From the NCBI RefSeq assembly GCF_027912835.1, contig NZ_CP115768.1, positions 1 through 64,000 of the forward strand: DNA of 64,000 nt, given 5' to 3'. Source of the DNA: Paracoccus sediminicola (lineage in GTDB: Bacteria; Pseudomonadota; Alphaproteobacteria; Rhodobacterales; Rhodobacteraceae). The notes beneath the pieces are model-generated. The model saw nothing but the letters and a program-made list of their open reading frames with translations, was not told the origin of the DNA and made no database searches. Both the position numbers and the translations under genes were made by a program. Shown here piece by piece: positions 1-64,000 of this stretch (position 1 is the first letter of the stretch; every line of letters starts with the position of its first letter).

Positions 1-251
1 GGGAAGTCGCGTCGATCCGGTTCTGCCACCGGGCATAAGTAGATGCGATAGACGAGACCGTCCAACGGTCGAACACTGCAAGACCGAGAGGGCTGCCACC
101 CGCTCGTCACCGTCAGTGTGTCATTGTCCGGGGCTGGTCTGGCATGGGCATTCAGCCTGACGCCAGCCCGCCCGCGGTCCTCCATTGCTATGTGGGTCCG
201 CCTCGTCGCGCCAGCGGCGGGAAACGGGGACAAGACAACGAGACGACAAGA
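1..251. other. Region upstream of dnaA, no gene seen
   Basis: This is the leader of dnaA. An in-frame ATG at 144 would add 36 residues to DnaA, but that extension is rich in Pro, Arg and Gly and resembles no DnaA N-terminus. I found no cluster of TTATCCACA-type DnaA boxes and no AT-rich unwinding region, so I do not call an origin here. Confidence 0.5.
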
Positions 252-1607
252 ATGAAAGATCTATGGGATCGGGCCAGTGACAGTTTGCGTGACAGGGTTG
301 GCAGCAATAATCACACGGCGTGGATCGCGCCGCTCGAACTGACCTCGATCGATGCCGGCGAGGCCAGCATCGCGACGCCGACGCGCTTTATCTCGGACTG
401 GGTGCAGCGCCACTACGCCGAGGCAATCCGCGAAGCTCTGAGCCAGGCCGGCAGCCCCGTTTCGCGGTTGAAATTCAGCGTCACCGCAGCACGTAAGCCC
501 TCATCCTCCATTGCGGCGCGCCGCAAAACCGAGCGCCCTGCCGAGGCTCAGCGCGGCGCCGAGCACGAGATCTCTGCCCCGCTCGATTCGCGTTTCACCT
601 TCGAGAATTTCGTCGTCGGCAAACCGAACGAGCTGGCCCATGCTGCCGCCCGGCGCGTGGCCGAGGGCGGGCCTGTGACCTTCAACCCGCTGTTCCTTTA
701 TGGTGGTGTCGGTCTGGGCAAGACGCATCTGATGCATGCCATCGCGTCCGAGATCCGCAGCCGTCGCCCGGAATCGCGGGTGCTCTATCTGTCGGCGGAA
801 CAGTTCATGTATCGTTTCGTGCAGGCGCTGCGCGAGCGCACGATCATGGATTTCAAAGAGATGTTCCGCAATGTCGAGGTGCTGATGGTGGATGATGTCC
901 AGTTCATCGCCGGCAAGGAATCGACGCAGGAGGAATTCTTCCACACCTTCAACGCGCTCGTCGATCAGGGCAAGCAGATCGTGATTTCTGCCGACCGCGC
1001 GCCGGGCGAGATCAAGGGCATGGAAGACCGCATCAAGTCGCGGCTGCAATGCGGGCTTGTCGTCGATCTGCATCCGACCGACTACGAGTTGCGCCTTGGC
1101 ATTCTGCAATCCAAGGCCGATGCGTTCCGCGCCCAGTATTCGGGTCTTCAGATCGCGCCGGGTGTGCTGGAATTCCTTGCTCATCGCATCACCTCGAATG
1201 TGCGGGTGCTCGAAGGCGCGTTGCAGCGGCTCTTTGCCTTCGCCTCGCTTGTCGGGCGCGAGATCGACATGGAGCTGACCCAGGACTGCCTGACCGATAT
1301 TCTGCGCGCATCGGACCGCAAGCTGTCCATCGAAGACATCCAGCGCAAGGTCGCCGAGCATTACAATATCAAGCTCTCGGATCTTGTCGGGCAGAAGCGC
1401 GTGCGCACCATCGCGCGGCCGCGTCAGGTGGCGATGTATCTGGCCAAGCAGATGACAACGCGCAGCCTTCCCGAGATCGGACGGCGCTTTGGCGGCCGCG
1501 ATCACACCACCATCATGCATGGGGTGCGCAAGATCGAGGAACTCTGTGGCGAGGATCACGGTCTGGCCGAGGATGTTCAGCTTCTGCGCCGCGCCCTTGA
1601 GGCTTGA
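252..1607 (+). CDS. dnaA: Chromosomal replication initiator protein DnaA
   Basis: AAA+ ATPase that binds DnaA boxes and opens the origin. The ATG at 252 (MKDLWDRASDSL) gives 451 aa, the usual alphaproteobacterial length, and begins domain I; the upstream in-frame ATG at 144 is rejected. The Walker A motif GGVGLGKTH lies near residue 150 and Walker B LMVDDVQF near 211. The C-terminal domain IV carries the DnaA-box signature GGRDHTTIMHGVRKI near residue 415. dnaN follows 88 nt downstream on the same strand, the classical dnaA-dnaN order. All key motifs are intact. Confidence 0.98.
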   Translation: MKDLWDRASDSLRDRVGSNNHTAWIAPLELTSIDAGEASIATPTRFISDWVQRHYAEAIREALSQAGSPVSRLKFSVTAARKPSSSIAARRKTERPAEAQRGAEHEISAPLDSRFTFENFVVGKPNELAHAAARRVAEGGPVTFNPLFLYGGVGLGKTHLMHAIASEIRSRRPESRVLYLSAEQFMYRFVQALRERTIMDFKEMFRNVEVLMVDDVQFIAGKESTQEEFFHTFNALVDQGKQIVISADRAPGEIKGMEDRIKSRLQCGLVVDLHPTDYELRLGILQSKADAFRAQYSGLQIAPGVLEFLAHRITSNVRVLEGALQRLFAFASLVGREIDMELTQDCLTDILRASDRKLSIEDIQRKVAEHYNIKLSDLVGQKRVRTIARPRQVAMYLAKQMTTRSLPEIGRRFGGRDHTTIMHGVRKIEELCGEDHGLAEDVQLLRRALEA

Positions 1608-1695
1608 TTCCGGACGCGTTTCCATCGACATTCCACGGACCGGCCACCACGCCGGATGAGGCGTGCAATCCGGCGCGCGAGACAGGGGACAGGAT

Positions 1696-2814
1696 ATGAA
1701 ATTCTCGATCGAACGGGCCGATCTGGTCAAAGCCGTGGCGCAGGCGCAATCCGTGGTCGAACGCCGCCACACCATCCCGATCCTCGCCAATGTTCAGATT
1801 GAGGCAACGCCCGATGGGGTTAGCTTCCGCGCCACCGATCTCGACACCGAAGTTGTCGACCGCGCCCCGGCCCATGTCGAGCGACCCGGAGCGACGACCG
1901 TTTCGGCGCAGATGCTGAACGAGATTTCGCGCAAGCTGCCCGATGGCTCGCTTGTCAGCATTGCCGTGGACAGCGCGAATGAGCGGCTGACCGTGCAGGC
2001 GGGCCGTTCGAATTTCAGCCTTGCCACGCTGCCGACCGAGGACTTCCCGGTGATGGCAAGCTCTGAATACAGCGCCAATTTTGCCGCCCCCGCTTCGATG
2101 CTGCGCCGGCTTTTCGACAAGTCGAAATTCGCCATTTCGAATGAAGAGACCCGCTATTACCTGAACGGCGTCTATATGCATGTGACCGACTCGGAAGAAG
2201 GCAAGGTGCTGCGCTGCGTGGCGACCGATGGCCACCGCCTGGCCCGGATCGACGCGCCACTGCCCGAGGGGGCAGAGGATATGCCGGGCGTGATCGTGCC
2301 GAAGAAAACCGTGGCAGAGCTGCGCAAGCTTCTGGAAGACGATGAGGCGCAGATCGCCGTCTCTGTCAGCGAGACCAAGGTCCGCTTCGCCACGCCGAAC
2401 ATTACCCTCACCTCGAAGGTCATCGACGGCACCTTCCCTGACTATACACGCGTGATCCCGATGGGGAATGCCCGCAAGATGGAGGTCGATGCGAGCGACT
2501 TCGCCCGCGCGGTGGATCGCGTGGCGACGGTCAGCAGCGAACGTTCGCGCGCCGTCAAGCTGGCGCTCGACATGGATCGGGTGGTGCTGTCGGTCAACGC
2601 GCCCGATTCCGGCACCGCGGATGAAGAACTCGCCGTGGCCTATGGCGACGAGGCTTTGGAGATCGGGTTCAACGCCAAATATCTTCAGGAAATCGCGGCC
2701 CAGATCGACCGCGAGAATGCGGTCTTCATGTTCAACGGCTCTGGCGATGCGGCGCTGATCCGTGAGGGCACCGACCCTTCGGCCGTCTATGTCGTCATGC
2801 CGATGCGCGTGTGA
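1696..2814 (+). CDS. dnaN: DNA polymerase III beta subunit (sliding clamp)
   Basis: Processivity clamp of the replicative polymerase. The start at 1696 (MKFSIERADLVKAV) follows a purine-rich GGGGACAGG stretch and gives 372 aa, normal for the family. The protein shows the three repeated clamp domains, with the typical KRTIPIL-like element (RRHTIPILANV) near residue 25 and the C-terminal YVVMPMRV tail. The stop codon overlaps the recF GTG start (GTGA, 2811-2814), which implies translational coupling. Confidence 0.98.
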   Translation: MKFSIERADLVKAVAQAQSVVERRHTIPILANVQIEATPDGVSFRATDLDTEVVDRAPAHVERPGATTVSAQMLNEISRKLPDGSLVSIAVDSANERLTVQAGRSNFSLATLPTEDFPVMASSEYSANFAAPASMLRRLFDKSKFAISNEETRYYLNGVYMHVTDSEEGKVLRCVATDGHRLARIDAPLPEGAEDMPGVIVPKKTVAELRKLLEDDEAQIAVSVSETKVRFATPNITLTSKVIDGTFPDYTRVIPMGNARKMEVDASDFARAVDRVATVSSERSRAVKLALDMDRVVLSVNAPDSGTADEELAVAYGDEALEIGFNAKYLQEIAAQIDRENAVFMFNGSGDAALIREGTDPSAVYVVMPMRV

Positions 2815-3884
2815 CGCTTCACCGCCTGACACTTGCCCAATTCCGATCCTGGCCGCGCCTCGAACTTGATCTCGATGCGCGGCCAGTGGCGCTTTACGGG
2901 CCGAATGGCTCGGGCAAGACCAATGTGCTGGAAGCGGTGTCGATGCTGTCGCCGGGTCGGGGCATGCGCGGCGCAGCCCCCGGCGATCAGGCGCGGCAGG
3001 GGGTCGGCGCGGGCTGGCGGATCCGGGCGCGGATCGGCGAGCATCAGGTCGAGACCACCGCGCTTCCCGGTGCCCGGCGCGAAGTCGTTCTGGATGATAA
3101 ACCCTCCCCGCAGGTGACGCTTGGCAAGCTGATGCGGGTGATCTGGCTGACACCTGCGATGGATCGCGTCTGGACCGAGGCTCCCGAAGGACGCCGGCGC
3201 TTTCTCGACCGCATCACGCTGAGCTTTCATCCCGATCACGCCGAGGCGACGCTGGCCTATGACAAGGCAATGCGCGAGCGGAACCGGCTATTGCGCGAGC
3301 AGATCACCGATCCCGGTTGGTATCGCGCGCTGGAGACGCAGATGGGCGAGGCAGGCGGGCGCATCACCCGCAACAGGCTGGCCGCAATCGACGCGATCAT
3401 GGCGGCGCAGGATGACGGAATCGGCTTTCCCGCCGCGCGTCTGCGGCTTTTGCCGGGCGAGGGCTTCTCCGATGATCCGAATGGCGCAGACATCGCAGGG
3501 CGGTTGGAGGCGATGCGCCCGCGCGATATCGCCGCAGGGCGCAGCCTGACCGGGCCGCATCGCGCCGATCTCGGCGCAAGCTGGGGTGCGGAGGATATGC
3601 CCGCCGCGCTATCCTCGACAGGCGAACAGAAAGCTTTGCTGCTGTCGCTGATCCTCGCCAATGCCCGCGCGCTGACCGATCAGCCGGTGGTGCTGCTGCT
3701 TGACGAGGTGGCGGCGCATCTCGATGCAGGACGCCGCGCAGCACTTTACGATCAGGTCACATCGCTCGGTGCGCAGAGCCTGCTGACCGGAACCGGGGCA
3801 GAGTTGTTCGCCGATCTGGGCGACCGCGCCCGTCGCTTGTCGGTCCGGCGCGAGGCCGGTGCGTCCAAGGCCGAAGACGTCTGA
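2811..3884 (+). CDS. recF: DNA replication and repair protein RecF
   Basis: SMC-like ATPase that helps load RecA at single-strand gaps. The GTG start at 2811 overlaps the dnaN stop. Walker A GPNGSGKTNVLEAV is near residue 30, the ABC-type signature LSSTGEQKALLLSLIL near 267 and Walker B VVLLLDEVAAHLD near 293. At 357 aa it has the normal length. It ends one base from the stop of a convergent phospholipase D-like gene, so this operon ends here and gyrB does not follow directly, unlike the textbook dnaA-dnaN-recF-gyrB string. Confidence 0.97.
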   Translation: MTLHRLTLAQFRSWPRLELDLDARPVALYGPNGSGKTNVLEAVSMLSPGRGMRGAAPGDQARQGVGAGWRIRARIGEHQVETTALPGARREVVLDDKPSPQVTLGKLMRVIWLTPAMDRVWTEAPEGRRRFLDRITLSFHPDHAEATLAYDKAMRERNRLLREQITDPGWYRALETQMGEAGGRITRNRLAAIDAIMAAQDDGIGFPAARLRLLPGEGFSDDPNGADIAGRLEAMRPRDIAAGRSLTGPHRADLGASWGAEDMPAALSSTGEQKALLLSLILANARALTDQPVVLLLDEVAAHLDAGRRAALYDQVTSLGAQSLLTGTGAELFADLGDRARRLSVRREAGASKAEDV

Positions 3885-3885
3885 T

Positions 3886-5448
3886 CTAAAGCAGCCACTC
3901 GATCGGCAGCACGTTCAGCACATAGACCGCAACCCGGTCCAGCAGACCCAGACCCGGCTCGCTTTCGAGCAGACGCGCGCCGCCATCCTGCCGCGGCTCG
4001 CGCCACACCATCTTGTCGTTCTCGGTCAGCATCGGCTGATAGCTGCGACCCCCCAGCCGGTCGGTCATCGCCTCGGCCCCGGTCTGCGCCATGCCGGGGC
4101 TGTCGATCAGGAACCCCATCTCGCAATTCAGCAAAGCAGAGCGTGGGTCGAAGTTGAACGACCCGATAAACAGCCGCGCATCATCCACCGAAAATGTCTT
4201 GGCATGAAGCGACGCACCGGACGAACCGATCGGACCCAGCTCGGCCTTGCCGGTCAGCGCACCCTCGCGAGGTTTCAACTCGAACAGCTCGACACCGGCT
4301 TCCAGCAACTCGCGCCGGTATTTGACATAGCCTGCGTGAACCATCGGCACATCGGTCGCCCGCCAGGAGTTTGTCAGGATGCGAACTTTGGTACCGGCGC
4401 CGGCGAGATCCGCGAAGAAACGGCTGCCCTCCTTTCCCGGCACGAAATAGGCCGAGATCAGGTCGAGATTTCGGTCCACATTGCCCAGAATATCGCTGAG
4501 CCGGGTGATCATCAGCTCGCCGCGTTCGACCTCGCCAATGCCTTTTGCGGGATCGTCGGCCACGACATCGACCTCGGTCCATTCCATCTGCGGCGCTTCG
4601 CCCCCGGCCATTCGTTCCGCCGGGGTGCGCGCGGTCTCGGCAAAGGCGCGACCGGCTTCCGAGCTGCGCGCTTCGCTCACCGCCTTGTCGAAGGCGGCCA
4701 TGTCCCCGGGTCCCGGCACGACCCTGTCAAGCGCCACCACCGGCGCGCTGTTCCAGTATTCGTCAAAGATCGCCGCAGTGTCCGGCACGACCTGTCCGAC
4801 CCCGAGCACATCGAGGTCGAGATAGGCCGGCGCATCGCCCACGGCGAAATATTCATTGCCGATATTGCGCCCACCGACGATGGCCGCCGCCCCGTCGACG
4901 ATGAAGGCCTTGTTGTGCATCCTTCGGTTCATGCGCAGCGGATGCAGGGCGAAGCCTGCCAGCTTCGGGCGGCGGATCGGAGAGGCGTTGAACAGCCTCA
5001 CCGAAAAATTCGGCAGGCCGTTCAGCGCCGCCAGCATCGGGTCCCAGCCCTCGATGCCATTATCGTCCAGCAAAAGCCGCACCCGGACCCCGCGCTCGGC
5101 GGCATCGCGCAGCGCGCTCATCAGCATCATGCCGGATTCGTCCTGGTGCCAGATATAATACATCACATCCAGCGAGCGCTCGGCCCCGTTGGCCAGCGCA
5201 ATCCTGCTTTGAAGCGCCTGTGTCCCATCGGCCAGCGGGACCACGCCGCTTTGCCCCGGATGGTCGGCCGTCGCTTCCTGTGCGCGGGGGCCGAAAGTTG
5301 TCTCGGGATCGAAAGGAGTCGCGGTTTCTTTCGCCTCATCGGCGCGGGTGGGCATCGGAAAAACCAGACGTCCCAAAAGCCAGAATACGGCGATGATGAG
5401 AACGATCCAGAATATGAGCAATAACCAACGCATGACGACCTCTGACAA
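3886..5448 (-). CDS. Phospholipase D-like / cardiolipin synthase family protein
   Basis: 520 aa with an N-terminal transmembrane helix (RWLLLIFWIVLIIAVFWLLG) and two HKD catalytic motifs: HNKAFIVDG followed by GGRN near residue 178, and HAKTFSVDD followed by GSFNFDPRS near 415. Two HKD motifs on one chain identify the PLD superfamily. The layout (membrane anchor, GSFNLDPRS-like element) resembles ClsC/YmdC-type cardiolipin synthases more than secreted PLDs. An alternative start at 5433 would begin at MRWLLL. The gene lies between recF and gyrB on the opposite strand. Substrate not shown by sequence. Confidence 0.85.
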   Translation of the reverse strand: MSEVVMRWLLLIFWIVLIIAVFWLLGRLVFPMPTRADEAKETATPFDPETTFGPRAQEATADHPGQSGVVPLADGTQALQSRIALANGAERSLDVMYYIWHQDESGMMLMSALRDAAERGVRVRLLLDDNGIEGWDPMLAALNGLPNFSVRLFNASPIRRPKLAGFALHPLRMNRRMHNKAFIVDGAAAIVGGRNIGNEYFAVGDAPAYLDLDVLGVGQVVPDTAAIFDEYWNSAPVVALDRVVPGPGDMAAFDKAVSEARSSEAGRAFAETARTPAERMAGGEAPQMEWTEVDVVADDPAKGIGEVERGELMITRLSDILGNVDRNLDLISAYFVPGKEGSRFFADLAGAGTKVRILTNSWRATDVPMVHAGYVKYRRELLEAGVELFELKPREGALTGKAELGPIGSSGASLHAKTFSVDDARLFIGSFNFDPRSALLNCEMGFLIDSPGMAQTGAEAMTDRLGGRSYQPMLTENDKMVWREPRQDGGARLLESEPGLGLLDRVAVYVLNVLPIEWLL

Positions 5449-5582
5449 AATACGATCAAGCCTGTCTGGAACGCTATGGACCCACGTTGCAACAGGTCGT
5501 GCGACGCCGCCGGAAAACCACGAAATACTGTGTCTTTGCCGTGACTTTGCCGCCGCGAAAGACTATATCTTGGGCAGAATAA

Positions 5583-8033
<2,451 letters not shown>

Positions 8034-8073
8034 CCCGCGGATTGCGGATTGGTTAAGTCTGACAACATTGTGT

Positions 8074-8103
8074 CAATCCTGCCGCAGTTTGAGGGCAGGA
8101 TTG
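8074..8103. promoter_or_regulatory. Perfect 10-bp inverted repeat between gyrB and omp gene
   Basis: CAATCCTGCC (8074-8083) and its exact complement GGCAGGATTG (8094-8103) flank a 10-nt spacer. No T-tract follows, so it is not a standard intrinsic terminator. It could be a gyrB 3' hairpin or an operator dyad for the outer-membrane gene that starts 110 nt downstream. Confidence 0.6.
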
Positions 8104-8212
8104 GCACAGAAGCCACGCCTGTCCGTTAGACAGATTGCCGTGAAAACGGTCACGCCATATCGTGTCAGAAGATATTCACCGAGAGTTCGGCTCTCTGTCC
8201 GTGGAGTTATTC

Positions 8213-8950
8213 ATGAAAAGAACCCAGTTCGCCCTGTCCGCTCTGACCGCCAGCTTCGCGGCGTCGGCGGCGCTCGCGGGCGGTTACATCGCCCCCCTCG
8301 TCGAAACCGAAGTCACGCCGGTCGTCGTCAGTGAGCCGCTCAGCTGGCAGGGCGCCTATGTCGGTGGCACGCTTGGCTATGGGTTCGCCGGCGATGATGA
8401 GGTCGGCATCGGGCAAGGGCAGGATTTCGTCTATACGACGCCTGATACGCTCGAACTCAGCGGCGCAGCCTATGGGTGGCGGCTCGGTTATCGGATGCAG
8501 CGGACCGGAGCCGCGCGCGACTGGGTCTTCGCGGGGGAGCTTGGCTATGAAGCCGGCGGTATCAGCGACGAGTTCGATACCGCAGGTTATGAAGCGTCGA
8601 ACGAGATTAGCAATGTCCTGTCGCTGCGGCTTAAATCCGGTGTGCTGAACCAGGCAAAGAACACCTGGTTCTATGGGATTGCCGGGATCAGCCAGGCTGA
8701 TTTCGACTATCAGATCAGTGGCACGAACGGCGCGGCGGGCGCAGTCGATATCGACGAAAGCGGCAAGTCCGCGACCGGTTATATTCTCGGGCTCGGCATC
8801 GAGCGCAAGCTTTCGGCGGACTGGTCCGTGACGGGCGAGTGGGAATACCACAATTACGGCAAAGAGCATCTCGAGGACGTGAACGGCAAATCGACCGAGG
8901 CGACGCCAGACTGGCAACAGCTCAAGCTGGGTCTGAACTATCAGTTCTGA
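8213..8950 (+). CDS. Outer-membrane beta-barrel protein (Omp25/porin-like)
   Basis: 245 aa from the ATG at 8213, which has GGAG 6 nt upstream; the in-frame ATG at 8162 lacks such a site and would bury the signal peptide. The N-terminus MKRTQFALSALTASFAASAALA is a signal peptide cleaved before GGYIAP. The mature part has WQGAYVGGTLGYGF, the repeated aromatic-glycine pattern of small 8-strand barrels, and it ends in LGLNYQF with a C-terminal Phe as expected for BAM substrates. Likely a surface or porin-like protein of the envelope; its ligand is unknown. A strong intrinsic terminator follows. Confidence 0.85.
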   Translation: MKRTQFALSALTASFAASAALAGGYIAPLVETEVTPVVVSEPLSWQGAYVGGTLGYGFAGDDEVGIGQGQDFVYTTPDTLELSGAAYGWRLGYRMQRTGAARDWVFAGELGYEAGGISDEFDTAGYEASNEISNVLSLRLKSGVLNQAKNTWFYGIAGISQADFDYQISGTNGAAGAVDIDESGKSATGYILGLGIERKLSADWSVTGEWEYHNYGKEHLEDVNGKSTEATPDWQQLKLGLNYQF

Positions 8951-8976
8951 GCGGCCGTCCCTGATGCCCGATCATG

Positions 8977-9003
8977 GCCGCGCTCATTCGGGCGCGGCTT
9001 TTT
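8977..9003 (+). terminator. Intrinsic terminator after the omp gene
   Basis: GCCGCGC (8977-8983) pairs with GCGCGGC (8992-8998) across an 8-nt loop and is followed by TTTTTC. Confidence 0.85.
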
Positions 9004-9060
9004 CTTCCGCGCCAGCCTGACAGGAGATCCGCAGAGCGTCGCGCCACTGGTCGCCGCGCC

Positions 9061-9990
9061 TCAGGATCGTGGTGCGGCCTGCTTTGCATCGGCGTCTTGG
9101 GGTCGCGAGGGCGGGGTCTGCACCACTGGCAGCCGCGCCATTTGCACCATCAGGATGCCCGCCGCCACGATACATGCCCCGATCACATCAATCAGGCCAA
9201 AGCGTTCGCCCAGGAAAATCGCGGCGATGGTCACGCCGAAGATCGGAGACAGAAAGTGAAAGGTTGCCGCCCGGACCGCGCCGATGCGGTTCACCAGCAG
9301 GAACCAGATGAACGTCGCGGCCAGCCCCGGCGCGGCAACGGTATAGAGAAACGCGAATAGCAGCGTCCAGCTCCATGCGATCTCGCGGCCCCATTCCATC
9401 ACAACTGCGGGAACCGCCAGCGCCACCGCGCCCACCGCCATTTGCAGCCCGACAATCATCAGCATGTTGCGGCTGCCGCTCGTGCCGCGCACCACCAGCG
9501 TCGCCACGGTCAGTGCCACAACGGCGATCAGGCACAGCGCCACGCCGAACGGGTCAAGTCCGTCTTGCAACCGCACACCCATGATCAGCACGACGCCGAT
9601 CACGCCGAGGATCAGCCCGGCCACCGCGATGGGGCGCAGCCGCTCACCCAGCCAGACCCAACCGAAGAATGCCACCAAGAGGGGCATCATCGACGCAATG
9701 ATCGCCGCAGCCGAGGCCTCGACCGTCTGCATGGCGATCCAGTTCAGCCCCAGATAAAGCGCATTCTGAGCAATGCCGAAGACGATCAGAACGCGCCATT
9801 CATTACGGCTGAGACGCCAGCTCTGACCCATGGCGCGGGCGATCAGGATGCCGATCACGGCAGACAGAGCGAAGCGGATAACCAGCGCCGTCAGCGGCGG
9901 CGCGGCGGTCACGATGACACGCGTCGAGGTGAAGGCCGACGCCCACATGAAGGCGAAGGCGAGCCCCATTAAGACGGATCTGATATCCAT
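9061..9990 (-). CDS. DMT superfamily (EamA) transporter
   Basis: 309 aa from MDIRSVLMGLAFAFMWASAF at 9990, with a purine-rich GCGGGGTCGGAA just upstream; the longer in-frame start at 10062 adds a hydrophilic stretch unlike the family and is rejected. Ten hydrophobic helices fall in two halves, each an EamA repeat. The second half has FIWFLLVNRIGAVRAATFHFLSP, typical of RhaT/YdcZ-like inner-membrane metabolite exporters. The C-terminus is polar. The substrate cannot be inferred. Confidence 0.88.
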   Translation of the reverse strand: MDIRSVLMGLAFAFMWASAFTSTRVIVTAAPPLTALVIRFALSAVIGILIARAMGQSWRLSRNEWRVLIVFGIAQNALYLGLNWIAMQTVEASAAAIIASMMPLLVAFFGWVWLGERLRPIAVAGLILGVIGVVLIMGVRLQDGLDPFGVALCLIAVVALTVATLVVRGTSGSRNMLMIVGLQMAVGAVALAVPAVVMEWGREIAWSWTLLFAFLYTVAAPGLAATFIWFLLVNRIGAVRAATFHFLSPIFGVTIAAIFLGERFGLIDVIGACIVAAGILMVQMARLPVVQTPPSRPQDADAKQAAPRS

Positions 9991-10060
9991 TTCCGACCCC
10001 GCTTCACTGACGCTGTGACCATAGGCGCGTGGCGGGGTATCCACCAGACCCCGCGGCTGC

Positions 10061-10090
10061 AAAAGAAAAAGGCCGCCTCGAAAGGCGGCC
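10061..10090 (-). terminator. Intrinsic terminator of the HU gene
   Basis: On the minus strand GGCCGCC pairs with GGCGGCC (plus positions 10084-10090 and 10071-10077) across a 6-nt loop, followed by a T-run (plus-strand AAAAGAAAAA, 10061-10070). It lies 23 nt past the HU stop codon. Confidence 0.88.
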
Positions 10091-10112
10091 TCAGGATCTC
10101 GTCCGATGCCGA

Positions 10113-10409
10113 TCAGGCGTTGACGCTGTCCTTGAGCGCCTTGGCGACGGTGACCTTGACCTGCTTGTCGGCCGGCTTGGTCATCATTTCCTGGGTCTGC
10201 GGGTTGCGGACCTGACGCTCGGGGCGGGCGCGGCAGGCAACCTTGCCGATGCCCGGAAGGGTCACGGCGCCGCCATTGGAAACTTCACGGGTTACCACAG
10301 CCGCAATCGCGTCCAGAGCGGCGGCGGCGGATTTCTTGTCGCTGCCCATCTCTTCGGCGAGCGTGGCGACGAATTGCGTCTTGGTCATCGGCTTGACGGC
10401 TTGAGCCAT
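10113..10409 (-). CDS. HU family DNA-binding protein
   Basis: 98 aa, the size of one HU/IHF subunit. It has the N-terminal helices (MTKTQFVATLAEEMGSDKK) and the DNA-binding arm containing the PGIGKVACRARPERQVRNPQTQ element, where the Pro of RNPQT is the DNA-intercalating residue. A nucleoid-organising protein, single gene with its own terminator. An alternative start is Met8. HU rather than IHF is favoured by ERQVRNPQTQ, but the subtype is not certain. Confidence 0.93.
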   Translation of the reverse strand: MAQAVKPMTKTQFVATLAEEMGSDKKSAAAALDAIAAVVTREVSNGGAVTLPGIGKVACRARPERQVRNPQTQEMMTKPADKQVKVTVAKALKDSVNA

Positions 10410-10596
10410 TTATCTGTCTCCTCGTTGCCCCAATCTGGGGAAGTCCATGACCGCTTTCATGCGGCATGGAACTGCTACACTAGGTTTTTCAGGATAATTC
10501 AACTGTTTTTCTAAGCTTGCGCCGCGCAATCCGGCAGAAACGGCCCATTCTGACGCGAATTCGAGGATGACGCAGCGTCAATTGGCTGCCTTGCGC

Positions 10597-12075
10597 TCAG
10601 AGGAACGCGGTTTCGGCGAAAGATCGCAGCTTGCGAGAGTGGATCCGCTCCAGCGGCATATCGCGCAGCTTTTCCATCGCGCGCACCCCGATGAGCAAAT
10701 GGTTGGCAACTTGTGTGCGATAGAAGTCGGTGGCCATGCCTGGCAGTTTCAGCTCGCCATGCAGAGGCTTGTCCGACACGCAGAGCAGTGTGCCATAGGG
10801 GACGCGGAAGCGAAAACCGTTCGCCGCGATGGTGGCGCTTTCCATATCCAGCCCGATGGCGCGGGAAAGTGACAACCTGTGGATCGGGCCCGACTGATCG
10901 CGAAGCTCCCAGTTACGGTTGTCGATCGTGGCCACCGTGCCGGTGCGCATGATCCGCTTCAGCTCATAGCCGTCCAGCTTCGTGACCTCGGCGACGGCTT
11001 CCTGCAATGCGACCTGAACCTCGGCCAGCGCCGGGATCGGCACCCAGACGGGCAGGTCGTCGTTCAAAACATTATCCTCGCGAAGATAGGCATGGGCGAG
11101 CACGAAATCCCCGAGGCTCTGTGAATTGCGCAGCCCCGCACAATGCCCGACCATCAGCCAGGTATGCGGTCGCAGCACCGCGATATGGTCGGTCGCGGTC
11201 TTGGCGTTGGACGGGCCGACGCCGATATTGACCAGCGTGATGCCCTGATTGCCGGCGCGCTTGAGGTGATAGCTCGGCATTTGCGGCATTTTCGCCAGCG
11301 GGATCAGCTCTCCATCGGATCGGCCGATGATCTGGTTCCCCGGCGCGACGAACTCGGTATAGCCCGAAGCCGGATCGTCCAGAACGCTGCGCGCAAAGGC
11401 CTCGAACTCGTCCACATAGAACTGATAATTGGTAAACAGGACGAAGTTCTGGAAATGCGCCGGATCGGTCGCGGTGTAATGGGCCAGCCGGGCGAGCGAA
11501 TAATCCACGCGCTGCGCGGTAAAAGGCGCGAGATCCTGCGAGCCGTCGGCGTAAGGCTCGGCCACACCGTTTACGATGTCGTCATTCACCGTATTCAGAT
11601 CTGGCACGTCGAACACATCGCGGAGGCTGAAATTCAGCACCCCCTCCTGCGGGACGTTCAAATCCGTTCGCGTGGCAACGGCGAAATGCACCGGCATCGG
11701 CGTGTCGCTATAGCCCACGGCGATGGGCGTATCGTGGTTCTTCATCAGCAGACCAAGCTGCTCTTCGAGGTAATTCGCGAAAAGCTCTGGTCGCGTGATC
11801 GTCGCCGAATAGCTGCCGGGCATGGTGACATGGCCGAAGGAAAGCCGCGAATCCGTCTTGCTGTGGCTGGTCGTGGTCAGTCGAACCTCGGGGTAAAACG
11901 CCCGATAGCGGGCCTTTGGCCGCTCGCCGCCCAGACAGGCCACGAAGCGTTCGGTCAGAAAGCCTGAGGCCCGGTCATACAGCTCGGCGAGCCGTTGCAC
12001 CGCAGCTTTCGGATCACTGAAATAATCCCGCTCGACCGCATCCGGCGTCTCGAGGGGCAGAAAATCGTCGTTCAT
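10597..12075 (-). CDS. amn: AMP nucleosidase
   Basis: 492 aa, close to the E. coli Amn length. It hydrolyses AMP to adenine and ribose 5-phosphate, a purine salvage and pool-control step. The N-terminal regulatory domain ([28 protein letters not shown]) is followed by the nucleoside phosphorylase-like catalytic domain with the nucleobase-pocket region ([35 protein letters not shown]) and the [15 protein letters not shown] motif near the C-terminus. It lies divergent to the LLM oxidoreductase gene with 112 nt between starts. Confidence 0.95.
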
Positions 12076-12187
12076 CAGTTGCCTCGCGTTTCATCCGACA
12101 GTGCCAGCGCAAGGCGACACTGGCAAGACGGCGGGCGAGTACATAGATCAGGATCACGCCCGAACGATCTTACGAAAGCCGGTCTCC

Positions 12188-13177
12188 ATGCGCTATTCCA
12201 TTCTTGATCTCGCCCCCGTGCCCGAAGGCTCCTCCACCGCCGAGGCCATCGCCGACAGCGTCGCGCTCGCAAGGATGGCTGACGGGCTGAACTATCACCG
12301 TTATTGGCTGGCCGAGCATCACAACATGATCGGCATAGCCTCGGCCGCGACCTCTGTGATGATCGGACATATTTCTGCCCAGACATCGCGTATCCGCGTC
12401 GGTGCCGGGGGGATCATGTTGCCCAACCATTCGCCGCTGTCGATTGCCGAGCAGTTCGGCACGCTCGCCACGATTTACGGAGACCGCATCGATCTTGGCC
12501 TTGGGCGGGCCCCGGGTGGCGACGGCGCCGTCTTCCGTGCGCTGCGCAAGACGCCCGACATGGCTGAAAATTTTCCGCATGATGTGGTTGAGCTGATGGG
12601 CTATCTGGCGGAAAGCCAGCCGAACGCGCAGGTCGTGGCACATCCCGGGCAAGGGACGAATGTGCCGGTCTGGATACTGGGTTCGTCGCTGTTCGGCGCA
12701 CAGCTTGCCGCGATGCTGGGGCTTCCCTACGCTTTCGCCTCGCATTTCGCGCCCGGCGCGCTGGACGAGGCGCTGCAGGTTTATCGCGAGCGTTTCGAGC
12801 CTTCGGGCCGCCCCGGGGCCGAGACCGGTCCGCATTTCATGTTGGCCGTCAACGTCATTGCCGCCGACACGGACGAGACGGCGCATTATCTTCATTCCAG
12901 CCAGAAGCTGGCCTTTGCGCGACTTCGCAGCGGCCGACCGGGAAGGTTGCCGAAGCCGACGCGCGATCTGTCCGAGATCACCCCACAAATCGGGCGGATG
13001 GTTGGCCAGGCGCTGCGCGTCAGCGCGGTCGGCAGTCCGGTGACGCTGCGGCAAGAGCTGTCGGATCTGATCGCGCAATATCGACCCGACGAGTTGATTC
13101 TGACCGGCCAGATCCATGATCCGGAAGCGCGCCAAACATCCTTTCGCCTTGCCGCCGAGGTTTTGGAGGATCTTTAA
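12188..13177 (+). CDS. LLM class flavin-dependent oxidoreductase (luciferase-like)
   Basis: 329 aa from [16 protein letters not shown] at 12188; the upstream ATG at 12101 adds a Lys/Asp-rich stretch unlike the family. It has the family hallmarks [38 protein letters not shown] and [12 protein letters not shown]. These are typical of the YhbW/MsnO8-like group, which uses FMNH2 as cosubstrate. The substrate is unknown. It is a single gene followed by 426 nt without a recognisable gene. Confidence 0.92.
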
Positions 13178-13603
13178 GGGAGTCCTGCCACAGTCTGACA
13201 CTCTCCAAATTTCATTGGGAATGTAGGGCATGATCGCAGTGGGGTATGGCGTGTCACTGCTGATCGAACCAAATCGAGGCTGGTTTTCTGAGAATGACCG
13301 CGATCGGCGGTGGTGATCTGAATTCGCTAGGTGGAGAGGCGCACGCCGTGCGTCATCGGAAGCTGGCTTCTCGCGCGTTACGCGGTCACCGCCTCTCGGC
13401 GACTGCGTAGCATTGCGTTCAGGATTGAGATGTCGTGACGCTATCCGAATCCCCGCCGCAGAATCTTTCGCGGCGATCAACCTGCCCATCCTGCCCGGCG
13501 AACTTGTCAAGCTCGAAGGATGAAGCCAGAGCATCGAAAGGGCCGACGAGCTGATCTTCGCGAGCGGACGACGGATGCTGCCGCAAAAGGAACCGTGCCG
13601 CCT
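13178..13603. other. Gene-poor gap, no feature recognised
   Basis: 426 nt between the LLM oxidoreductase and the SDR gene. Its base composition is lower in GC than its neighbours. Open frames are short and start-less, for example FAAINLPILPGELVKLEG ending at a TGA near 13522. I could not relate any of it to a known family. It may be decayed coding DNA or a long leader; no promoter or terminator is clear. Confidence 0.4.
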
Positions 13604-14581
13604 ATGAACATCCTCATTCTTGGACATGGCTATTCTGCCTCTGCCCTGACGCCACGCCTGGTGGATGCTGGATGGCATGTTGTCGGAACAACGCGCGGCG
13701 ATCCTGAGCGTGTTGTCGCGGCGGGGGCCGAGCCGCTGCTGTGGCCCGGTGACGACGCGCGGCTGCGAACAGAGATCGCCGGCGCCGACGCGATCCTGAC
13801 CTGCGTGGCGCCCGACAGTCAGCTGGATCTGACCAACGAGGTCGCGCCTATCACCAGGAATCGGCACGAATCCACCGTTGCGGCGAGTTTTGCGCTGGAT
13901 CCAGTACTGCGTTGTTTTTCGGAGAGCTTGCGTTCCGCACCGGCCAGATGGGTTGGCTATCTTTCCTCGACCAGCGTCTACGGCGATCACGGCGGCGCTT
14001 GGGTGGATGAAGCCACACCACCCACCCCTTCGTCGCCGCGCGCGGCGGCTCGGCTCGCGGCAGAGCATGCGTGGTCCGATCTTGCCCGCGACGCGGTATG
14101 GCCGCTGATCATCTTCCGCTTGGCGGGTATCTATGGTCCAGGGCGCGGCCCGCTTGCAAAGCTGCGGCGCGGGACGGCGCGGCGGATCGTCAAGTCGGGC
14201 CAGGTCTTTTCTCGTGTCCATGTCGAGGATATCGCCGGGGCGATTCTCGCATCCCTCCAACAGGTTTTCGGCGACGTAGGGGCTACGGTGGATACCGGCC
14301 AAAATGGCCGAAGCGTTTCGATCTACAATCTCTGCGACGACGCCCCCGCAGCGCCGGAGGAAACCCTCGAGGCCGCCGCTCGGCTGCTTGGGGTTGAGCC
14401 TCCGCCGAAGGAAGCCTTTGAAACTGCCGATCTGAGCCCTATGGCGCGCAGTTTTTATGGTGACTCCAAACGGGTCAGCAACGCACGGTCTAGGCAGGAG
14501 CTCGGCTATTGCTATGAATATCCGGATCTGAAAAGCGGGCTTGCCGCGATCCTTCGCGACGAGATGCCCACAACTCGCTGA
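13604..14581 (+). CDS. SDR family NAD(P)-dependent epimerase/dehydratase-like protein
   Basis: 325 aa from MNILILGHGYSASALTPRL at 13604. The glycine-rich GHGYSASAL start is a Rossmann NAD(P)-binding turn. SSTSVYGDHGG provides the YGD element of extended SDRs (YeeZ/WcaG-like) and FRLAGIYGPGR the conserved second half. The catalytic YxxxK is not obvious, as in YeeZ-type atypical SDRs, so enzymatic activity is uncertain. An upstream ATG at 13520 is rejected because its product is hydrophilic and precedes the Rossmann turn. flgD lies convergent downstream. Confidence 0.82.
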   Translation: MNILILGHGYSASALTPRLVDAGWHVVGTTRGDPERVVAAGAEPLLWPGDDARLRTEIAGADAILTCVAPDSQLDLTNEVAPITRNRHESTVAASFALDPVLRCFSESLRSAPARWVGYLSSTSVYGDHGGAWVDEATPPTPSSPRAAARLAAEHAWSDLARDAVWPLIIFRLAGIYGPGRGPLAKLRRGTARRIVKSGQVFSRVHVEDIAGAILASLQQVFGDVGATVDTGQNGRSVSIYNLCDDAPAAPEETLEAAARLLGVEPPPKEAFETADLSPMARSFYGDSKRVSNARSRQELGYCYEYPDLKSGLAAILRDEMPTTR

Positions 14582-14762
14582 CGCATCGGGCTGGAGATTC
14601 GATCTCATCCGGTAGTAAGACCTGTCGAAATCGCGTCGCCCTGCGGCCTCGTGTTGTCGCGCTCCATCGGCTTGATCTGCCCAGGATCTGATTGCTGACA
14701 GACGACGCCGTCGTAAGATATCCGTCCAACTGCGTTGGGGCCGAACTGCGTAGGGTTGCAGG

Positions 14763-15425
14763 TTACATCGCAAGCGCATCGACCTCATCCAGCGTCGCCA
14801 TCGCACCGCCACTGAGCACGAAGGAGACGCCGCGATCGCCCATCTGAATTTCCTGCACCGCGCTATAGCTAGGTACGTCACTGCGAGCGATGACCTCGCC
14901 GCCGCGCATGCTCTCCAGCGAAAAGCGATACAGGCCCTGCGGAAGGCGGTCGCCGCCAGCGTCTCTGCCGAACCATTCGACTGTGCCCGCGCCGGTACCG
15001 ATATCCTCTCGGCTGATCTCACGCCCATATTGGTCCGTTGCGACGAGAATAACCTCGTCCGCCGCAGGATCTGGCTGAATCTCCATGGTAAGAGGCTGCT
15101 CGCCGAAATACACCTCACCCGTGGTCCGCACCTTTTTTCCGATCCAGTCAGAATAGCCTGAAAGAGCGCCTGCACCGCTTTGCCCGGCGATCTTTTCAAG
15201 GAGGTCGTTTGTCTTCACCTGCTGTTCGACCCCGGAGAATGTGGCAAGCTGAACAGCGAAATCCGCGCCCTCCATCGGGTTCATAGGGTCCTGGTTCTTG
15301 ATCTGCGCGGTCAGCATTTTCAGAAAAGTCTCGAAATCACCACCCGCGAAGCTTGCCTTGCTTGGGGGGCTCGCCGTCGGGGGCGGGGCGACGGCAGGTG
15401 CGGCTGTCGGATTGGTGGTCACCAT
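14763..15425 (-). CDS. flgD: Flagellar hook assembly (hook-capping) protein FlgD
   Basis: 220 aa from MVTTNPTAAPAVAPPP at 15425, preceded by AGGAAACTGAAG. FlgD caps the growing hook and lets FlgE subunits assemble. The N-terminal signature FLKMLTAQIKNQDPMNPMEG lies near residues 30-55, followed by FAVQLATFSGVEQQ. The C-terminal part has the Ig-like/tudor module (GTVEWFGRDAGGDRLPQGLYRF). The Pro-rich N-terminus matches alphaproteobacterial homologues. It originally lay 23 nt downstream of the fliK stop; the IS256 insertion in fliK now separates it from the fliK promoter, so its expression may be lowered or depend on the element. Confidence 0.95.
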   Translation of the reverse strand: MVTTNPTAAPAVAPPPTASPPSKASFAGGDFETFLKMLTAQIKNQDPMNPMEGADFAVQLATFSGVEQQVKTNDLLEKIAGQSGAGALSGYSDWIGKKVRTTGEVYFGEQPLTMEIQPDPAADEVILVATDQYGREISREDIGTGAGTVEWFGRDAGGDRLPQGLYRFSLESMRGGEVIARSDVPSYSAVQEIQMGDRGVSFVLSGGAMATLDEVDALAM

Positions 15426-15448
15426 CTTCAGTTTCCTTTCTTGTGCGT

Positions 15449-15594
15449 TCAAAGACGCAATTCCAGGCGCCGCCCCGGCGAAGGCGTGCTTGGCCTGGCG
15501 GCGTCCGTTGGCATCGGGAGGGCGGTTTCCGCTAATATTCTCGCTTCGTCGGGGGCGCCGCGACGCGCTGTTTGAGCATGCTGTTGATGTCCTT
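15449..15594 (-). pseudogene. fliK: Detached 3' end of fliK
   Basis: Beginning at the left copy of the 8-bp target duplication, this stretch reads on the minus strand in the frame of fliK. It encodes 45 residues after the duplicated CAT codon, QQHAQTARRG... to GRRLELRL, then TGA (15449-15451). Joining it to the 5' part at the duplication gives one uninterrupted 627-codon frame. It has no start codon or ribosome site of its own and is not expected to be translated separately. The ending L-x-L-R-L is like the C-terminus of other FliK proteins. Confidence 0.9.
15587..15594. repeat. Left target-site duplication ATGTCCTT
   Basis: Identical to 16994-17001 and directly abuts the inverted repeat of the IS element. 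8-bp duplications are usual for IS256-family elements. Confidence 0.95.
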
Positions 15595-15622
15595 GGTAGT
15601 GCCCCACCGGTTGGTGTAGGAG
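15595..15622 (+). repeat. Left inverted repeat of the IS256-family element
   Basis: Begins GGTAGTGCCCC and pairs with the right end with 23 of 28 identical positions; the first 11 bases are a perfect match. Confidence 0.92.
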
Positions 15623-15739
15623 GCCGCGCGCGGAGCCCCTGGCGTAGCGCAGCGCGCGGCCGGGTGTGACGCTGGCGGCCATCGTCGATCTTCGGGCAGG
15701 TTCGGGTTGCGAGACCTTGAACCAAGAACGGAGATGACG

Positions 15740-16936
15740 ATGACCGACGACAGAATGACGCTGATCGAGCTGGTTGAGAAGCAGGCTGACGGCGACCTCG
15801 TCCGCGAGATGCTGGCCTTCGCGGCCGAGCGGATCATGGAAGCGGAGGTAGAAGAGCGAACCGGCGCCGCGAAGGGCGCACGTTCGCCCCTGCGGGAGGT
15901 TCAGCGGAACGGCTACCGGGACCGGGACTGGGACACCCGTGCCGGGCGGATCGCGCTGGAGATCCCGAAACTGAGAAAAGGGAGCTACCTGCCCAGCTTC
16001 CTGGAGCCGCGCCGCACAGCCGAGAAGGCGCTCGTGGCGGTGATTCAGGAGGCCTACGTCCAAGGTGTTTCCACGCGCTCCGTGGACGATCTGGTGAAGG
16101 CCATGGGCGCGGGCGGCATGTCGAAGAGCCAGGTCAGTCGCCTCTGCGTCGAAATCGACGAGCGGGTGAACGCCTTCCTCTCTCGCCCGCTGGAAGGAGC
16201 CTGGCCGTATCTCTGGCTCGACGCGACCTACGTGAAGGTGCGTGAGGGCGGACGGATCGTCAGCCGCGCTGTGATAATCGCCGTCGCGGTCAACGAGGAC
16301 GGCAAGCGCGAGGTTCTCGGCGTCGCCACCGGTCCTTCCGAAGCAGAAACGTTCTGGACCGACTTCCTGCGCTCTCTCGCAGACCGTGGCCTGCGCGGTG
16401 TGAAGCTGGTCGTAGCCGATGACCACAAGGGGCTGCGGGCTGCTGCGCGGCGAGTGTTCGATGCAACGCACCAGCGCTGTCGCGTTCACTGGATGCGCAA
16501 CGCGCTCGCCCATGCTCCGACCAAGCAGCGCACGGCTGTGGCAGCCATGCTGAAGACGATCTTCGCCCAGGAAAACAAGGCGGATGCCGAAGCCCAATGG
16601 GAGGTCGTCGCGGACGCACTGCGCGAGAAGCAGGCGAGGCTCGGCACCCTCATGGACGTCTCGCGCGACGACGTGCTCGCCTACATGGATTTTCCCCGCG
16701 AGCACTGGGCTCAGATCGCGTCGACAAATCCACTGGAGCGGGTGAACCGGGAGATCAAGCGCAGGTCTGACGTCATCGGCATCTTCCCGAACGACGAGGC
16801 AATCATCCGGCTCGTCGGCGCGCTGATGCTTGAAACCAATGACGAATGGACGGTTGCGCGGAGATATATGTCTCTTGAAAGCCTCGCGCGCGTCACCGAC
16901 AATCCCGACATCAGGCTGTCCGCCGTGGCGACCTGA
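15740..16936 (+). CDS. IS256 family transposase
   Basis: 398 aa from [18 protein letters not shown] at 15740, which has GGAG about 6 nt upstream; ATGs at 15707 and 15734 are alternatives. It is a Mutator-type DDE transposase. [13 protein letters not shown] carries the first Asp, [12 protein letters not shown] the second Asp, and the C-terminal [13 protein letters not shown] the Glu. The CxxH-like [12 protein letters not shown] segment of the family is intact. Length and motifs are complete, so the enzyme is probably active. The stop lies 57 nt inside the right end of the element. Confidence 0.96.
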
Positions 16937-18739
16937 TCAGCTTTGGACCTCTCCGAAGGTCGGCGCTCTTACACCATCCCCCGGGGCACTACCATGTCCT
17001 TCACGAAAGCCGATCAGAGCATCGCCGATGCCCGCTTGAGCAAGTTCAGTCGACAGCATCTCGGCGTTGCGGCGTAGCATTGCCAGCGTCTCTGGTCGGT
17101 CCGCCGCGACCGTGACAGACAGGCCGCTTTCTGTCTGGGAGAATGCAAAATGCACCCTTCCCAATTCTTCTGGCGCGAGCAACAGTTCCGTTTCTCCGGT
17201 CCGGAACGGCGAGAGAGAGATCATTTCGGCAATTTGACGCGTCACCGGCGGTGGCGGCGTGGAGACCGTCGAAGCTGCCGCCGATGGTGACGTCGGCTGG
17301 CGAGGCGGGGAATCATGCCCCACCACCGCCGCCAGCAGATCCTCATCGACCTGATGCTGCAGGTCCGGCCGGCTGCGTCCGGTGATCCAGGGAGCAGTGC
17401 TTGCTTCGCTCTGCTTGGCAGAATTGATTGAGCTCACGGTCGGATTGGATGCAGTTTTCTGTGACACAAGACCCGACGCCAGATACGCGCCACTCTTTTC
17501 CGAGTCAGAGACGATGAAGCGCTCATTTTCACCAGCAATCGCAGTCTTGAATTGTGACGACGAGCCAGTTGACGACGTATGATAATTCGAAAGCCTCTCG
17601 ACATCTGACGCGCCGACGGGCTCCAGGGCACTGTCGTTCGGCCCCCGAAGCTGAGCTGAACGCGACGTCTGCGCGGTGCCATAGGTCGTCCTAACCGTCT
17701 CGGGTTGATCATCCATGACCAAGACGGATCGCAAATCTGCAGTTTGATTTTTGGTGTGAATTGAATCGCTCAGGTTCCTCTGCTGGAACAGCGAAAATTT
17801 ATCGGGGGACTGGTGAACTGTTGCATTCGATGCTGATCGCCAAGCGCCGTCCGCCGTCTCTATCTTGGACCGCGCGTACAGAGCTGCATCTGAAAAAACG
17901 GGGCTGGCTGCGGTTTCGTCTTCTAGGACAGTGGCCTTCGTGATTTGCTGCGGCGGAAAGCCCATCTCGACCCCGGAGTTGCGCATCGCTTCGGTGCTGG
18001 CTAGACCCGGATTGCTGTCAATTGCGATAGCCGATTGAGACAAGATTGGCTGACGAACGTCGACGCTGAGCGGCACGCGCCTTTCGTTCATTGCTGCAGT
18101 ACCGGCAACACTCCGATCAGCATGCAAGCGTTGCCCAGCGGGATCTTGCGCTGCCATTCGCTCGGATACTCTGCCGCTGAGGAGGGCGGCGGGCGTAGCC
18201 AATTTCTCTCTCGGGTATTCCGAGGAGGCATCGGAGACCTGACGCTCTTCCGAGAAAGCGCCGAAGCCGCTGTCTTTTTGCCACAGTAGCGTAACCGATA
18301 TTGGCTTGATTCTTGTGGCGCCCGAACCAATGTCGTTCTGCATCGGCGGCTGATCAGCCGACGCGCGAACAGACGTTTCTTCCGGTCCTTTTTCACTCTC
18401 TTCAGAATGAGCTCCTTTTTCCGGATCTTCCATGTGGCCAGCGGCCACGCGCGGGATTAACCACGGCTGCTCGTCTTCAAAATCCGTAGGTTCCAACCCA
18501 GAGGGTCCCTCAGGCGGGGCATCGCTAGCCTCGTTCCCAGCCTCTTCTAGCCCGGCGGGATAAGCCCCATCCACAGGCGCGACCGTCGCGGCAACTGGGA
18601 AGGTTGATGCAGGGTCGCCAATACTCCATCGGTCGGACATTTCGGCGAAGATAATGCCCTGCCCCAGCCCCATTACGCCAGCCTTCCGCAAGGGTTGCAA
18701 AAGGGCAATCGTCGTAGAGGGGGTGATTCGTATCTCCAT
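16937..18739 (-). CDS. fliK: Flagellar hook-length control protein FliK, 3' end replaced by IS sequence
   Basis: FliK is the secreted ruler that ends hook growth and switches export to filament substrates. Residues 1-582 are native: a long polar, low-complexity ruler region, then the conserved FliK C-terminal export-switch domain (LSPFRTGETELLLAPEELGRVHF and LSVTVAADRPETLAMLRRNAE, about residues 505-570). From residue 583 the frame enters the IS element and adds 18 foreign residues (GSAPGDGVRAPTFGEVQS) before a TGA in the element. The intact gene was 627 codons. The start at 18739 has a poor ribosome site, and MGLGQGII, 22 codons in, is an alternative. FliK is the best match by C-terminal domain, position before flgD and composition. 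Confidence 0.9.
   Translation of the reverse strand: MEIRITPSTTIALLQPLRKAGVMGLGQGIIFAEMSDRWSIGDPASTFPVAATVAPVDGAYPAGLEEAGNEASDAPPEGPSGLEPTDFEDEQPWLIPRVAAGHMEDPEKGAHSEESEKGPEETSVRASADQPPMQNDIGSGATRIKPISVTLLWQKDSGFGAFSEERQVSDASSEYPREKLATPAALLSGRVSERMAAQDPAGQRLHADRSVAGTAAMNERRVPLSVDVRQPILSQSAIAIDSNPGLASTEAMRNSGVEMGFPPQQITKATVLEDETAASPVFSDAALYARSKIETADGAWRSASNATVHQSPDKFSLFQQRNLSDSIHTKNQTADLRSVLVMDDQPETVRTTYGTAQTSRSAQLRGPNDSALEPVGASDVERLSNYHTSSTGSSSQFKTAIAGENERFIVSDSEKSGAYLASGLVSQKTASNPTVSSINSAKQSEASTAPWITGRSRPDLQHQVDEDLLAAVVGHDSPPRQPTSPSAAASTVSTPPPPVTRQIAEMISLSPFRTGETELLLAPEELGRVHFAFSQTESGLSVTVAADRPETLAMLRRNAEMLSTELAQAGIGDALIGFREGHGSAPGDGVRAPTFGEVQS
16966..16993 (-). repeat. Right inverted repeat of the IS256-family element
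   Basis: Read on the minus strand it begins GGTAGTGCCCC and matches the left end at 23 of 28 positions. Confidence 0.92.
16994..17001. repeat. Right target-site duplication ATGTCCTT
   Basis: Second copy of the 8-bp duplication, inside the fliK coding sequence (codons GAA GGA CAT on the minus strand). Confidence 0.95.
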
Positions 18740-18820
18740 GAATCTTTACTAGACGATTTCAGTTACCGAATATTTACCGCCGCCAGCTTATCTAAAGAAG
18801 ATCTCGATTCGGAGTAAGTA

Positions 18821-19051
18821 ATGATAGTCGAAAAAAACACCGCATTTTATGCAAGACTTGATCGGTCAGCGCAGAAGCTGGATCAACTGCTTCTGGAAAA
18901 CTTGCTTCAATGTGTCCGGTCCGATTCAGGCAAATCAGAATTTTCTGGCGGCATTGGTGAACAGCAATTTCAGTCCTATCTGAATCGCGAATATGCCAAA
19001 ATGCTCGCCGTGCGCTTCAATCCTGGTCAGGAACCAGCCAAAAATGACTGA
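18821..19051 (+). CDS. Rod-binding (FlgJ N-terminal-like) flagellar protein
   Basis: 76 aa, with GGAG 5 nt before the ATG. The central GGIGEQQFQSYLNREYAKMLA matches the rod-binding domain of FlgJ (G-x-G-E-x-x-F-x-x-x-L-x-x-E-Y-A). FlgJ in enterobacteria is a fusion of this domain with a muramidase; alphaproteobacteria usually have the stand-alone domain, so this is a scaffold for the flagellar rod rather than an enzyme. It is divergent to fliK, with an 81-nt shared intergenic region. Its end overlaps the next gene by 8 nt, suggesting coupling. Confidence 0.75.
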   Translation: MIVEKNTAFYARLDRSAQKLDQLLLENLLQCVRSDSGKSEFSGGIGEQQFQSYLNREYAKMLAVRFNPGQEPAKND

Positions 19052-19352
19052 CGCTGAAGCGGTGATCGAGGAGGCGACCAAGGCGCTGATCTCCGGCGAT
19101 CACAAAAGGGCGTTTGATTCCCTCTCTGGGCTGGAAAAGTTGGTAAATGCGCGACCAGAAATGCTTGATGAGCATCTCAGCGACGCTCTCGCGCATGTGG
19201 CACAGCTGGTTCGAGCTGCGATGAGTGGGATGAATGACGCCCGCCAGTTGATTGGTCGGGCACAAAGCGATGCGGACCATGTTTGCACTTATGATAAAAA
19301 AGGAAACTCAGCAAAGCTAAGGGTTGTGAAAGGGGCTATAGGAAGATTTTGA
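19044..19352 (+). CDS. FlgN-like flagellar protein (putative export chaperone)
   Basis: 102 aa from MTDAEAVIEEATKAL at 19044, overlapping the rod-binding gene. The protein is almost wholly alpha-helical with a C-terminal CTYDKKGNSAKLRV, which resembles the conserved end of FlgN-type chaperones for hook-filament junction proteins. Similarity is weak by eye; position between a rod gene and flagellin supports a flagellar role. It could instead be an unrelated small helical flagellar protein. Confidence 0.5.
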   Translation: MTDAEAVIEEATKALISGDHKRAFDSLSGLEKLVNARPEMLDEHLSDALAHVAQLVRAAMSGMNDARQLIGRAQSDADHVCTYDKKGNSAKLRVVKGAIGRF

Positions 19353-19512
19353 ATTAAATAAACGGCGAAGAGCTCTGGAAAAATGGATGAGATTAGGGAA
19401 AGAATAATTTTGAGCTGGTAGAAACGGCTTCGTGCGGAAAAGCACAGGGCTTCGCCCGCGGTCAGAATGGCCCCCTACGAAACGGCAGATGCCATTCTTA
19501 TTGGAGGACGAT

Positions 19513-20754
19513 ATGTCCAGTATTCTCACGAATAACGGCGCGATGGTCGCGCTGCAGACCCTCAAGGGGATCAATGCTAGCCTGGCAAAAACCCAGGACC
19601 AGATCTCAACCGGCAAAACCATCAATTCGTCAAAGGATAACGCGGCGATCTGGGCCATCTCGAAGACAATGGAATCGGATGTTGCTTCGTTCAAAACCAT
19701 CGACCAGACGCTCGCCCTCGGAGAATCGACCGTGGCCGTTGCCCGAGCCGCTACCGAGTCGATCACCGACCTTCTGAACAAGATCAAGACGAAGGTGATC
19801 TCTGCTCAGGAGGCAGGGACCTCGGCCGAAGACCGCAAGAAAATCCAGGAAGACATCAACGCGCTGAAGCAATCCATCGCTTCGGCAGTAAACTCTGCGC
19901 AATTCAGTGGCAAAAACCTGATTAACGGCACCACGACCAGTCCGATGAAGGTGATGTCGTCGCTGGATCGCAGCCTGGACGGGTCGGTGTCTGTTGGCAC
20001 CATCGACGTGCAGACATTCGATCTTCGTATGAGTGATGCGGCGCCGGGAGGTGCGGTCACCGGTCTCAGCGCGACTGCAACGGCGACCGATGGCGGGGGC
20101 GCTGTCAACATCGGCTCGGCTCTGGGCTTCCAGGGCGGGTCGGGTGCGATCGCGGCCAACGATCCTTTGGCTGACCCAAGCAATGGCACCTCGCTTCTTG
20201 CAGGCGACGTCATTGAAATCACGGTCGATAGCGACAGCTTCAGCTATACCGTTCAGGAAGGTGACACTGCCGCTGAGATCCTTACCGGCCTGAACGCCGC
20301 CAAGACGACGGCAGGTGTCGGCGGCACGCTGACGCAGAGCGCTGGCCAGTTGAGCTTTGACGCCGGAACCGGTTCGGGCGACATGGCGGTGTCGCTGTCC
20401 TCCTCGCGAACTCCCGCTGGCGGAGGGACCGGAGGTCTCGCCGATCTTGAAACACTCGACGTAACCGTGGACGGGGGTGCAGAAGCGGCCCTGGATTCGA
20501 TCGAAGGTCTGATTCAGGTCGCCGTGGATGCAACCGCAACCTTCGGTTCAGCCCAAGGCCGCTTCGAGACGCAACGCGATTTCATCGGCAAGTTGACCGA
20601 CTCGATGCGTTCGGGCATCGGCGCTCTGGTCGACGCCAATATGGAAGAGGCCTCGGCGCGCTTGCAGGCATTGCAGGTTCAGCAGCAGTTGGCAACGCAG
20701 TCGCTTTCCATCGCGAACCAAGCGCCGCAGGCTCTGCTGTCGCTGTTCCGTTAA
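19513..20754 (+). CDS. fliC: Flagellin
   Basis: 413 aa from MSSILTNNGAMVALQTLKGINASL at 19513, preceded by GGAGG. The first ~140 residues form the conserved D0/D1 coiled-coil (KTQDQISTGKTINSSKDNAA, then AEDRKKIQEDINALKQ, GKNLINGT). The last ~90 mirror it (QGRFETQRDFIGKLTDSM, DANMEEASARLQALQVQQQLATQSLSIANQAPQALLSLFR). The middle 170 residues are Gly/Ala/Thr/Ser-rich and variable, the surface-exposed part. It is secreted by the flagellar type III apparatus and ends with a hairpin terminator. flaF and flbT follow, both known regulators of flagellin translation in alphaproteobacteria. Confidence 0.97.
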   Translation: MSSILTNNGAMVALQTLKGINASLAKTQDQISTGKTINSSKDNAAIWAISKTMESDVASFKTIDQTLALGESTVAVARAATESITDLLNKIKTKVISAQEAGTSAEDRKKIQEDINALKQSIASAVNSAQFSGKNLINGTTTSPMKVMSSLDRSLDGSVSVGTIDVQTFDLRMSDAAPGGAVTGLSATATATDGGGAVNIGSALGFQGGSGAIAANDPLADPSNGTSLLAGDVIEITVDSDSFSYTVQEGDTAAEILTGLNAAKTTAGVGGTLTQSAGQLSFDAGTGSGDMAVSLSSSRTPAGGGTGGLADLETLDVTVDGGAEAALDSIEGLIQVAVDATATFGSAQGRFETQRDFIGKLTDSMRSGIGALVDANMEEASARLQALQVQQQLATQSLSIANQAPQALLSLFR

Positions 20755-20762
20755 GATAGAAT

Positions 20763-20790
20763 GGGGCGCTTTCGGGCGCCCCTCTCGTTT
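20763..20790 (+). terminator. Hairpin after flagellin gene
   Basis: GGGGCGC (20763-20769) pairs with GCGCCCC (20776-20782) with a 6-nt loop, followed by a weak TCTCGTTT tail. Confidence 0.7.
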
Positions 20791-20851
20791 GCCCGCACGC
20801 AACGGGCATCTGTCTGGAAAGGCTAGACAGAATTTTTTAGAGAGATCCTGA

Positions 20852-21223
20852 ATGAATGCACTCGAAACGCGCGGCTACTCCTCAGCTCTCACGCAGGTCG
20901 AAACGGATCGCGAAGCTGAAGCGCGGCTGCTGTCGCGCCTGAACGCGGATCTTGCGCGAAGCGCGTCGGACGTCGCGCGCAATTACCCCGCCTTTACGCG
21001 TGCGCTGCATGCGAACGAACGATTCTGGGTCCAGTTGGCGACCGATCTGGCACATGATGACAATCGGCTGCCGGGTGAAATGCGCGCGGCGCTGATCTCA
21101 TTGGCTGGGTTTGTGATCGCGCACAGCGCCAAGGTCCGAAGCGGCGCGGCCTCGGCACAGGCGTTGACGGACCTGAACCTCGCCATCATTAGGGGACTGT
21201 CCGGACAGGAGCGCATAGGATGA
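20852..21223 (+). CDS. flaF: Flagellar biosynthesis regulator FlaF
   Basis: 123 aa beginning MNALETRGYSSALTQVETDREAE. It matches FlaF over its length, with the typical NYPAFTRALHANERFWVQLATDLA stretch. In Caulobacter FlaF is needed for flagellin secretion and acts opposite to FlbT. Its TGA overlaps the flbT ATG (ATGA), so the two are translated together, and flagellin lies just upstream. Confidence 0.95.
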   Translation: MNALETRGYSSALTQVETDREAEARLLSRLNADLARSASDVARNYPAFTRALHANERFWVQLATDLAHDDNRLPGEMRAALISLAGFVIAHSAKVRSGAASAQALTDLNLAIIRGLSGQERIG

Positions 21224-21621
21224 GCGGGCTGGTTCTGAAACTCGCGCCGAATGAACGGTTGCTGATCAACGGCGCAGTTATCGAAAACGGCGCCCGTCGT
21301 ACCCGGCTTTCGATCAAGACCGCTGAGGTGAATATTCTTCGGCTGCGCGACGCCATTCATCCGGATGAGGCGCGCACACCCGTTTCCCGCGCCTGTTATG
21401 AGGCACAGCTGGTGCTCTCGGGTGATCGCGACGCAGATCAGGGGCGGCAGCTTCTTCTGCAGCATCTCGAACAGATTTCCCAGGTTTTCGAAGATCGCGA
21501 CAGCCGCAAGCTGCTGGCCGACGCAACTGAGAGCGTTCTGAGCCAGAAATTCTATCCGGCACTGAAGGCGCTGCGCGACCTTCTCCCGCGCGAGGCGCGG
21601 CTGATCGGGGCGGGTAGATGA
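21220..21621 (+). CDS. flbT: Flagellin mRNA-binding regulator FlbT
   Basis: 133 aa. FlbT binds the flagellin mRNA leader and represses or stabilises it until the hook is complete. Shown by the N-terminal LKLAPNERLLINGAVIENG, typical of FlbT, and by its position after flaF and flagellin. It overlaps flaF by 4 nt upstream and the DUF1217 gene by 4 nt downstream. Small size and motif leave little doubt. Confidence 0.95.
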   Translation: MSGLVLKLAPNERLLINGAVIENGARRTRLSIKTAEVNILRLRDAIHPDEARTPVSRACYEAQLVLSGDRDADQGRQLLLQHLEQISQVFEDRDSRKLLADATESVLSQKFYPALKALRDLLPREARLIGAGR

Positions 21622-22439
21622 GCTATCAGGTCCAGATCGGCTCTGGCGGGCTCTCGGGGTGGGCTCTGCTGAACCGAACTGCTGACCGGCAGCGCGGGCT
21701 GGTGGCGTCGGACGTGGCGGTCCGCTCGGCCAGTGATCATTTCAGGGAAAATGTATCGAAGATCCGCTCTGCCGATGAGCTTCTCTCCGACTACCGGATG
21801 CTGAATGTGACGCTGCGCGCTTTTGGGCTCGAAGGGGACATGGGCGGCAAGGCCTTTCTGCGGCAAGTCTTGAACAGCGATCTGAGTGATGAGAAAAGCA
21901 TCGCCAATCGACTTTCAGACCAAAGTTACCGCCGCCTTGCCGAGGCCTTCGGCTTTCAATCTGCGGCGGCTGCGCAGTCAAAACCTCTCAGCGCCGCACC
22001 GAATTTCGCTGAGCGCATCATTTCCCAATATGTCGAGCGCGAATACCAACGGCGCGTGGGTGAAGGCGACCAGAATCTGCGCCTCGCGCTCAACGCGCGG
22101 CGAGAGCTGGCTACGCTGGCCCAAAGAAATGTCAGCGATGTCACCAAGTGGTACGAGATCATGGGCAACATCCCGCTACGCAAAGTGTTCGATGGTGCCT
22201 TCGGCTTTGGCGACAGCTATGCGAAACTTCCGATCGACCGCCAGCTTGCAGAGTATCAGGAGGCAGCGGATAGGATGTTCGGCACCGCCTCGCCCTCGCT
22301 GTTCAAGGATGGCGAACAGGTCGAAACGCTGATCCGCCGCTTCATCGTGCGAAGCACAGCGGCCGCCGGTGCCACGTCAAACCGCTTCTACACCGCACTG
22401 ACATTGCTCTCTAACGCTGTCGCCCCCCTTGCTCGGTGA
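21618..22439 (+). CDS. DUF1217 domain flagellar protein
   Basis: 273 aa beginning MSYQVQIGSGGLSGWALLNRT. It matches the DUF1217 family found in alphaproteobacterial flagellar loci: KIRSADELLSDYRMLNVTLRAFGLE is the recognisable element, with the end FIVRSTAAAGATSNRF. No enzymatic motif is visible. Overlap with flbT (ATGA) puts it in the flagellin regulatory operon. Its role in assembly is not known from sequence. Confidence 0.85.
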   Translation: MSYQVQIGSGGLSGWALLNRTADRQRGLVASDVAVRSASDHFRENVSKIRSADELLSDYRMLNVTLRAFGLEGDMGGKAFLRQVLNSDLSDEKSIANRLSDQSYRRLAEAFGFQSAAAAQSKPLSAAPNFAERIISQYVEREYQRRVGEGDQNLRLALNARRELATLAQRNVSDVTKWYEIMGNIPLRKVFDGAFGFGDSYAKLPIDRQLAEYQEAADRMFGTASPSLFKDGEQVETLIRRFIVRSTAAAGATSNRFYTALTLLSNAVAPLAR

Positions 22440-22825
22440 GATGGAAATCTCGCTGACTGAGCCCCAGCCGGTTGCCGGCGGTTTAGATGCCTCTCGCGCT
22501 CGCTTCAGCGGTGCGGGAGCCGATGAAGAAGGTCTGTGCTTGCGAAGCGGAACGGGTCAGGTAGCCGCGTGCGGCATGTGGCTAATGCGGTTCATCGACG
22601 GCAGGCGAGCTCGGTCAGCGAGTGATACCTTGCGCAGGCTGCGCGCTGCCCAATTCATCGAGCCCAGCATGTCCACTGTGCGCTGTCGGTTCCATCCCGC
22701 CCTCAGATCAGAAAGGAGAAAGCGTAGTTCGATCCGTAACGTCGCACAGCCAGCCCTTGCTTCCCGGCGCTTCTGCACTATAACCCCGTTCGATTTGCCG
22801 ACAGTGAAGAGCCCAGGGGTCATCC
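22440..22825. other. Gap between flagellar locus and carB, no feature recognised
   Basis: 386 nt on the 5' side of carB. A minus-strand open frame at 22557-22823 and short plus-strand frames show no family similarity. I saw no terminator for the DUF1217 operon and no clear regulatory motif for carB. Confidence 0.4.
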
Positions 22826-26161
<3,336 letters not shown>

Positions 26162-26256
26162 CCGTCTGTGCGGTCCCGCCCGCATGACGGATAATCCCCC
26201 TGTAGGGTGCGGTTCTCAGTCTGCGTAAGCTCTGTGCACGGGTTGTGCGCGCATTT

Positions 26257-27039
26257 TCAGGCGGCGTCGAACGGATCGGGGTCATATGTAACCCCGCTGA
26301 GCGAGAGGCCCTGAGGCGGACAGACCGGCCCGCAGGCTGCCCTCTCCCGCGCCTCCAGAGCGGTGCGGACGCGCGCCGGCTCCCACGCGCCGGTGCCGAC
26401 GCGCTCCAGCGTGCCGACGATACTACGCACTTGATTATGCAGGAAACTTCTGGCTCGCAGATGAAAGCGGATCTCCTGCCCGGCGGGGTAGTCATGCGCC
26501 GAGATGCGGATCTCGTCCAACGTCTTCACCGGCGAGGCCGCTTGACACATCGTGCTGCGGAAGGTGGTGAAGTCGTGGCGCCCCACAAGATACTGTGCCG
26601 CCTCATGCATTGCCTCAACATCCAGCGGTTTCAGCACCTGCCAGACGCGCCCCCGATCTGCGACCACCGGCGCCCGCCGTGCCACCAGCCGGAAAAGATA
26701 GCGCCTTTCGAGCGCAGAGAACCGGGCGTGAAAGTCCGCGCTGACCGAGGCCACTGCCGTCACGGCCACCGGCGCCGGTTTCAGATGCCAGTTCAATGCC
26801 TCGCCAAGCCGAAACGCCTTCCATTGCCGGCTGAGATCGGCGTGAAAGACCTGCCCGGACGCATGCACCCCGGCATCGGTCCGTCCCGCCGCCGCGATCC
26901 GAGCGCCTTTCGCGAATCCGTCATCGAGCCGCGCCAGAGCCGACTCGATCGCGCCCTGAACGCTCGGCTGGCCGGACTGCGCCTGCCAGCCCGCAAAAGG
27001 CGCGCCGTCATACTCGACCCGGAATGCATAGCGCGGCAT
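26257..27039 (-). CDS. truA: tRNA pseudouridine(38-40) synthase TruA
   Basis: 260 aa. It modifies U38-40 in the anticodon arm of many tRNAs. The catalytic Asp is in [17 protein letters not shown] near residue 52; [18 protein letters not shown] near the C-terminus is the second family motif. The start at 27039 overlaps the TGA of the upstream XpaC-like gene (ATGA). Confidence 0.97.
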
Positions 27040-27992
27040 CAGTCCCGACGACGCCCCGCCTTGACGGTCTCGCGGATCAGATCGCTGAGATCATGGCCCC
27101 GCCGATTTTCGAGCGCCGGCTTTGTGGGGTCCCTGGGGCGCACCCCCTCACGCGCCAGCCTGTCGCGCAGCACTTGCATCTCGATATCGAAATCGCTGCG
27201 TCCGCCCTCGATCAGCGAGCGGGTGCGGGCGGCGAAATTGCCCTCGAGATCGGTCAGCAGAGCCTCGTAATCCTCGCGCGCGGACTGGTCGCTGGTCTGT
27301 GCATAGAGATCGGCGAACTTCACCGTCGCGTCGCGCGCGCCCATCAGATACACGCCCAGATAGCGCCGCGCGGCGGTCAGATCACCGGGGTCTTCCTCGA
27401 CCCGGCGGAACATTTCTCGTGCAGTTTCGGCGAAAACCTGCACCCGCGCTTCCAGCCTGCGGTCACCAGTGCGGCGGATCGCGTCAAGCATCCCTGCAAG
27501 ATATTCCTCACCCTCGTCTACGATCCGCGCCACGCGGTCCTGCTGGAACGGGTCGATCCCTTCCATCCCCTTGTCGCGCGCCGGATCGGCGCCGAATGAG
27601 AGATGGTGCAGCACCGCGCCCGCAAAGCCGATCAGACCGGCCCCGAACATCGCGTTGGGTTCCGCTGCGCCGACCGCGAGGCCAAGCCCCGTGGCCACGC
27701 CGCCGAACAGCTTGCGCGGCCATGCAGGGCGGCGGGCGACGCGGCGCGCATCATAGGCCGCCTCGGCCTGAAGCCCCTCGCGGGTCAGCACCGAGCCGAG
27801 CGCGACGATTCCGAAGCCGGCGAGATTGGTCACCAGCCCGAACGGGTCCTGCCAGAATGCGCTGAGTAGAAAGGGAGAGGCGGAAATCGTGATCCATTTC
27901 ACCCGCGATTCCAGCGGGTGGACCGGCTCGCCCTGCGGCTGAGGCATGTCCCCTGCGCCGGGCGAGAAGCGTCCGCCGTAACGTTTCGCCAT
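27039..27992 (-). CDS. XpaC-like 5-bromo-4-chloroindolyl phosphate hydrolysis family protein
   Basis: 317 aa. Two predicted hydrophobic segments at residues about 33-65 and 90-125 are followed by a long helical, charged domain. The overall plan (membrane hairpin then coiled domain, [38 protein letters not shown]) matches the XpaC family, whose name comes from a phenotype of uncertain basis. It lies first in a short leftward operon with truA, sharing the ATGA. Confidence 0.75.
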
Positions 27993-28001
27993 GACGACCC
28001 C

Positions 28002-28085
28002 TTACGCCGCGCCGGCCAGAGACGCATAAAGCGTCAGCAGCACGAGCAGGTAGAATGACAGCCTTTGCGTGGCCTTCCGGGACAT
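28002..28085 (-). CDS. Putative 27-aa single-helix membrane protein
   Basis: A short open frame encodes MSRKATQRLSFYLLVLLTLYA then SLAGAA. GGAGAG sits 5-7 nt before the ATG on the minus strand. It has a positively charged start and a hydrophobic run (FYLLVLLTLYASLAG), the look of a single-span inner-membrane peptide. It lies between the XpaC-like gene (9 nt downstream) and arginase (64 nt upstream). Expression and conservation are not shown here; it could be fortuitous. Confidence 0.5.
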   Translation of the reverse strand: MSRKATQRLSFYLLVLLTLYASLAGAA

Positions 28086-28149
28086 CGTTCTCTCCGTTTG
28101 CGGTTCCTGAACAGATGGGCCGGTCGGCCCGCGATTGCAAGCGTCGCTC

Positions 28150-29073
28150 TCAGAAGCTGCGGGTGCGGCGGTCGAACACCTTCTGGCCCATCATCGAGCC
28201 GACAAGATCGACCATCAGCTTTGCCGTTCGCCCGCGATCATCGAGAAACGGGTTCAGCTCGACCAGATCCAGCGAGGTGACGAGCCCCGATTCATGCAGC
28301 ATCTCGCAGACCAGATGCGCTTCGCGGAAGGTGGTGCCGCCAGGCACTGTGGTGCCGACAGCCGGCGCGATGGCAGGGTCCAGGAAATCCACATCCAGCG
28401 AGACATGCAGCATGCCGTTCGCCGCGCGGACCCGTTCGAGGAAGGTTTTCAACGGCGCGACGATGCCCTCTTCATCGAGCACGCGCATGTCGTTCACGGT
28501 GATCTCGGTCTCGGCAAGCATCTCGTGCTCGGCGGGATCGACGCTGCGGATGCCGAACATGCAGATATTTTCGCCGGGGATGGGCGCGGGGAAGTCCGGG
28601 AATGGCGCGAAACCCTCGCGCCCCGACGCATAGGCCATCGGCGTGCCGTGGAGATTGCCCGAACTTGTGGTGACGGGGGTGTGGAAATCGCTATGCGCGT
28701 CCAGCCAGATGACGAAAAGCGGTCTGTCCACCGCCTTGGCATGGGCCGCGACGCCGGCCACCGTGCCGAGCGCGAGCGAATGGTCGCCACCCATGAACAC
28801 CGGCATGCCGTCGGGCATGGCATTGCGGGCGGCAACGCTTAGCGCATTGGTCCAGGCGATGACCTCGGGCAGATGGTGAACGGCCGGGTTGGGATGGGTT
28901 TCGTGGCCCGGTTCGGGTCGAACCACATCGCCACGATCCTCGACCGTATGGCCAAGCGATTGCAGCACCTCGACCAGACCCGCCACGCGATAGGCGGCCG
29001 GCCCCATCAGGCAGCCGGCGCGGCGCTGCCCTTCATCGACCGGTGCGCCGATCAGGATGCAATGTGTCATCAA
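28150..29073 (-). CDS. rocF: Arginase
   Basis: 307 aa of the ureohydrolase family. It converts arginine to ornithine and urea with a binuclear Mn site. Metal ligands appear in GGDHSLALG, DAHSDFHTP and SLDVDFLDP. The N-terminus CILIGAPVDEGQRRAGCLMGP is typical of arginases rather than agmatinases. The protein starts MMTHC; either Met is possible. The gene is followed by the tiny membrane ORF and the XpaC-like gene. The partner ornithine aminotransferase is not nearby. Confidence 0.93.
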   Translation of the reverse strand: MMTHCILIGAPVDEGQRRAGCLMGPAAYRVAGLVEVLQSLGHTVEDRGDVVRPEPGHETHPNPAVHHLPEVIAWTNALSVAARNAMPDGMPVFMGGDHSLALGTVAGVAAHAKAVDRPLFVIWLDAHSDFHTPVTTSSGNLHGTPMAYASGREGFAPFPDFPAPIPGENICMFGIRSVDPAEHEMLAETEITVNDMRVLDEEGIVAPLKTFLERVRAANGMLHVSLDVDFLDPAIAPAVGTTVPGGTTFREAHLVCEMLHESGLVTSLDLVELNPFLDDRGRTAKLMVDLVGSMMGQKVFDRRTRSF

Positions 29074-29136
29074 TTCTCCCGTTTCCTTGCGCCGGGAGAA
29101 TAGGCAAGCCGCGCGGGCGGCGCCACCCTTTCGCCG

Positions 29137-29898
29137 CTACCAGAGCTTGCCCGCGGCCGAAACGATCAGAGACATGCCAGAGAGGAAAAGCAGCGCGAGG
29201 GCCGTTTTGCGGATCGTCGCGGTGCTGACCGGCGGCGGCAGGCGGCGGGCCAGAAACGTGCCGAGGATGACGGCAGGTGCAGCTCCGGCTGCACTTGTCA
29301 GCAGGGCGGCGTCGATGGCGCCCGAGGCAGCGACAAGGGCGCTGCGCAGCATCTGGGTGACGCAGAACACGGACACGAGCGTGACCCGAACGCTGGCCAG
29401 CGTCATCGGCTGGCGATAGAGATGCCAGATCACCGGCGGCCCGGTGGTGGCAAAAAGCCCGCCCATCAGCCCGCCCGTCAGACCCGAAAGAAAGAAGGTT
29501 CCCGGGGTCGAGCGGTTTTGTCTGGGCGACGGCCGGACGACGAGCTGGGCTGCCGACCCCGCGATGACGATCCCGAGCAGCAATTGCAGCACTCCAAGCG
29601 CCGAGCCCGCGAGCCAGCCAAGCAGCGCATAGCCCGCGATCAGGGCCGGAAAAGCGCCCGCAAGGATCAGGCAGAGCGCGGCCCGGTCCACGTCGCGCCA
29701 GCCCCGCGCCAGCACGATCACCGCATTGACCAGCACCAGAAGCGAGGTGATCGCCGCCGCCTGCGGCACCGGCATCAGCCCAAGTGCGCCGGTCGCGCCC
29801 ATCAGGATCAGACCGAGCGCAAAGCCGGTCAGCGTTTGCACCCAGGCCGCCAGCATCGCGATGGCCCAGAATATCAGCATATTGGGATCTACGGACAT
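29137..29898 (-). CDS. Sulfite exporter TauE/SafE family protein
   Basis: 253 aa, hydrophobic throughout. Seven or eight helices can be seen, with the family segment FALGLILMGATGALGLMPVPQAA in the first part and GLTGGLMGGLFATTGPPVIWHLY in the second. TauE/SafE members export sulfite or organosulfonates or related anions; the ligand here cannot be inferred. It stands alone between arginase and metG on the same strand. Confidence 0.87.
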   Translation of the reverse strand: MSVDPNMLIFWAIAMLAAWVQTLTGFALGLILMGATGALGLMPVPQAAAITSLLVLVNAVIVLARGWRDVDRAALCLILAGAFPALIAGYALLGWLAGSALGVLQLLLGIVIAGSAAQLVVRPSPRQNRSTPGTFFLSGLTGGLMGGLFATTGPPVIWHLYRQPMTLASVRVTLVSVFCVTQMLRSALVAASGAIDAALLTSAAGAAPAVILGTFLARRLPPPVSTATIRKTALALLFLSGMSLIVSAAGKLW

Positions 29899-29995
29899 GG
29901 CGCTCCGATTGATGCACGGCAGAAGCCCGCACGGCGCGCCAAGTTAGTCCTTCGCGTCGCGCAAATGTCCAGTGCCCACGATGCAAGAGGGCATG

Positions 29996-31702
29996 TCAGC
30001 CGCGCGTTCCCCCGAACCTCTCTTGCCAGGCGTCGCGCTGGTCGTCCGTGATCTTGGCGAAGAGATTCTCGGGGACGGTGAATGCGTGACCGGGCGGCAA
30101 GGCGGTCAGGGCGGTGTCGACATTGCCGGGCCACTCCGCGCTGCTGTTCATCGCCTCGCGCAGCTTCTCGGCGGTGAAGGGGATGAACGGAGCCGAGAGC
30201 ACCGCGTAAAGCGCGATCAGGTTCAACCCCATGCGGACCTGCATCGCGGCAAGCTCCGGGTTCTCCTTGAAGGTTGCCCAGGGGGCCGCAGCTTGCAGAT
30301 ATTCATTGCCAAGCACCCAGATCGCGCGCAGTTCGGCGGCGGATTTGCGGATCTCCATCCGGTCCATCAAGCTTTCATAGTTGCGGATCCGCACGGTCAG
30401 CGCCTCGGCCAGTTCACGCTCGGCATCGCCCCAGGCGCCGCCCTCGGGCACCGCCTCGCCGAATTTCGAGCGGCAGAACTTGGTCACCCGGCTGGCGAAA
30501 TTGCCCAGCACATCGGCCAGATCCTTGTTGACCGATTGCTGGAAATTCTCCCAGGTGAACTCACTGTCGCCGGATTCGGGTGCGTGGGACAGCAGCCACC
30601 ACCGCCAGTAATCCGCCGGCAGCAGGTCGAGCGCGTCATCCATGAACACGCCGCGCCCCTGCGACGTGCTGAACTGCCCGCCATCATAGGTCAGGTAGTT
30701 GAAACTCTTGATGTAATCGACCAGCTTCCACGGCTCTCCCGATCCCATGATCGTTGCCGGGAAGCCCAGAGTGTGGAACGGCACGTTATCCTTGCCCATG
30801 AACTGGGTATAGATCACGTCATCCGCGCCCTTGTCGGTGCGCCACCAACGCTCCCAGTCGCCGCCATTCGCATCGGCCCATTCCGCCGTCGCGCCGATAT
30901 ATTCGATGGGCGCGTCGAACCAGACATAGAAGACCTTGCCCTCCATCCCCGGCCATGGCTGGTCGCCCTTCTGCACCGGCACGCCCCAGTCGAGATCGCG
31001 GGTGATGCCGCGATCCTGCAACCCGTCCCCGTCGAACAGCCATTTCTTCGCGATCGAGGTGGTCAGCACCGGCCAGTCGGTCTTGCTGTCGATCCATTCG
31101 GCAATCTTGTCGCGCATGGCGGACTGGCGCAGGAAGAGATGCTTGGTTTCGCGCACTTCCAGATCGGTCGAGCCGGAGATCGCGCTGCGCGGGTCGATCA
31201 GGTCGGTCGGGTCAAGCTGCTTGGTGCAGTTCTCGCATTGATCTCCGCGTGCCTTCTCATAGCCGCAATTCGGGCAGGTGCCCTCGATATAGCGGTCGGG
31301 CAGGAACCGGCCATCGGCGTTGGAATAGACCTGTTTCTCGCTGACCTCGCGGATCAGCCCGGCCTCGTCCAGCCTGCCCGCGAAATGCTGGGTCAGCCGG
31401 TGGTTCTGCGGGCTGGAGGAGCGCCCGTAGTGATCGAAGCTCAGCCCGAACCCGTCGGCCAGCTTGGACTGTTCCGCATGCATCCGCTTACAGTAATCGG
31501 CCACGTTCTCGCCGGTCTTGGCGGCGGCGAGTTCCGCCGGCGTGCCATGTTCGTCGGTGGCGCAGATGAACATCACCTCATGGCCGCGCCCGCGCAGGTA
31601 GCGGGCATAGAGATCCGCCGGCAGCTGAGAGCCTACGAGATTCCCAAGATGCTTGATGCCGTTGATATAAGGCAGTGCGGAGGTAATAAGATGGCGTGCC
31701 AT
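29996..31702 (-). CDS. metG: Methionine--tRNA ligase
   Basis: 568 aa from [22 protein letters not shown] at 31702; an upstream extension to 31921 is unlike any MetRS. Class I aaRS: the HIGH-type element is KHLGN, in the [27 protein letters not shown] segment. Four Cys of the zinc knuckle appear in [17 protein letters not shown]. The KMSKS loop is degenerate ([16 protein letters not shown], near residue 340), as in some type-2 MetRS. The anticodon-binding region follows ([31 protein letters not shown]). Confidence 0.95.
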
Positions 31703-31861
31703 GAAATTTCCGGGTTGGGGTCGCGCGGCTTTTAACCTTTGGCGCATCCGTTGGAAAGGGCCGGAACCTCTGGCCTGCGCACGGGTTATTGACCAGTCGT
31801 ATAGATAGACGCCCATCTCCGCTTTGGGCATAATCGGCAGAAACCTGGAATGGACCGCCCC

Positions 31862-32992
31862 ATGCGCGCTGCGCTTATCGGATGTCTGCTGATCTCCCTT
31901 GCCGGGACTGCTCTTGCACAAGTGTCAGAGGACCGGATCCGCGCGCAGCTCGCCGCGCAGGGTTACGAAAACATCACATTCACGCAGGCGGACGGCCGGG
32001 TCGAGGTGACTGCTGTGCGCGGCAAACTGCGGATCCTGACGATATATGATCTCGAAACCGGCGAAATCCTGCTGGAGCGGGTCAGCCAGCGGAATGCGTC
32101 AGCGGGTGACGCAACCGATACGAGAGAGGAGGCCGCTGCCATGCCGCGCGCCGGCGACCCTGTTGCCGCGGAAAGCCGGGCCACAGAGCATCGCGAGGAT
32201 GCGAAGGAAACGCGCGCGGCGCCGGATGGTGAGTTCGAGAACGAGCTGCGGCTATCCGTTCCCGCAATCATCATCGGTGATAGCGGCGCGGACGCGTTTC
32301 GTATCGATGCCGATACTGACGACGCAGATGACGGCACGGCGGTCCCGGCTGATGATGCGATGACAACGGGGTCGGATTCTGACAGCGTAGCAGCGCAGCC
32401 CAAAGGTTCTGACAATGGTGAGCCCGACGATGGGCCAGTGGGATCGGACGAACAGCCCAAATCGGGCGACGGGTCCGGGCCCGATGAAACGCCCTCAGAG
32501 GGTGACGAGCCTTCAGAAGATGACGACGCGGATGGCGGTGGAGAGGCTGCGTCTGGCGGTGGCGCGGCGGATCACGACGGTGCCGGAGAGGGCGACGAGA
32601 CCGAGCGCGGCGAAACCGCAGGCGACGACGCCAGAGCGCGTGAAGTGAATGACGGTGCCGACGAAACTGCCGAAGCTGATGCCGAAGAAAGCGACGACAG
32701 CGACGACGAAGACGGCACCGATCGCCGCGAAGCCGGTGCCGATACGGCCCCCGACGCCGAAGGCTCTGCCGGCACCGACGCCCACGCTGCTGCCGGCCAA
32801 GAGGGCGAGGGCGATGTGTCGGACAGCGATGATCCCGGTTCCGGGACGAAATCGAAGCAGGGCGGACAGACGCGGAAAGGCTCGGCCCGCGCGGCCGCTT
32901 CCACCAATGCGGCCGAGCGTAGAGACGCTTCGGCTGGCGATGCAGAGGGTCGCGGTTCTGCTGACTCGGGCGAAGATGGGGATGAAGGCTGA
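31862..32992 (+). CDS. Secreted protein with PepSY-like start and long acidic tail
   Basis: 376 aa from ATG 31862 ([19 protein letters not shown], a clear signal peptide); ATG 31850 adds MDRP. Residues about 20-75 ([32 protein letters not shown]) resemble a single PepSY repeat. The remaining ~280 residues are low-complexity, highly rich in Asp, Glu, Gly, Ser and Ala, and probably disordered. Location: periplasm or outside. Function unknown; divalent-cation binding is a guess from charge. It is divergent to metG with 159 nt between starts, and upstream of metH. Confidence 0.65.
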
Positions 32993-33070
32993 GCGCGCCT
33001 GAGCGGTGGCTTTATATGAGCAGCGCGCAACTTCTTCATGCGCGACATGAATTTGTCTAAATTGTGCCGC

Positions 33071-33103
33071 CCTGTTACAAGCTGCGCTTGATTGCGAAAC
33101 AGG
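33071..33103 (+). promoter_or_regulatory. Hairpin overlapping the metH ribosome site
   Basis: CCTGTT (33071-33076) can pair with AACAGG (33098-33103), enclosing a second stem CAAGC/GCTTG (33078-33090). The outer 3' arm covers part of the AGG of the ribosome site AGGTGA (33101-33106), 5-10 nt before the GTG start of metH. This could mask translation. It does not match a SAM, SAH or cobalamin riboswitch I can recall. Confidence 0.4.
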
Positions 33104-33110
33104 TGAAAAC

Positions 33111-36842
<3,732 letters not shown>

Positions 36843-36854
36843 GCGGGCGCGGCA

Positions 36855-37145
36855 CTAGCCAAGCGCGGCCGGTTCGACCCCATCATAGTCGGGCTGACCG
36901 CCCTCCTGCACACGCTCGCCCTCGGTGCGGCAGATCTCGTCTGCGGTTTCGACATCCATGCTTTCGGGCCGGTCCACGGCGCGATCCCAGGCAACCTGCG
37001 CCTGGGTGTAAAGCTGGCAGATCACCGGTCCCTGCTTTGTGTCGACCCGGACGGGCGTCGTTTCGAAATTCGTCGGGGTGATGTCGCAACCCGCGACCAG
37101 GACCGCCGCAGCCACCGCCGCTATCGAGATTTTGCAAGTCGACAT
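36855..37145 (-). CDS. Small putative lipoprotein
   Basis: 96 aa from MSTCKISIAAVAAAVLVAGCDITP at 37145. The signal with LVAGC is a type II (lipobox) site, so the mature protein would begin at that Cys and be anchored to a membrane. The mature part (FETTPVRVDTKQGPVICQLYTQAQVAWDRAV, ICRTEGERV) is polar with two more Cys. No family recognised. It ends 12 nt from the metH stop, facing it. Confidence 0.7.
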   Translation of the reverse strand: MSTCKISIAAVAAAVLVAGCDITPTNFETTPVRVDTKQGPVICQLYTQAQVAWDRAVDRPESMDVETADEICRTEGERVQEGGQPDYDGVEPAALG

Positions 37146-37248
37146 GTCACTCGTCCCTTCCGTCAACCCGATGCGGATCGCGCATCTTGCGGAATGATAA
37201 CCGGAAAACGATATGCGGCAATCTCGGGACGGGCGCGTCGGCGGAACT

Positions 37249-38073
37249 TCACCGACCCGGCAGATTTGTCACCTTCAGCCCGGCTTCCTGCATCAGCGCG
37301 TCGCTGCGGCTCTCGATGGCGTCGCGAAGCCGGGCGATGAAAGCCTCACGCGATTCACCCGGCTCGGCCTGCATCGGCGGCAGAAACTCGATCACGGCGC
37401 GGCCGGCGGCGATGGGCAATCCGCGCTTGGGCCAGAACATGCCGCAATTCACCGCCACCGGATGCACCGGCAGGCCGGTCTCCAGATGGATGGTGCCGAT
37501 GCCGTGCTTATAGGGGCGGTGTTCGCCCGGAAGCGTCCGCGTGCCCTCGGGATAGACGATCAGATGGCCGACACCGTCCGGCGTCGCCATGCGCTCGCGA
37601 ATCCGCGAGACGATCTGGCCCATCGCGTCGCGACCGCGGGTGCGGTCGATGGGAATGCAGCCGACCTTATGGGCATACCAGCCCATGATCGGCACGCGCA
37701 GCACCTCGCGCTTCATGACGAAGGCGCGGCGCCCGGCGGCGCAGGCAATGGCAAGGATATCAAGAAAGCTCTGGTGCTTAGCGGCGATCAGCGCGTCCTC
37801 GCCCCGCACCGGCGGCGTGCCGCGCAGCTCGACCGCGACGCCCATATGCCAGCGCGCGGCGCGCAGCATATAGCCGATCCAGACCGTCGCCACCCGGTTC
37901 GCGCCGCGCCGCCCGTGTCGGCGCTGGCTCAGCCCCCAGATCCCGAGCACCAGTGTTGCGAGACCGATATGGATGTAATAGCTGATCGCCCGGAGATAGC
38001 TGACGATCCCGGTGCGCCGCGGCTCGGGTGACATTCCCGCGCTTTGCGCCGCGCTTAGCAGCGGCCCTCTCAT
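37249..38073 (-). CDS. 1-acylglycerol-3-phosphate O-acyltransferase (PlsC-like)
   Basis: 274 aa from ATG 38073, which overlaps the ftsX stop (ATGA); MSPEPRRTG at 38034 is an alternative. The acyltransferase motifs are HQSFLD (H-x4-D) near residue 108, the GCIPIDRTRGRDA region, and YPEGTRTLPGE (PEGTR). An N-terminal hydrophobic segment (IHIGLATLVLGIWGLS) anchors it. It likely makes phosphatidic acid in the inner membrane. Third gene of the ftsE-ftsX operon, which links lipid synthesis and division in this locus. Confidence 0.9.
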   Translation of the reverse strand: MRGPLLSAAQSAGMSPEPRRTGIVSYLRAISYYIHIGLATLVLGIWGLSQRRHGRRGANRVATVWIGYMLRAARWHMGVAVELRGTPPVRGEDALIAAKHQSFLDILAIACAAGRRAFVMKREVLRVPIMGWYAHKVGCIPIDRTRGRDAMGQIVSRIRERMATPDGVGHLIVYPEGTRTLPGEHRPYKHGIGTIHLETGLPVHPVAVNCGMFWPKRGLPIAAGRAVIEFLPPMQAEPGESREAFIARLRDAIESRSDALMQEAGLKVTNLPGR

Positions 38074-38996
38074 GGCACCGCCCGAAGCATCCGCAGCGCA
38101 GCCCATCGCGTGGCCAGAAAGCCGACGCCCGCGGCGATGACTGGGATCAGCAGCGGCCAAAGCCAGCCCCAGCCCTGAAAGCTCAGCCCGGTGAGAAAGC
38201 CGCCAGCCTGATCCATGCCGGGCAGCAGCGCGATGCCGATCATGCCCAGCAATGTCCCGACAAGCGCGCCGAGCGCTGCGCGGCGGGTAAAGCGCCGCAC
38301 GAAGGCCTGCGCGATGGTCACGTCGCGCGCGCCGATCAGCCGCAGCACCCTAATCACCTGGCCATTCGCCGCCAGCGAGGACTGCGCCGCAAGCGCCATC
38401 ATCGCCGCACCCGCCGCCGCGATCAGACCCAGCGAGACCACACCCAGCACACGCAGCCGGTTCGCCGCCGACACCAGCGGTCGCCGCCAGCGCGTGTGAT
38501 CGTCCAGAACGGCGCCCGGCGCCTCTGCCTCCAGGCGAAGGCGCAACCCATCGGCGTCAAATTCGTCGCCATCCTCACGGATCTCTATCAGCCGCGGCAC
38601 CGGCAGCGCCTCGACCGGCACATCGGGACCGAACCAAGGAGTCAGCAGATTTTCCACCTCGTCCTGCGGCATCAGCCGCGCCTCGGTGACGCCAGCTGTC
38701 TGGTCGATGATGCCCATGACGCTGGCCGAAAGCGTCTCGATCTCGTCGGCAGGGGCCGAGACCCGTACCGTAACCGTCTGAGCGAGCGATTGAGACCAGC
38801 GCTCGGCCAGCCGCCCGGTGGCAAAACTCAGCGCGAGGGCGAAGACCGCCAGAAACGCCATCGCCCCGGCAGTCAGGAGGGTGAGCTGTGCGGTGAGGCC
38901 GGTCGGCGGAACGATCCGGCCCGAGCCGGCGCTGTCCCGCCCGATCATCCCGCGCCACAGGCTGCGCCAGTCCACATTGCGAAGATCCGCCTTCAT
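38070..38996 (-). CDS. ftsX: Cell division protein FtsX
   Basis: 308 aa. Membrane partner of FtsE. It shows a cytoplasmic N-terminus, a first transmembrane helix near residue 42 (LLTAGAMAFLAVFALALSF), a periplasmic ECD, then three helices near the C-terminus (VVSLGLIAAAGAAMMALAA; LGALVGTLLGMIGIALLP; WLWPLLIPVIAAGVGFLATRW). Overlaps ftsE by 4 nt upstream and the acyltransferase by 4 nt downstream. FtsEX activates cell-wall hydrolases at the septum. Confidence 0.9.
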   Translation of the reverse strand: MKADLRNVDWRSLWRGMIGRDSAGSGRIVPPTGLTAQLTLLTAGAMAFLAVFALALSFATGRLAERWSQSLAQTVTVRVSAPADEIETLSASVMGIIDQTAGVTEARLMPQDEVENLLTPWFGPDVPVEALPVPRLIEIREDGDEFDADGLRLRLEAEAPGAVLDDHTRWRRPLVSAANRLRVLGVVSLGLIAAAGAAMMALAAQSSLAANGQVIRVLRLIGARDVTIAQAFVRRFTRRAALGALVGTLLGMIGIALLPGMDQAGGFLTGLSFQGWGWLWPLLIPVIAAGVGFLATRWAALRMLRAVP

Positions 38997-39682
38997 AGAT
39001 CCGCTCCTGCCTGTTGCACCTGTTTGCCCGAGATCCTCAGCACGCGCGCCTGCACCTCCATCTGGCGTGCGGCACGGATCAGGTCCATGTCATGTGTCGC
39101 GATCAGGATGGTCTTGCCCGAACGGTTCAGCTCGACCAGCAATTGAAGCAGCCGCAACGACATTTCCCAATCGAGATTGCCCGTCGGTTCGTCGGCCATG
39201 ACGAAATCGGGCGACATGATGACCGCGCGAGCAAGAGCCGCGCGCTGACGCTCGCCACCCGAAAGAGACGGGGGCAGGGCGCGGGCATGGCCGGTCATGC
39301 CGACCCAGCCGAGCAACTCCTTCAGCGCCTGCATATCCACAGGCTGACCAGCGACGGTCAGCGGCAGGGCGATGTTTTCCGCCATCGGCAGATGGTCGAG
39401 AAACTGAGCATCCTGATGCAGCACCCCGACCTTGCGGCGCAGCATGGCGATTCCGTCGCGCGACAATTCGCCGACATCATGGCCAAAGGCAGTCAGCCGT
39501 CCCTTGCTTGGCAGAAGATCGGCATAGCACAGCCGCAGGAAGGTCGTCTTACCCGAGCCAGACGGTCCGGTGAGAAAATGGAAAGAGCCCGCTGGCAGGC
39601 TCAGCGTCATGTCCGACAGCAAGGCTCCGCCCTCGCGGTAACCAAAGGACACGTCCTGCATTTCGATCAAAGCGGCCTCCAT
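38993..39682 (-). CDS. ftsE: Cell division ATP-binding protein FtsE
   Basis: 229 aa from MEAALIEMQDVSFGYREG at 39682; the frame extends upstream without homology. ABC ATPase: Walker A GPSGSGKTTFLRLCY near 38, signature LSGGERQRAALARA, Walker B FVMADEPTGNLD, and the H-loop TILIATHDMDL. It powers FtsX. Divergent to the zinc-ribbon gene with 102 nt between starts. Confidence 0.93.
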   Translation of the reverse strand: MEAALIEMQDVSFGYREGGALLSDMTLSLPAGSFHFLTGPSGSGKTTFLRLCYADLLPSKGRLTAFGHDVGELSRDGIAMLRRKVGVLHQDAQFLDHLPMAENIALPLTVAGQPVDMQALKELLGWVGMTGHARALPPSLSGGERQRAALARAVIMSPDFVMADEPTGNLDWEMSLRLLQLLVELNRSGKTILIATHDMDLIRAARQMEVQARVLRISGKQVQQAGADL

Positions 39683-39784
39683 GGCGTTCTCGTGATGCCG
39701 CGGCGCTTGGAAGCCGGACGCTGCGTTGATAGAACAGCCCGTGCCGGAATGCCAGAAACGGCGCAGCTTTTGACAGGACGACGG

Positions 39785-40864
39785 ATGCGGCTGATTTGCC
39801 CCGAATGCAACGCGCTGTATGAGGTGCCCGACGAAATGATCCCCGAAGAGGGGCGCGAGGTCGAATGTTCGGCTTGCGGCCATGTCTGGGAAGAGCGCCC
39901 GGGTGAAAGCGCGGCGCGTGATGCCCGTCCGGCAGCGCCGCCGTCTTCGTCATCGCCCTCGCCGCAAATCACTGGCGGTGCGGCTTTGTCTCGCGGGCTC
40001 TCCGACGATCTGAGGCTGGCCGGGCTGGGGCGGGCCCATGATGTCGAGCGGCCCGATCTCGGCGAGGCGCCTGCGCTTCAGCGTCCTCTGCCCGATGATG
40101 TGCTGTCCATCCTCCGCGAGGAAACGGCGCGCGAGCTGACCGCCCGCCGCGCCGCGCGCCAGCAGGGCCGCAGCGCAGAGGAGACGCCGGCGGAAGGCTC
40201 CGATCCGCAGCACCCGACGCGGCCCGAAAGCCCGCCGGCAGAGAGTGCACCGGCCAAGCCGCCGATCTCGACCACCGCTGCGGATGAGGAAAGACCCGGA
40301 CAGCGAAGCCAGCCGGGCGCTGCGCAGCCGATCTCCGATGCGCCTGGGGAAGAACTCGATTGGCCGGCCACCACCGTCACCGCGCCCGACGATACAGAGC
40401 CTCGCATCCTGCCTGCCCGCGACCGGCGCGACGAAAAACGGCCCCCCGCGCCGATCCCCGCCGCGTCGCCGCACCGTCCGCCCGAAGAAACCGGCAGCGA
40501 CGTCGCGTCCACCGCCCCGCACCAGCGAGATCGCGGACAGGGGCGCGGCGTGCCGGATGCGAAGGCGCTTGCCGCGACGCTTGCCTCGGCCTCTCCTTCC
40601 ACGTCCGCCAAAGCGGAAAACGCCGCGCCATCAGCCGCGGAAACGTCAACCCGGCCTGACGATACAGAGGCTCCGCAAACGGATCGCTATCGTGCCGGGC
40701 TGACCCGTGCCCTGCTGGCCGCCGCGCTGTTGGTGGTTGCCTATGTCGTCGCCGTCTTCTGGGTCCATAGCGGCACTGCCCCCGCCCCCGTCCAATCTGC
40801 GCTCGCCGCGATAGATACGGCGCGTGCCGGACTGCAATCGCTGTTTGGCCGGGGGGCTGACTGA
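39785..40864 (+). CDS. Zinc-ribbon protein with disordered linker and C-terminal membrane helix
   Basis: 359 aa from MRLICPECNALYEVPDEMIPE at 39785. Four Cys in CPEC and CSAC within the first 35 residues form an MJ0042-type zinc ribbon. The next ~240 residues are Pro/Ala/Glu/Arg-rich and probably unstructured. A single helix near residue 305 (ALLAAALLVVAYVVAVFWV) is followed by a short tail. Its TGA shares one base with the ATG of the aminotransferase gene (TGATG), so the two are coupled. A related family of proteins is common in Rhodobacteraceae; the role is not known. Confidence 0.72.
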   Translation: MRLICPECNALYEVPDEMIPEEGREVECSACGHVWEERPGESAARDARPAAPPSSSSPSPQITGGAALSRGLSDDLRLAGLGRAHDVERPDLGEAPALQRPLPDDVLSILREETARELTARRAARQQGRSAEETPAEGSDPQHPTRPESPPAESAPAKPPISTTAADEERPGQRSQPGAAQPISDAPGEELDWPATTVTAPDDTEPRILPARDRRDEKRPPAPIPAASPHRPPEETGSDVASTAPHQRDRGQGRGVPDAKALAATLASASPSTSAKAENAAPSAAETSTRPDDTEAPQTDRYRAGLTRALLAAALLVVAYVVAVFWVHSGTAPAPVQSALAAIDTARAGLQSLFGRGAD

Positions 40865-41961
40865 TGCGCTTTGCACCGCTGCCCGACAGCCTGCCTGCCA
40901 CGGTCCCCTTCATCGGACCCGAGACTCAGGAACGGCAGCGGGGCGCCCCTTACGATGCCCGGCTCGGCGCCAATGAAAACGGGTTCGGCCCGTCGTCCCG
41001 CGCAGTAGAGGCGATGCGGCAGGCGGCCGCGGAGGTGTGGAAATACGGCGATTCCGACAGCCACGAGCTGCGGAGCGCGCTGGCTGCTCATCACGGCGTG
41101 GCGCCCGAAAACATCATGATCGGCGAGGGGATCGACGGTCTGCTCGGCCTGCTCGTGCGTCTAATTGTGGCGCCGAACGATTCGGTGGTCACCTCGGATG
41201 GCGCCTATCCGACCTTTAACTATCACGTCGCCGGGTTTGGCGGGGTGCTGCATAAAGTCGCCTATCGCGACGACCGCGAGGACCCCGAGGCGCTGCTGAC
41301 GCGAGCAGCGGAAACCGATGCACGGCTGATCTATCTCGCCAATCCGGACAACCCGATGGGATCGTGGCATGAGGCTCAGGTGATCGAGGCCATGCTGGAG
41401 AGATTGCCGCGCGACACGTTGCTGGTTCTGGACGAGGCCTATGCGGAATTCGCCCCCGACCGCGCCATTCCCCGCATCGACCCGGCAGATGAGCGTGTGA
41501 TCCGGATGCGCACCTTCTCGAAGGCCTACGGCATGGCCGGCGCGCGGATCGGCTATGCCATCGGTGCGCCCGCGCTGATCGACGGCTTCGACAGGATCCG
41601 CAACCATTTCGGCGTGAACAGGGTCGCGCAGGCGGGCGCGTTGGCGGCGCTCGGCGATACGGGCTGGTTGGCCCATATTCGGCAAGAGGTCGAGACGGCA
41701 CGGCAGCGGATCGCCGGGATCGCGGCGGAAAACGGGCTGGTTGCGCTGCCTTCCGCGACGAATTTCGTCGCCGTGGATTGCGGGCATGACGGCGAGTTCT
41801 CCCGCAAGTTGCTGCGCGCGCTCGACAGCGGCGGGATCTTTGTGCGTATGCCGTCCGTGGCTCCGCTCGACCGTTGTATCCGGGTGTCCTGCGGCCCCGA
41901 AGCCGACTTGGACGCTTTTGCCCGCGCCTTGCCCCAAGCGCTGCGAGATGCCGCGGGCTGA
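40864..41961 (+). CDS. PLP-dependent aminotransferase, histidinol-phosphate aminotransferase-like
   Basis: 365 aa of fold-type I. The PLP Lys is in FSKAYGMAGARIGYAIG near residue 220; NPDNPMGSW and LDEAYAEF are the other family signatures. It resembles HisC, but HisC paralogues are common in Rhodobacterales and some act on aromatic amino acids, so I leave the substrate open. Coupled to the zinc-ribbon gene upstream. No other his gene is here. Confidence 0.88.
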   Translation: MRFAPLPDSLPATVPFIGPETQERQRGAPYDARLGANENGFGPSSRAVEAMRQAAAEVWKYGDSDSHELRSALAAHHGVAPENIMIGEGIDGLLGLLVRLIVAPNDSVVTSDGAYPTFNYHVAGFGGVLHKVAYRDDREDPEALLTRAAETDARLIYLANPDNPMGSWHEAQVIEAMLERLPRDTLLVLDEAYAEFAPDRAIPRIDPADERVIRMRTFSKAYGMAGARIGYAIGAPALIDGFDRIRNHFGVNRVAQAGALAALGDTGWLAHIRQEVETARQRIAGIAAENGLVALPSATNFVAVDCGHDGEFSRKLLRALDSGGIFVRMPSVAPLDRCIRVSCGPEADLDAFARALPQALRDAAG

Positions 41962-42025
41962 GCCGTATTCACCGGACCGATATCGGCGCGGCCGCAACAC
42001 TTTGCCCGGCCGCCCGTCCCCTGCG

Positions 42026-42050
42026 GTGATCGCCGCTTGCCGACGATCAC
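42026..42050. promoter_or_regulatory. 7-bp inverted repeat upstream of AGCS symporter gene
   Basis: GTGATCG (42026-42032) and CGATCAC (42044-42050) with an 11-nt spacer, 31 nt before the symporter ATG. It may be an aminotransferase 3' hairpin or an operator dyad; no T-tract follows. Confidence 0.4.
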
Positions 42051-42080
42051 GAGGCTGTTAAGCTTTTGTGAAGATCATGC

Positions 42081-43571
42081 ATGGGGAATTTCATGGAACT
42101 CATCAATTCGATCATCGACCGCGCCAATGACCTGTTCTGGGGCTATATCCTCATCTACGGTCTTTTGGCGACGGGCCTGTATTTTACCATTCGTCTCGGC
42201 TTTATTCAGTTCGCGAACTTCAAAGAGATGTGGCGCTGCGTCGCCGGCTCGGGCGAGACCGACAGGGACGGGATTTCGCCGTTTCAGGCGCTGACCGTCA
42301 GCCTCGCCAGCCGGGTCGGGACCGGCAATATCGCGGGTGTCGCCGTGGCGCTGACCCTGGGTGGACCCGGCGCGATCTTCTGGATGTGGATGGTCGCGCT
42401 TGTCGGCATGGCGACGGCGTATGCGGAATCGACACTGGCGCAGCTTTACAAGACACATGGGCCGGACGGCATGTATCGCGGCGGCCCGGCGGCCTATATT
42501 TCGCGCGGACTCGGAATGCCCTGGCTGGCGGCGATCTTTTCTGTCGCGCTGATTCTTTCCTTCGGGCTGATCTTCAACGCGGTTCAGGCGAATTCCATCG
42601 CCGAGGCGGTCGCGCTGCCGATCGAAAGGATGCTGGCCGAGAACAGCACATATTTTGCCGACCCGGATGCGTGGTTCAGCGCCTTCGTCGCCGCCAAGAT
42701 CATCGTCGGTGCGGTGGTCGCGCTGTTGGCGGCAGTGGTGATCTTTGGCGGCATCCCCTCGATCGCGCGCGTCGCCGAGCTGGTCGTGCCGATCATGGCC
42801 GGGCTTTACCTGCTGGCCGCGATCATCGCTCTGGTGATGAATATCGAGCGTGTGCCGGGGATCCTGTCGGGCATCGTGCTGAACGCCTTCGGCCTGCAAG
42901 AAACTGTCGGAGGCGTCACCGGAGGGGTGATCGCGGCGGCGATGAACGGCATCAAGCGGGGCCTGTTCTCGAACGAGGCCGGCATGGGTTCGGCGCCGAA
43001 TATCGCTGCCGTCGCCACCCCGGCGCCGCATCACCCGTCCAGCCAGGGCTTCGTGCAGGCGCTGGGCGTGTTCATCGACACGCTCCTGGTGTGCACGGCG
43101 ACGGCGGTGATGATCCTGCTGGCTGACGTTGTCCCCTCGGAGGAACTGACCGGCGTGAACCTGACGCAATCGGCGCTCGGGGATCATTTCGGGGCCTGGG
43201 GGCAGATCTTCGTCGGTGTGGCGATCTTCTTCTTCGCCTTTACCTCGATCATCGGAAACTACTCCTATGCCGAAAACGCCATCGTTCATCTGGGTGGCGG
43301 GCGTGGCGGCATCATCGCGCTGCGCGTCGCGGTGCTGGCCATGGTGGTGTGGGGCGCCTCGCAGGCGGTGACGACGGTGTTCAACTTCGCCGATGCCTCG
43401 ATGGGGCTGATGGCGACAATCAACCTGATCGCCATCGTGCTGCTTTCGGGGACCGTGGCCGCGGTGACGCGCGACTATCTGGCCAAGCGCCGGGTCGGCG
43501 AAGAGCCGGTGTTCCGGATCTCGCAATACCCGAACATCGCGCCTGGCGTGAATCGCGAGATCTGGAGCTGA
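42081..43571 (+). CDS. AGCS family sodium:alanine symporter, copy 1
   Basis: 496 aa, hydrophobic. Family marks are [36 protein letters not shown] and [20 protein letters not shown]. It imports alanine or glycine with Na+ into the cytoplasm. ATG 42093 (MELINSI) is an alternative start. A strong terminator follows the gene. A second, distinct AGCS gene lies 2.8 kb downstream. Confidence 0.94.
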
Positions 43572-43581
43572 GCATCCAAGA

Positions 43582-43615
43582 ACACCCGCCCCGCTTCGGC
43601 CGGGGCGGGTGTTTT
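43582..43615 (+). terminator. Strong intrinsic terminator after AGCS symporter copy 1
   Basis: A 12-bp perfect stem (ACACCCGCCCCG, 43582-43593; CGGGGCGGGTGT, 43601-43612) with a 7-nt loop runs into TTTT. pheS is therefore transcribed from its own promoter. Confidence 0.93.
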
Positions 43616-43701
43616 CACTCCACGCCCCGCGACCTGCCGCCCGGATCTTTCGCGGCCGGCGAAGCCATGTTAAGCCGCGCGGGCAACTCAGGATGACGCC
43701 G

Positions 43702-44784
43702 ATGACCGATCTCGACCAGCTTCGCTCGACCTATCTCACCCGTGTGGCCGATGCCGCCCATGCCGATGCTCTGGAAGAGGTCCGCCTCGCTGCACTTGGC
43801 AAGAAGGGCGAGATCAGTCTGAAGATGCGCGAATTGGGCAAGATGACCCCGGAAGAGCGTCAGACCACCGGCGCCGCGCTGAATCGTCTGAAGGCAGAAA
43901 TCGACGCCGCGATCCGCGCCCGCAAGACCGAGATGGAGGATGCCGCGCTAGATGCGCGGCTTCGCGAGGAATGGCTGGATGTGACCATGCCCGGCCGCCC
44001 GCGTCGGCAGGGTACGATCCACCCGGTCAGCCAAGTGATGGAAGAAGTCACCCAGATCTTCGCCGATATGGGGTTTTCGGTCGCCGAAGGTCCGCAGGTT
44101 GAAAGCGACTGGTATAATTTCGATGCGCTGAACATTCCGCCCGAACACCCTGCGCGGCAGGAGCATGATACCTTCTTCATGCACCGCGCCGAGGGCGACG
44201 ACCGCCCGCCCCATGTGCTGCGCACCCATACCTCGCCGGTGCAGATCCGCGCGATGGAAAAGACCGGAGCCCCGATCCGGGTCATCGCGCCGGGCCGGGT
44301 TTACCGCATGGATATGGACCAGACGCACACGCCGATGTTCCATCAGGTCGAGGGGCTGGCGATCGGGCGCGACATCTCGATGGCGAACCTGAAATGGGTG
44401 CTCGAGGAATTCTGCCGCGCCTTCTTCGAGGTCGAAGCGGTCGAGCTGCGCTTCCGCGCGAGCCATTTCCCCTTCACCGAGCCCTCTGCCGAGGTCGATA
44501 TCCGCTGCTCATGGGAGGGCGGTAGCCTGAAGATCGGGCAGGGCGATAGCTGGATGGAGATCCTCGGCTCTGGCATGGTGCATCCCAAGGTGCTGGAGGC
44601 CGCCGGGGTCGATCCGACCGAGTGGCAGGGCTTTGCATTCGGCATGGGGATCGACCGTCTGGCGATGCTGAAATACGGCATCCCCGACCTGCGCGCCTTC
44701 TTCGAAAGCGATCTGCGTTGGCTGCGTCATTACGGGTTTGCTGCGGGCGATGTGCCGAGCGTGTCGGGCGGGTTGTCGCGGTGA
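43702..44784 (+). CDS. pheS: Phenylalanine--tRNA ligase alpha subunit
   Basis: 360 aa from ATG 43702 ([15 protein letters not shown]), with AGGA 8 nt upstream; ATG 43693 (MTP) is too close to AGGA. N-terminal coiled-coil is followed by the class II core: motif 1 around [19 protein letters not shown], motif 2 [15 protein letters not shown] and [17 protein letters not shown], motif 3 [18 protein letters not shown]. It forms the alpha2beta2 synthetase with PheT, whose gene lies 3 kb downstream with three genes between. Confidence 0.97.
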
Positions 44785-45099
44785 GGCTACAGGCAGGCGG
44801 TATAAGTCTCTCGCCAGGGCTCTAGGCTTGGCCCGGCCACGTGATACTGAGTGCGAAGACGATTGTCGCGTTGCCGCCAATCCAATCTTGCGGCCTTCGC
44901 GAGATGCCACAGCCAGAATCGCGCGCCGCAGAGCGAGGGGATGCAGAGGAGCTGCCAGAAATTTCCATCCCTGCGCTCCGCTGCGGCATGACCGGGCCGA
45001 GCAGAGACCACCGCGCCGCCGGTGGTCGAGCCGGAATGGGCGGGGTAAGCTGTTGCCGGGCTTTCTGACCGAAGGCCGCGTTCACCCGACCGAGGAAAA
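44785..45099. other. Gap after pheS, no feature recognised
   Basis: 315 nt. A minus-strand open stretch (up to 45266, ending at 44787) has an unusually Trp-rich end (FWLWHLAKAARLDWRQRD) but no in-frame ATG near it and no ribosome site, and part of it overlaps the next gene, so I do not call it. No terminator or promoter is clear. Confidence 0.4.
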
Positions 45100-45609
45100 A
45101 TGAGCAAAAAGCCCAGCACACGCAAAACTCCGAGTTCCAGCGGGAAGACCAAACCCGGCCGAAAGGCGAAAGCCTCGGCCAGCGGTGAAGATAAGGCCAC
45201 AAAGTCGCCGGCATCTGCGAAAGAGCCGCGCGGGGAAAAGCCCGCCGCCGTCCCGGCGGTGGCCAATCATGCCGCGATCTGCGACGAGGCCGATCAGGCG
45301 GTCATGCAGGCCGCTGAACAGGTTTTCGATCATCTGCAAACCCGCGTGAAGCATTTTCAGGACACTCTGCCCGAGAATTACGAGTTGGGCATACAGCTTG
45401 CTAATTTCGGGGGCAGCCGCGCCGTGCATGTGCGCGGCATGGGCTTTCGCAATCCGAATATCATCGAGTTCTATGGCCTGCTTGACGGCAAGACGCAGGT
45501 GGCGGTCGTGCAGCATGTCTCTCAGCTGAATTTCATGCTTGTTGCGGTGCCGCCCGCCGCTGAAAAAGAGCCCTACCGGATCGGCTTCGGAGCAGACCTG
45601 ACCGACTGA
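45100..45609 (+). CDS. DUF6173-like hypothetical protein
   Basis: 169 aa. Residues 1-50 are Lys/Ser/Ala-rich and low-complexity (KKPSTRKTPSSSGKTKPGRK). The rest is a globular domain with ELGIQLANFGGSRAVHVRGMGFRNPNIIEFYG and VAVVQHVSQLNFMLVAVP, which resembles DUF6173 proteins common in Rhodobacteraceae. There is no catalytic motif or signal. Function unknown. Confidence 0.65.
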   Translation: MSKKPSTRKTPSSSGKTKPGRKAKASASGEDKATKSPASAKEPRGEKPAAVPAVANHAAICDEADQAVMQAAEQVFDHLQTRVKHFQDTLPENYELGIQLANFGGSRAVHVRGMGFRNPNIIEFYGLLDGKTQVAVVQHVSQLNFMLVAVPPAAEKEPYRIGFGADLTD

Positions 45610-45710
45610 TTATATGCGCGCATCACGGCCGGGCAGGTGACTTGGATCACGGGCGCGGCTATCTTGCCGACGATGGAAGTGCTTCAATCGTTCCAAGCCA
45701 GAGGGCCCCT

Positions 45711-46196
45711 ATGACCAGGACAATGACTCTGACCATGTATGCGACGGCGTTCATGGCGTCGATCAGCCTGTTTGGCCTGGTTGATGCGGCGCGGATGGAC
45801 AGTGCGGGCGGACATGCGGCAAGCGCCGTGACCGGGGCATTTTTGCTTCCGGTGCTGGGTATCGCGGCGGTCACTTTCTGGGCGGTGACGCTGATGGCGC
45901 TGTCGCGCGGGCATCTGCGGCGCAGCCATCGCTGGAACAACGAAGACACCGAGCGCCGCGTGCTGGAGATCGGTCTCGCGGCGTCATGTTATTTCGGGTT
46001 TCTGGCGATTCTCGGCTTCTTTCTGGCGGTTCTGTCGCCTGACTGGGTGGCCGGTGCGGGGCCGGGGATGGCCCGGAACTGGGCGTGGTTTCTGGCTGTG
46101 CCATGCCTCGCGCTTGGCTGGCTGGCGCGGCGGAACAAGCCGTTCTGGCTTGGGGCGGGTGCGGTTTTCGCGACGGTGGGTGTGTTTACGGGATAG
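45711..46196 (+). CDS. Four-helix inner-membrane protein, unknown function
   Basis: 161 aa from ATG 45711, preceded by GAGGG; a longer in-frame start at 45642 lacks a ribosome site. Four hydrophobic segments are visible (MYATAFMASISLFGLV; AVTGAFLLPVLGIAAVTFWAV; GLAASCYFGFLAILGFFLAV; WFLAVPCLALGWLA, then FWLGAGAVFATVGVF). No family recognised. It sits between the DUF6173-like gene and the second AGCS gene. Confidence 0.65.
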   Translation: MTRTMTLTMYATAFMASISLFGLVDAARMDSAGGHAASAVTGAFLLPVLGIAAVTFWAVTLMALSRGHLRRSHRWNNEDTERRVLEIGLAASCYFGFLAILGFFLAVLSPDWVAGAGPGMARNWAWFLAVPCLALGWLARRNKPFWLGAGAVFATVGVFTG

Positions 46197-46334
46197 TTTT
46201 CACGCGCCCCGGCCAGCCGAGTGACCGTTGGCGAAGCGGTTTGGTAAATCAACCCTAACGCGAATAAGGTCAACAGAACTCTCGACAAGCCGGCGTTCAT
46301 CCCTCAAAACAAAAGAAAAAGAGGAGGGACGGCG

Positions 46335-47687
46335 ATGGAAGCCATCAACAATTTCGTCGGCTGGATCAATGGCATCGTCTGGGGTGTGCCGATGATCGTG
46401 CTGATCCTGGGCACGGGTCTGTTTCTGCAGATCCGGCTGGGATTCATGCCGATCCGGAAGATCGGTTACGGGCTGAGGATGGTCCGCAAGAGCCGGGTGC
46501 CGGATGATATCGGCGACGGCGAGATCACGCCTTTTGCGGCGCTGATGACGACGCTCTCGGCGACGATCGGGACCGGGAATATCGCCGGGGTCGCCACGGC
46601 AATCGCGCTTGGCGGGCCGGGCGCCGTGTTCTGGATGTGGATGACCGCCTTCGTCGGCATGGCAACCAAATACGCCGAGGTGGTCGTCGCGGTGCGGTAT
46701 CGCGAGGTTGACGACAAGGGCGAACATGCCGGCGGCCCGATGTATGCGATCAAGAACGGGCTCGGGAAAGGCTGGGGCTGGCTGGCCGCCGCCTTCGCGA
46801 TCTTCGGCGGGCTCGCCGGGTTCGGGATCGGCAATATGGTGCAGTCGAACTCCATCTCCGAGGCGATGGGCACGGCGTTCGGTCTGCCCGGCTGGATCAC
46901 CGGCGTGGTGATCGCGGCGCTGACCGGGGCGGTGATCCTGGGCGGCATCAAGCGGATCGGCGCGGTGGCCGAAAAGCTGATCCCGGCCATGGCGGTGATC
47001 TATGTCGTCGCTGTGCTGATCGTGCTTCTGCTGAACGTGACCGCGCTGCCGGGTGCGCTGATGACCATCATCACCTCGGCCTTCAGCCCGACCTCGGCGG
47101 TCGGCGGCTTTGCCGGCGCAGCGGTCATGCACGGGATTCGCTTTGGCGTGGCGCGCGGCATCTTTTCGAACGAGGCCGGGCTTGGTACCGCAGGTATCGC
47201 GCAGGCGGCCGGCCGCACCAAGGACCCGGTCTATTCCGGCATGATCGGCATGATGGGCACCTTCATCGACACGCTCATCATCTGCACCATGACGGCGCTT
47301 GCAATCATGGTGACGGGCGTCTGGACATCGGGTGAATCGGGCGCGGCGCTTTCGGCGGCAGCCTTCGAATCGGCGCTGCCCGGCATCGGGGAAGAACTTC
47401 TTGCGCTGCTTTTGTCGGTCTTCGCCTTCACGACCATCCTCGGCTGGGCGTTCTATGGCGAGCGTTGCTGGGAGTTTCTGTTCGGCACCAAGGCAGCGAT
47501 GCCCTTCCGCATCTGCTGGACCATCGCGGTCTTCATCGGGACGGTGGTCACGCTGGACTTCGCCTGGCTGGTGGCGGACACGCTGAACGCGCTGATGGCG
47601 ATCCCGAACCTGATCTCTTTGATCGCGCTGTCACCGGTGGTTGTCATGCTCACCAGAGAGTATCTGGAGAACGATCCCCGGAGTTGA
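46335..47687 (+). CDS. AGCS family sodium:alanine symporter, copy 2
   Basis: 450 aa with GAGGAGGGA upstream. Same family marks as the first copy but clearly diverged: [56 protein letters not shown]. It imports alanine or a related amino acid with Na+. It ends 118 nt before pheT. Confidence 0.95.
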   Translation: MEAINNFVGWINGIVWGVPMIVLILGTGLFLQIRLGFMPIRKIGYGLRMVRKSRVPDDIGDGEITPFAALMTTLSATIGTGNIAGVATAIALGGPGAVFWMWMTAFVGMATKYAEVVVAVRYREVDDKGEHAGGPMYAIKNGLGKGWGWLAAAFAIFGGLAGFGIGNMVQSNSISEAMGTAFGLPGWITGVVIAALTGAVILGGIKRIGAVAEKLIPAMAVIYVVAVLIVLLLNVTALPGALMTIITSAFSPTSAVGGFAGAAVMHGIRFGVARGIFSNEAGLGTAGIAQAAGRTKDPVYSGMIGMMGTFIDTLIICTMTALAIMVTGVWTSGESGAALSAAAFESALPGIGEELLALLLSVFAFTTILGWAFYGERCWEFLFGTKAAMPFRICWTIAVFIGTVVTLDFAWLVADTLNALMAIPNLISLIALSPVVVMLTREYLENDPRS

Positions 47688-47805
47688 GCCGAACCGGATC
47701 CATCTCGAGGCCGCGGGGGTTGACGCCCCGGCCTGCGAAAGGTTCAAGACGTGAGAAGACGCCCGTTCCCTTCCGGGGGCGGGCGCATATCATTCAAGGT
47801 GCGCC

Positions 47806-50211
47806 ATGAAATTCACGCTGTCCTGGCTGAAGGACCATCTGGAAACCGACGCCTCCGTCGAGGAAATCGGGCGGGTCCTGACCGATCTCGGGCTCGAGGT
47901 TGAAGAGATCATCGATCCGACCGCGAAACTCTCGGGCTTTACCATCGCGAAGGTCGTCGCCGCCGAGCAGCATCCCGATGCCGACCGGCTTCGGGTTCTG
48001 CGGGTCGAAACGGATGAGGGCGAGAAACAGATCGTCTGCGGTGCGCCGAATGCCAAGGCCGGGCTGATCGGGGTGCTCGCGAAACCCGGCGACTACGTCC
48101 CCGGCATCGACACCACGCTGAGCGTCGGCAAGATCCGCGGCGTCGAGAGCCACGGCATGATGGCCTCGGAACGCGAGCTGGAGCTTTCGGATGAGCATGA
48201 CGGCATCATCGAGCTTCCCTCGGGCGAGGTCGGGCAGCGTTTCACCGACTGGCTGGCCGAAAACAGCCCCGACAAGGTGGACCCGGTTTTCGACATCGCG
48301 ATTACCCCGAACCGGCCCGATGCGCTCGGCGTGCGCGGCATCGCGCGGGATCTGGCGGCGCGGGGGCTCGGTTCGCTTAAGCCGCTGGCAGAGGCACATA
48401 TCGAGGGCAGTTTCGCCAGCCCCATCAACGTGACCATCGCGCCCGAGATCGCGGAGAAGGCGCCCTTTTTCTCGGGCCGGATGCTGCGCGGGGTGAAGAA
48501 CGGTCCGTCTCCGGACTGGATGCAGAAACGGCTGCGTGCCATCGGGTTGCGGCCCATCAACGCGCTCGTCGATATCACCAATTATTTCACCTATGACCTC
48601 AATCGGCCGCTGCATGTCTTCGACGCGGCAAGGGTGTCGGGCGATCTGCATTTGCGTGCCGCGAAGCCCGGTGAAACGCTCTTGGCGTTGGATGACAAGG
48701 AATACACCCTGCCAGAGGGCGCAGTGGTGATCTGTGACGAGAATGGCGTGGAATCCATTGCCGGAATCATGGGTGGCGCGGCCTCCGGCTCGCAGGAGGA
48801 CACGACAGATGTGTTCATCGAGGCCGCCTATTTCGATCCGATCAGCACGGCGGCAACGGGGCGGGCGCTGAAGATCAATTCCGATGCCCGCTATCGTTTC
48901 GAACGCGGGATCGACCCGGAGTTCACGCTCACCGGCTTGGATCTGGCCACGCGAATGGTCCTGGACATCTGCGGCGGCGAGCCGTCGGGGCCTGTGATCG
49001 CGGGCGAGGTTCCCGATCACAGCCGCGCCTACCGGCTGGACACGGATCGCGTGGTCAGCCTTGTCGGGATGGAGATCGACCCCGACGTGCAGCGCCAGAC
49101 GCTCGACGCGCTCGGCTTCCGGATGGAGGGCGACATGGCCCATGTCCCAAGCTGGCGGCCCGATGTGCAGGGCGAGGCCGATCTGATCGAGGAGGTCGCG
49201 CGCATCGCCAGCCTGACCCGGCTGGTCGGCACACCGATGGCGCGGCCCCGGCCCGGCGTGCCGCAGCCGATACTCACGCCGTTGCAGCGGCGCGAGGGCG
49301 CGGCGCGTCGGATGGCAGCGGCCCTGGGCTATAACGAATGTGTGACCTACAGCTTCATCGATCAGGCCTCGGCGGCGCTGTTTGGCGGCGGCAATGACGC
49401 GGTGCGGCTGGAAAATCCGATCAGCTCGGAGATGACCCATCTGCGTCCCGATCTGCTGCCCGGCCTGCTGGCAGCCGCGGCGCGCAATCAGGCGCGGGGC
49501 TTCGCGGATCTGGCGCTGTTCGAATGCGGGCCGGTTTTCTCGGGTGGCGAGCCGGGCGATCAGGCGCTGCGGCTGACCGGGCTTCTCGTCGGGGCATCGG
49601 CGCCCCGCGACGCTTATGGCTCGCGCCGCCCGGTCGATATCTATGATGCCAAGGCGGATGCCGAAGCGGTGCTGTCGGCGATCGGCGCACCGTCGAAGGT
49701 CCAGATCGACCGCAAGCTTGATGGCTGGTGGCATCCGGGCCGCGCGGGCAATATCCAGCTTGGCCCAAACCGTCTGGGGACGTTTGGCGAGCTGCACCCC
49801 AAGGTTCTGCGCGGGATGGATGTGAAGGGCCCGGCTGTGGCGTTCACCATATATATCCCGAATGTGCCGCTGCCGAAATCGACGGCCACGACGCGCCCTG
49901 CGCTTAACGCTTCGTCGCTGCAAGCGGTCGAGCGCGACTTTGCCTTTGTCGTAGATGCCGATGTCGAGGCGCTGAAGCTTGTCAACGCCGCCACGGGCGC
50001 CGACAAGGCTCTGATCGAAAGCGTGCGGGTCTTCGACCAGTTCGCCGGCGAGAAGGCCGAGGCGCAGATGGGGGCGGGCAAGAAATCCGTTGCCATCACC
50101 GCAAGGCTGCAACCGCGCGACAAGACCCTGACCGATGCGGAGATCGAGGCCGTTTCTGCGAAGATTGTAGAGAAGGTTGCGAAGGCGACCGGAGGCGTCT
50201 TGCGGAGTTGA
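47806..50211 (+). CDS. pheT: Phenylalanine--tRNA ligase beta subunit
   Basis: 801 aa. Domain order: the EMAP-like tRNA-binding domain (VVAAEQHPDADRLRVLRVETDEG), the B3/B4 editing domain, the B5 domain, the core B6-B7 (ITNYFTYDLNRPLHVFDA belongs to the editing part) and the C-terminal ferredoxin-like anticodon domain (SSLQAVERDFAFVVDADVEAL, MGAGKKSVAITARLQPRDKTLTDAEIE). No truncation. Works with PheS. Confidence 0.97.
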   Translation: MKFTLSWLKDHLETDASVEEIGRVLTDLGLEVEEIIDPTAKLSGFTIAKVVAAEQHPDADRLRVLRVETDEGEKQIVCGAPNAKAGLIGVLAKPGDYVPGIDTTLSVGKIRGVESHGMMASERELELSDEHDGIIELPSGEVGQRFTDWLAENSPDKVDPVFDIAITPNRPDALGVRGIARDLAARGLGSLKPLAEAHIEGSFASPINVTIAPEIAEKAPFFSGRMLRGVKNGPSPDWMQKRLRAIGLRPINALVDITNYFTYDLNRPLHVFDAARVSGDLHLRAAKPGETLLALDDKEYTLPEGAVVICDENGVESIAGIMGGAASGSQEDTTDVFIEAAYFDPISTAATGRALKINSDARYRFERGIDPEFTLTGLDLATRMVLDICGGEPSGPVIAGEVPDHSRAYRLDTDRVVSLVGMEIDPDVQRQTLDALGFRMEGDMAHVPSWRPDVQGEADLIEEVARIASLTRLVGTPMARPRPGVPQPILTPLQRREGAARRMAAALGYNECVTYSFIDQASAALFGGGNDAVRLENPISSEMTHLRPDLLPGLLAAAARNQARGFADLALFECGPVFSGGEPGDQALRLTGLLVGASAPRDAYGSRRPVDIYDAKADAEAVLSAIGAPSKVQIDRKLDGWWHPGRAGNIQLGPNRLGTFGELHPKVLRGMDVKGPAVAFTIYIPNVPLPKSTATTRPALNASSLQAVERDFAFVVDADVEALKLVNAATGADKALIESVRVFDQFAGEKAEAQMGAGKKSVAITARLQPRDKTLTDAEIEAVSAKIVEKVAKATGGVLRS

Positions 50212-50501
50212 TCGGCAGGCCGGCTGAACTGTGCCCTTCGGCGAGATTTTTTCTAAAGGATCAGTTGTTTCGGGGGTTATCCTCAGACGCGCCGCCCGCC
50301 CTCAGCTCAGACACGTCGCGGGGAGGTGATCGCGCCGATGAGCGGTGGTCGGCACTCATGACCCGCCCCTGTGACGCCGTGCTCAAGTGATCCTGCCGGT
50401 TTTCGGCGACGAGAGAGGATTCAGCTTCTCGCCGTGGTTGCTGCGGATACAAGCGGACAAGCTTTTCCGCGGTCGCGGATTTCGTGCCTGCCGGCGATAA
50501 C

Positions 50502-51125
50502 TTACGTGACTTTATTGAGCCGCAACCTTCCGTCCTCGCGGATCAGCGTCTCGACCCATTCCGCTTCGCTGCCGAAATCATGGGGAACCTGCTCGGCGCT
50601 GCGGCGACCCGAGAGCGACTGCGATGCGAAGAAATCGAAGCCGTAAAGGTCCAGACGCGCGAGGCCAGAGCGCAGCAGAAGTTCGATCAGCATCGCGCCG
50701 GTCGTGGGCGGGGCGGCAAGGGTCTCTTTCAGCGCCTTGTAGTCGGCGAGCGGGTGCAGATAAAAGCCGGGCGAATGGGCGCTGCGCCAGTCGAGCCGCT
50801 TGCGCTTATGCGACATCCACAGGATCCGCTTGGGCGCGATCCGTGTCCGCTCTGCCCGGCTCAGCCGCGTGGCGAGACCCAGCCAGTCGGTGCGCGTGCC
50901 ATGGCTTTCCGACCCGGGCATCGGTGCAAGGTTAATCCGCACCACCAGATCATGCGCGTCGATCTCGGCCCCCTGTCTCCCCTCGGCCAAGGCGCGAGCA
51001 TTGCCGACAAGCGCGACGCTCCTGCCCTCTGCCGCCGCCAGCAGCTCTGCCTGAGGCACCGAGAGCCGCCGCAGCATCGCTTCGTTGCGCAACAGCCGCG
51101 CGGCGTGGAAGCGCAGCGGCGTCAT
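50502..51125 (-). CDS. Glycosyltransferase family 29-like protein
   Basis: 207 aa. The sialyltransferase-type L motif VALVGNARALAEGRQGAEID, then HDLVVRINLAPMPG, is followed by a C-terminal S-like region (TTGAMLIELLLRSGLARLDLYGFDFF). It matches the GT29-like bacterial proteins that sit with LPS core genes. Last gene of a four-gene leftward operon; its start overlaps the stop of the LpcC-like gene by 4 nt. Sugar donor and acceptor are unknown; a role on the LPS core or another surface glycan is inferred from context. Confidence 0.8.
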   Translation of the reverse strand: MTPLRFHAARLLRNEAMLRRLSVPQAELLAAAEGRSVALVGNARALAEGRQGAEIDAHDLVVRINLAPMPGSESHGTRTDWLGLATRLSRAERTRIAPKRILWMSHKRKRLDWRSAHSPGFYLHPLADYKALKETLAAPPTTGAMLIELLLRSGLARLDLYGFDFFASQSLSGRRSAEQVPHDFGSEAEWVETLIREDGRLRLNKVT

Positions 51126-52162
51126 GAGAGCAGCTTGCGGTAGATCGCGACGATGGCCTCTGCCTCGCCTTCGATGGCGTGGTTCCGCGTCACATGAGCG
51201 CGCGCGGCAGCACCGGCCGCGTTGCGCGCACCGGCGTCGTCGAGCCAGCGGCGCAGCGCCTCGGTCAGTGCGTCCAGATCATCCGGCGGCACCAGCGAAC
51301 CGGTCTCTCCATCGCGGATCAGCGTTTCGTAGGCGCCCACCCGCGCCGCCACCGCCGGGACAGCGCAGGCCATAGCTTCGAGCGGGGTCAGGCCGAACCC
51401 CTCCCACCGCGCGGGCGCCGCAAAGAGGTCAAGCGCCTGGTAATGGCGGACCACCTCGGCCCAGGGCAGCTCGCCCAGAAAGCGGATGCGGTCGGACAGC
51501 CCCGCGGCGGCGATTTCGGCCTTCAACCCGTCGGCAAATTCCGCGTTGTCCGGGGTGATGCGCCCGGTAAAGACAAGCTGCGCCTCGGGCCGCTCGGGAA
51601 ACAGGCGCAGCGCGGCGCGGACCAGAAGATCAACGCCTTTCTGCGCCCGGACCCGCCCGAAACAGCCGATCAGCACTGCGTCCGGGCTGAACCCCAGCGC
51701 GCGGCGGAGCGCGGCGCGGTCTTCGGAGGGGCGGAAGGTTTCGGTGTCGACCCCGTGCAGGATCACCGTCGCCTCCCGTTCCAGATATGAGGCCGCCTGT
51801 GGCGATGTGGCGATCAGCGCGTCCTGCTGGCGGATCAGCCATTTCGTGAAGCCGCTGTGATCGCGCTGCGCCGCCGAAGTGAACAGCAGCCGATAGCGCC
51901 GTCGAAGGATCCGGCGGAAGATCAGCCCGAGCGCCATTTCCGTATTCCGCCGCGCATGCCAGACCCGCCAGCGGTTGCGGGGCAGGGTGGCGGCGCGGCT
52001 CAGCGGAATATGCGGCAGTTCGGGCGGCAGGCCCGGCCCGGTGGCGCGGATGCCGATCATGCGCGCCTGCACCGGGATCAGCCGCACCACGGTTGCGGTC
52101 ACGCCCGAGAGGCGGCGCTTGAGGTTGGGGGCGACGACCTCGATCTCGGTCGGCTCAGTCAT
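51122..52162 (-). CDS. lpcC: Lipopolysaccharide core mannosyltransferase LpcC-like (GT4)
   Basis: 346 aa of glycosyltransferase family 4. The N-terminus EVVAPNLKRRLSGVTATVVRL and the segment RVWHARRNTEMALG then LLFTSAAQRDHSGFTKWLIR match LpcC, which adds mannose to Kdo in the Rhizobium LPS core. C-terminal donor-site features are GCFGRVRAQKGVDLLV and PARWEGFGLTPLEAMACAVP (E-x7-E). It overlaps the upstream MFS gene by 8 nt and the GT29-like gene by 4 nt. Confidence 0.85.
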   Translation of the reverse strand: MTEPTEIEVVAPNLKRRLSGVTATVVRLIPVQARMIGIRATGPGLPPELPHIPLSRAATLPRNRWRVWHARRNTEMALGLIFRRILRRRYRLLFTSAAQRDHSGFTKWLIRQQDALIATSPQAASYLEREATVILHGVDTETFRPSEDRAALRRALGFSPDAVLIGCFGRVRAQKGVDLLVRAALRLFPERPEAQLVFTGRITPDNAEFADGLKAEIAAAGLSDRIRFLGELPWAEVVRHYQALDLFAAPARWEGFGLTPLEAMACAVPAVAARVGAYETLIRDGETGSLVPPDDLDALTEALRRWLDDAGARNAAGAAARAHVTRNHAIEGEAEAIVAIYRKLLS

Positions 52163-53342
52163 CCGGTGACTCCGGTGTGAGGAAATACAGGAGCAAGCCT
52201 AGCGCAAGCGGGACAGTGAAGAACAGGAAGAGTATCGAATAGGCCTCACTGGGCGGGTGAGTGGCGGACGACCATTGGTAAACCGGGCGTGAGGCGAATT
52301 GCAGAAGTCCGGTGCCGCCGATCGAGAACATGTTCAGAAAGGTCACGCCGCGCCCGACGAGATGGGCCGGCAGGAAGGCGCGGCCATGGGCGATCAGCAG
52401 CACATAGGACGCGCCGGAAAGGCCGACCAGGGTCAGCAGCGCAACCGACACGGCAAGGCTGACATCGGTCAATTGCCACAGCGCGGCGATCACGAGGACG
52501 GTGGCTGCGGTGCCCATCAGAATGGTGCGGCGGACCGATCCGACCAGCCCGACAAGCGGCCCCGCCAGAGAGTTGCCGACGATCATCGCCAGCCCCATGA
52601 GCAGCGTGGCATAGCCGATCATGCTGCTGTCAACGGCATAGACCTCTTGAAGATATGGCCCCGCCCAAAGCCCCCGGATTGCCGCTGAGGCTGCGTAGTT
52701 AACCGAGAAGAGCGGCAGGATGAACCACAGCGCGCGCAGCCGGAAGAGATCGCCGAGACGCCCTTCTGGATGGCTGTCGTCAAGCCGGTCGGGGTCGCGG
52801 ACCATGGCGAACTCCGACACGGCGACAGCCAGTGATATTCCGACCAGTGTCCAGGTGGCCACGCGCCAGCCGACCGCGGTGGCAAACGCCTCCATCGGCG
52901 AGGCCGAGAGGATATTGCCAAGCGAGCCGACAGCGACGAAGGCTCCGGCCAGCGTGCCGAATTCGCGCGCCGAAAAATTGCGGGCGAAGATGAAATAGGC
53001 CGACATCAGCGCCGGCGAACAGCCGATGCCGATCAGCCCCATCGCGACGTGAAGATGCCAGGGCGCCTGAGCCAACGCAAAGACCGACGCGCCCAGTGCG
53101 GCGACAAGCATCAGTGATGAGGCGGTGCGACGGGGCCCGAAGCGGTCAAGCCAGCCGCCCACCGGGATCTGCATCGCCGCGAAGCAGAAGAACCAGATGC
53201 CCGATGACACCGCCAGATCGCCGGGTGAGGCCCCGAGCTCGGTCCGCAGAACCGGGCTGAGCACGGCCATGAAGGCGCGGTAGAACTGGCTGAGCGTATA
53301 GCCCAGTATCAGAACCCAGATCCCGGCGGTGAATCTGCGCAT
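52155..53342 (-). CDS. MFS transporter
   Basis: 395 aa from the ATG at 53342, which overlaps the carbonic anhydrase stop (ATGA). Twelve hydrophobic helices, with the MFS loop motif after helix 2 (GWLDRFGPRRTA). The substrate is unknown; it resembles the nitrate/oxalate branch only loosely. Between carbonic anhydrase and LPS core glycosyltransferases in one operon. Confidence 0.87.
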   Translation of the reverse strand: MRRFTAGIWVLILGYTLSQFYRAFMAVLSPVLRTELGASPGDLAVSSGIWFFCFAAMQIPVGGWLDRFGPRRTASSLMLVAALGASVFALAQAPWHLHVAMGLIGIGCSPALMSAYFIFARNFSAREFGTLAGAFVAVGSLGNILSASPMEAFATAVGWRVATWTLVGISLAVAVSEFAMVRDPDRLDDSHPEGRLGDLFRLRALWFILPLFSVNYAASAAIRGLWAGPYLQEVYAVDSSMIGYATLLMGLAMIVGNSLAGPLVGLVGSVRRTILMGTAATVLVIAALWQLTDVSLAVSVALLTLVGLSGASYVLLIAHGRAFLPAHLVGRGVTFLNMFSIGGTGLLQFASRPVYQWSSATHPPSEAYSILFLFFTVPLALGLLLYFLTPESPDD

Positions 53343-53989
53343 CACACGCGCACGAACTCGCCCTTGGTGCCGTCGAACTGGAACAGCGTGCCGTCCGCGA
53401 TGTCATGGATCAGCCCGTGCAACTGCATGCGTCCGCTTTCGACCGCCTCTCGCACGAAAGGGAAGCCCATCAGGTTTTCCAGCGAGACCATCACCGCCTC
53501 GCGTTCGAGCGCCGGGACCTGTTCCGCCTCGGGCAGATCGGCCACGCGGTCATAGCCGGGGCGCAGGATATCCATCCAACGGCCGACGAAGCTGGATTCC
53601 TCTTCAAGCTCGGGCGCCTTGCCGGAACACATGGCGTGGCAGCCCGCGACGCCGCCGCAATTGGTGTGGCCCATCACGATGACATGGGCGACCTTGAGCG
53701 CGGTGACCGCATATTCAACCGCCGCCGAGGTGCCATGCTGCTGACCGTCCGGCGTGTAGGGCGGCACCAGATTGGCGATATTGCGGTGAATGAAGAACTC
53801 GCCGCTATCGGCCCCGAAGATCGAGGTGACATGCACCCGCGAATCGCAACAGGAGATGATCATCCCGCGCGGCCGCTGGCCGTCCTCGGCCAGACGCGCA
53901 TACCAGGCGCGGTTTTCGTCGAATGTGGTGGCGCGCCAGCCCGTATAGCGGCTGACGAGATAATGCGGCAGGAGCTTGGCGTTATGCAT
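53342..53989 (-). CDS. Beta-class carbonic anhydrase
   Basis: 215 aa from MHNAKLLPHYLVSRYTGWRATT at 53989. Zinc ligands are the second Cys of IISCCDSRV (with the Asp-Arg dyad) and the H-x2-C of VMGHTNCGGV. It interconverts CO2 and bicarbonate in the cytoplasm. First gene of a tightly overlapping operon with MFS and two glycosyltransferases. Confidence 0.94.
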   Translation of the reverse strand: MHNAKLLPHYLVSRYTGWRATTFDENRAWYARLAEDGQRPRGMIISCCDSRVHVTSIFGADSGEFFIHRNIANLVPPYTPDGQQHGTSAAVEYAVTALKVAHVIVMGHTNCGGVAGCHAMCSGKAPELEEESSFVGRWMDILRPGYDRVADLPEAEQVPALEREAVMVSLENLMGFPFVREAVESGRMQLHGLIHDIADGTLFQFDGTKGEFVRV

Positions 53990-54133
53990 CGTCTTTTCCT
54001 TGGTTCCGGCCCGTTGATAGGCCGGTATTGCGCGCAATTCGAGCGATTTTTGCCGGGGCGCGTAAGGAAATCGTAACAGCCCGCTGCCAGTCTGCATGTC
54101 CGTGTGGGGACACGAAGGTGTGGAGTGTGAGTG

Positions 54134-54502
54134 ATGGGTAACATTGCGGCCCTCGGGCTGGCCGAAGATATCCGCGTCGATACGGCGCGCGTGCAGAGCA
54201 TCGTCGACGAGTTGGGGCAGGTCGCTGCCGACGGCATCATCCAAATGGCGCTCGAACAGATGGCGCTTGCCGTCACCGCCTTGCAGGCCGCCGCGACGGC
54301 GGGGGACGGGCCGGCGATCGTGGCGCAGGCGGACAGGCTTTCGCGGCTCGCCTGGCAGGTCGGGCTGGTGTCGCTGGCGGCGGTGGCATCTGATGTGGCG
54401 CAATGCGCGCGGCACGAAGACCGGGTCCCGCTGACCGCGACCTTGGCGCGTGCGATTCGGGTGGCGAACCGCTCATTGACCGAGATCTGGGACCGGGTGT
54501 GA
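54134..54502 (+). CDS. Small Hpt-like helical protein lacking the phospho-accepting His
   Basis: 122 aa from ATG 54134; a GTG one codon upstream is an alternative. Helical throughout. The segment VAQADRLSRLAWQVGLVSLA aligns by eye with the Hpt core A-H-x-L-K-G-x-x-x-x-x-G, but the His position is Asp and the Lys is Ser. If the fold is Hpt, it cannot accept phosphate by His. It lies divergent to carbonic anhydrase and upstream of the aminopeptidase. It could be an unrelated four-helix protein. Confidence 0.45.
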   Translation: MGNIAALGLAEDIRVDTARVQSIVDELGQVAADGIIQMALEQMALAVTALQAAATAGDGPAIVAQADRLSRLAWQVGLVSLAAVASDVAQCARHEDRVPLTATLARAIRVANRSLTEIWDRV

Positions 54503-54650
54503 TCGGGCCGGGGCCGAGCTTCATTGCTGCAACTGAATTTCGGGCGGTCTGCCCCTCGGCCAGCGGGGCAGTCACGGTCAGCCGACCGCCGCGGCTTGCG
54601 GGGGAATGGCCGGGGTGACATGCTCAGCCGCAGAAGCGAAAGGGACGAAG

Positions 54651-56030
54651 ATGACCGCCGAATTTGCCGCAGATGCGCACACCGCCCGCCCGATCTGGCT
54701 GGTGCGTGATTCCCTGCCAGAGGGGCTCGATGCCGATGCGCGAAGCTGGGCATCGGCCAGTGGCTTCAGCGGTAAGCAGGGTCAGATCTGTCTGCTGCCG
54801 GATGGCGCGGGCGGGCTCGGCGGGGCGCTGGTCGGGATCGGTCCGAACACCGCGCGACCGGCGCGACAGCGTTTCGCGCTGGCAAAAGCTGCCTCGGCAT
54901 TGCCCGAGGGTGACTGGCGGATCGAAAGCTGGCCGGAGAATGTCGACCCTTCCGAGGCGGCTCTCGGCTGGTTGCTGGCGCAATACGGCTTTGGCCGCTA
55001 TCGCAAGGCCGAAGGCGCGAAGGCACGGCTCGTCGCGCCCGAAGGCGTGGATGCAGCGCGGCTGATTGCCATGGCCGAGGCCGAGTTTCTGACCCGCGAT
55101 CTCATCAACACGCCGGCCAATGACATGGGGCCGGAAGCGCTCGAAGCCGCGGCGCGCGACATGGCCGCGCGACACGGTTTCGGTATCGAGGTCATCGCGG
55201 GCGAGGCGCTGCGCGAACGGAATTTCCCCTTGATCCATGCCGTCGGTCGCGCCGCTGCACAGGCGCCCCGCCTGATCGAGCTGACTCTAGGCGAAACCGG
55301 GCCGGTGCTGACGCTGGTGGGCAAGGGGGTCTGCTTCGACACGGGCGGTCTCGACATCAAGCCCGCCGCCGGTATGAAGCTGATGAAGAAGGATATGGGC
55401 GGAGCCGCGACGGTGCTGGGTCTGGCACAGATGCTGGCGGAAACTGGGGCGACGCGGGAAATGCGTCTGCGCGTGCTGATCCCGGCGGTGGAAAATGCCA
55501 TATCTGGCAACGCGATGCGCCCCGGCGATATACTGACCTCGCGCAAGGGGCTCACGGTCGAGATCAACAACACCGATGCCGAGGGACGGCTGGTCCTGGC
55601 CGATGCGATGGCCTATGCCGCCGAGGACCGGCCCGACTGGCTGGTCTCGATGGCGACGCTGACCGGCGCGGCGCGGGTGGCGCTCGGCCCCGACATTCCG
55701 CCGTTCTATTGCGATGACGATGCGGCGGCGCAGGCCATCCAGCAGGCCGGGCAGGATCTCTGGGACCCGGTCTGGCGGATGCCGTTCTGGGAACCCTATG
55801 AAGAGATGATCGAGCCGGGCATTGCCGATCTCGACAATGCACCGGCGGGCGGCATGGCCGGATCGATCACCGCCGCGCTGTTCCTGCGCCGCTTTGCCGA
55901 GGGGGCGGGGCGCTATGCCCATTTCGATATTTACGGCTGGCAACTCTCTGCCGCGCCGGGTCGCACGAAGGGCGGCGTACAGCAGGGCGCGCGGGCGCTG
56001 CTTGGCGCGCTGCCCGCGCTGCTGAAATGA
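54651..56030 (+). CDS. Leucyl aminopeptidase family protein (M17)
   Basis: 459 aa from ATG 54651, with AGGGACGAAG upstream. The metal and catalytic segments are GKGVCFDTGGLDIKPAAGMK then KKDMGGAATVLG, and EINNTDAEGRLVLADAM (NTDAEGR). M17 dizinc aminopeptidase, cytosolic and hexameric. Compared with PepA it has a divergent N-terminal domain. Its stop overlaps the NlpC/P60 start (ATGA), suggesting a joint role in murein peptide turnover, inferred from context. Confidence 0.92.
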   Translation: MTAEFAADAHTARPIWLVRDSLPEGLDADARSWASASGFSGKQGQICLLPDGAGGLGGALVGIGPNTARPARQRFALAKAASALPEGDWRIESWPENVDPSEAALGWLLAQYGFGRYRKAEGAKARLVAPEGVDAARLIAMAEAEFLTRDLINTPANDMGPEALEAAARDMAARHGFGIEVIAGEALRERNFPLIHAVGRAAAQAPRLIELTLGETGPVLTLVGKGVCFDTGGLDIKPAAGMKLMKKDMGGAATVLGLAQMLAETGATREMRLRVLIPAVENAISGNAMRPGDILTSRKGLTVEINNTDAEGRLVLADAMAYAAEDRPDWLVSMATLTGAARVALGPDIPPFYCDDDAAAQAIQQAGQDLWDPVWRMPFWEPYEEMIEPGIADLDNAPAGGMAGSITAALFLRRFAEGAGRYAHFDIYGWQLSAAPGRTKGGVQQGARALLGALPALLK

Positions 56031-56860
56031 GCGACCGGCGCGCGACCCCGGCGACCGATCGCGTGGCGCTCGCTTCCTGGCGCGGGCGGATCGAGCGGCC
56101 GGATTACACCGAAGGCGAAGCCGCGCGTGTGGCCGTCCCGCTGGCCGAATTGCTGGCGCAACCCGATGGCGCACGCGACCGGCAGTTGAATTTCGGCGCC
56201 GATGTCACGGTGATCGAGCGGCGCGACGGGTGGGCCTTCGTTCAGGCCGGGCGCGATGGGTATTGTGGCTGGGTCTTCGAATGCGATCTGAGCGTCGAGA
56301 TGCCCGCGATCACCCACCGCGTCAGCGCCCCGGCGACGCATATTTATCCGGTCCCGGACATGAAGCAGCGCGAGACCGGCTGGTTGTCGATGAATGCGCG
56401 GATCTCGGTGGTCGAAACGCAGGGTCGTTTCGCGCGGCTCGCGACAGGCGGGTGGGTTCCGGTGCAGGGGATCGGCGACGCCTTCGCGGCGGATCCGGTT
56501 GACCTGGCCGAGGCGCTGATCGGGACTCCCTATCTCTGGGGTGGCAATTCGCGCGCGGGTATCGACTGCTCGGGACTGGTGCAGGCGGCGCTGCATGGCT
56601 GCGGGATCGCCTGTCCCGGTGATGCCGATATGCAAGAGGCGGCATTTCAGCAGGTGGAGCGGATCGAGCGCGGCGATCTTCTGTTCTGGCCCGGCCATGT
56701 CGCCATGGCCTGCGGTGACGGGCGGATGATCCATGCCACTGCGTGGAAAATGCGGGTCATCCATGAGGATATAGAGTCCGGCATCGCCCGCATCGACGCG
56801 GCGGGGGACGGCCCTTTCCGCGGCGCGCGGCGGGCCGGAGGCGTGACGCTGGATCTTTAA
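56027..56860 (+). CDS. NlpC/P60 family cysteine peptidase with SH3-like domains
   Basis: 277 aa. N-terminal SH3-like repeats (residues about 35-150: RQLNFGADVTVIERRDGWAFVQ; WLSMNARISVVETQGRFARLA) precede the NlpC/P60 domain. Catalytic Cys is in GIDCSGLVQAALHGCGI near residue 181, His in WPGHVAMACGDGRM near 224, third polar residue His in MIHATAWKM. This matches gamma-D-glutamyl-diamino acid endopeptidases that cut murein peptides. No signal peptide, so it is likely cytoplasmic and acts in recycling. Coupled to the M17 aminopeptidase. Confidence 0.9.
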   Translation: MSDRRATPATDRVALASWRGRIERPDYTEGEAARVAVPLAELLAQPDGARDRQLNFGADVTVIERRDGWAFVQAGRDGYCGWVFECDLSVEMPAITHRVSAPATHIYPVPDMKQRETGWLSMNARISVVETQGRFARLATGGWVPVQGIGDAFAADPVDLAEALIGTPYLWGGNSRAGIDCSGLVQAALHGCGIACPGDADMQEAAFQQVERIERGDLLFWPGHVAMACGDGRMIHATAWKMRVIHEDIESGIARIDAAGDGPFRGARRAGGVTLDL

Positions 56861-56993
56861 GAGAACCGAAGACGCTTTCCCACGCAGAGCTTATCGAAAA
56901 GTTCTTACCCCGTTGGCGGGTGTGTTGCTGCCGCCGCCCCGCAGCGCGGCCTGTCCGACGGGTGGCCGGATTTGGACCGCGGCCCCGCCTGGA

Positions 56994-57503
56994 TCAGATT
57001 GATCCGAAAGCCGGGTGATATGCTACTTCGCCTTTTGGGATGGAATCTTCGAAGCTCAGCGCCATGAAATATTCGGGCGGCACGCCGGGCAGAGTCAGCG
57101 CCGGGTTCGCCTGAAAGCCGAACCGCGCGTAATAGCCCGGCTCGCCCAGCACCACGCAGCCCTGCGCGCCCGACCCTCGCATACGCGAAAGGCCGTCGCG
57201 GATCAGCGCCGCACCAATCCCGTTACCTTGATGCCGCGGCGCAACCGAAACCGGGCCGAGCCCGACCCAGCGGTAATCGGCGCCCCCGATCATGACCGGC
57301 GAGAAGGCGATATGTCCGACGAGAGCCCCACCCTCGGCGGCGACAAGCGACAGGCTCAGCGCATCTGCCTTGCGCAGGGCTTCGACGATCTGTGCCTCGG
57401 TGCCGTCGCTATGCGCCGCCGTTTCAAAAGCTGTGGTTGTGAGTGCCAAGATAGCGGCCTCGTCGCCGGAACGTTCCCGGCGGATCTGGACAGCGGCGCT
57501 CAC
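56994..57503 (-). CDS. GNAT family N-acetyltransferase
   Basis: 169 aa from GTG 57503, which overlaps the truB stop (GTGA). The acetyl-CoA loop is [19 protein letters not shown]; the C-terminal [11 protein letters not shown] is typical of the YhbS-like subgroup. The substrate is unknown. Fourth gene of the rbfA-DUF2233-truB operon. Confidence 0.88.
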
Positions 57504-58393
57504 AGCTTGAACACCCGGTCGGGCTGCACCTCGCCGCCCAGATAGCGGCCGATGCAAAGCGCCTGCCCGGCATGGCTGACCCAGACCGTCTCTCCGAACT
57601 GGGCGGTGGCGAGCACCTGACCGGCATTGCCGTTGCGGATGCGGATCGCGCCCTGCTCGGTCGCGCGCAGTTCGGGCAGCTCGGCGAGGGCAGATTGGAT
57701 CGGCAGCAGACGCGTCTCGATCTCTGCCTGATTGTCGCGGTCGATCAGGTCGAACGGCACCGCATCCGCGACCTCGAAAGGGCCTGACCAGACCCGGCGC
57801 AGCGTCGCGACATGGCCGAGACAACCCAGCTCGCGCCCAAGATCGCGGGCGATTGCGCGGACATAGCCGCCCTTGCCGCAGACCATATGCAGATCCGCGT
57901 CATCCTCGCGCGCCTCGATCAGCGACAGCTCATCGACATAGAGCGGACGCGGCTGAAGCTCGGGCGCGTCGCCGTCGCGGGCGAGATCATAGGCCCGTGC
58001 GCCATCGACCTTCACTGCGGAAAACGCCGGAGGCACCTGCATGATCTCGCCTGTGAAGCCGGGCAGGGCAGCGCGAATTGTGTCGCTGGCGGGGCGCTGA
58101 TCCGATGTTTCCACAACCGCGCCAGAGGCATCGTCCGTGGTCGTCTCCGCGCCCCAGTTCACCGTGAAATCATATGCCTTCAGCGCCTCGGTCAGCAGCG
58201 GCACGGTCTTCGTAGCCTCTCCCAGGGCGACCGCCAGAACTCCGGTCGCATCCGGGTCCAGCGTCCCCGCATGTCCGGCCTTTTTCGCGTCGAGCGCCCA
58301 GCGGACGCGGCCGACCACATCGGTCGAGCCGACCCCTGCGGGTTTGTCGACGATCAGCCAGCCGGAAATATCGCGACCCTTTTTGCGTGCCAT
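57500..58393 (-). CDS. truB: tRNA pseudouridine(55) synthase TruB
   Basis: 297 aa. It makes Psi55 in the T-arm of tRNAs. The catalytic Asp is in [21 protein letters not shown] near residue 46. [17 protein letters not shown] is the N-terminal signature, and [16 protein letters not shown] the conserved element in the second half. Downstream of the DUF2233 gene by 40 nt. Confidence 0.97.
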
Positions 58394-58433
58394 ATCGCAC
58401 CTCTGTCAGGAGCCTGCGCGCATAGCGCCGGGT

Positions 58434-59195
58434 TCAGCCCTCGTCAACCAGCCCGATGATCGGACCCATCGGCCAGCCGAAATCCGAACGGTTCAGCGAC
58501 GGCGCGTGCAGCCGCGAGATCGAGCCGTCGAAATACAGCGCGTTTCGCGCCCCCAAACCGTCGCGGAACAGCCGTCCGAAGCTGTGGAAATTCACCGGGC
58601 GATCGGAAATCGCGAACCAGGCGGTCTGACCATCCGCCGATACGCCCACGCCATTGCGCACATAGAGACTGTCCGAGTCGACAAGGAAACGCGGATGCAG
58701 CTCGCCATCGATGACCAGCATCGGCCCGGACTGAGTGGCAAGGCGGCATTGCGGCTGTTTCTCAGCGAAAGCGCGCGATTCGATCACGGCGAAAGGCTGC
58801 GCGCCGCCGGTGCAGAACACACCGTTGGGCAAGAGGCCGAAATTCCCGCCGCCGCCCCCGGTCACGAGCTGACCGCGCGTCTCTCCATCGGATTTGTAGA
58901 AGCCGACCGGTTCATAGTCGGAATGAAACATGCCGGCATTCATCGCAAAGACCAGATCGCGGCCGGCGGGCAGCGCGGCGCGCAGATTGCTGAAGTTGCG
59001 CAGCTTGTTACCCTCGGCATCGTCGATCCAGAGCCCGAGACGCGGTTCTTCATCGGCGGTGATCGTGCAAAGCGAATAACTTTGACCGTCATGCTCCATC
59101 CGACCGCATTCGGCGGCCGCGGCCTGAATGGTCAGCGCCATCAGCCCGCCCGCCGCCACGCCCAGCCGGCAGAGCAGCCTAGTCCAATTCGTCAT
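58434..59195 (-). CDS. Exported phosphodiester glycosidase family protein (DUF2233)
   Basis: 253 aa from [20 protein letters not shown] at 59195, which has a signal peptide ending in AAAA. The DUF2233/NAGPA-like domain shows [54 protein letters not shown] and [12 protein letters not shown]. It probably acts in the periplasm on a sugar phosphodiester; the real substrate is unknown. Its start lies 17 nt inside rbfA, and truB follows. Confidence 0.87.
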
Positions 59196-59598
59196 CGTCC
59201 TGCCCGGCTTCGACATCGCGGCGCACCCGCTCATCGGCGAAGATCCGGCGCGTGTCGTCCATCCGGTCGAAGGTCTCGTCCAGGCGGAAGCGCAGCTCCG
59301 GCGCGTATTTCAGGTTCAGCCCTTTGGCGACCAGATGGCGCAGCTCGCGCGCATTGCGGCGAAGGGCTTCGAGAGCGGCCTCTTCCTCGTGCCCGCCAAG
59401 CGGCATGACGAAGGCGGTTGCCACCTTGAGATCGGGCGACGTGCGCACCTCTGCCACGGTGATCGAGTGGCGGTTCAGATCGGGGTCGTGCACCTCGGCC
59501 CGCAGCAGCAGCTCGGAAAGGCGATGACGGATCAGCTCGCCCACGCGAAGCTGGCGCTGCGACGGACCGGGGCCGGTATGAAAGCGGTTCTGTGCCAT
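59179..59598 (-). CDS. rbfA: 30S ribosome-binding factor RbfA
   Basis: 139 aa from [23 protein letters not shown] at 59598; the frame extends upstream over dapB but without homology. KH-fold protein of 30S maturation: [21 protein letters not shown] and [18 protein letters not shown] are the family core. First gene of the operon with DUF2233, truB and GNAT, and divergent to dapB with 72 nt between starts. Confidence 0.95.
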
Positions 59599-59670
59599 GG
59601 CCGCAGATGTAGGGGCTTGGGGGCCGGCCCGCAATGGACTAAGCGAAGGGGAAAGCGGAAGGAGATGGGC

Positions 59671-60480
59671 ATGGAAAAGCCGGGAGTGGTGATCACGGGG
59701 GTCTCGGGGCGCATGGGTCAGATGCTGGTCCGGGTGGTCAGCGCGTCGGACGATGTGCGTCTGGTCGGCGCGATTGAGCGCAGGGACAGCGACTGGATCG
59801 GGCAGGATCTGGGCGAGGCGATGGGCGGGCAGGCCAATGGCGTGCTGGTCACCGATGATGCGGTGAGCGCGATCGCCAAGGCGCAGGCCGTGATCGACTT
59901 CACCACGCCCGAGGCGACGGTCGGTTTTGCCGAGCTGACGGCTCAGGCGCGTGCGGTCCATGTGATCGGCACGACGGGGCTGTCAGCCGGGGATCTGGGT
60001 GCCCTGTCGCGCGCCGCCCGCCATGCGCCGATCATCCGGGCGGGCAATATGAGCCTCGGGGTCAATCTGCTGATGGGTTTGACGCGCAGGGTCGCGGCGG
60101 CGCTCGGCGAGGATTGGGATATCGAGGTGGTCGAGGCACATCACCGCCACAAGGTCGATGCGCCCTCGGGCACCGCACTGATGCTGGGCGAGGCTGCCGC
60201 CGAAGGGCGGGGCGCGTCGCTGGAAGATCTGCGGACGCCGGCGCGCGAGGGGATCACCGGCGAACGCAAGGCCGGCAGCATCGGGTTCTCGGCCATTCGC
60301 GGCGGCGACGTGGTGGGCGAGCACGACGTGATCTTCGCGGGCGAGGGCGAGCGGGTGGTTCTGCGCCATCTGGCCACTGACCGGGCCATATTCGCGCGCG
60401 GCGCTCTGCGCGCGGCGATCTGGGGTCAGGACAAGGGGCCCGGCGAGTATGACATGATGGATGTGCTCGGGCTGAACTGA
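59671..60480 (+). CDS. dapB: 4-hydroxy-tetrahydrodipicolinate reductase
   Basis: 269 aa from ATG 59671, which has GGAG 6 nt upstream; ATG 59665 (MGM) is an alternative. It reduces the DapA product in lysine and diaminopimelate synthesis. NAD(P)-binding [16 protein letters not shown] is at the N-terminus; [21 protein letters not shown] is the catalytic and substrate motif near residue 155, with [22 protein letters not shown] following. A single gene. Confidence 0.96.
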
Positions 60481-60500
60481 GCGCCGCGTCACGGGTCGGG

Positions 60501-61256
60501 TCAGCGCCGCTTCGGCAGCTTCATCGGCGGTTGGGCAAGAAACTCCCCACCACCCTTCGGAGCGATCATCCGCGTCAGGGCGAAGGAATTGCTTTCCACA
60601 TCCAGCAGGGCGAATTCGTTCGGCGGGTCTTCGGAACGGTCGCACAGCGCCGATCCCGCATGAATCTGGGTCATGCCCGAATCCGAGATCGCCGTGTTGA
60701 ACTGGTGCAGATGCCCGGTCAGCACCAGCGACACCCCGGCCTCCTCATAGGCGGACAAGGCCGCCTCGGCATTGAGCATCAACTCTTTCGTCTCTCCCGG
60801 CAGCAGGCTGATCGGGTGGTGCTGCACCACCATTACCGGCCCGCTGCGCGACAGGTGCCGCACCCGGTCGATCTGCCGCCCGGTGATCCGCCCGTTCCGC
60901 CAGCGATAGGGGAAGGTCGAATTCACCCCGATGATCTTCAAGCCCGGCAGCTCCAGCAGGGGTTCTCGCGGGCCGGGCACCGCGCGCTGATAGGCGCGGA
61001 ACGGCCAGAACAGACGCCCCGGCAGATTCATCAGCGGAATGTCGTGATTTCCGGGCACGCAAAGCCAGGGCAGCCCGGTCCGGCTCAGCAACATCCCGGC
61101 CTCGTCGAACAGCTCGCGCCGCGCCCGCTGCACGAGATCGCCCGCGACGACGATGTGATCCGGCCTCGCCCTTGCAATCGCCTCAAGCATTGGCTCGACA
61201 AGCGCGGCGCGATGCATCCCGATATGCAGGTCTGACAGCAAGGCGAGGCGCATCAT
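60501..61256 (-). CDS. Metallophosphoesterase
   Basis: 251 aa. Calcineurin-like motifs in order: LLSDLHIG (D-x-H) near residue 7, VVAGDLVQRA (GD), CVPGNHDIP (GNHD), VVQHHPI and LTGHLHQFN (GH-x-H). The phosphodiester or phosphomonoester substrate is unknown. Its start overlaps the stop of the lipid kinase gene by 4 nt. Confidence 0.9.
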   Translation of the reverse strand: MMRLALLSDLHIGMHRAALVEPMLEAIARARPDHIVVAGDLVQRARRELFDEAGMLLSRTGLPWLCVPGNHDIPLMNLPGRLFWPFRAYQRAVPGPREPLLELPGLKIIGVNSTFPYRWRNGRITGRQIDRVRHLSRSGPVMVVQHHPISLLPGETKELMLNAEAALSAYEEAGVSLVLTGHLHQFNTAISDSGMTQIHAGSALCDRSEDPPNEFALLDVESNSFALTRMIAPKGGGEFLAQPPMKLPKRR

Positions 61257-62185
61257 GACCCCGTTGGGCTGGCAGGGACCAGAACCCTAAGCGCGTCTCT
61301 GCGGATCGACAGCTCGAGCGGGGCCGGGACGCGGGATCGCTCGCCATCATGGGCGACGTGGCGGGTCGGACGGTCGGTATTGATGATGAAGTGATCTGAG
61401 ACGATGAGCTCGAAATCCTCGCCGCGCGACATCTGTCCCAGGGCAAGCCGCAGCGCCGCCCCGATCAGCGGCCAGGCGCGCTCTGCCTTGGCCACAAAGA
61501 GCGGCAGCTTGTCGCGGCGCACATCATCCGCGCCCTCCAGCCCGAAGCTTTCAAGCTGCGTCTCGCTTTGTGCGACAAAGGCGAGCGCGGTGCGGAACTC
61601 GCGCTTTTCGCCGTCCACCACCGCGGTGAGATGCAGCGGGTGGCGCAGATCCATCAGCGTGCGCAGCGCCGCCCAATAGGCCAGAACGCGCCGCCGTCCC
61701 CACCGCTTATAGAAGGATTCGCGGCGCTCGAGAATTTCGGGATAGGCGCCGAGGCTGATATTGTTGAGAAAGACCTTGCCATTCATGTCCCCGACCGAGA
61801 CGTTTTCGACCCGCGCATTCAGAAGCGTGTCGATGGCCGCCTCGGGTGTGTCGCCGACGCCGAGATCGCGGGCGAAATAGTTGAACGTGCCGCCGGGGAC
61901 CACCCCCATCACCGTGCCGTCGTCCGCGTCGGCCAGCGCCTGCGCGACGGCAGCCTGCGTCCCGTCTCCGCCGACCGCGATGACGACATCATGCTCGCGC
62001 GCCGTATCGGCGGCGAGAGACACAAGGTTCTGCCCCCTCTCCGGGCGTCGCAGGGTGAAGCTGTCGCAGGCCGGTGCGATCCGCTCTTCCAGCGTCGCGG
62101 CAAGATCGTCGCCATTTCCGCTGCCCGATTTGCGGTTGAGGATCACCGCAACGCGAAGCCCCGATAAATCGAATGTTTCGGTCAT
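61253..62185 (-). CDS. Diacylglycerol kinase family lipid kinase
   Basis: 310 aa from [21 protein letters not shown] at 62185; the longer frame to 62281 has no homology. DGK catalytic motif [18 protein letters not shown], then [17 protein letters not shown]. Family members (YegS/BmrU type) phosphorylate lipids at the inner membrane. The metallophosphoesterase overlaps its stop, and valS lies divergent 113 nt away. Confidence 0.9.
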
Positions 62186-62298
62186 GCTGTTCCCGCCTGC
62201 TGCCCGCGGGCCAACCCGCGCAGAGCGGATGAGGTTCCCGGTCTTGGCCTTGCCTGCCGGACGGGATAGGAACATCGGCAAAGATCAGGGGATCACGA

Positions 62299-64000
62299 TG
62301 AGCATTGACAAGACCTTCGACGCGGCCAGTGCCGAAGCCCGCATCAGCGCCGAATGGGAAAAGCGCAACGCGTTTGCCGCCGGGGCCAATGCGCAGCCGG
62401 GCGCCGAGACTTTCGCGATGATGATGCCGCCCCCGAACGTGACCGGCAGCCTGCATATCGGCCATGCCCTCGACAATACCCTGCCCGATATCCTCGCCCG
62501 CTGGCACCGGATGCGCGGTTTCGACGTGCTGTGGCAGCCCGGTCAGGACCACGCCGGCATCGCCACCCAGATGGTCGTCGAACGCAAGATGGCCGAAGCC
62601 GGAGAGCCAGGGCGCCGCGAAATCGGGCGCGAGGCCTTCGTGGAAAAGGTCTGGAACTGGAAACAGGAATCCGGCGACACCATCGTCAACCAGCTCAAGC
62701 GGCTCGGCGCGTCCTGCGACTGGTCGCGCAACGCCTTCACCATGTCCGGCGCGCCCTCGGCCCCGGAAGGAGAGGGCGGCAATTTCCACGATGCAGTGAT
62801 CCGGGTATTCCTCGATCTGTATAGCAAGGGCATCATCTATCGCGGCAAGCGGCTGGTGAACTGGGACCCGCATTTCGAGACGGCAATTTCGGATCTCGAG
62901 GTCGAGAACCGCGACACGCCCGGCCATATGTGGCACTTCAAATACCCGCTGGCCGGTGGCGAGACCTATGAATATGTCGAGCGCGACGAGGACGGCAATG
63001 TCACCCTGCGCGAGACCCGCGACTATATCTCCATCGCCACGACCCGCCCCGAAACCATGCTGGGCGATGGCGCGGTGGCGGTGCATCCAGACGACAAGCG
63101 CTATGCCCCCATTGTCGGCAAGCTGTGCGAGATCCCGGTCGGGCCCAAGGAACATCGCCGCCTGATCCCGATCATCACCGATGAATATCCCGACCCCGAT
63201 TTCGGCTCGGGCGCGGTGAAGATCACCGGCGCGCATGATTTCAACGACTACGGCGTCGCGACCCGCAACGACATCCCGCTCTATGCGCTGATGGACACGA
63301 AGGCTGCGATGCGCGCCGACGGCAAAAGCTATGAGGAAAGCGCTGCCATCGCCACCCGTGCCGCGAAGGGAGAGGATGTGGGCGATGTGTCCAACGTGAA
63401 TCTCGTGCCGGAACATCTGCGCGGTCTCGACCGCTATGAGGCGCGCAGCCGCGTGGTAGAGGAAATCACCGCCGAGGGGCTTGCGGTGACCGATGCCGAA
63501 GGCGCGCCCGTGATCGAGAACAAGAAGATCATGCAGCCCTTCGGCGACCGCTCGGGCGTGGTGATTGAGCCCATGCTGACCAATCAGTGGTTCGTCGACA
63601 CCGCCCGCATCGTCGGCCCGGCGCTCGACGCCGTGCGCGATGGCCGGACGCGGATCCTGCCCGATCAGCACCGCAAGGTCTATGAGCACTGGCTGGAGAA
63701 TATCGAGCCGTGGACGATCTCTCGCCAGCTCTGGTGGGGGCATCAGATTCCGGTCTGGTACGGGCTGGATTTGGCGGTGCGCGGCTTTACGGATGACGAA
63801 GGCGACGGCGCGCTCGACGAGGTCGAGCTGCTCGAGCTTCTGGCTGACGGGCTGGTGCATCGCGGCTCGGTTCACCATGCCGCGGCGCGGTTCGAGGATG
63901 TGATCGACAGCTTCCGCGATGACATTGCCGGTCTGCCGCAACCGCTGGAGGTCAGCCGCGTGGTCGAGGTCTCGGACCGCGAGGAAGCCATCGACGTCTT
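62299..64000 (+). CDS. valS: Valine--tRNA ligase, 5' part (truncated by window end)
   Basis: 567 codons and one base are visible from ATG 62299 ([22 protein letters not shown]). Class I synthetase: the HIGH motif is in [20 protein letters not shown] near residue 45, [14 protein letters not shown] follows, and the editing domain begins after [15 protein letters not shown] near 250. [16 protein letters not shown] is the editing motif, and [17 protein letters not shown] lies near residue 474. The KMSKS motif and anticodon domain lie beyond the window. No frameshift in the visible part. Confidence 0.97.

Follow-up and report, generated by a model that had tools for sequence, protein, structure and literature searches.

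In Salmonella FliK, a core (residues 268-352) is followed by a disordered tail (residues 353-405), as described in PMC6972891. Two stretches are reported to be important for export switching, residues 301-350 and the last five (PMC10965912). The last five residues have been proposed to interact with FlhB, flipping the switch (PMC13344023, 2026), and the core itself was cross-linked to FlhB (PMC10965912, PMC6972891). In the alphaproteobacterium Caulobacter, the last five residues of FliK-C, LDIRI, are reported to be required for degradation by Lon, and the motility defect of overexpressed FliK-C is gone once LDIRI is removed (PMC8545394).

Insertion sequences of the IS256 type duplicate 8 or 9 bp of their target according to PMC5065196. 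In the same report, oppositely oriented IS256 copies bound an inverted segment of the Staphylococcus aureus OC8 chromosome. ISPaes3 of Paracoccus aestuarii (PMC3281130) is an IS256-family element with an 8-bp duplication and imperfect terminal repeats. Here we describe an element of this kind that lies within fliK in the window, i.e., the whole 64,000-nucleotide stretch of Paracoccus sediminicola DNA that was analysed. The window opens a 3.18-Mb contig in a genome of 3.53 Mb (7 contigs), and its first genes are dnaA, dnaN, and gyrB. The features of the locus are collected in the table.

Features of the interrupted fliK locus, in positions of the window
Feature	Positions	Strand	Basis
flgD (hook cap)	14763..15425	-	PF03963, PF13860 (frame 14763-15725)
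Displaced 3' piece of fliK (native end), 45 codons plus stop, last residues GRRLELRL	15449..15586	-	in frame; relatives
Target-site duplication ATGTCCTT, left copy	15587..15594	.	exact, abuts element
IS256-family insertion sequence, 1399 bp	15595..16993	+	ends, duplications, six identical genomic copies
Left terminal inverted repeat, 23/28 matching	15595..15622	+	end comparison
Transposase, IS256 family, about 400 aa	15734..16936	+	PF00872, NF033543
18 IS-encoded residues and TGA stop, now ending FliK at 600 aa	16937..16993	-	translation
Right terminal inverted repeat	16966..16993	-	end comparison
Target-site duplication ATGTCCTT, right copy	16994..17001	.	exact, abuts element
fliK native residues 1-582, complete T3S4 core included	16994..18739	-	Flg_hook, model, flank translation

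The family of the element is supported by its transposase, which matches Pfam Transposase_mut (PF00872) at 7.1e-126 and 420.5 bits (cut-off 21) and NCBIfam transpos_IS256 (NF033543) at 361.9 bits (cut-off 150). The start codon of the transposase is our choice, and the span scanned was 15740-16936. Target-site duplications in the IS256 family measure 8-9 bp. Both copies of ATGTCCTT are exact and abut the two sides of the element. For any one element, an adjoining 8-bp match has a probability of about 1.5e-5 by the simple 4^-8 estimate. The 28-bp inverted repeats lie inside the duplications. The family, the duplications, and the repeats had all been read from the sequence in an earlier note, and each is borne out. 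The element resembles ISPaes3 in family, genus, duplication size, imperfect repeats, and length (1399 versus 1393 bp), a likeness taken from the description of ISPaes3 rather than from its sequence. ISPaes3 differs in that its host carried two copies and it was captured on a trap plasmid (PMC3281130).

Six copies of the element, 100% identical over 1399 bp, are present in the genome, which agrees with the view of the earlier note that the insertion is probably recent. From these copies we infer that the element has multiplied in the genome by transposition. Taken singly, four of the six, including the fliK copy, are flanked by exact 8-bp duplications. Another chromosomal copy (C1:2455123-2456521), also flanked by a perfect 8-bp duplication, splits a short-chain dehydrogenase gene that neighbours a thiolase gene, and open frames lie on both sides of it.

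The remaining two copies lie on the 29.5-kb contig C4 (C4:21313-27609) in opposite orientation, 3.5 kb apart and with a ParA-like gene between them. Their flanks match crosswise, at 8/8 and 7/8 positions. The flanks by themselves suggest that recombination between the copies inverted the 3.5-kb segment. A composite transposon is not favoured, since the crosswise flanks, one of them with a single mismatch, fit two insertions and an inversion. The arrangement is like that in S. aureus OC8, but the OC8 inversion is chromosomal and spans one megabase (PMC5065196), whereas the one proposed here is small and is read from the flanks on C4.

Some match was found in 68 of 125 genomes of the genus, the genome itself counted, with at most three candidates scored per genome. 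Among the matches listed from other genomes, the best near-full-length identity was 84% and the top fragment identity 93%. The closest of 11 plasmid records, for which near records may be missing, is an IS256-family transposase record on a plasmid of another host, Salipiger abyssi (NZ_CP015092.1), with 91.5% identity over the whole 1399 bp.

The assignment of the interrupted gene as fliK is supported by its Flg_hook match (5.2e-13). On the minus strand, the right flank of the element encodes 582 residues and breaks off exactly between two codons; the left flank supplies 45 more residues and a stop. As the earlier note had it, the fliK frame resumes in phase at the left duplication and ends in GRRLELRL at 15449; neither of the alternative frames of that flank yields such an end. 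Removing the element and one duplication leaves 1884 nt, which is divisible by three and encodes 627 codons and a stop. The claim that the element splits fliK holds as far as insertion within the gene is concerned. If taken to mean a plain null, it needs refining: the folded core survives, and what is exchanged is just the C-terminal tail. This fliK is a broken gene, its present frame closing on IS-encoded residues, without the conserved C-terminal pentapeptide, and its native end lying beyond the element.

The fliK frame also continues through the entire antisense strand of the element. Its sole internal stop, codon 601 of 1097, is the TGA at 16937-16939, directly next to the stop of the transposase. 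Since this is the only stop from the fliK start to the native stop, a read-through frame of 1096 residues exists. We attribute this frame to GC-rich antisense coding and to the insertion length of 1407 nt (3 x 469), with no sign of use.

The position of the break relative to the switch core was examined by profile and by model. Within the 600-aa frame, Pfam Flg_hook (PF02120) aligns to residues 514-584 at 49.1 bits, covering positions 12-82 of an 85-position profile, and the last two residues of the match are IS-encoded. An AlphaFold model of FliK residues 481-600, built with an alignment of 26 relatives, has a mean pLDDT of 76.9 and a pTM of 0.59. In the model, the final strand ends at model residue 100 and the native sequence at 102, and residues 107-116 fall below a pLDDT of 50. 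The only two solved structures found at E <= 0.001 are T3S4 domains, those of PscP (5cuk, 2.2e-4) and FliK (2RRL, 2.7e-4), with moderate TM-scores by query length of 0.56 and 0.45, respectively. The best PDB match by sequence is also 2RRL (E 0.0056). By profile and model, the insertion is at a boundary matching the core/tail border of Salmonella FliK, and the predicted switch (T3S4) core is left whole. The disordered tail is swapped for the 18 IS-encoded residues.

Relatives show what the lost tail normally looks like. FliK frames were sought in 46 loci, comprising 19 from same-genus genomes (L008-L026) and 27 of 80 loci fetched by FlgD (L027-L053; 15 of the 27 labelled Paracoccus), the remaining 53 fetched loci being unused. 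A frame was obtained at 45 loci, the exception being L038. In the FlgD-fetched loci, the frames lie directly upstream of flgD, as in the window. By its FlgD relatives the window falls in Paracoccus, the best of them (locus L027) being 66% identical, though near records may be missing. The tail past the core is 33-54 residues long in the 45 relatives versus the 45 displaced residues in the window. The pattern [LIVM][DENYQ][LIVMF]R[LIVM], composed after some tails had been inspected, is found at the end of 44 of the 45 FliK proteins versus 0 of 470 other long frames from the same loci; the one outside it ends in ISIRL. Among the 44 distinct tails, Arg is invariant at -2, an aliphatic residue or Met always occupies -1, -3, and -5, and Asp stands at -4 in 40. 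The ends are variants of LDIR(L/I/V), and the window end is LELRL, with a Glu at -4 that none of the 44 shares.

A FliK match at E <= 0.001 was found in 23 of 40 relatives of other species, the best by E-value among these 40 having 37% identity over residues 450-580. A protein search for a sister strain, with 7993 candidates scored, matched only the protein of the window itself. The insertion is nevertheless well supported without such a strain, because the displaced piece matches the tails of relatives in both length and end motif. LELRL is the counterpart of Caulobacter LDIRI and of the last five residues in Salmonella.

From these observations, a mechanism can be proposed. In it, an IS256-family element transposed into fliK, leaving the last 45 codons of the gene beyond it, and duplicated 8 bp of the target. 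The resulting FliK, if made, should still fold and be exported without its C-terminal pentapeptide. Hook-to-filament switching should then fail or be poor, giving polyhooks, few or no filaments, and weak motility; this is expected because the pentapeptide is gone and its counterparts matter for switching in Salmonella. The truncated FliK should also persist longer, the counterpart of its lost pentapeptide being what Lon requires in Caulobacter. Caulobacter FliK-C without its last five residues is a close parallel, with the same pentapeptide lost (LDIRI versus LELRL) after Flg_hook. It is, however, an engineered construct (PMC8545394), whereas in the window a natural insertion removes 45 residues and adds 18. 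We put the probability that the insertion gives a folded, longer-lived FliK that switches poorly or not at all at roughly 70%. Counting against it are the Glu at -4 of LELRL and the reliance on other species for the function of the tail.

The rest of the flagellar gene set bears on this reading. The frame of flhB, whose product is the switch partner, is open, with NPTH present. Among the flagellar genes scanned, open frames were also found for flagellin, flgD, flaF, flbT, fliP, fliF, motA, flhA, fliR, fliE, fliQ, flgB, flgF, flgG, flgH, flgC, flgA, fliN, flgK, and fliG, as well as for a flgE-like gene, a flgL-like gene, and a fliI-like C-terminal domain. The names flgB, flgC, flgE, flgF, flgG, and flgL were assigned from domain and order. 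The gene for the P-ring protein, flgI (C1:2579698-2580725, minus strand; L140:7693-8795), matches the FlgI profile in two frames (profile positions 1-129 and 130-343). This apparent frameshift is either a further lesion in the flagellar set, in which case motility may already be lost, or a fault of the assembly. A second FliK that could stand in was sought with PF02120 at E up to 10. Five other places in the genome matched, none above 13.9 bits against the cut-off of 29.8; the same search matched in 11 of 14 control genomes, above the cut-off in 4. A further type III export set (C1:337654-344077; L124:12655-19078) encodes SctL-, SctN-, SctQ-, FliP-, FliR-, and FlhB-type proteins. It is separate from the flagellar genes and seems to belong to a type III system of the non-flagellar sort.

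The main effect may instead lie outside FliK, with flgD transcription cut or flgI already dead, so that no hook is made and the insertion is simply drifting in cells that no longer swim. The flgD start codon, which is our choice, follows the native fliK stop after 23 nt, and polarity of the element on flgD is possible. An outward promoter for flgD was not found, as the minus strand at 15400-17100 gave no match to a sigma-70-type promoter, the only type covered, which makes this a weak negative. flgD could still be read, since a Paracoccus IS256-family element is reported to have activated a downstream gene, probably through a hybrid promoter (PMC3281130). The flgI frameshift could make the fliK lesion irrelevant, but it may be an assembly error, and the other scanned flagellar genes are open. 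On balance, we consider an effect outside FliK rather unlikely. Still less likely is a truncated FliK that still switches, the T3S4 core being enough and the IS-encoded tail tolerated in a near-neutral insertion. The core is intact by Pfam and model, and the frame remains open and gains just 18 residues. Partial activity is possible because the Salmonella core, whose counterpart is intact here, was itself cross-linked to FlhB. Against this reading stand the conservation of the tip across the 44 distinct tails and the reported importance of the last five residues in Salmonella (PMC10965912).

The insertion might also be reversible, precise excision between the 8-bp duplications restoring fliK. 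Precise excision and phase variation of IS256 in Staphylococcus were reportedly described by Hennig and Ziebuhr in 2008 and by Ziebuhr in 1999. The perfect duplication and the in-frame empty site fit such a switch, but any IS with intact duplications would appear alike, and we hold reversibility to be very doubtful. The same low likelihood applies to the extended proposal of a Lon-resistant, non-switching fliK allele, with ruler and core kept and tail swapped, in which insertion and excision of the IS256-family element act as a motility phase switch. It is hardly credible that one of the identical copies was wrongly joined into fliK during assembly. Six identical copies are the type of repeat prone to misassembly, but the fliK site has its own matching duplication, distinct from those of the other sites, both of its flanks belong to one gene, and the dehydrogenase gene is likewise split cleanly by another chromosomal copy.

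The preferred reading remains a FliK that keeps its predicted core and would switch poorly or not at all. Flagellar genes are familiar targets of IS insertion, and the event in fliK is ordinary in kind but informative in where it falls. Because the insertion falls at the boundary between the folded switch core and the disordered tail, it would be a natural experiment on whether FliK can do without its tail. Across the relatives examined the tip is conserved (44/45 by the end pattern), and the insertion bears on whether this tip acts as both a switch trigger and a Lon degron beyond Salmonella and Caulobacter.
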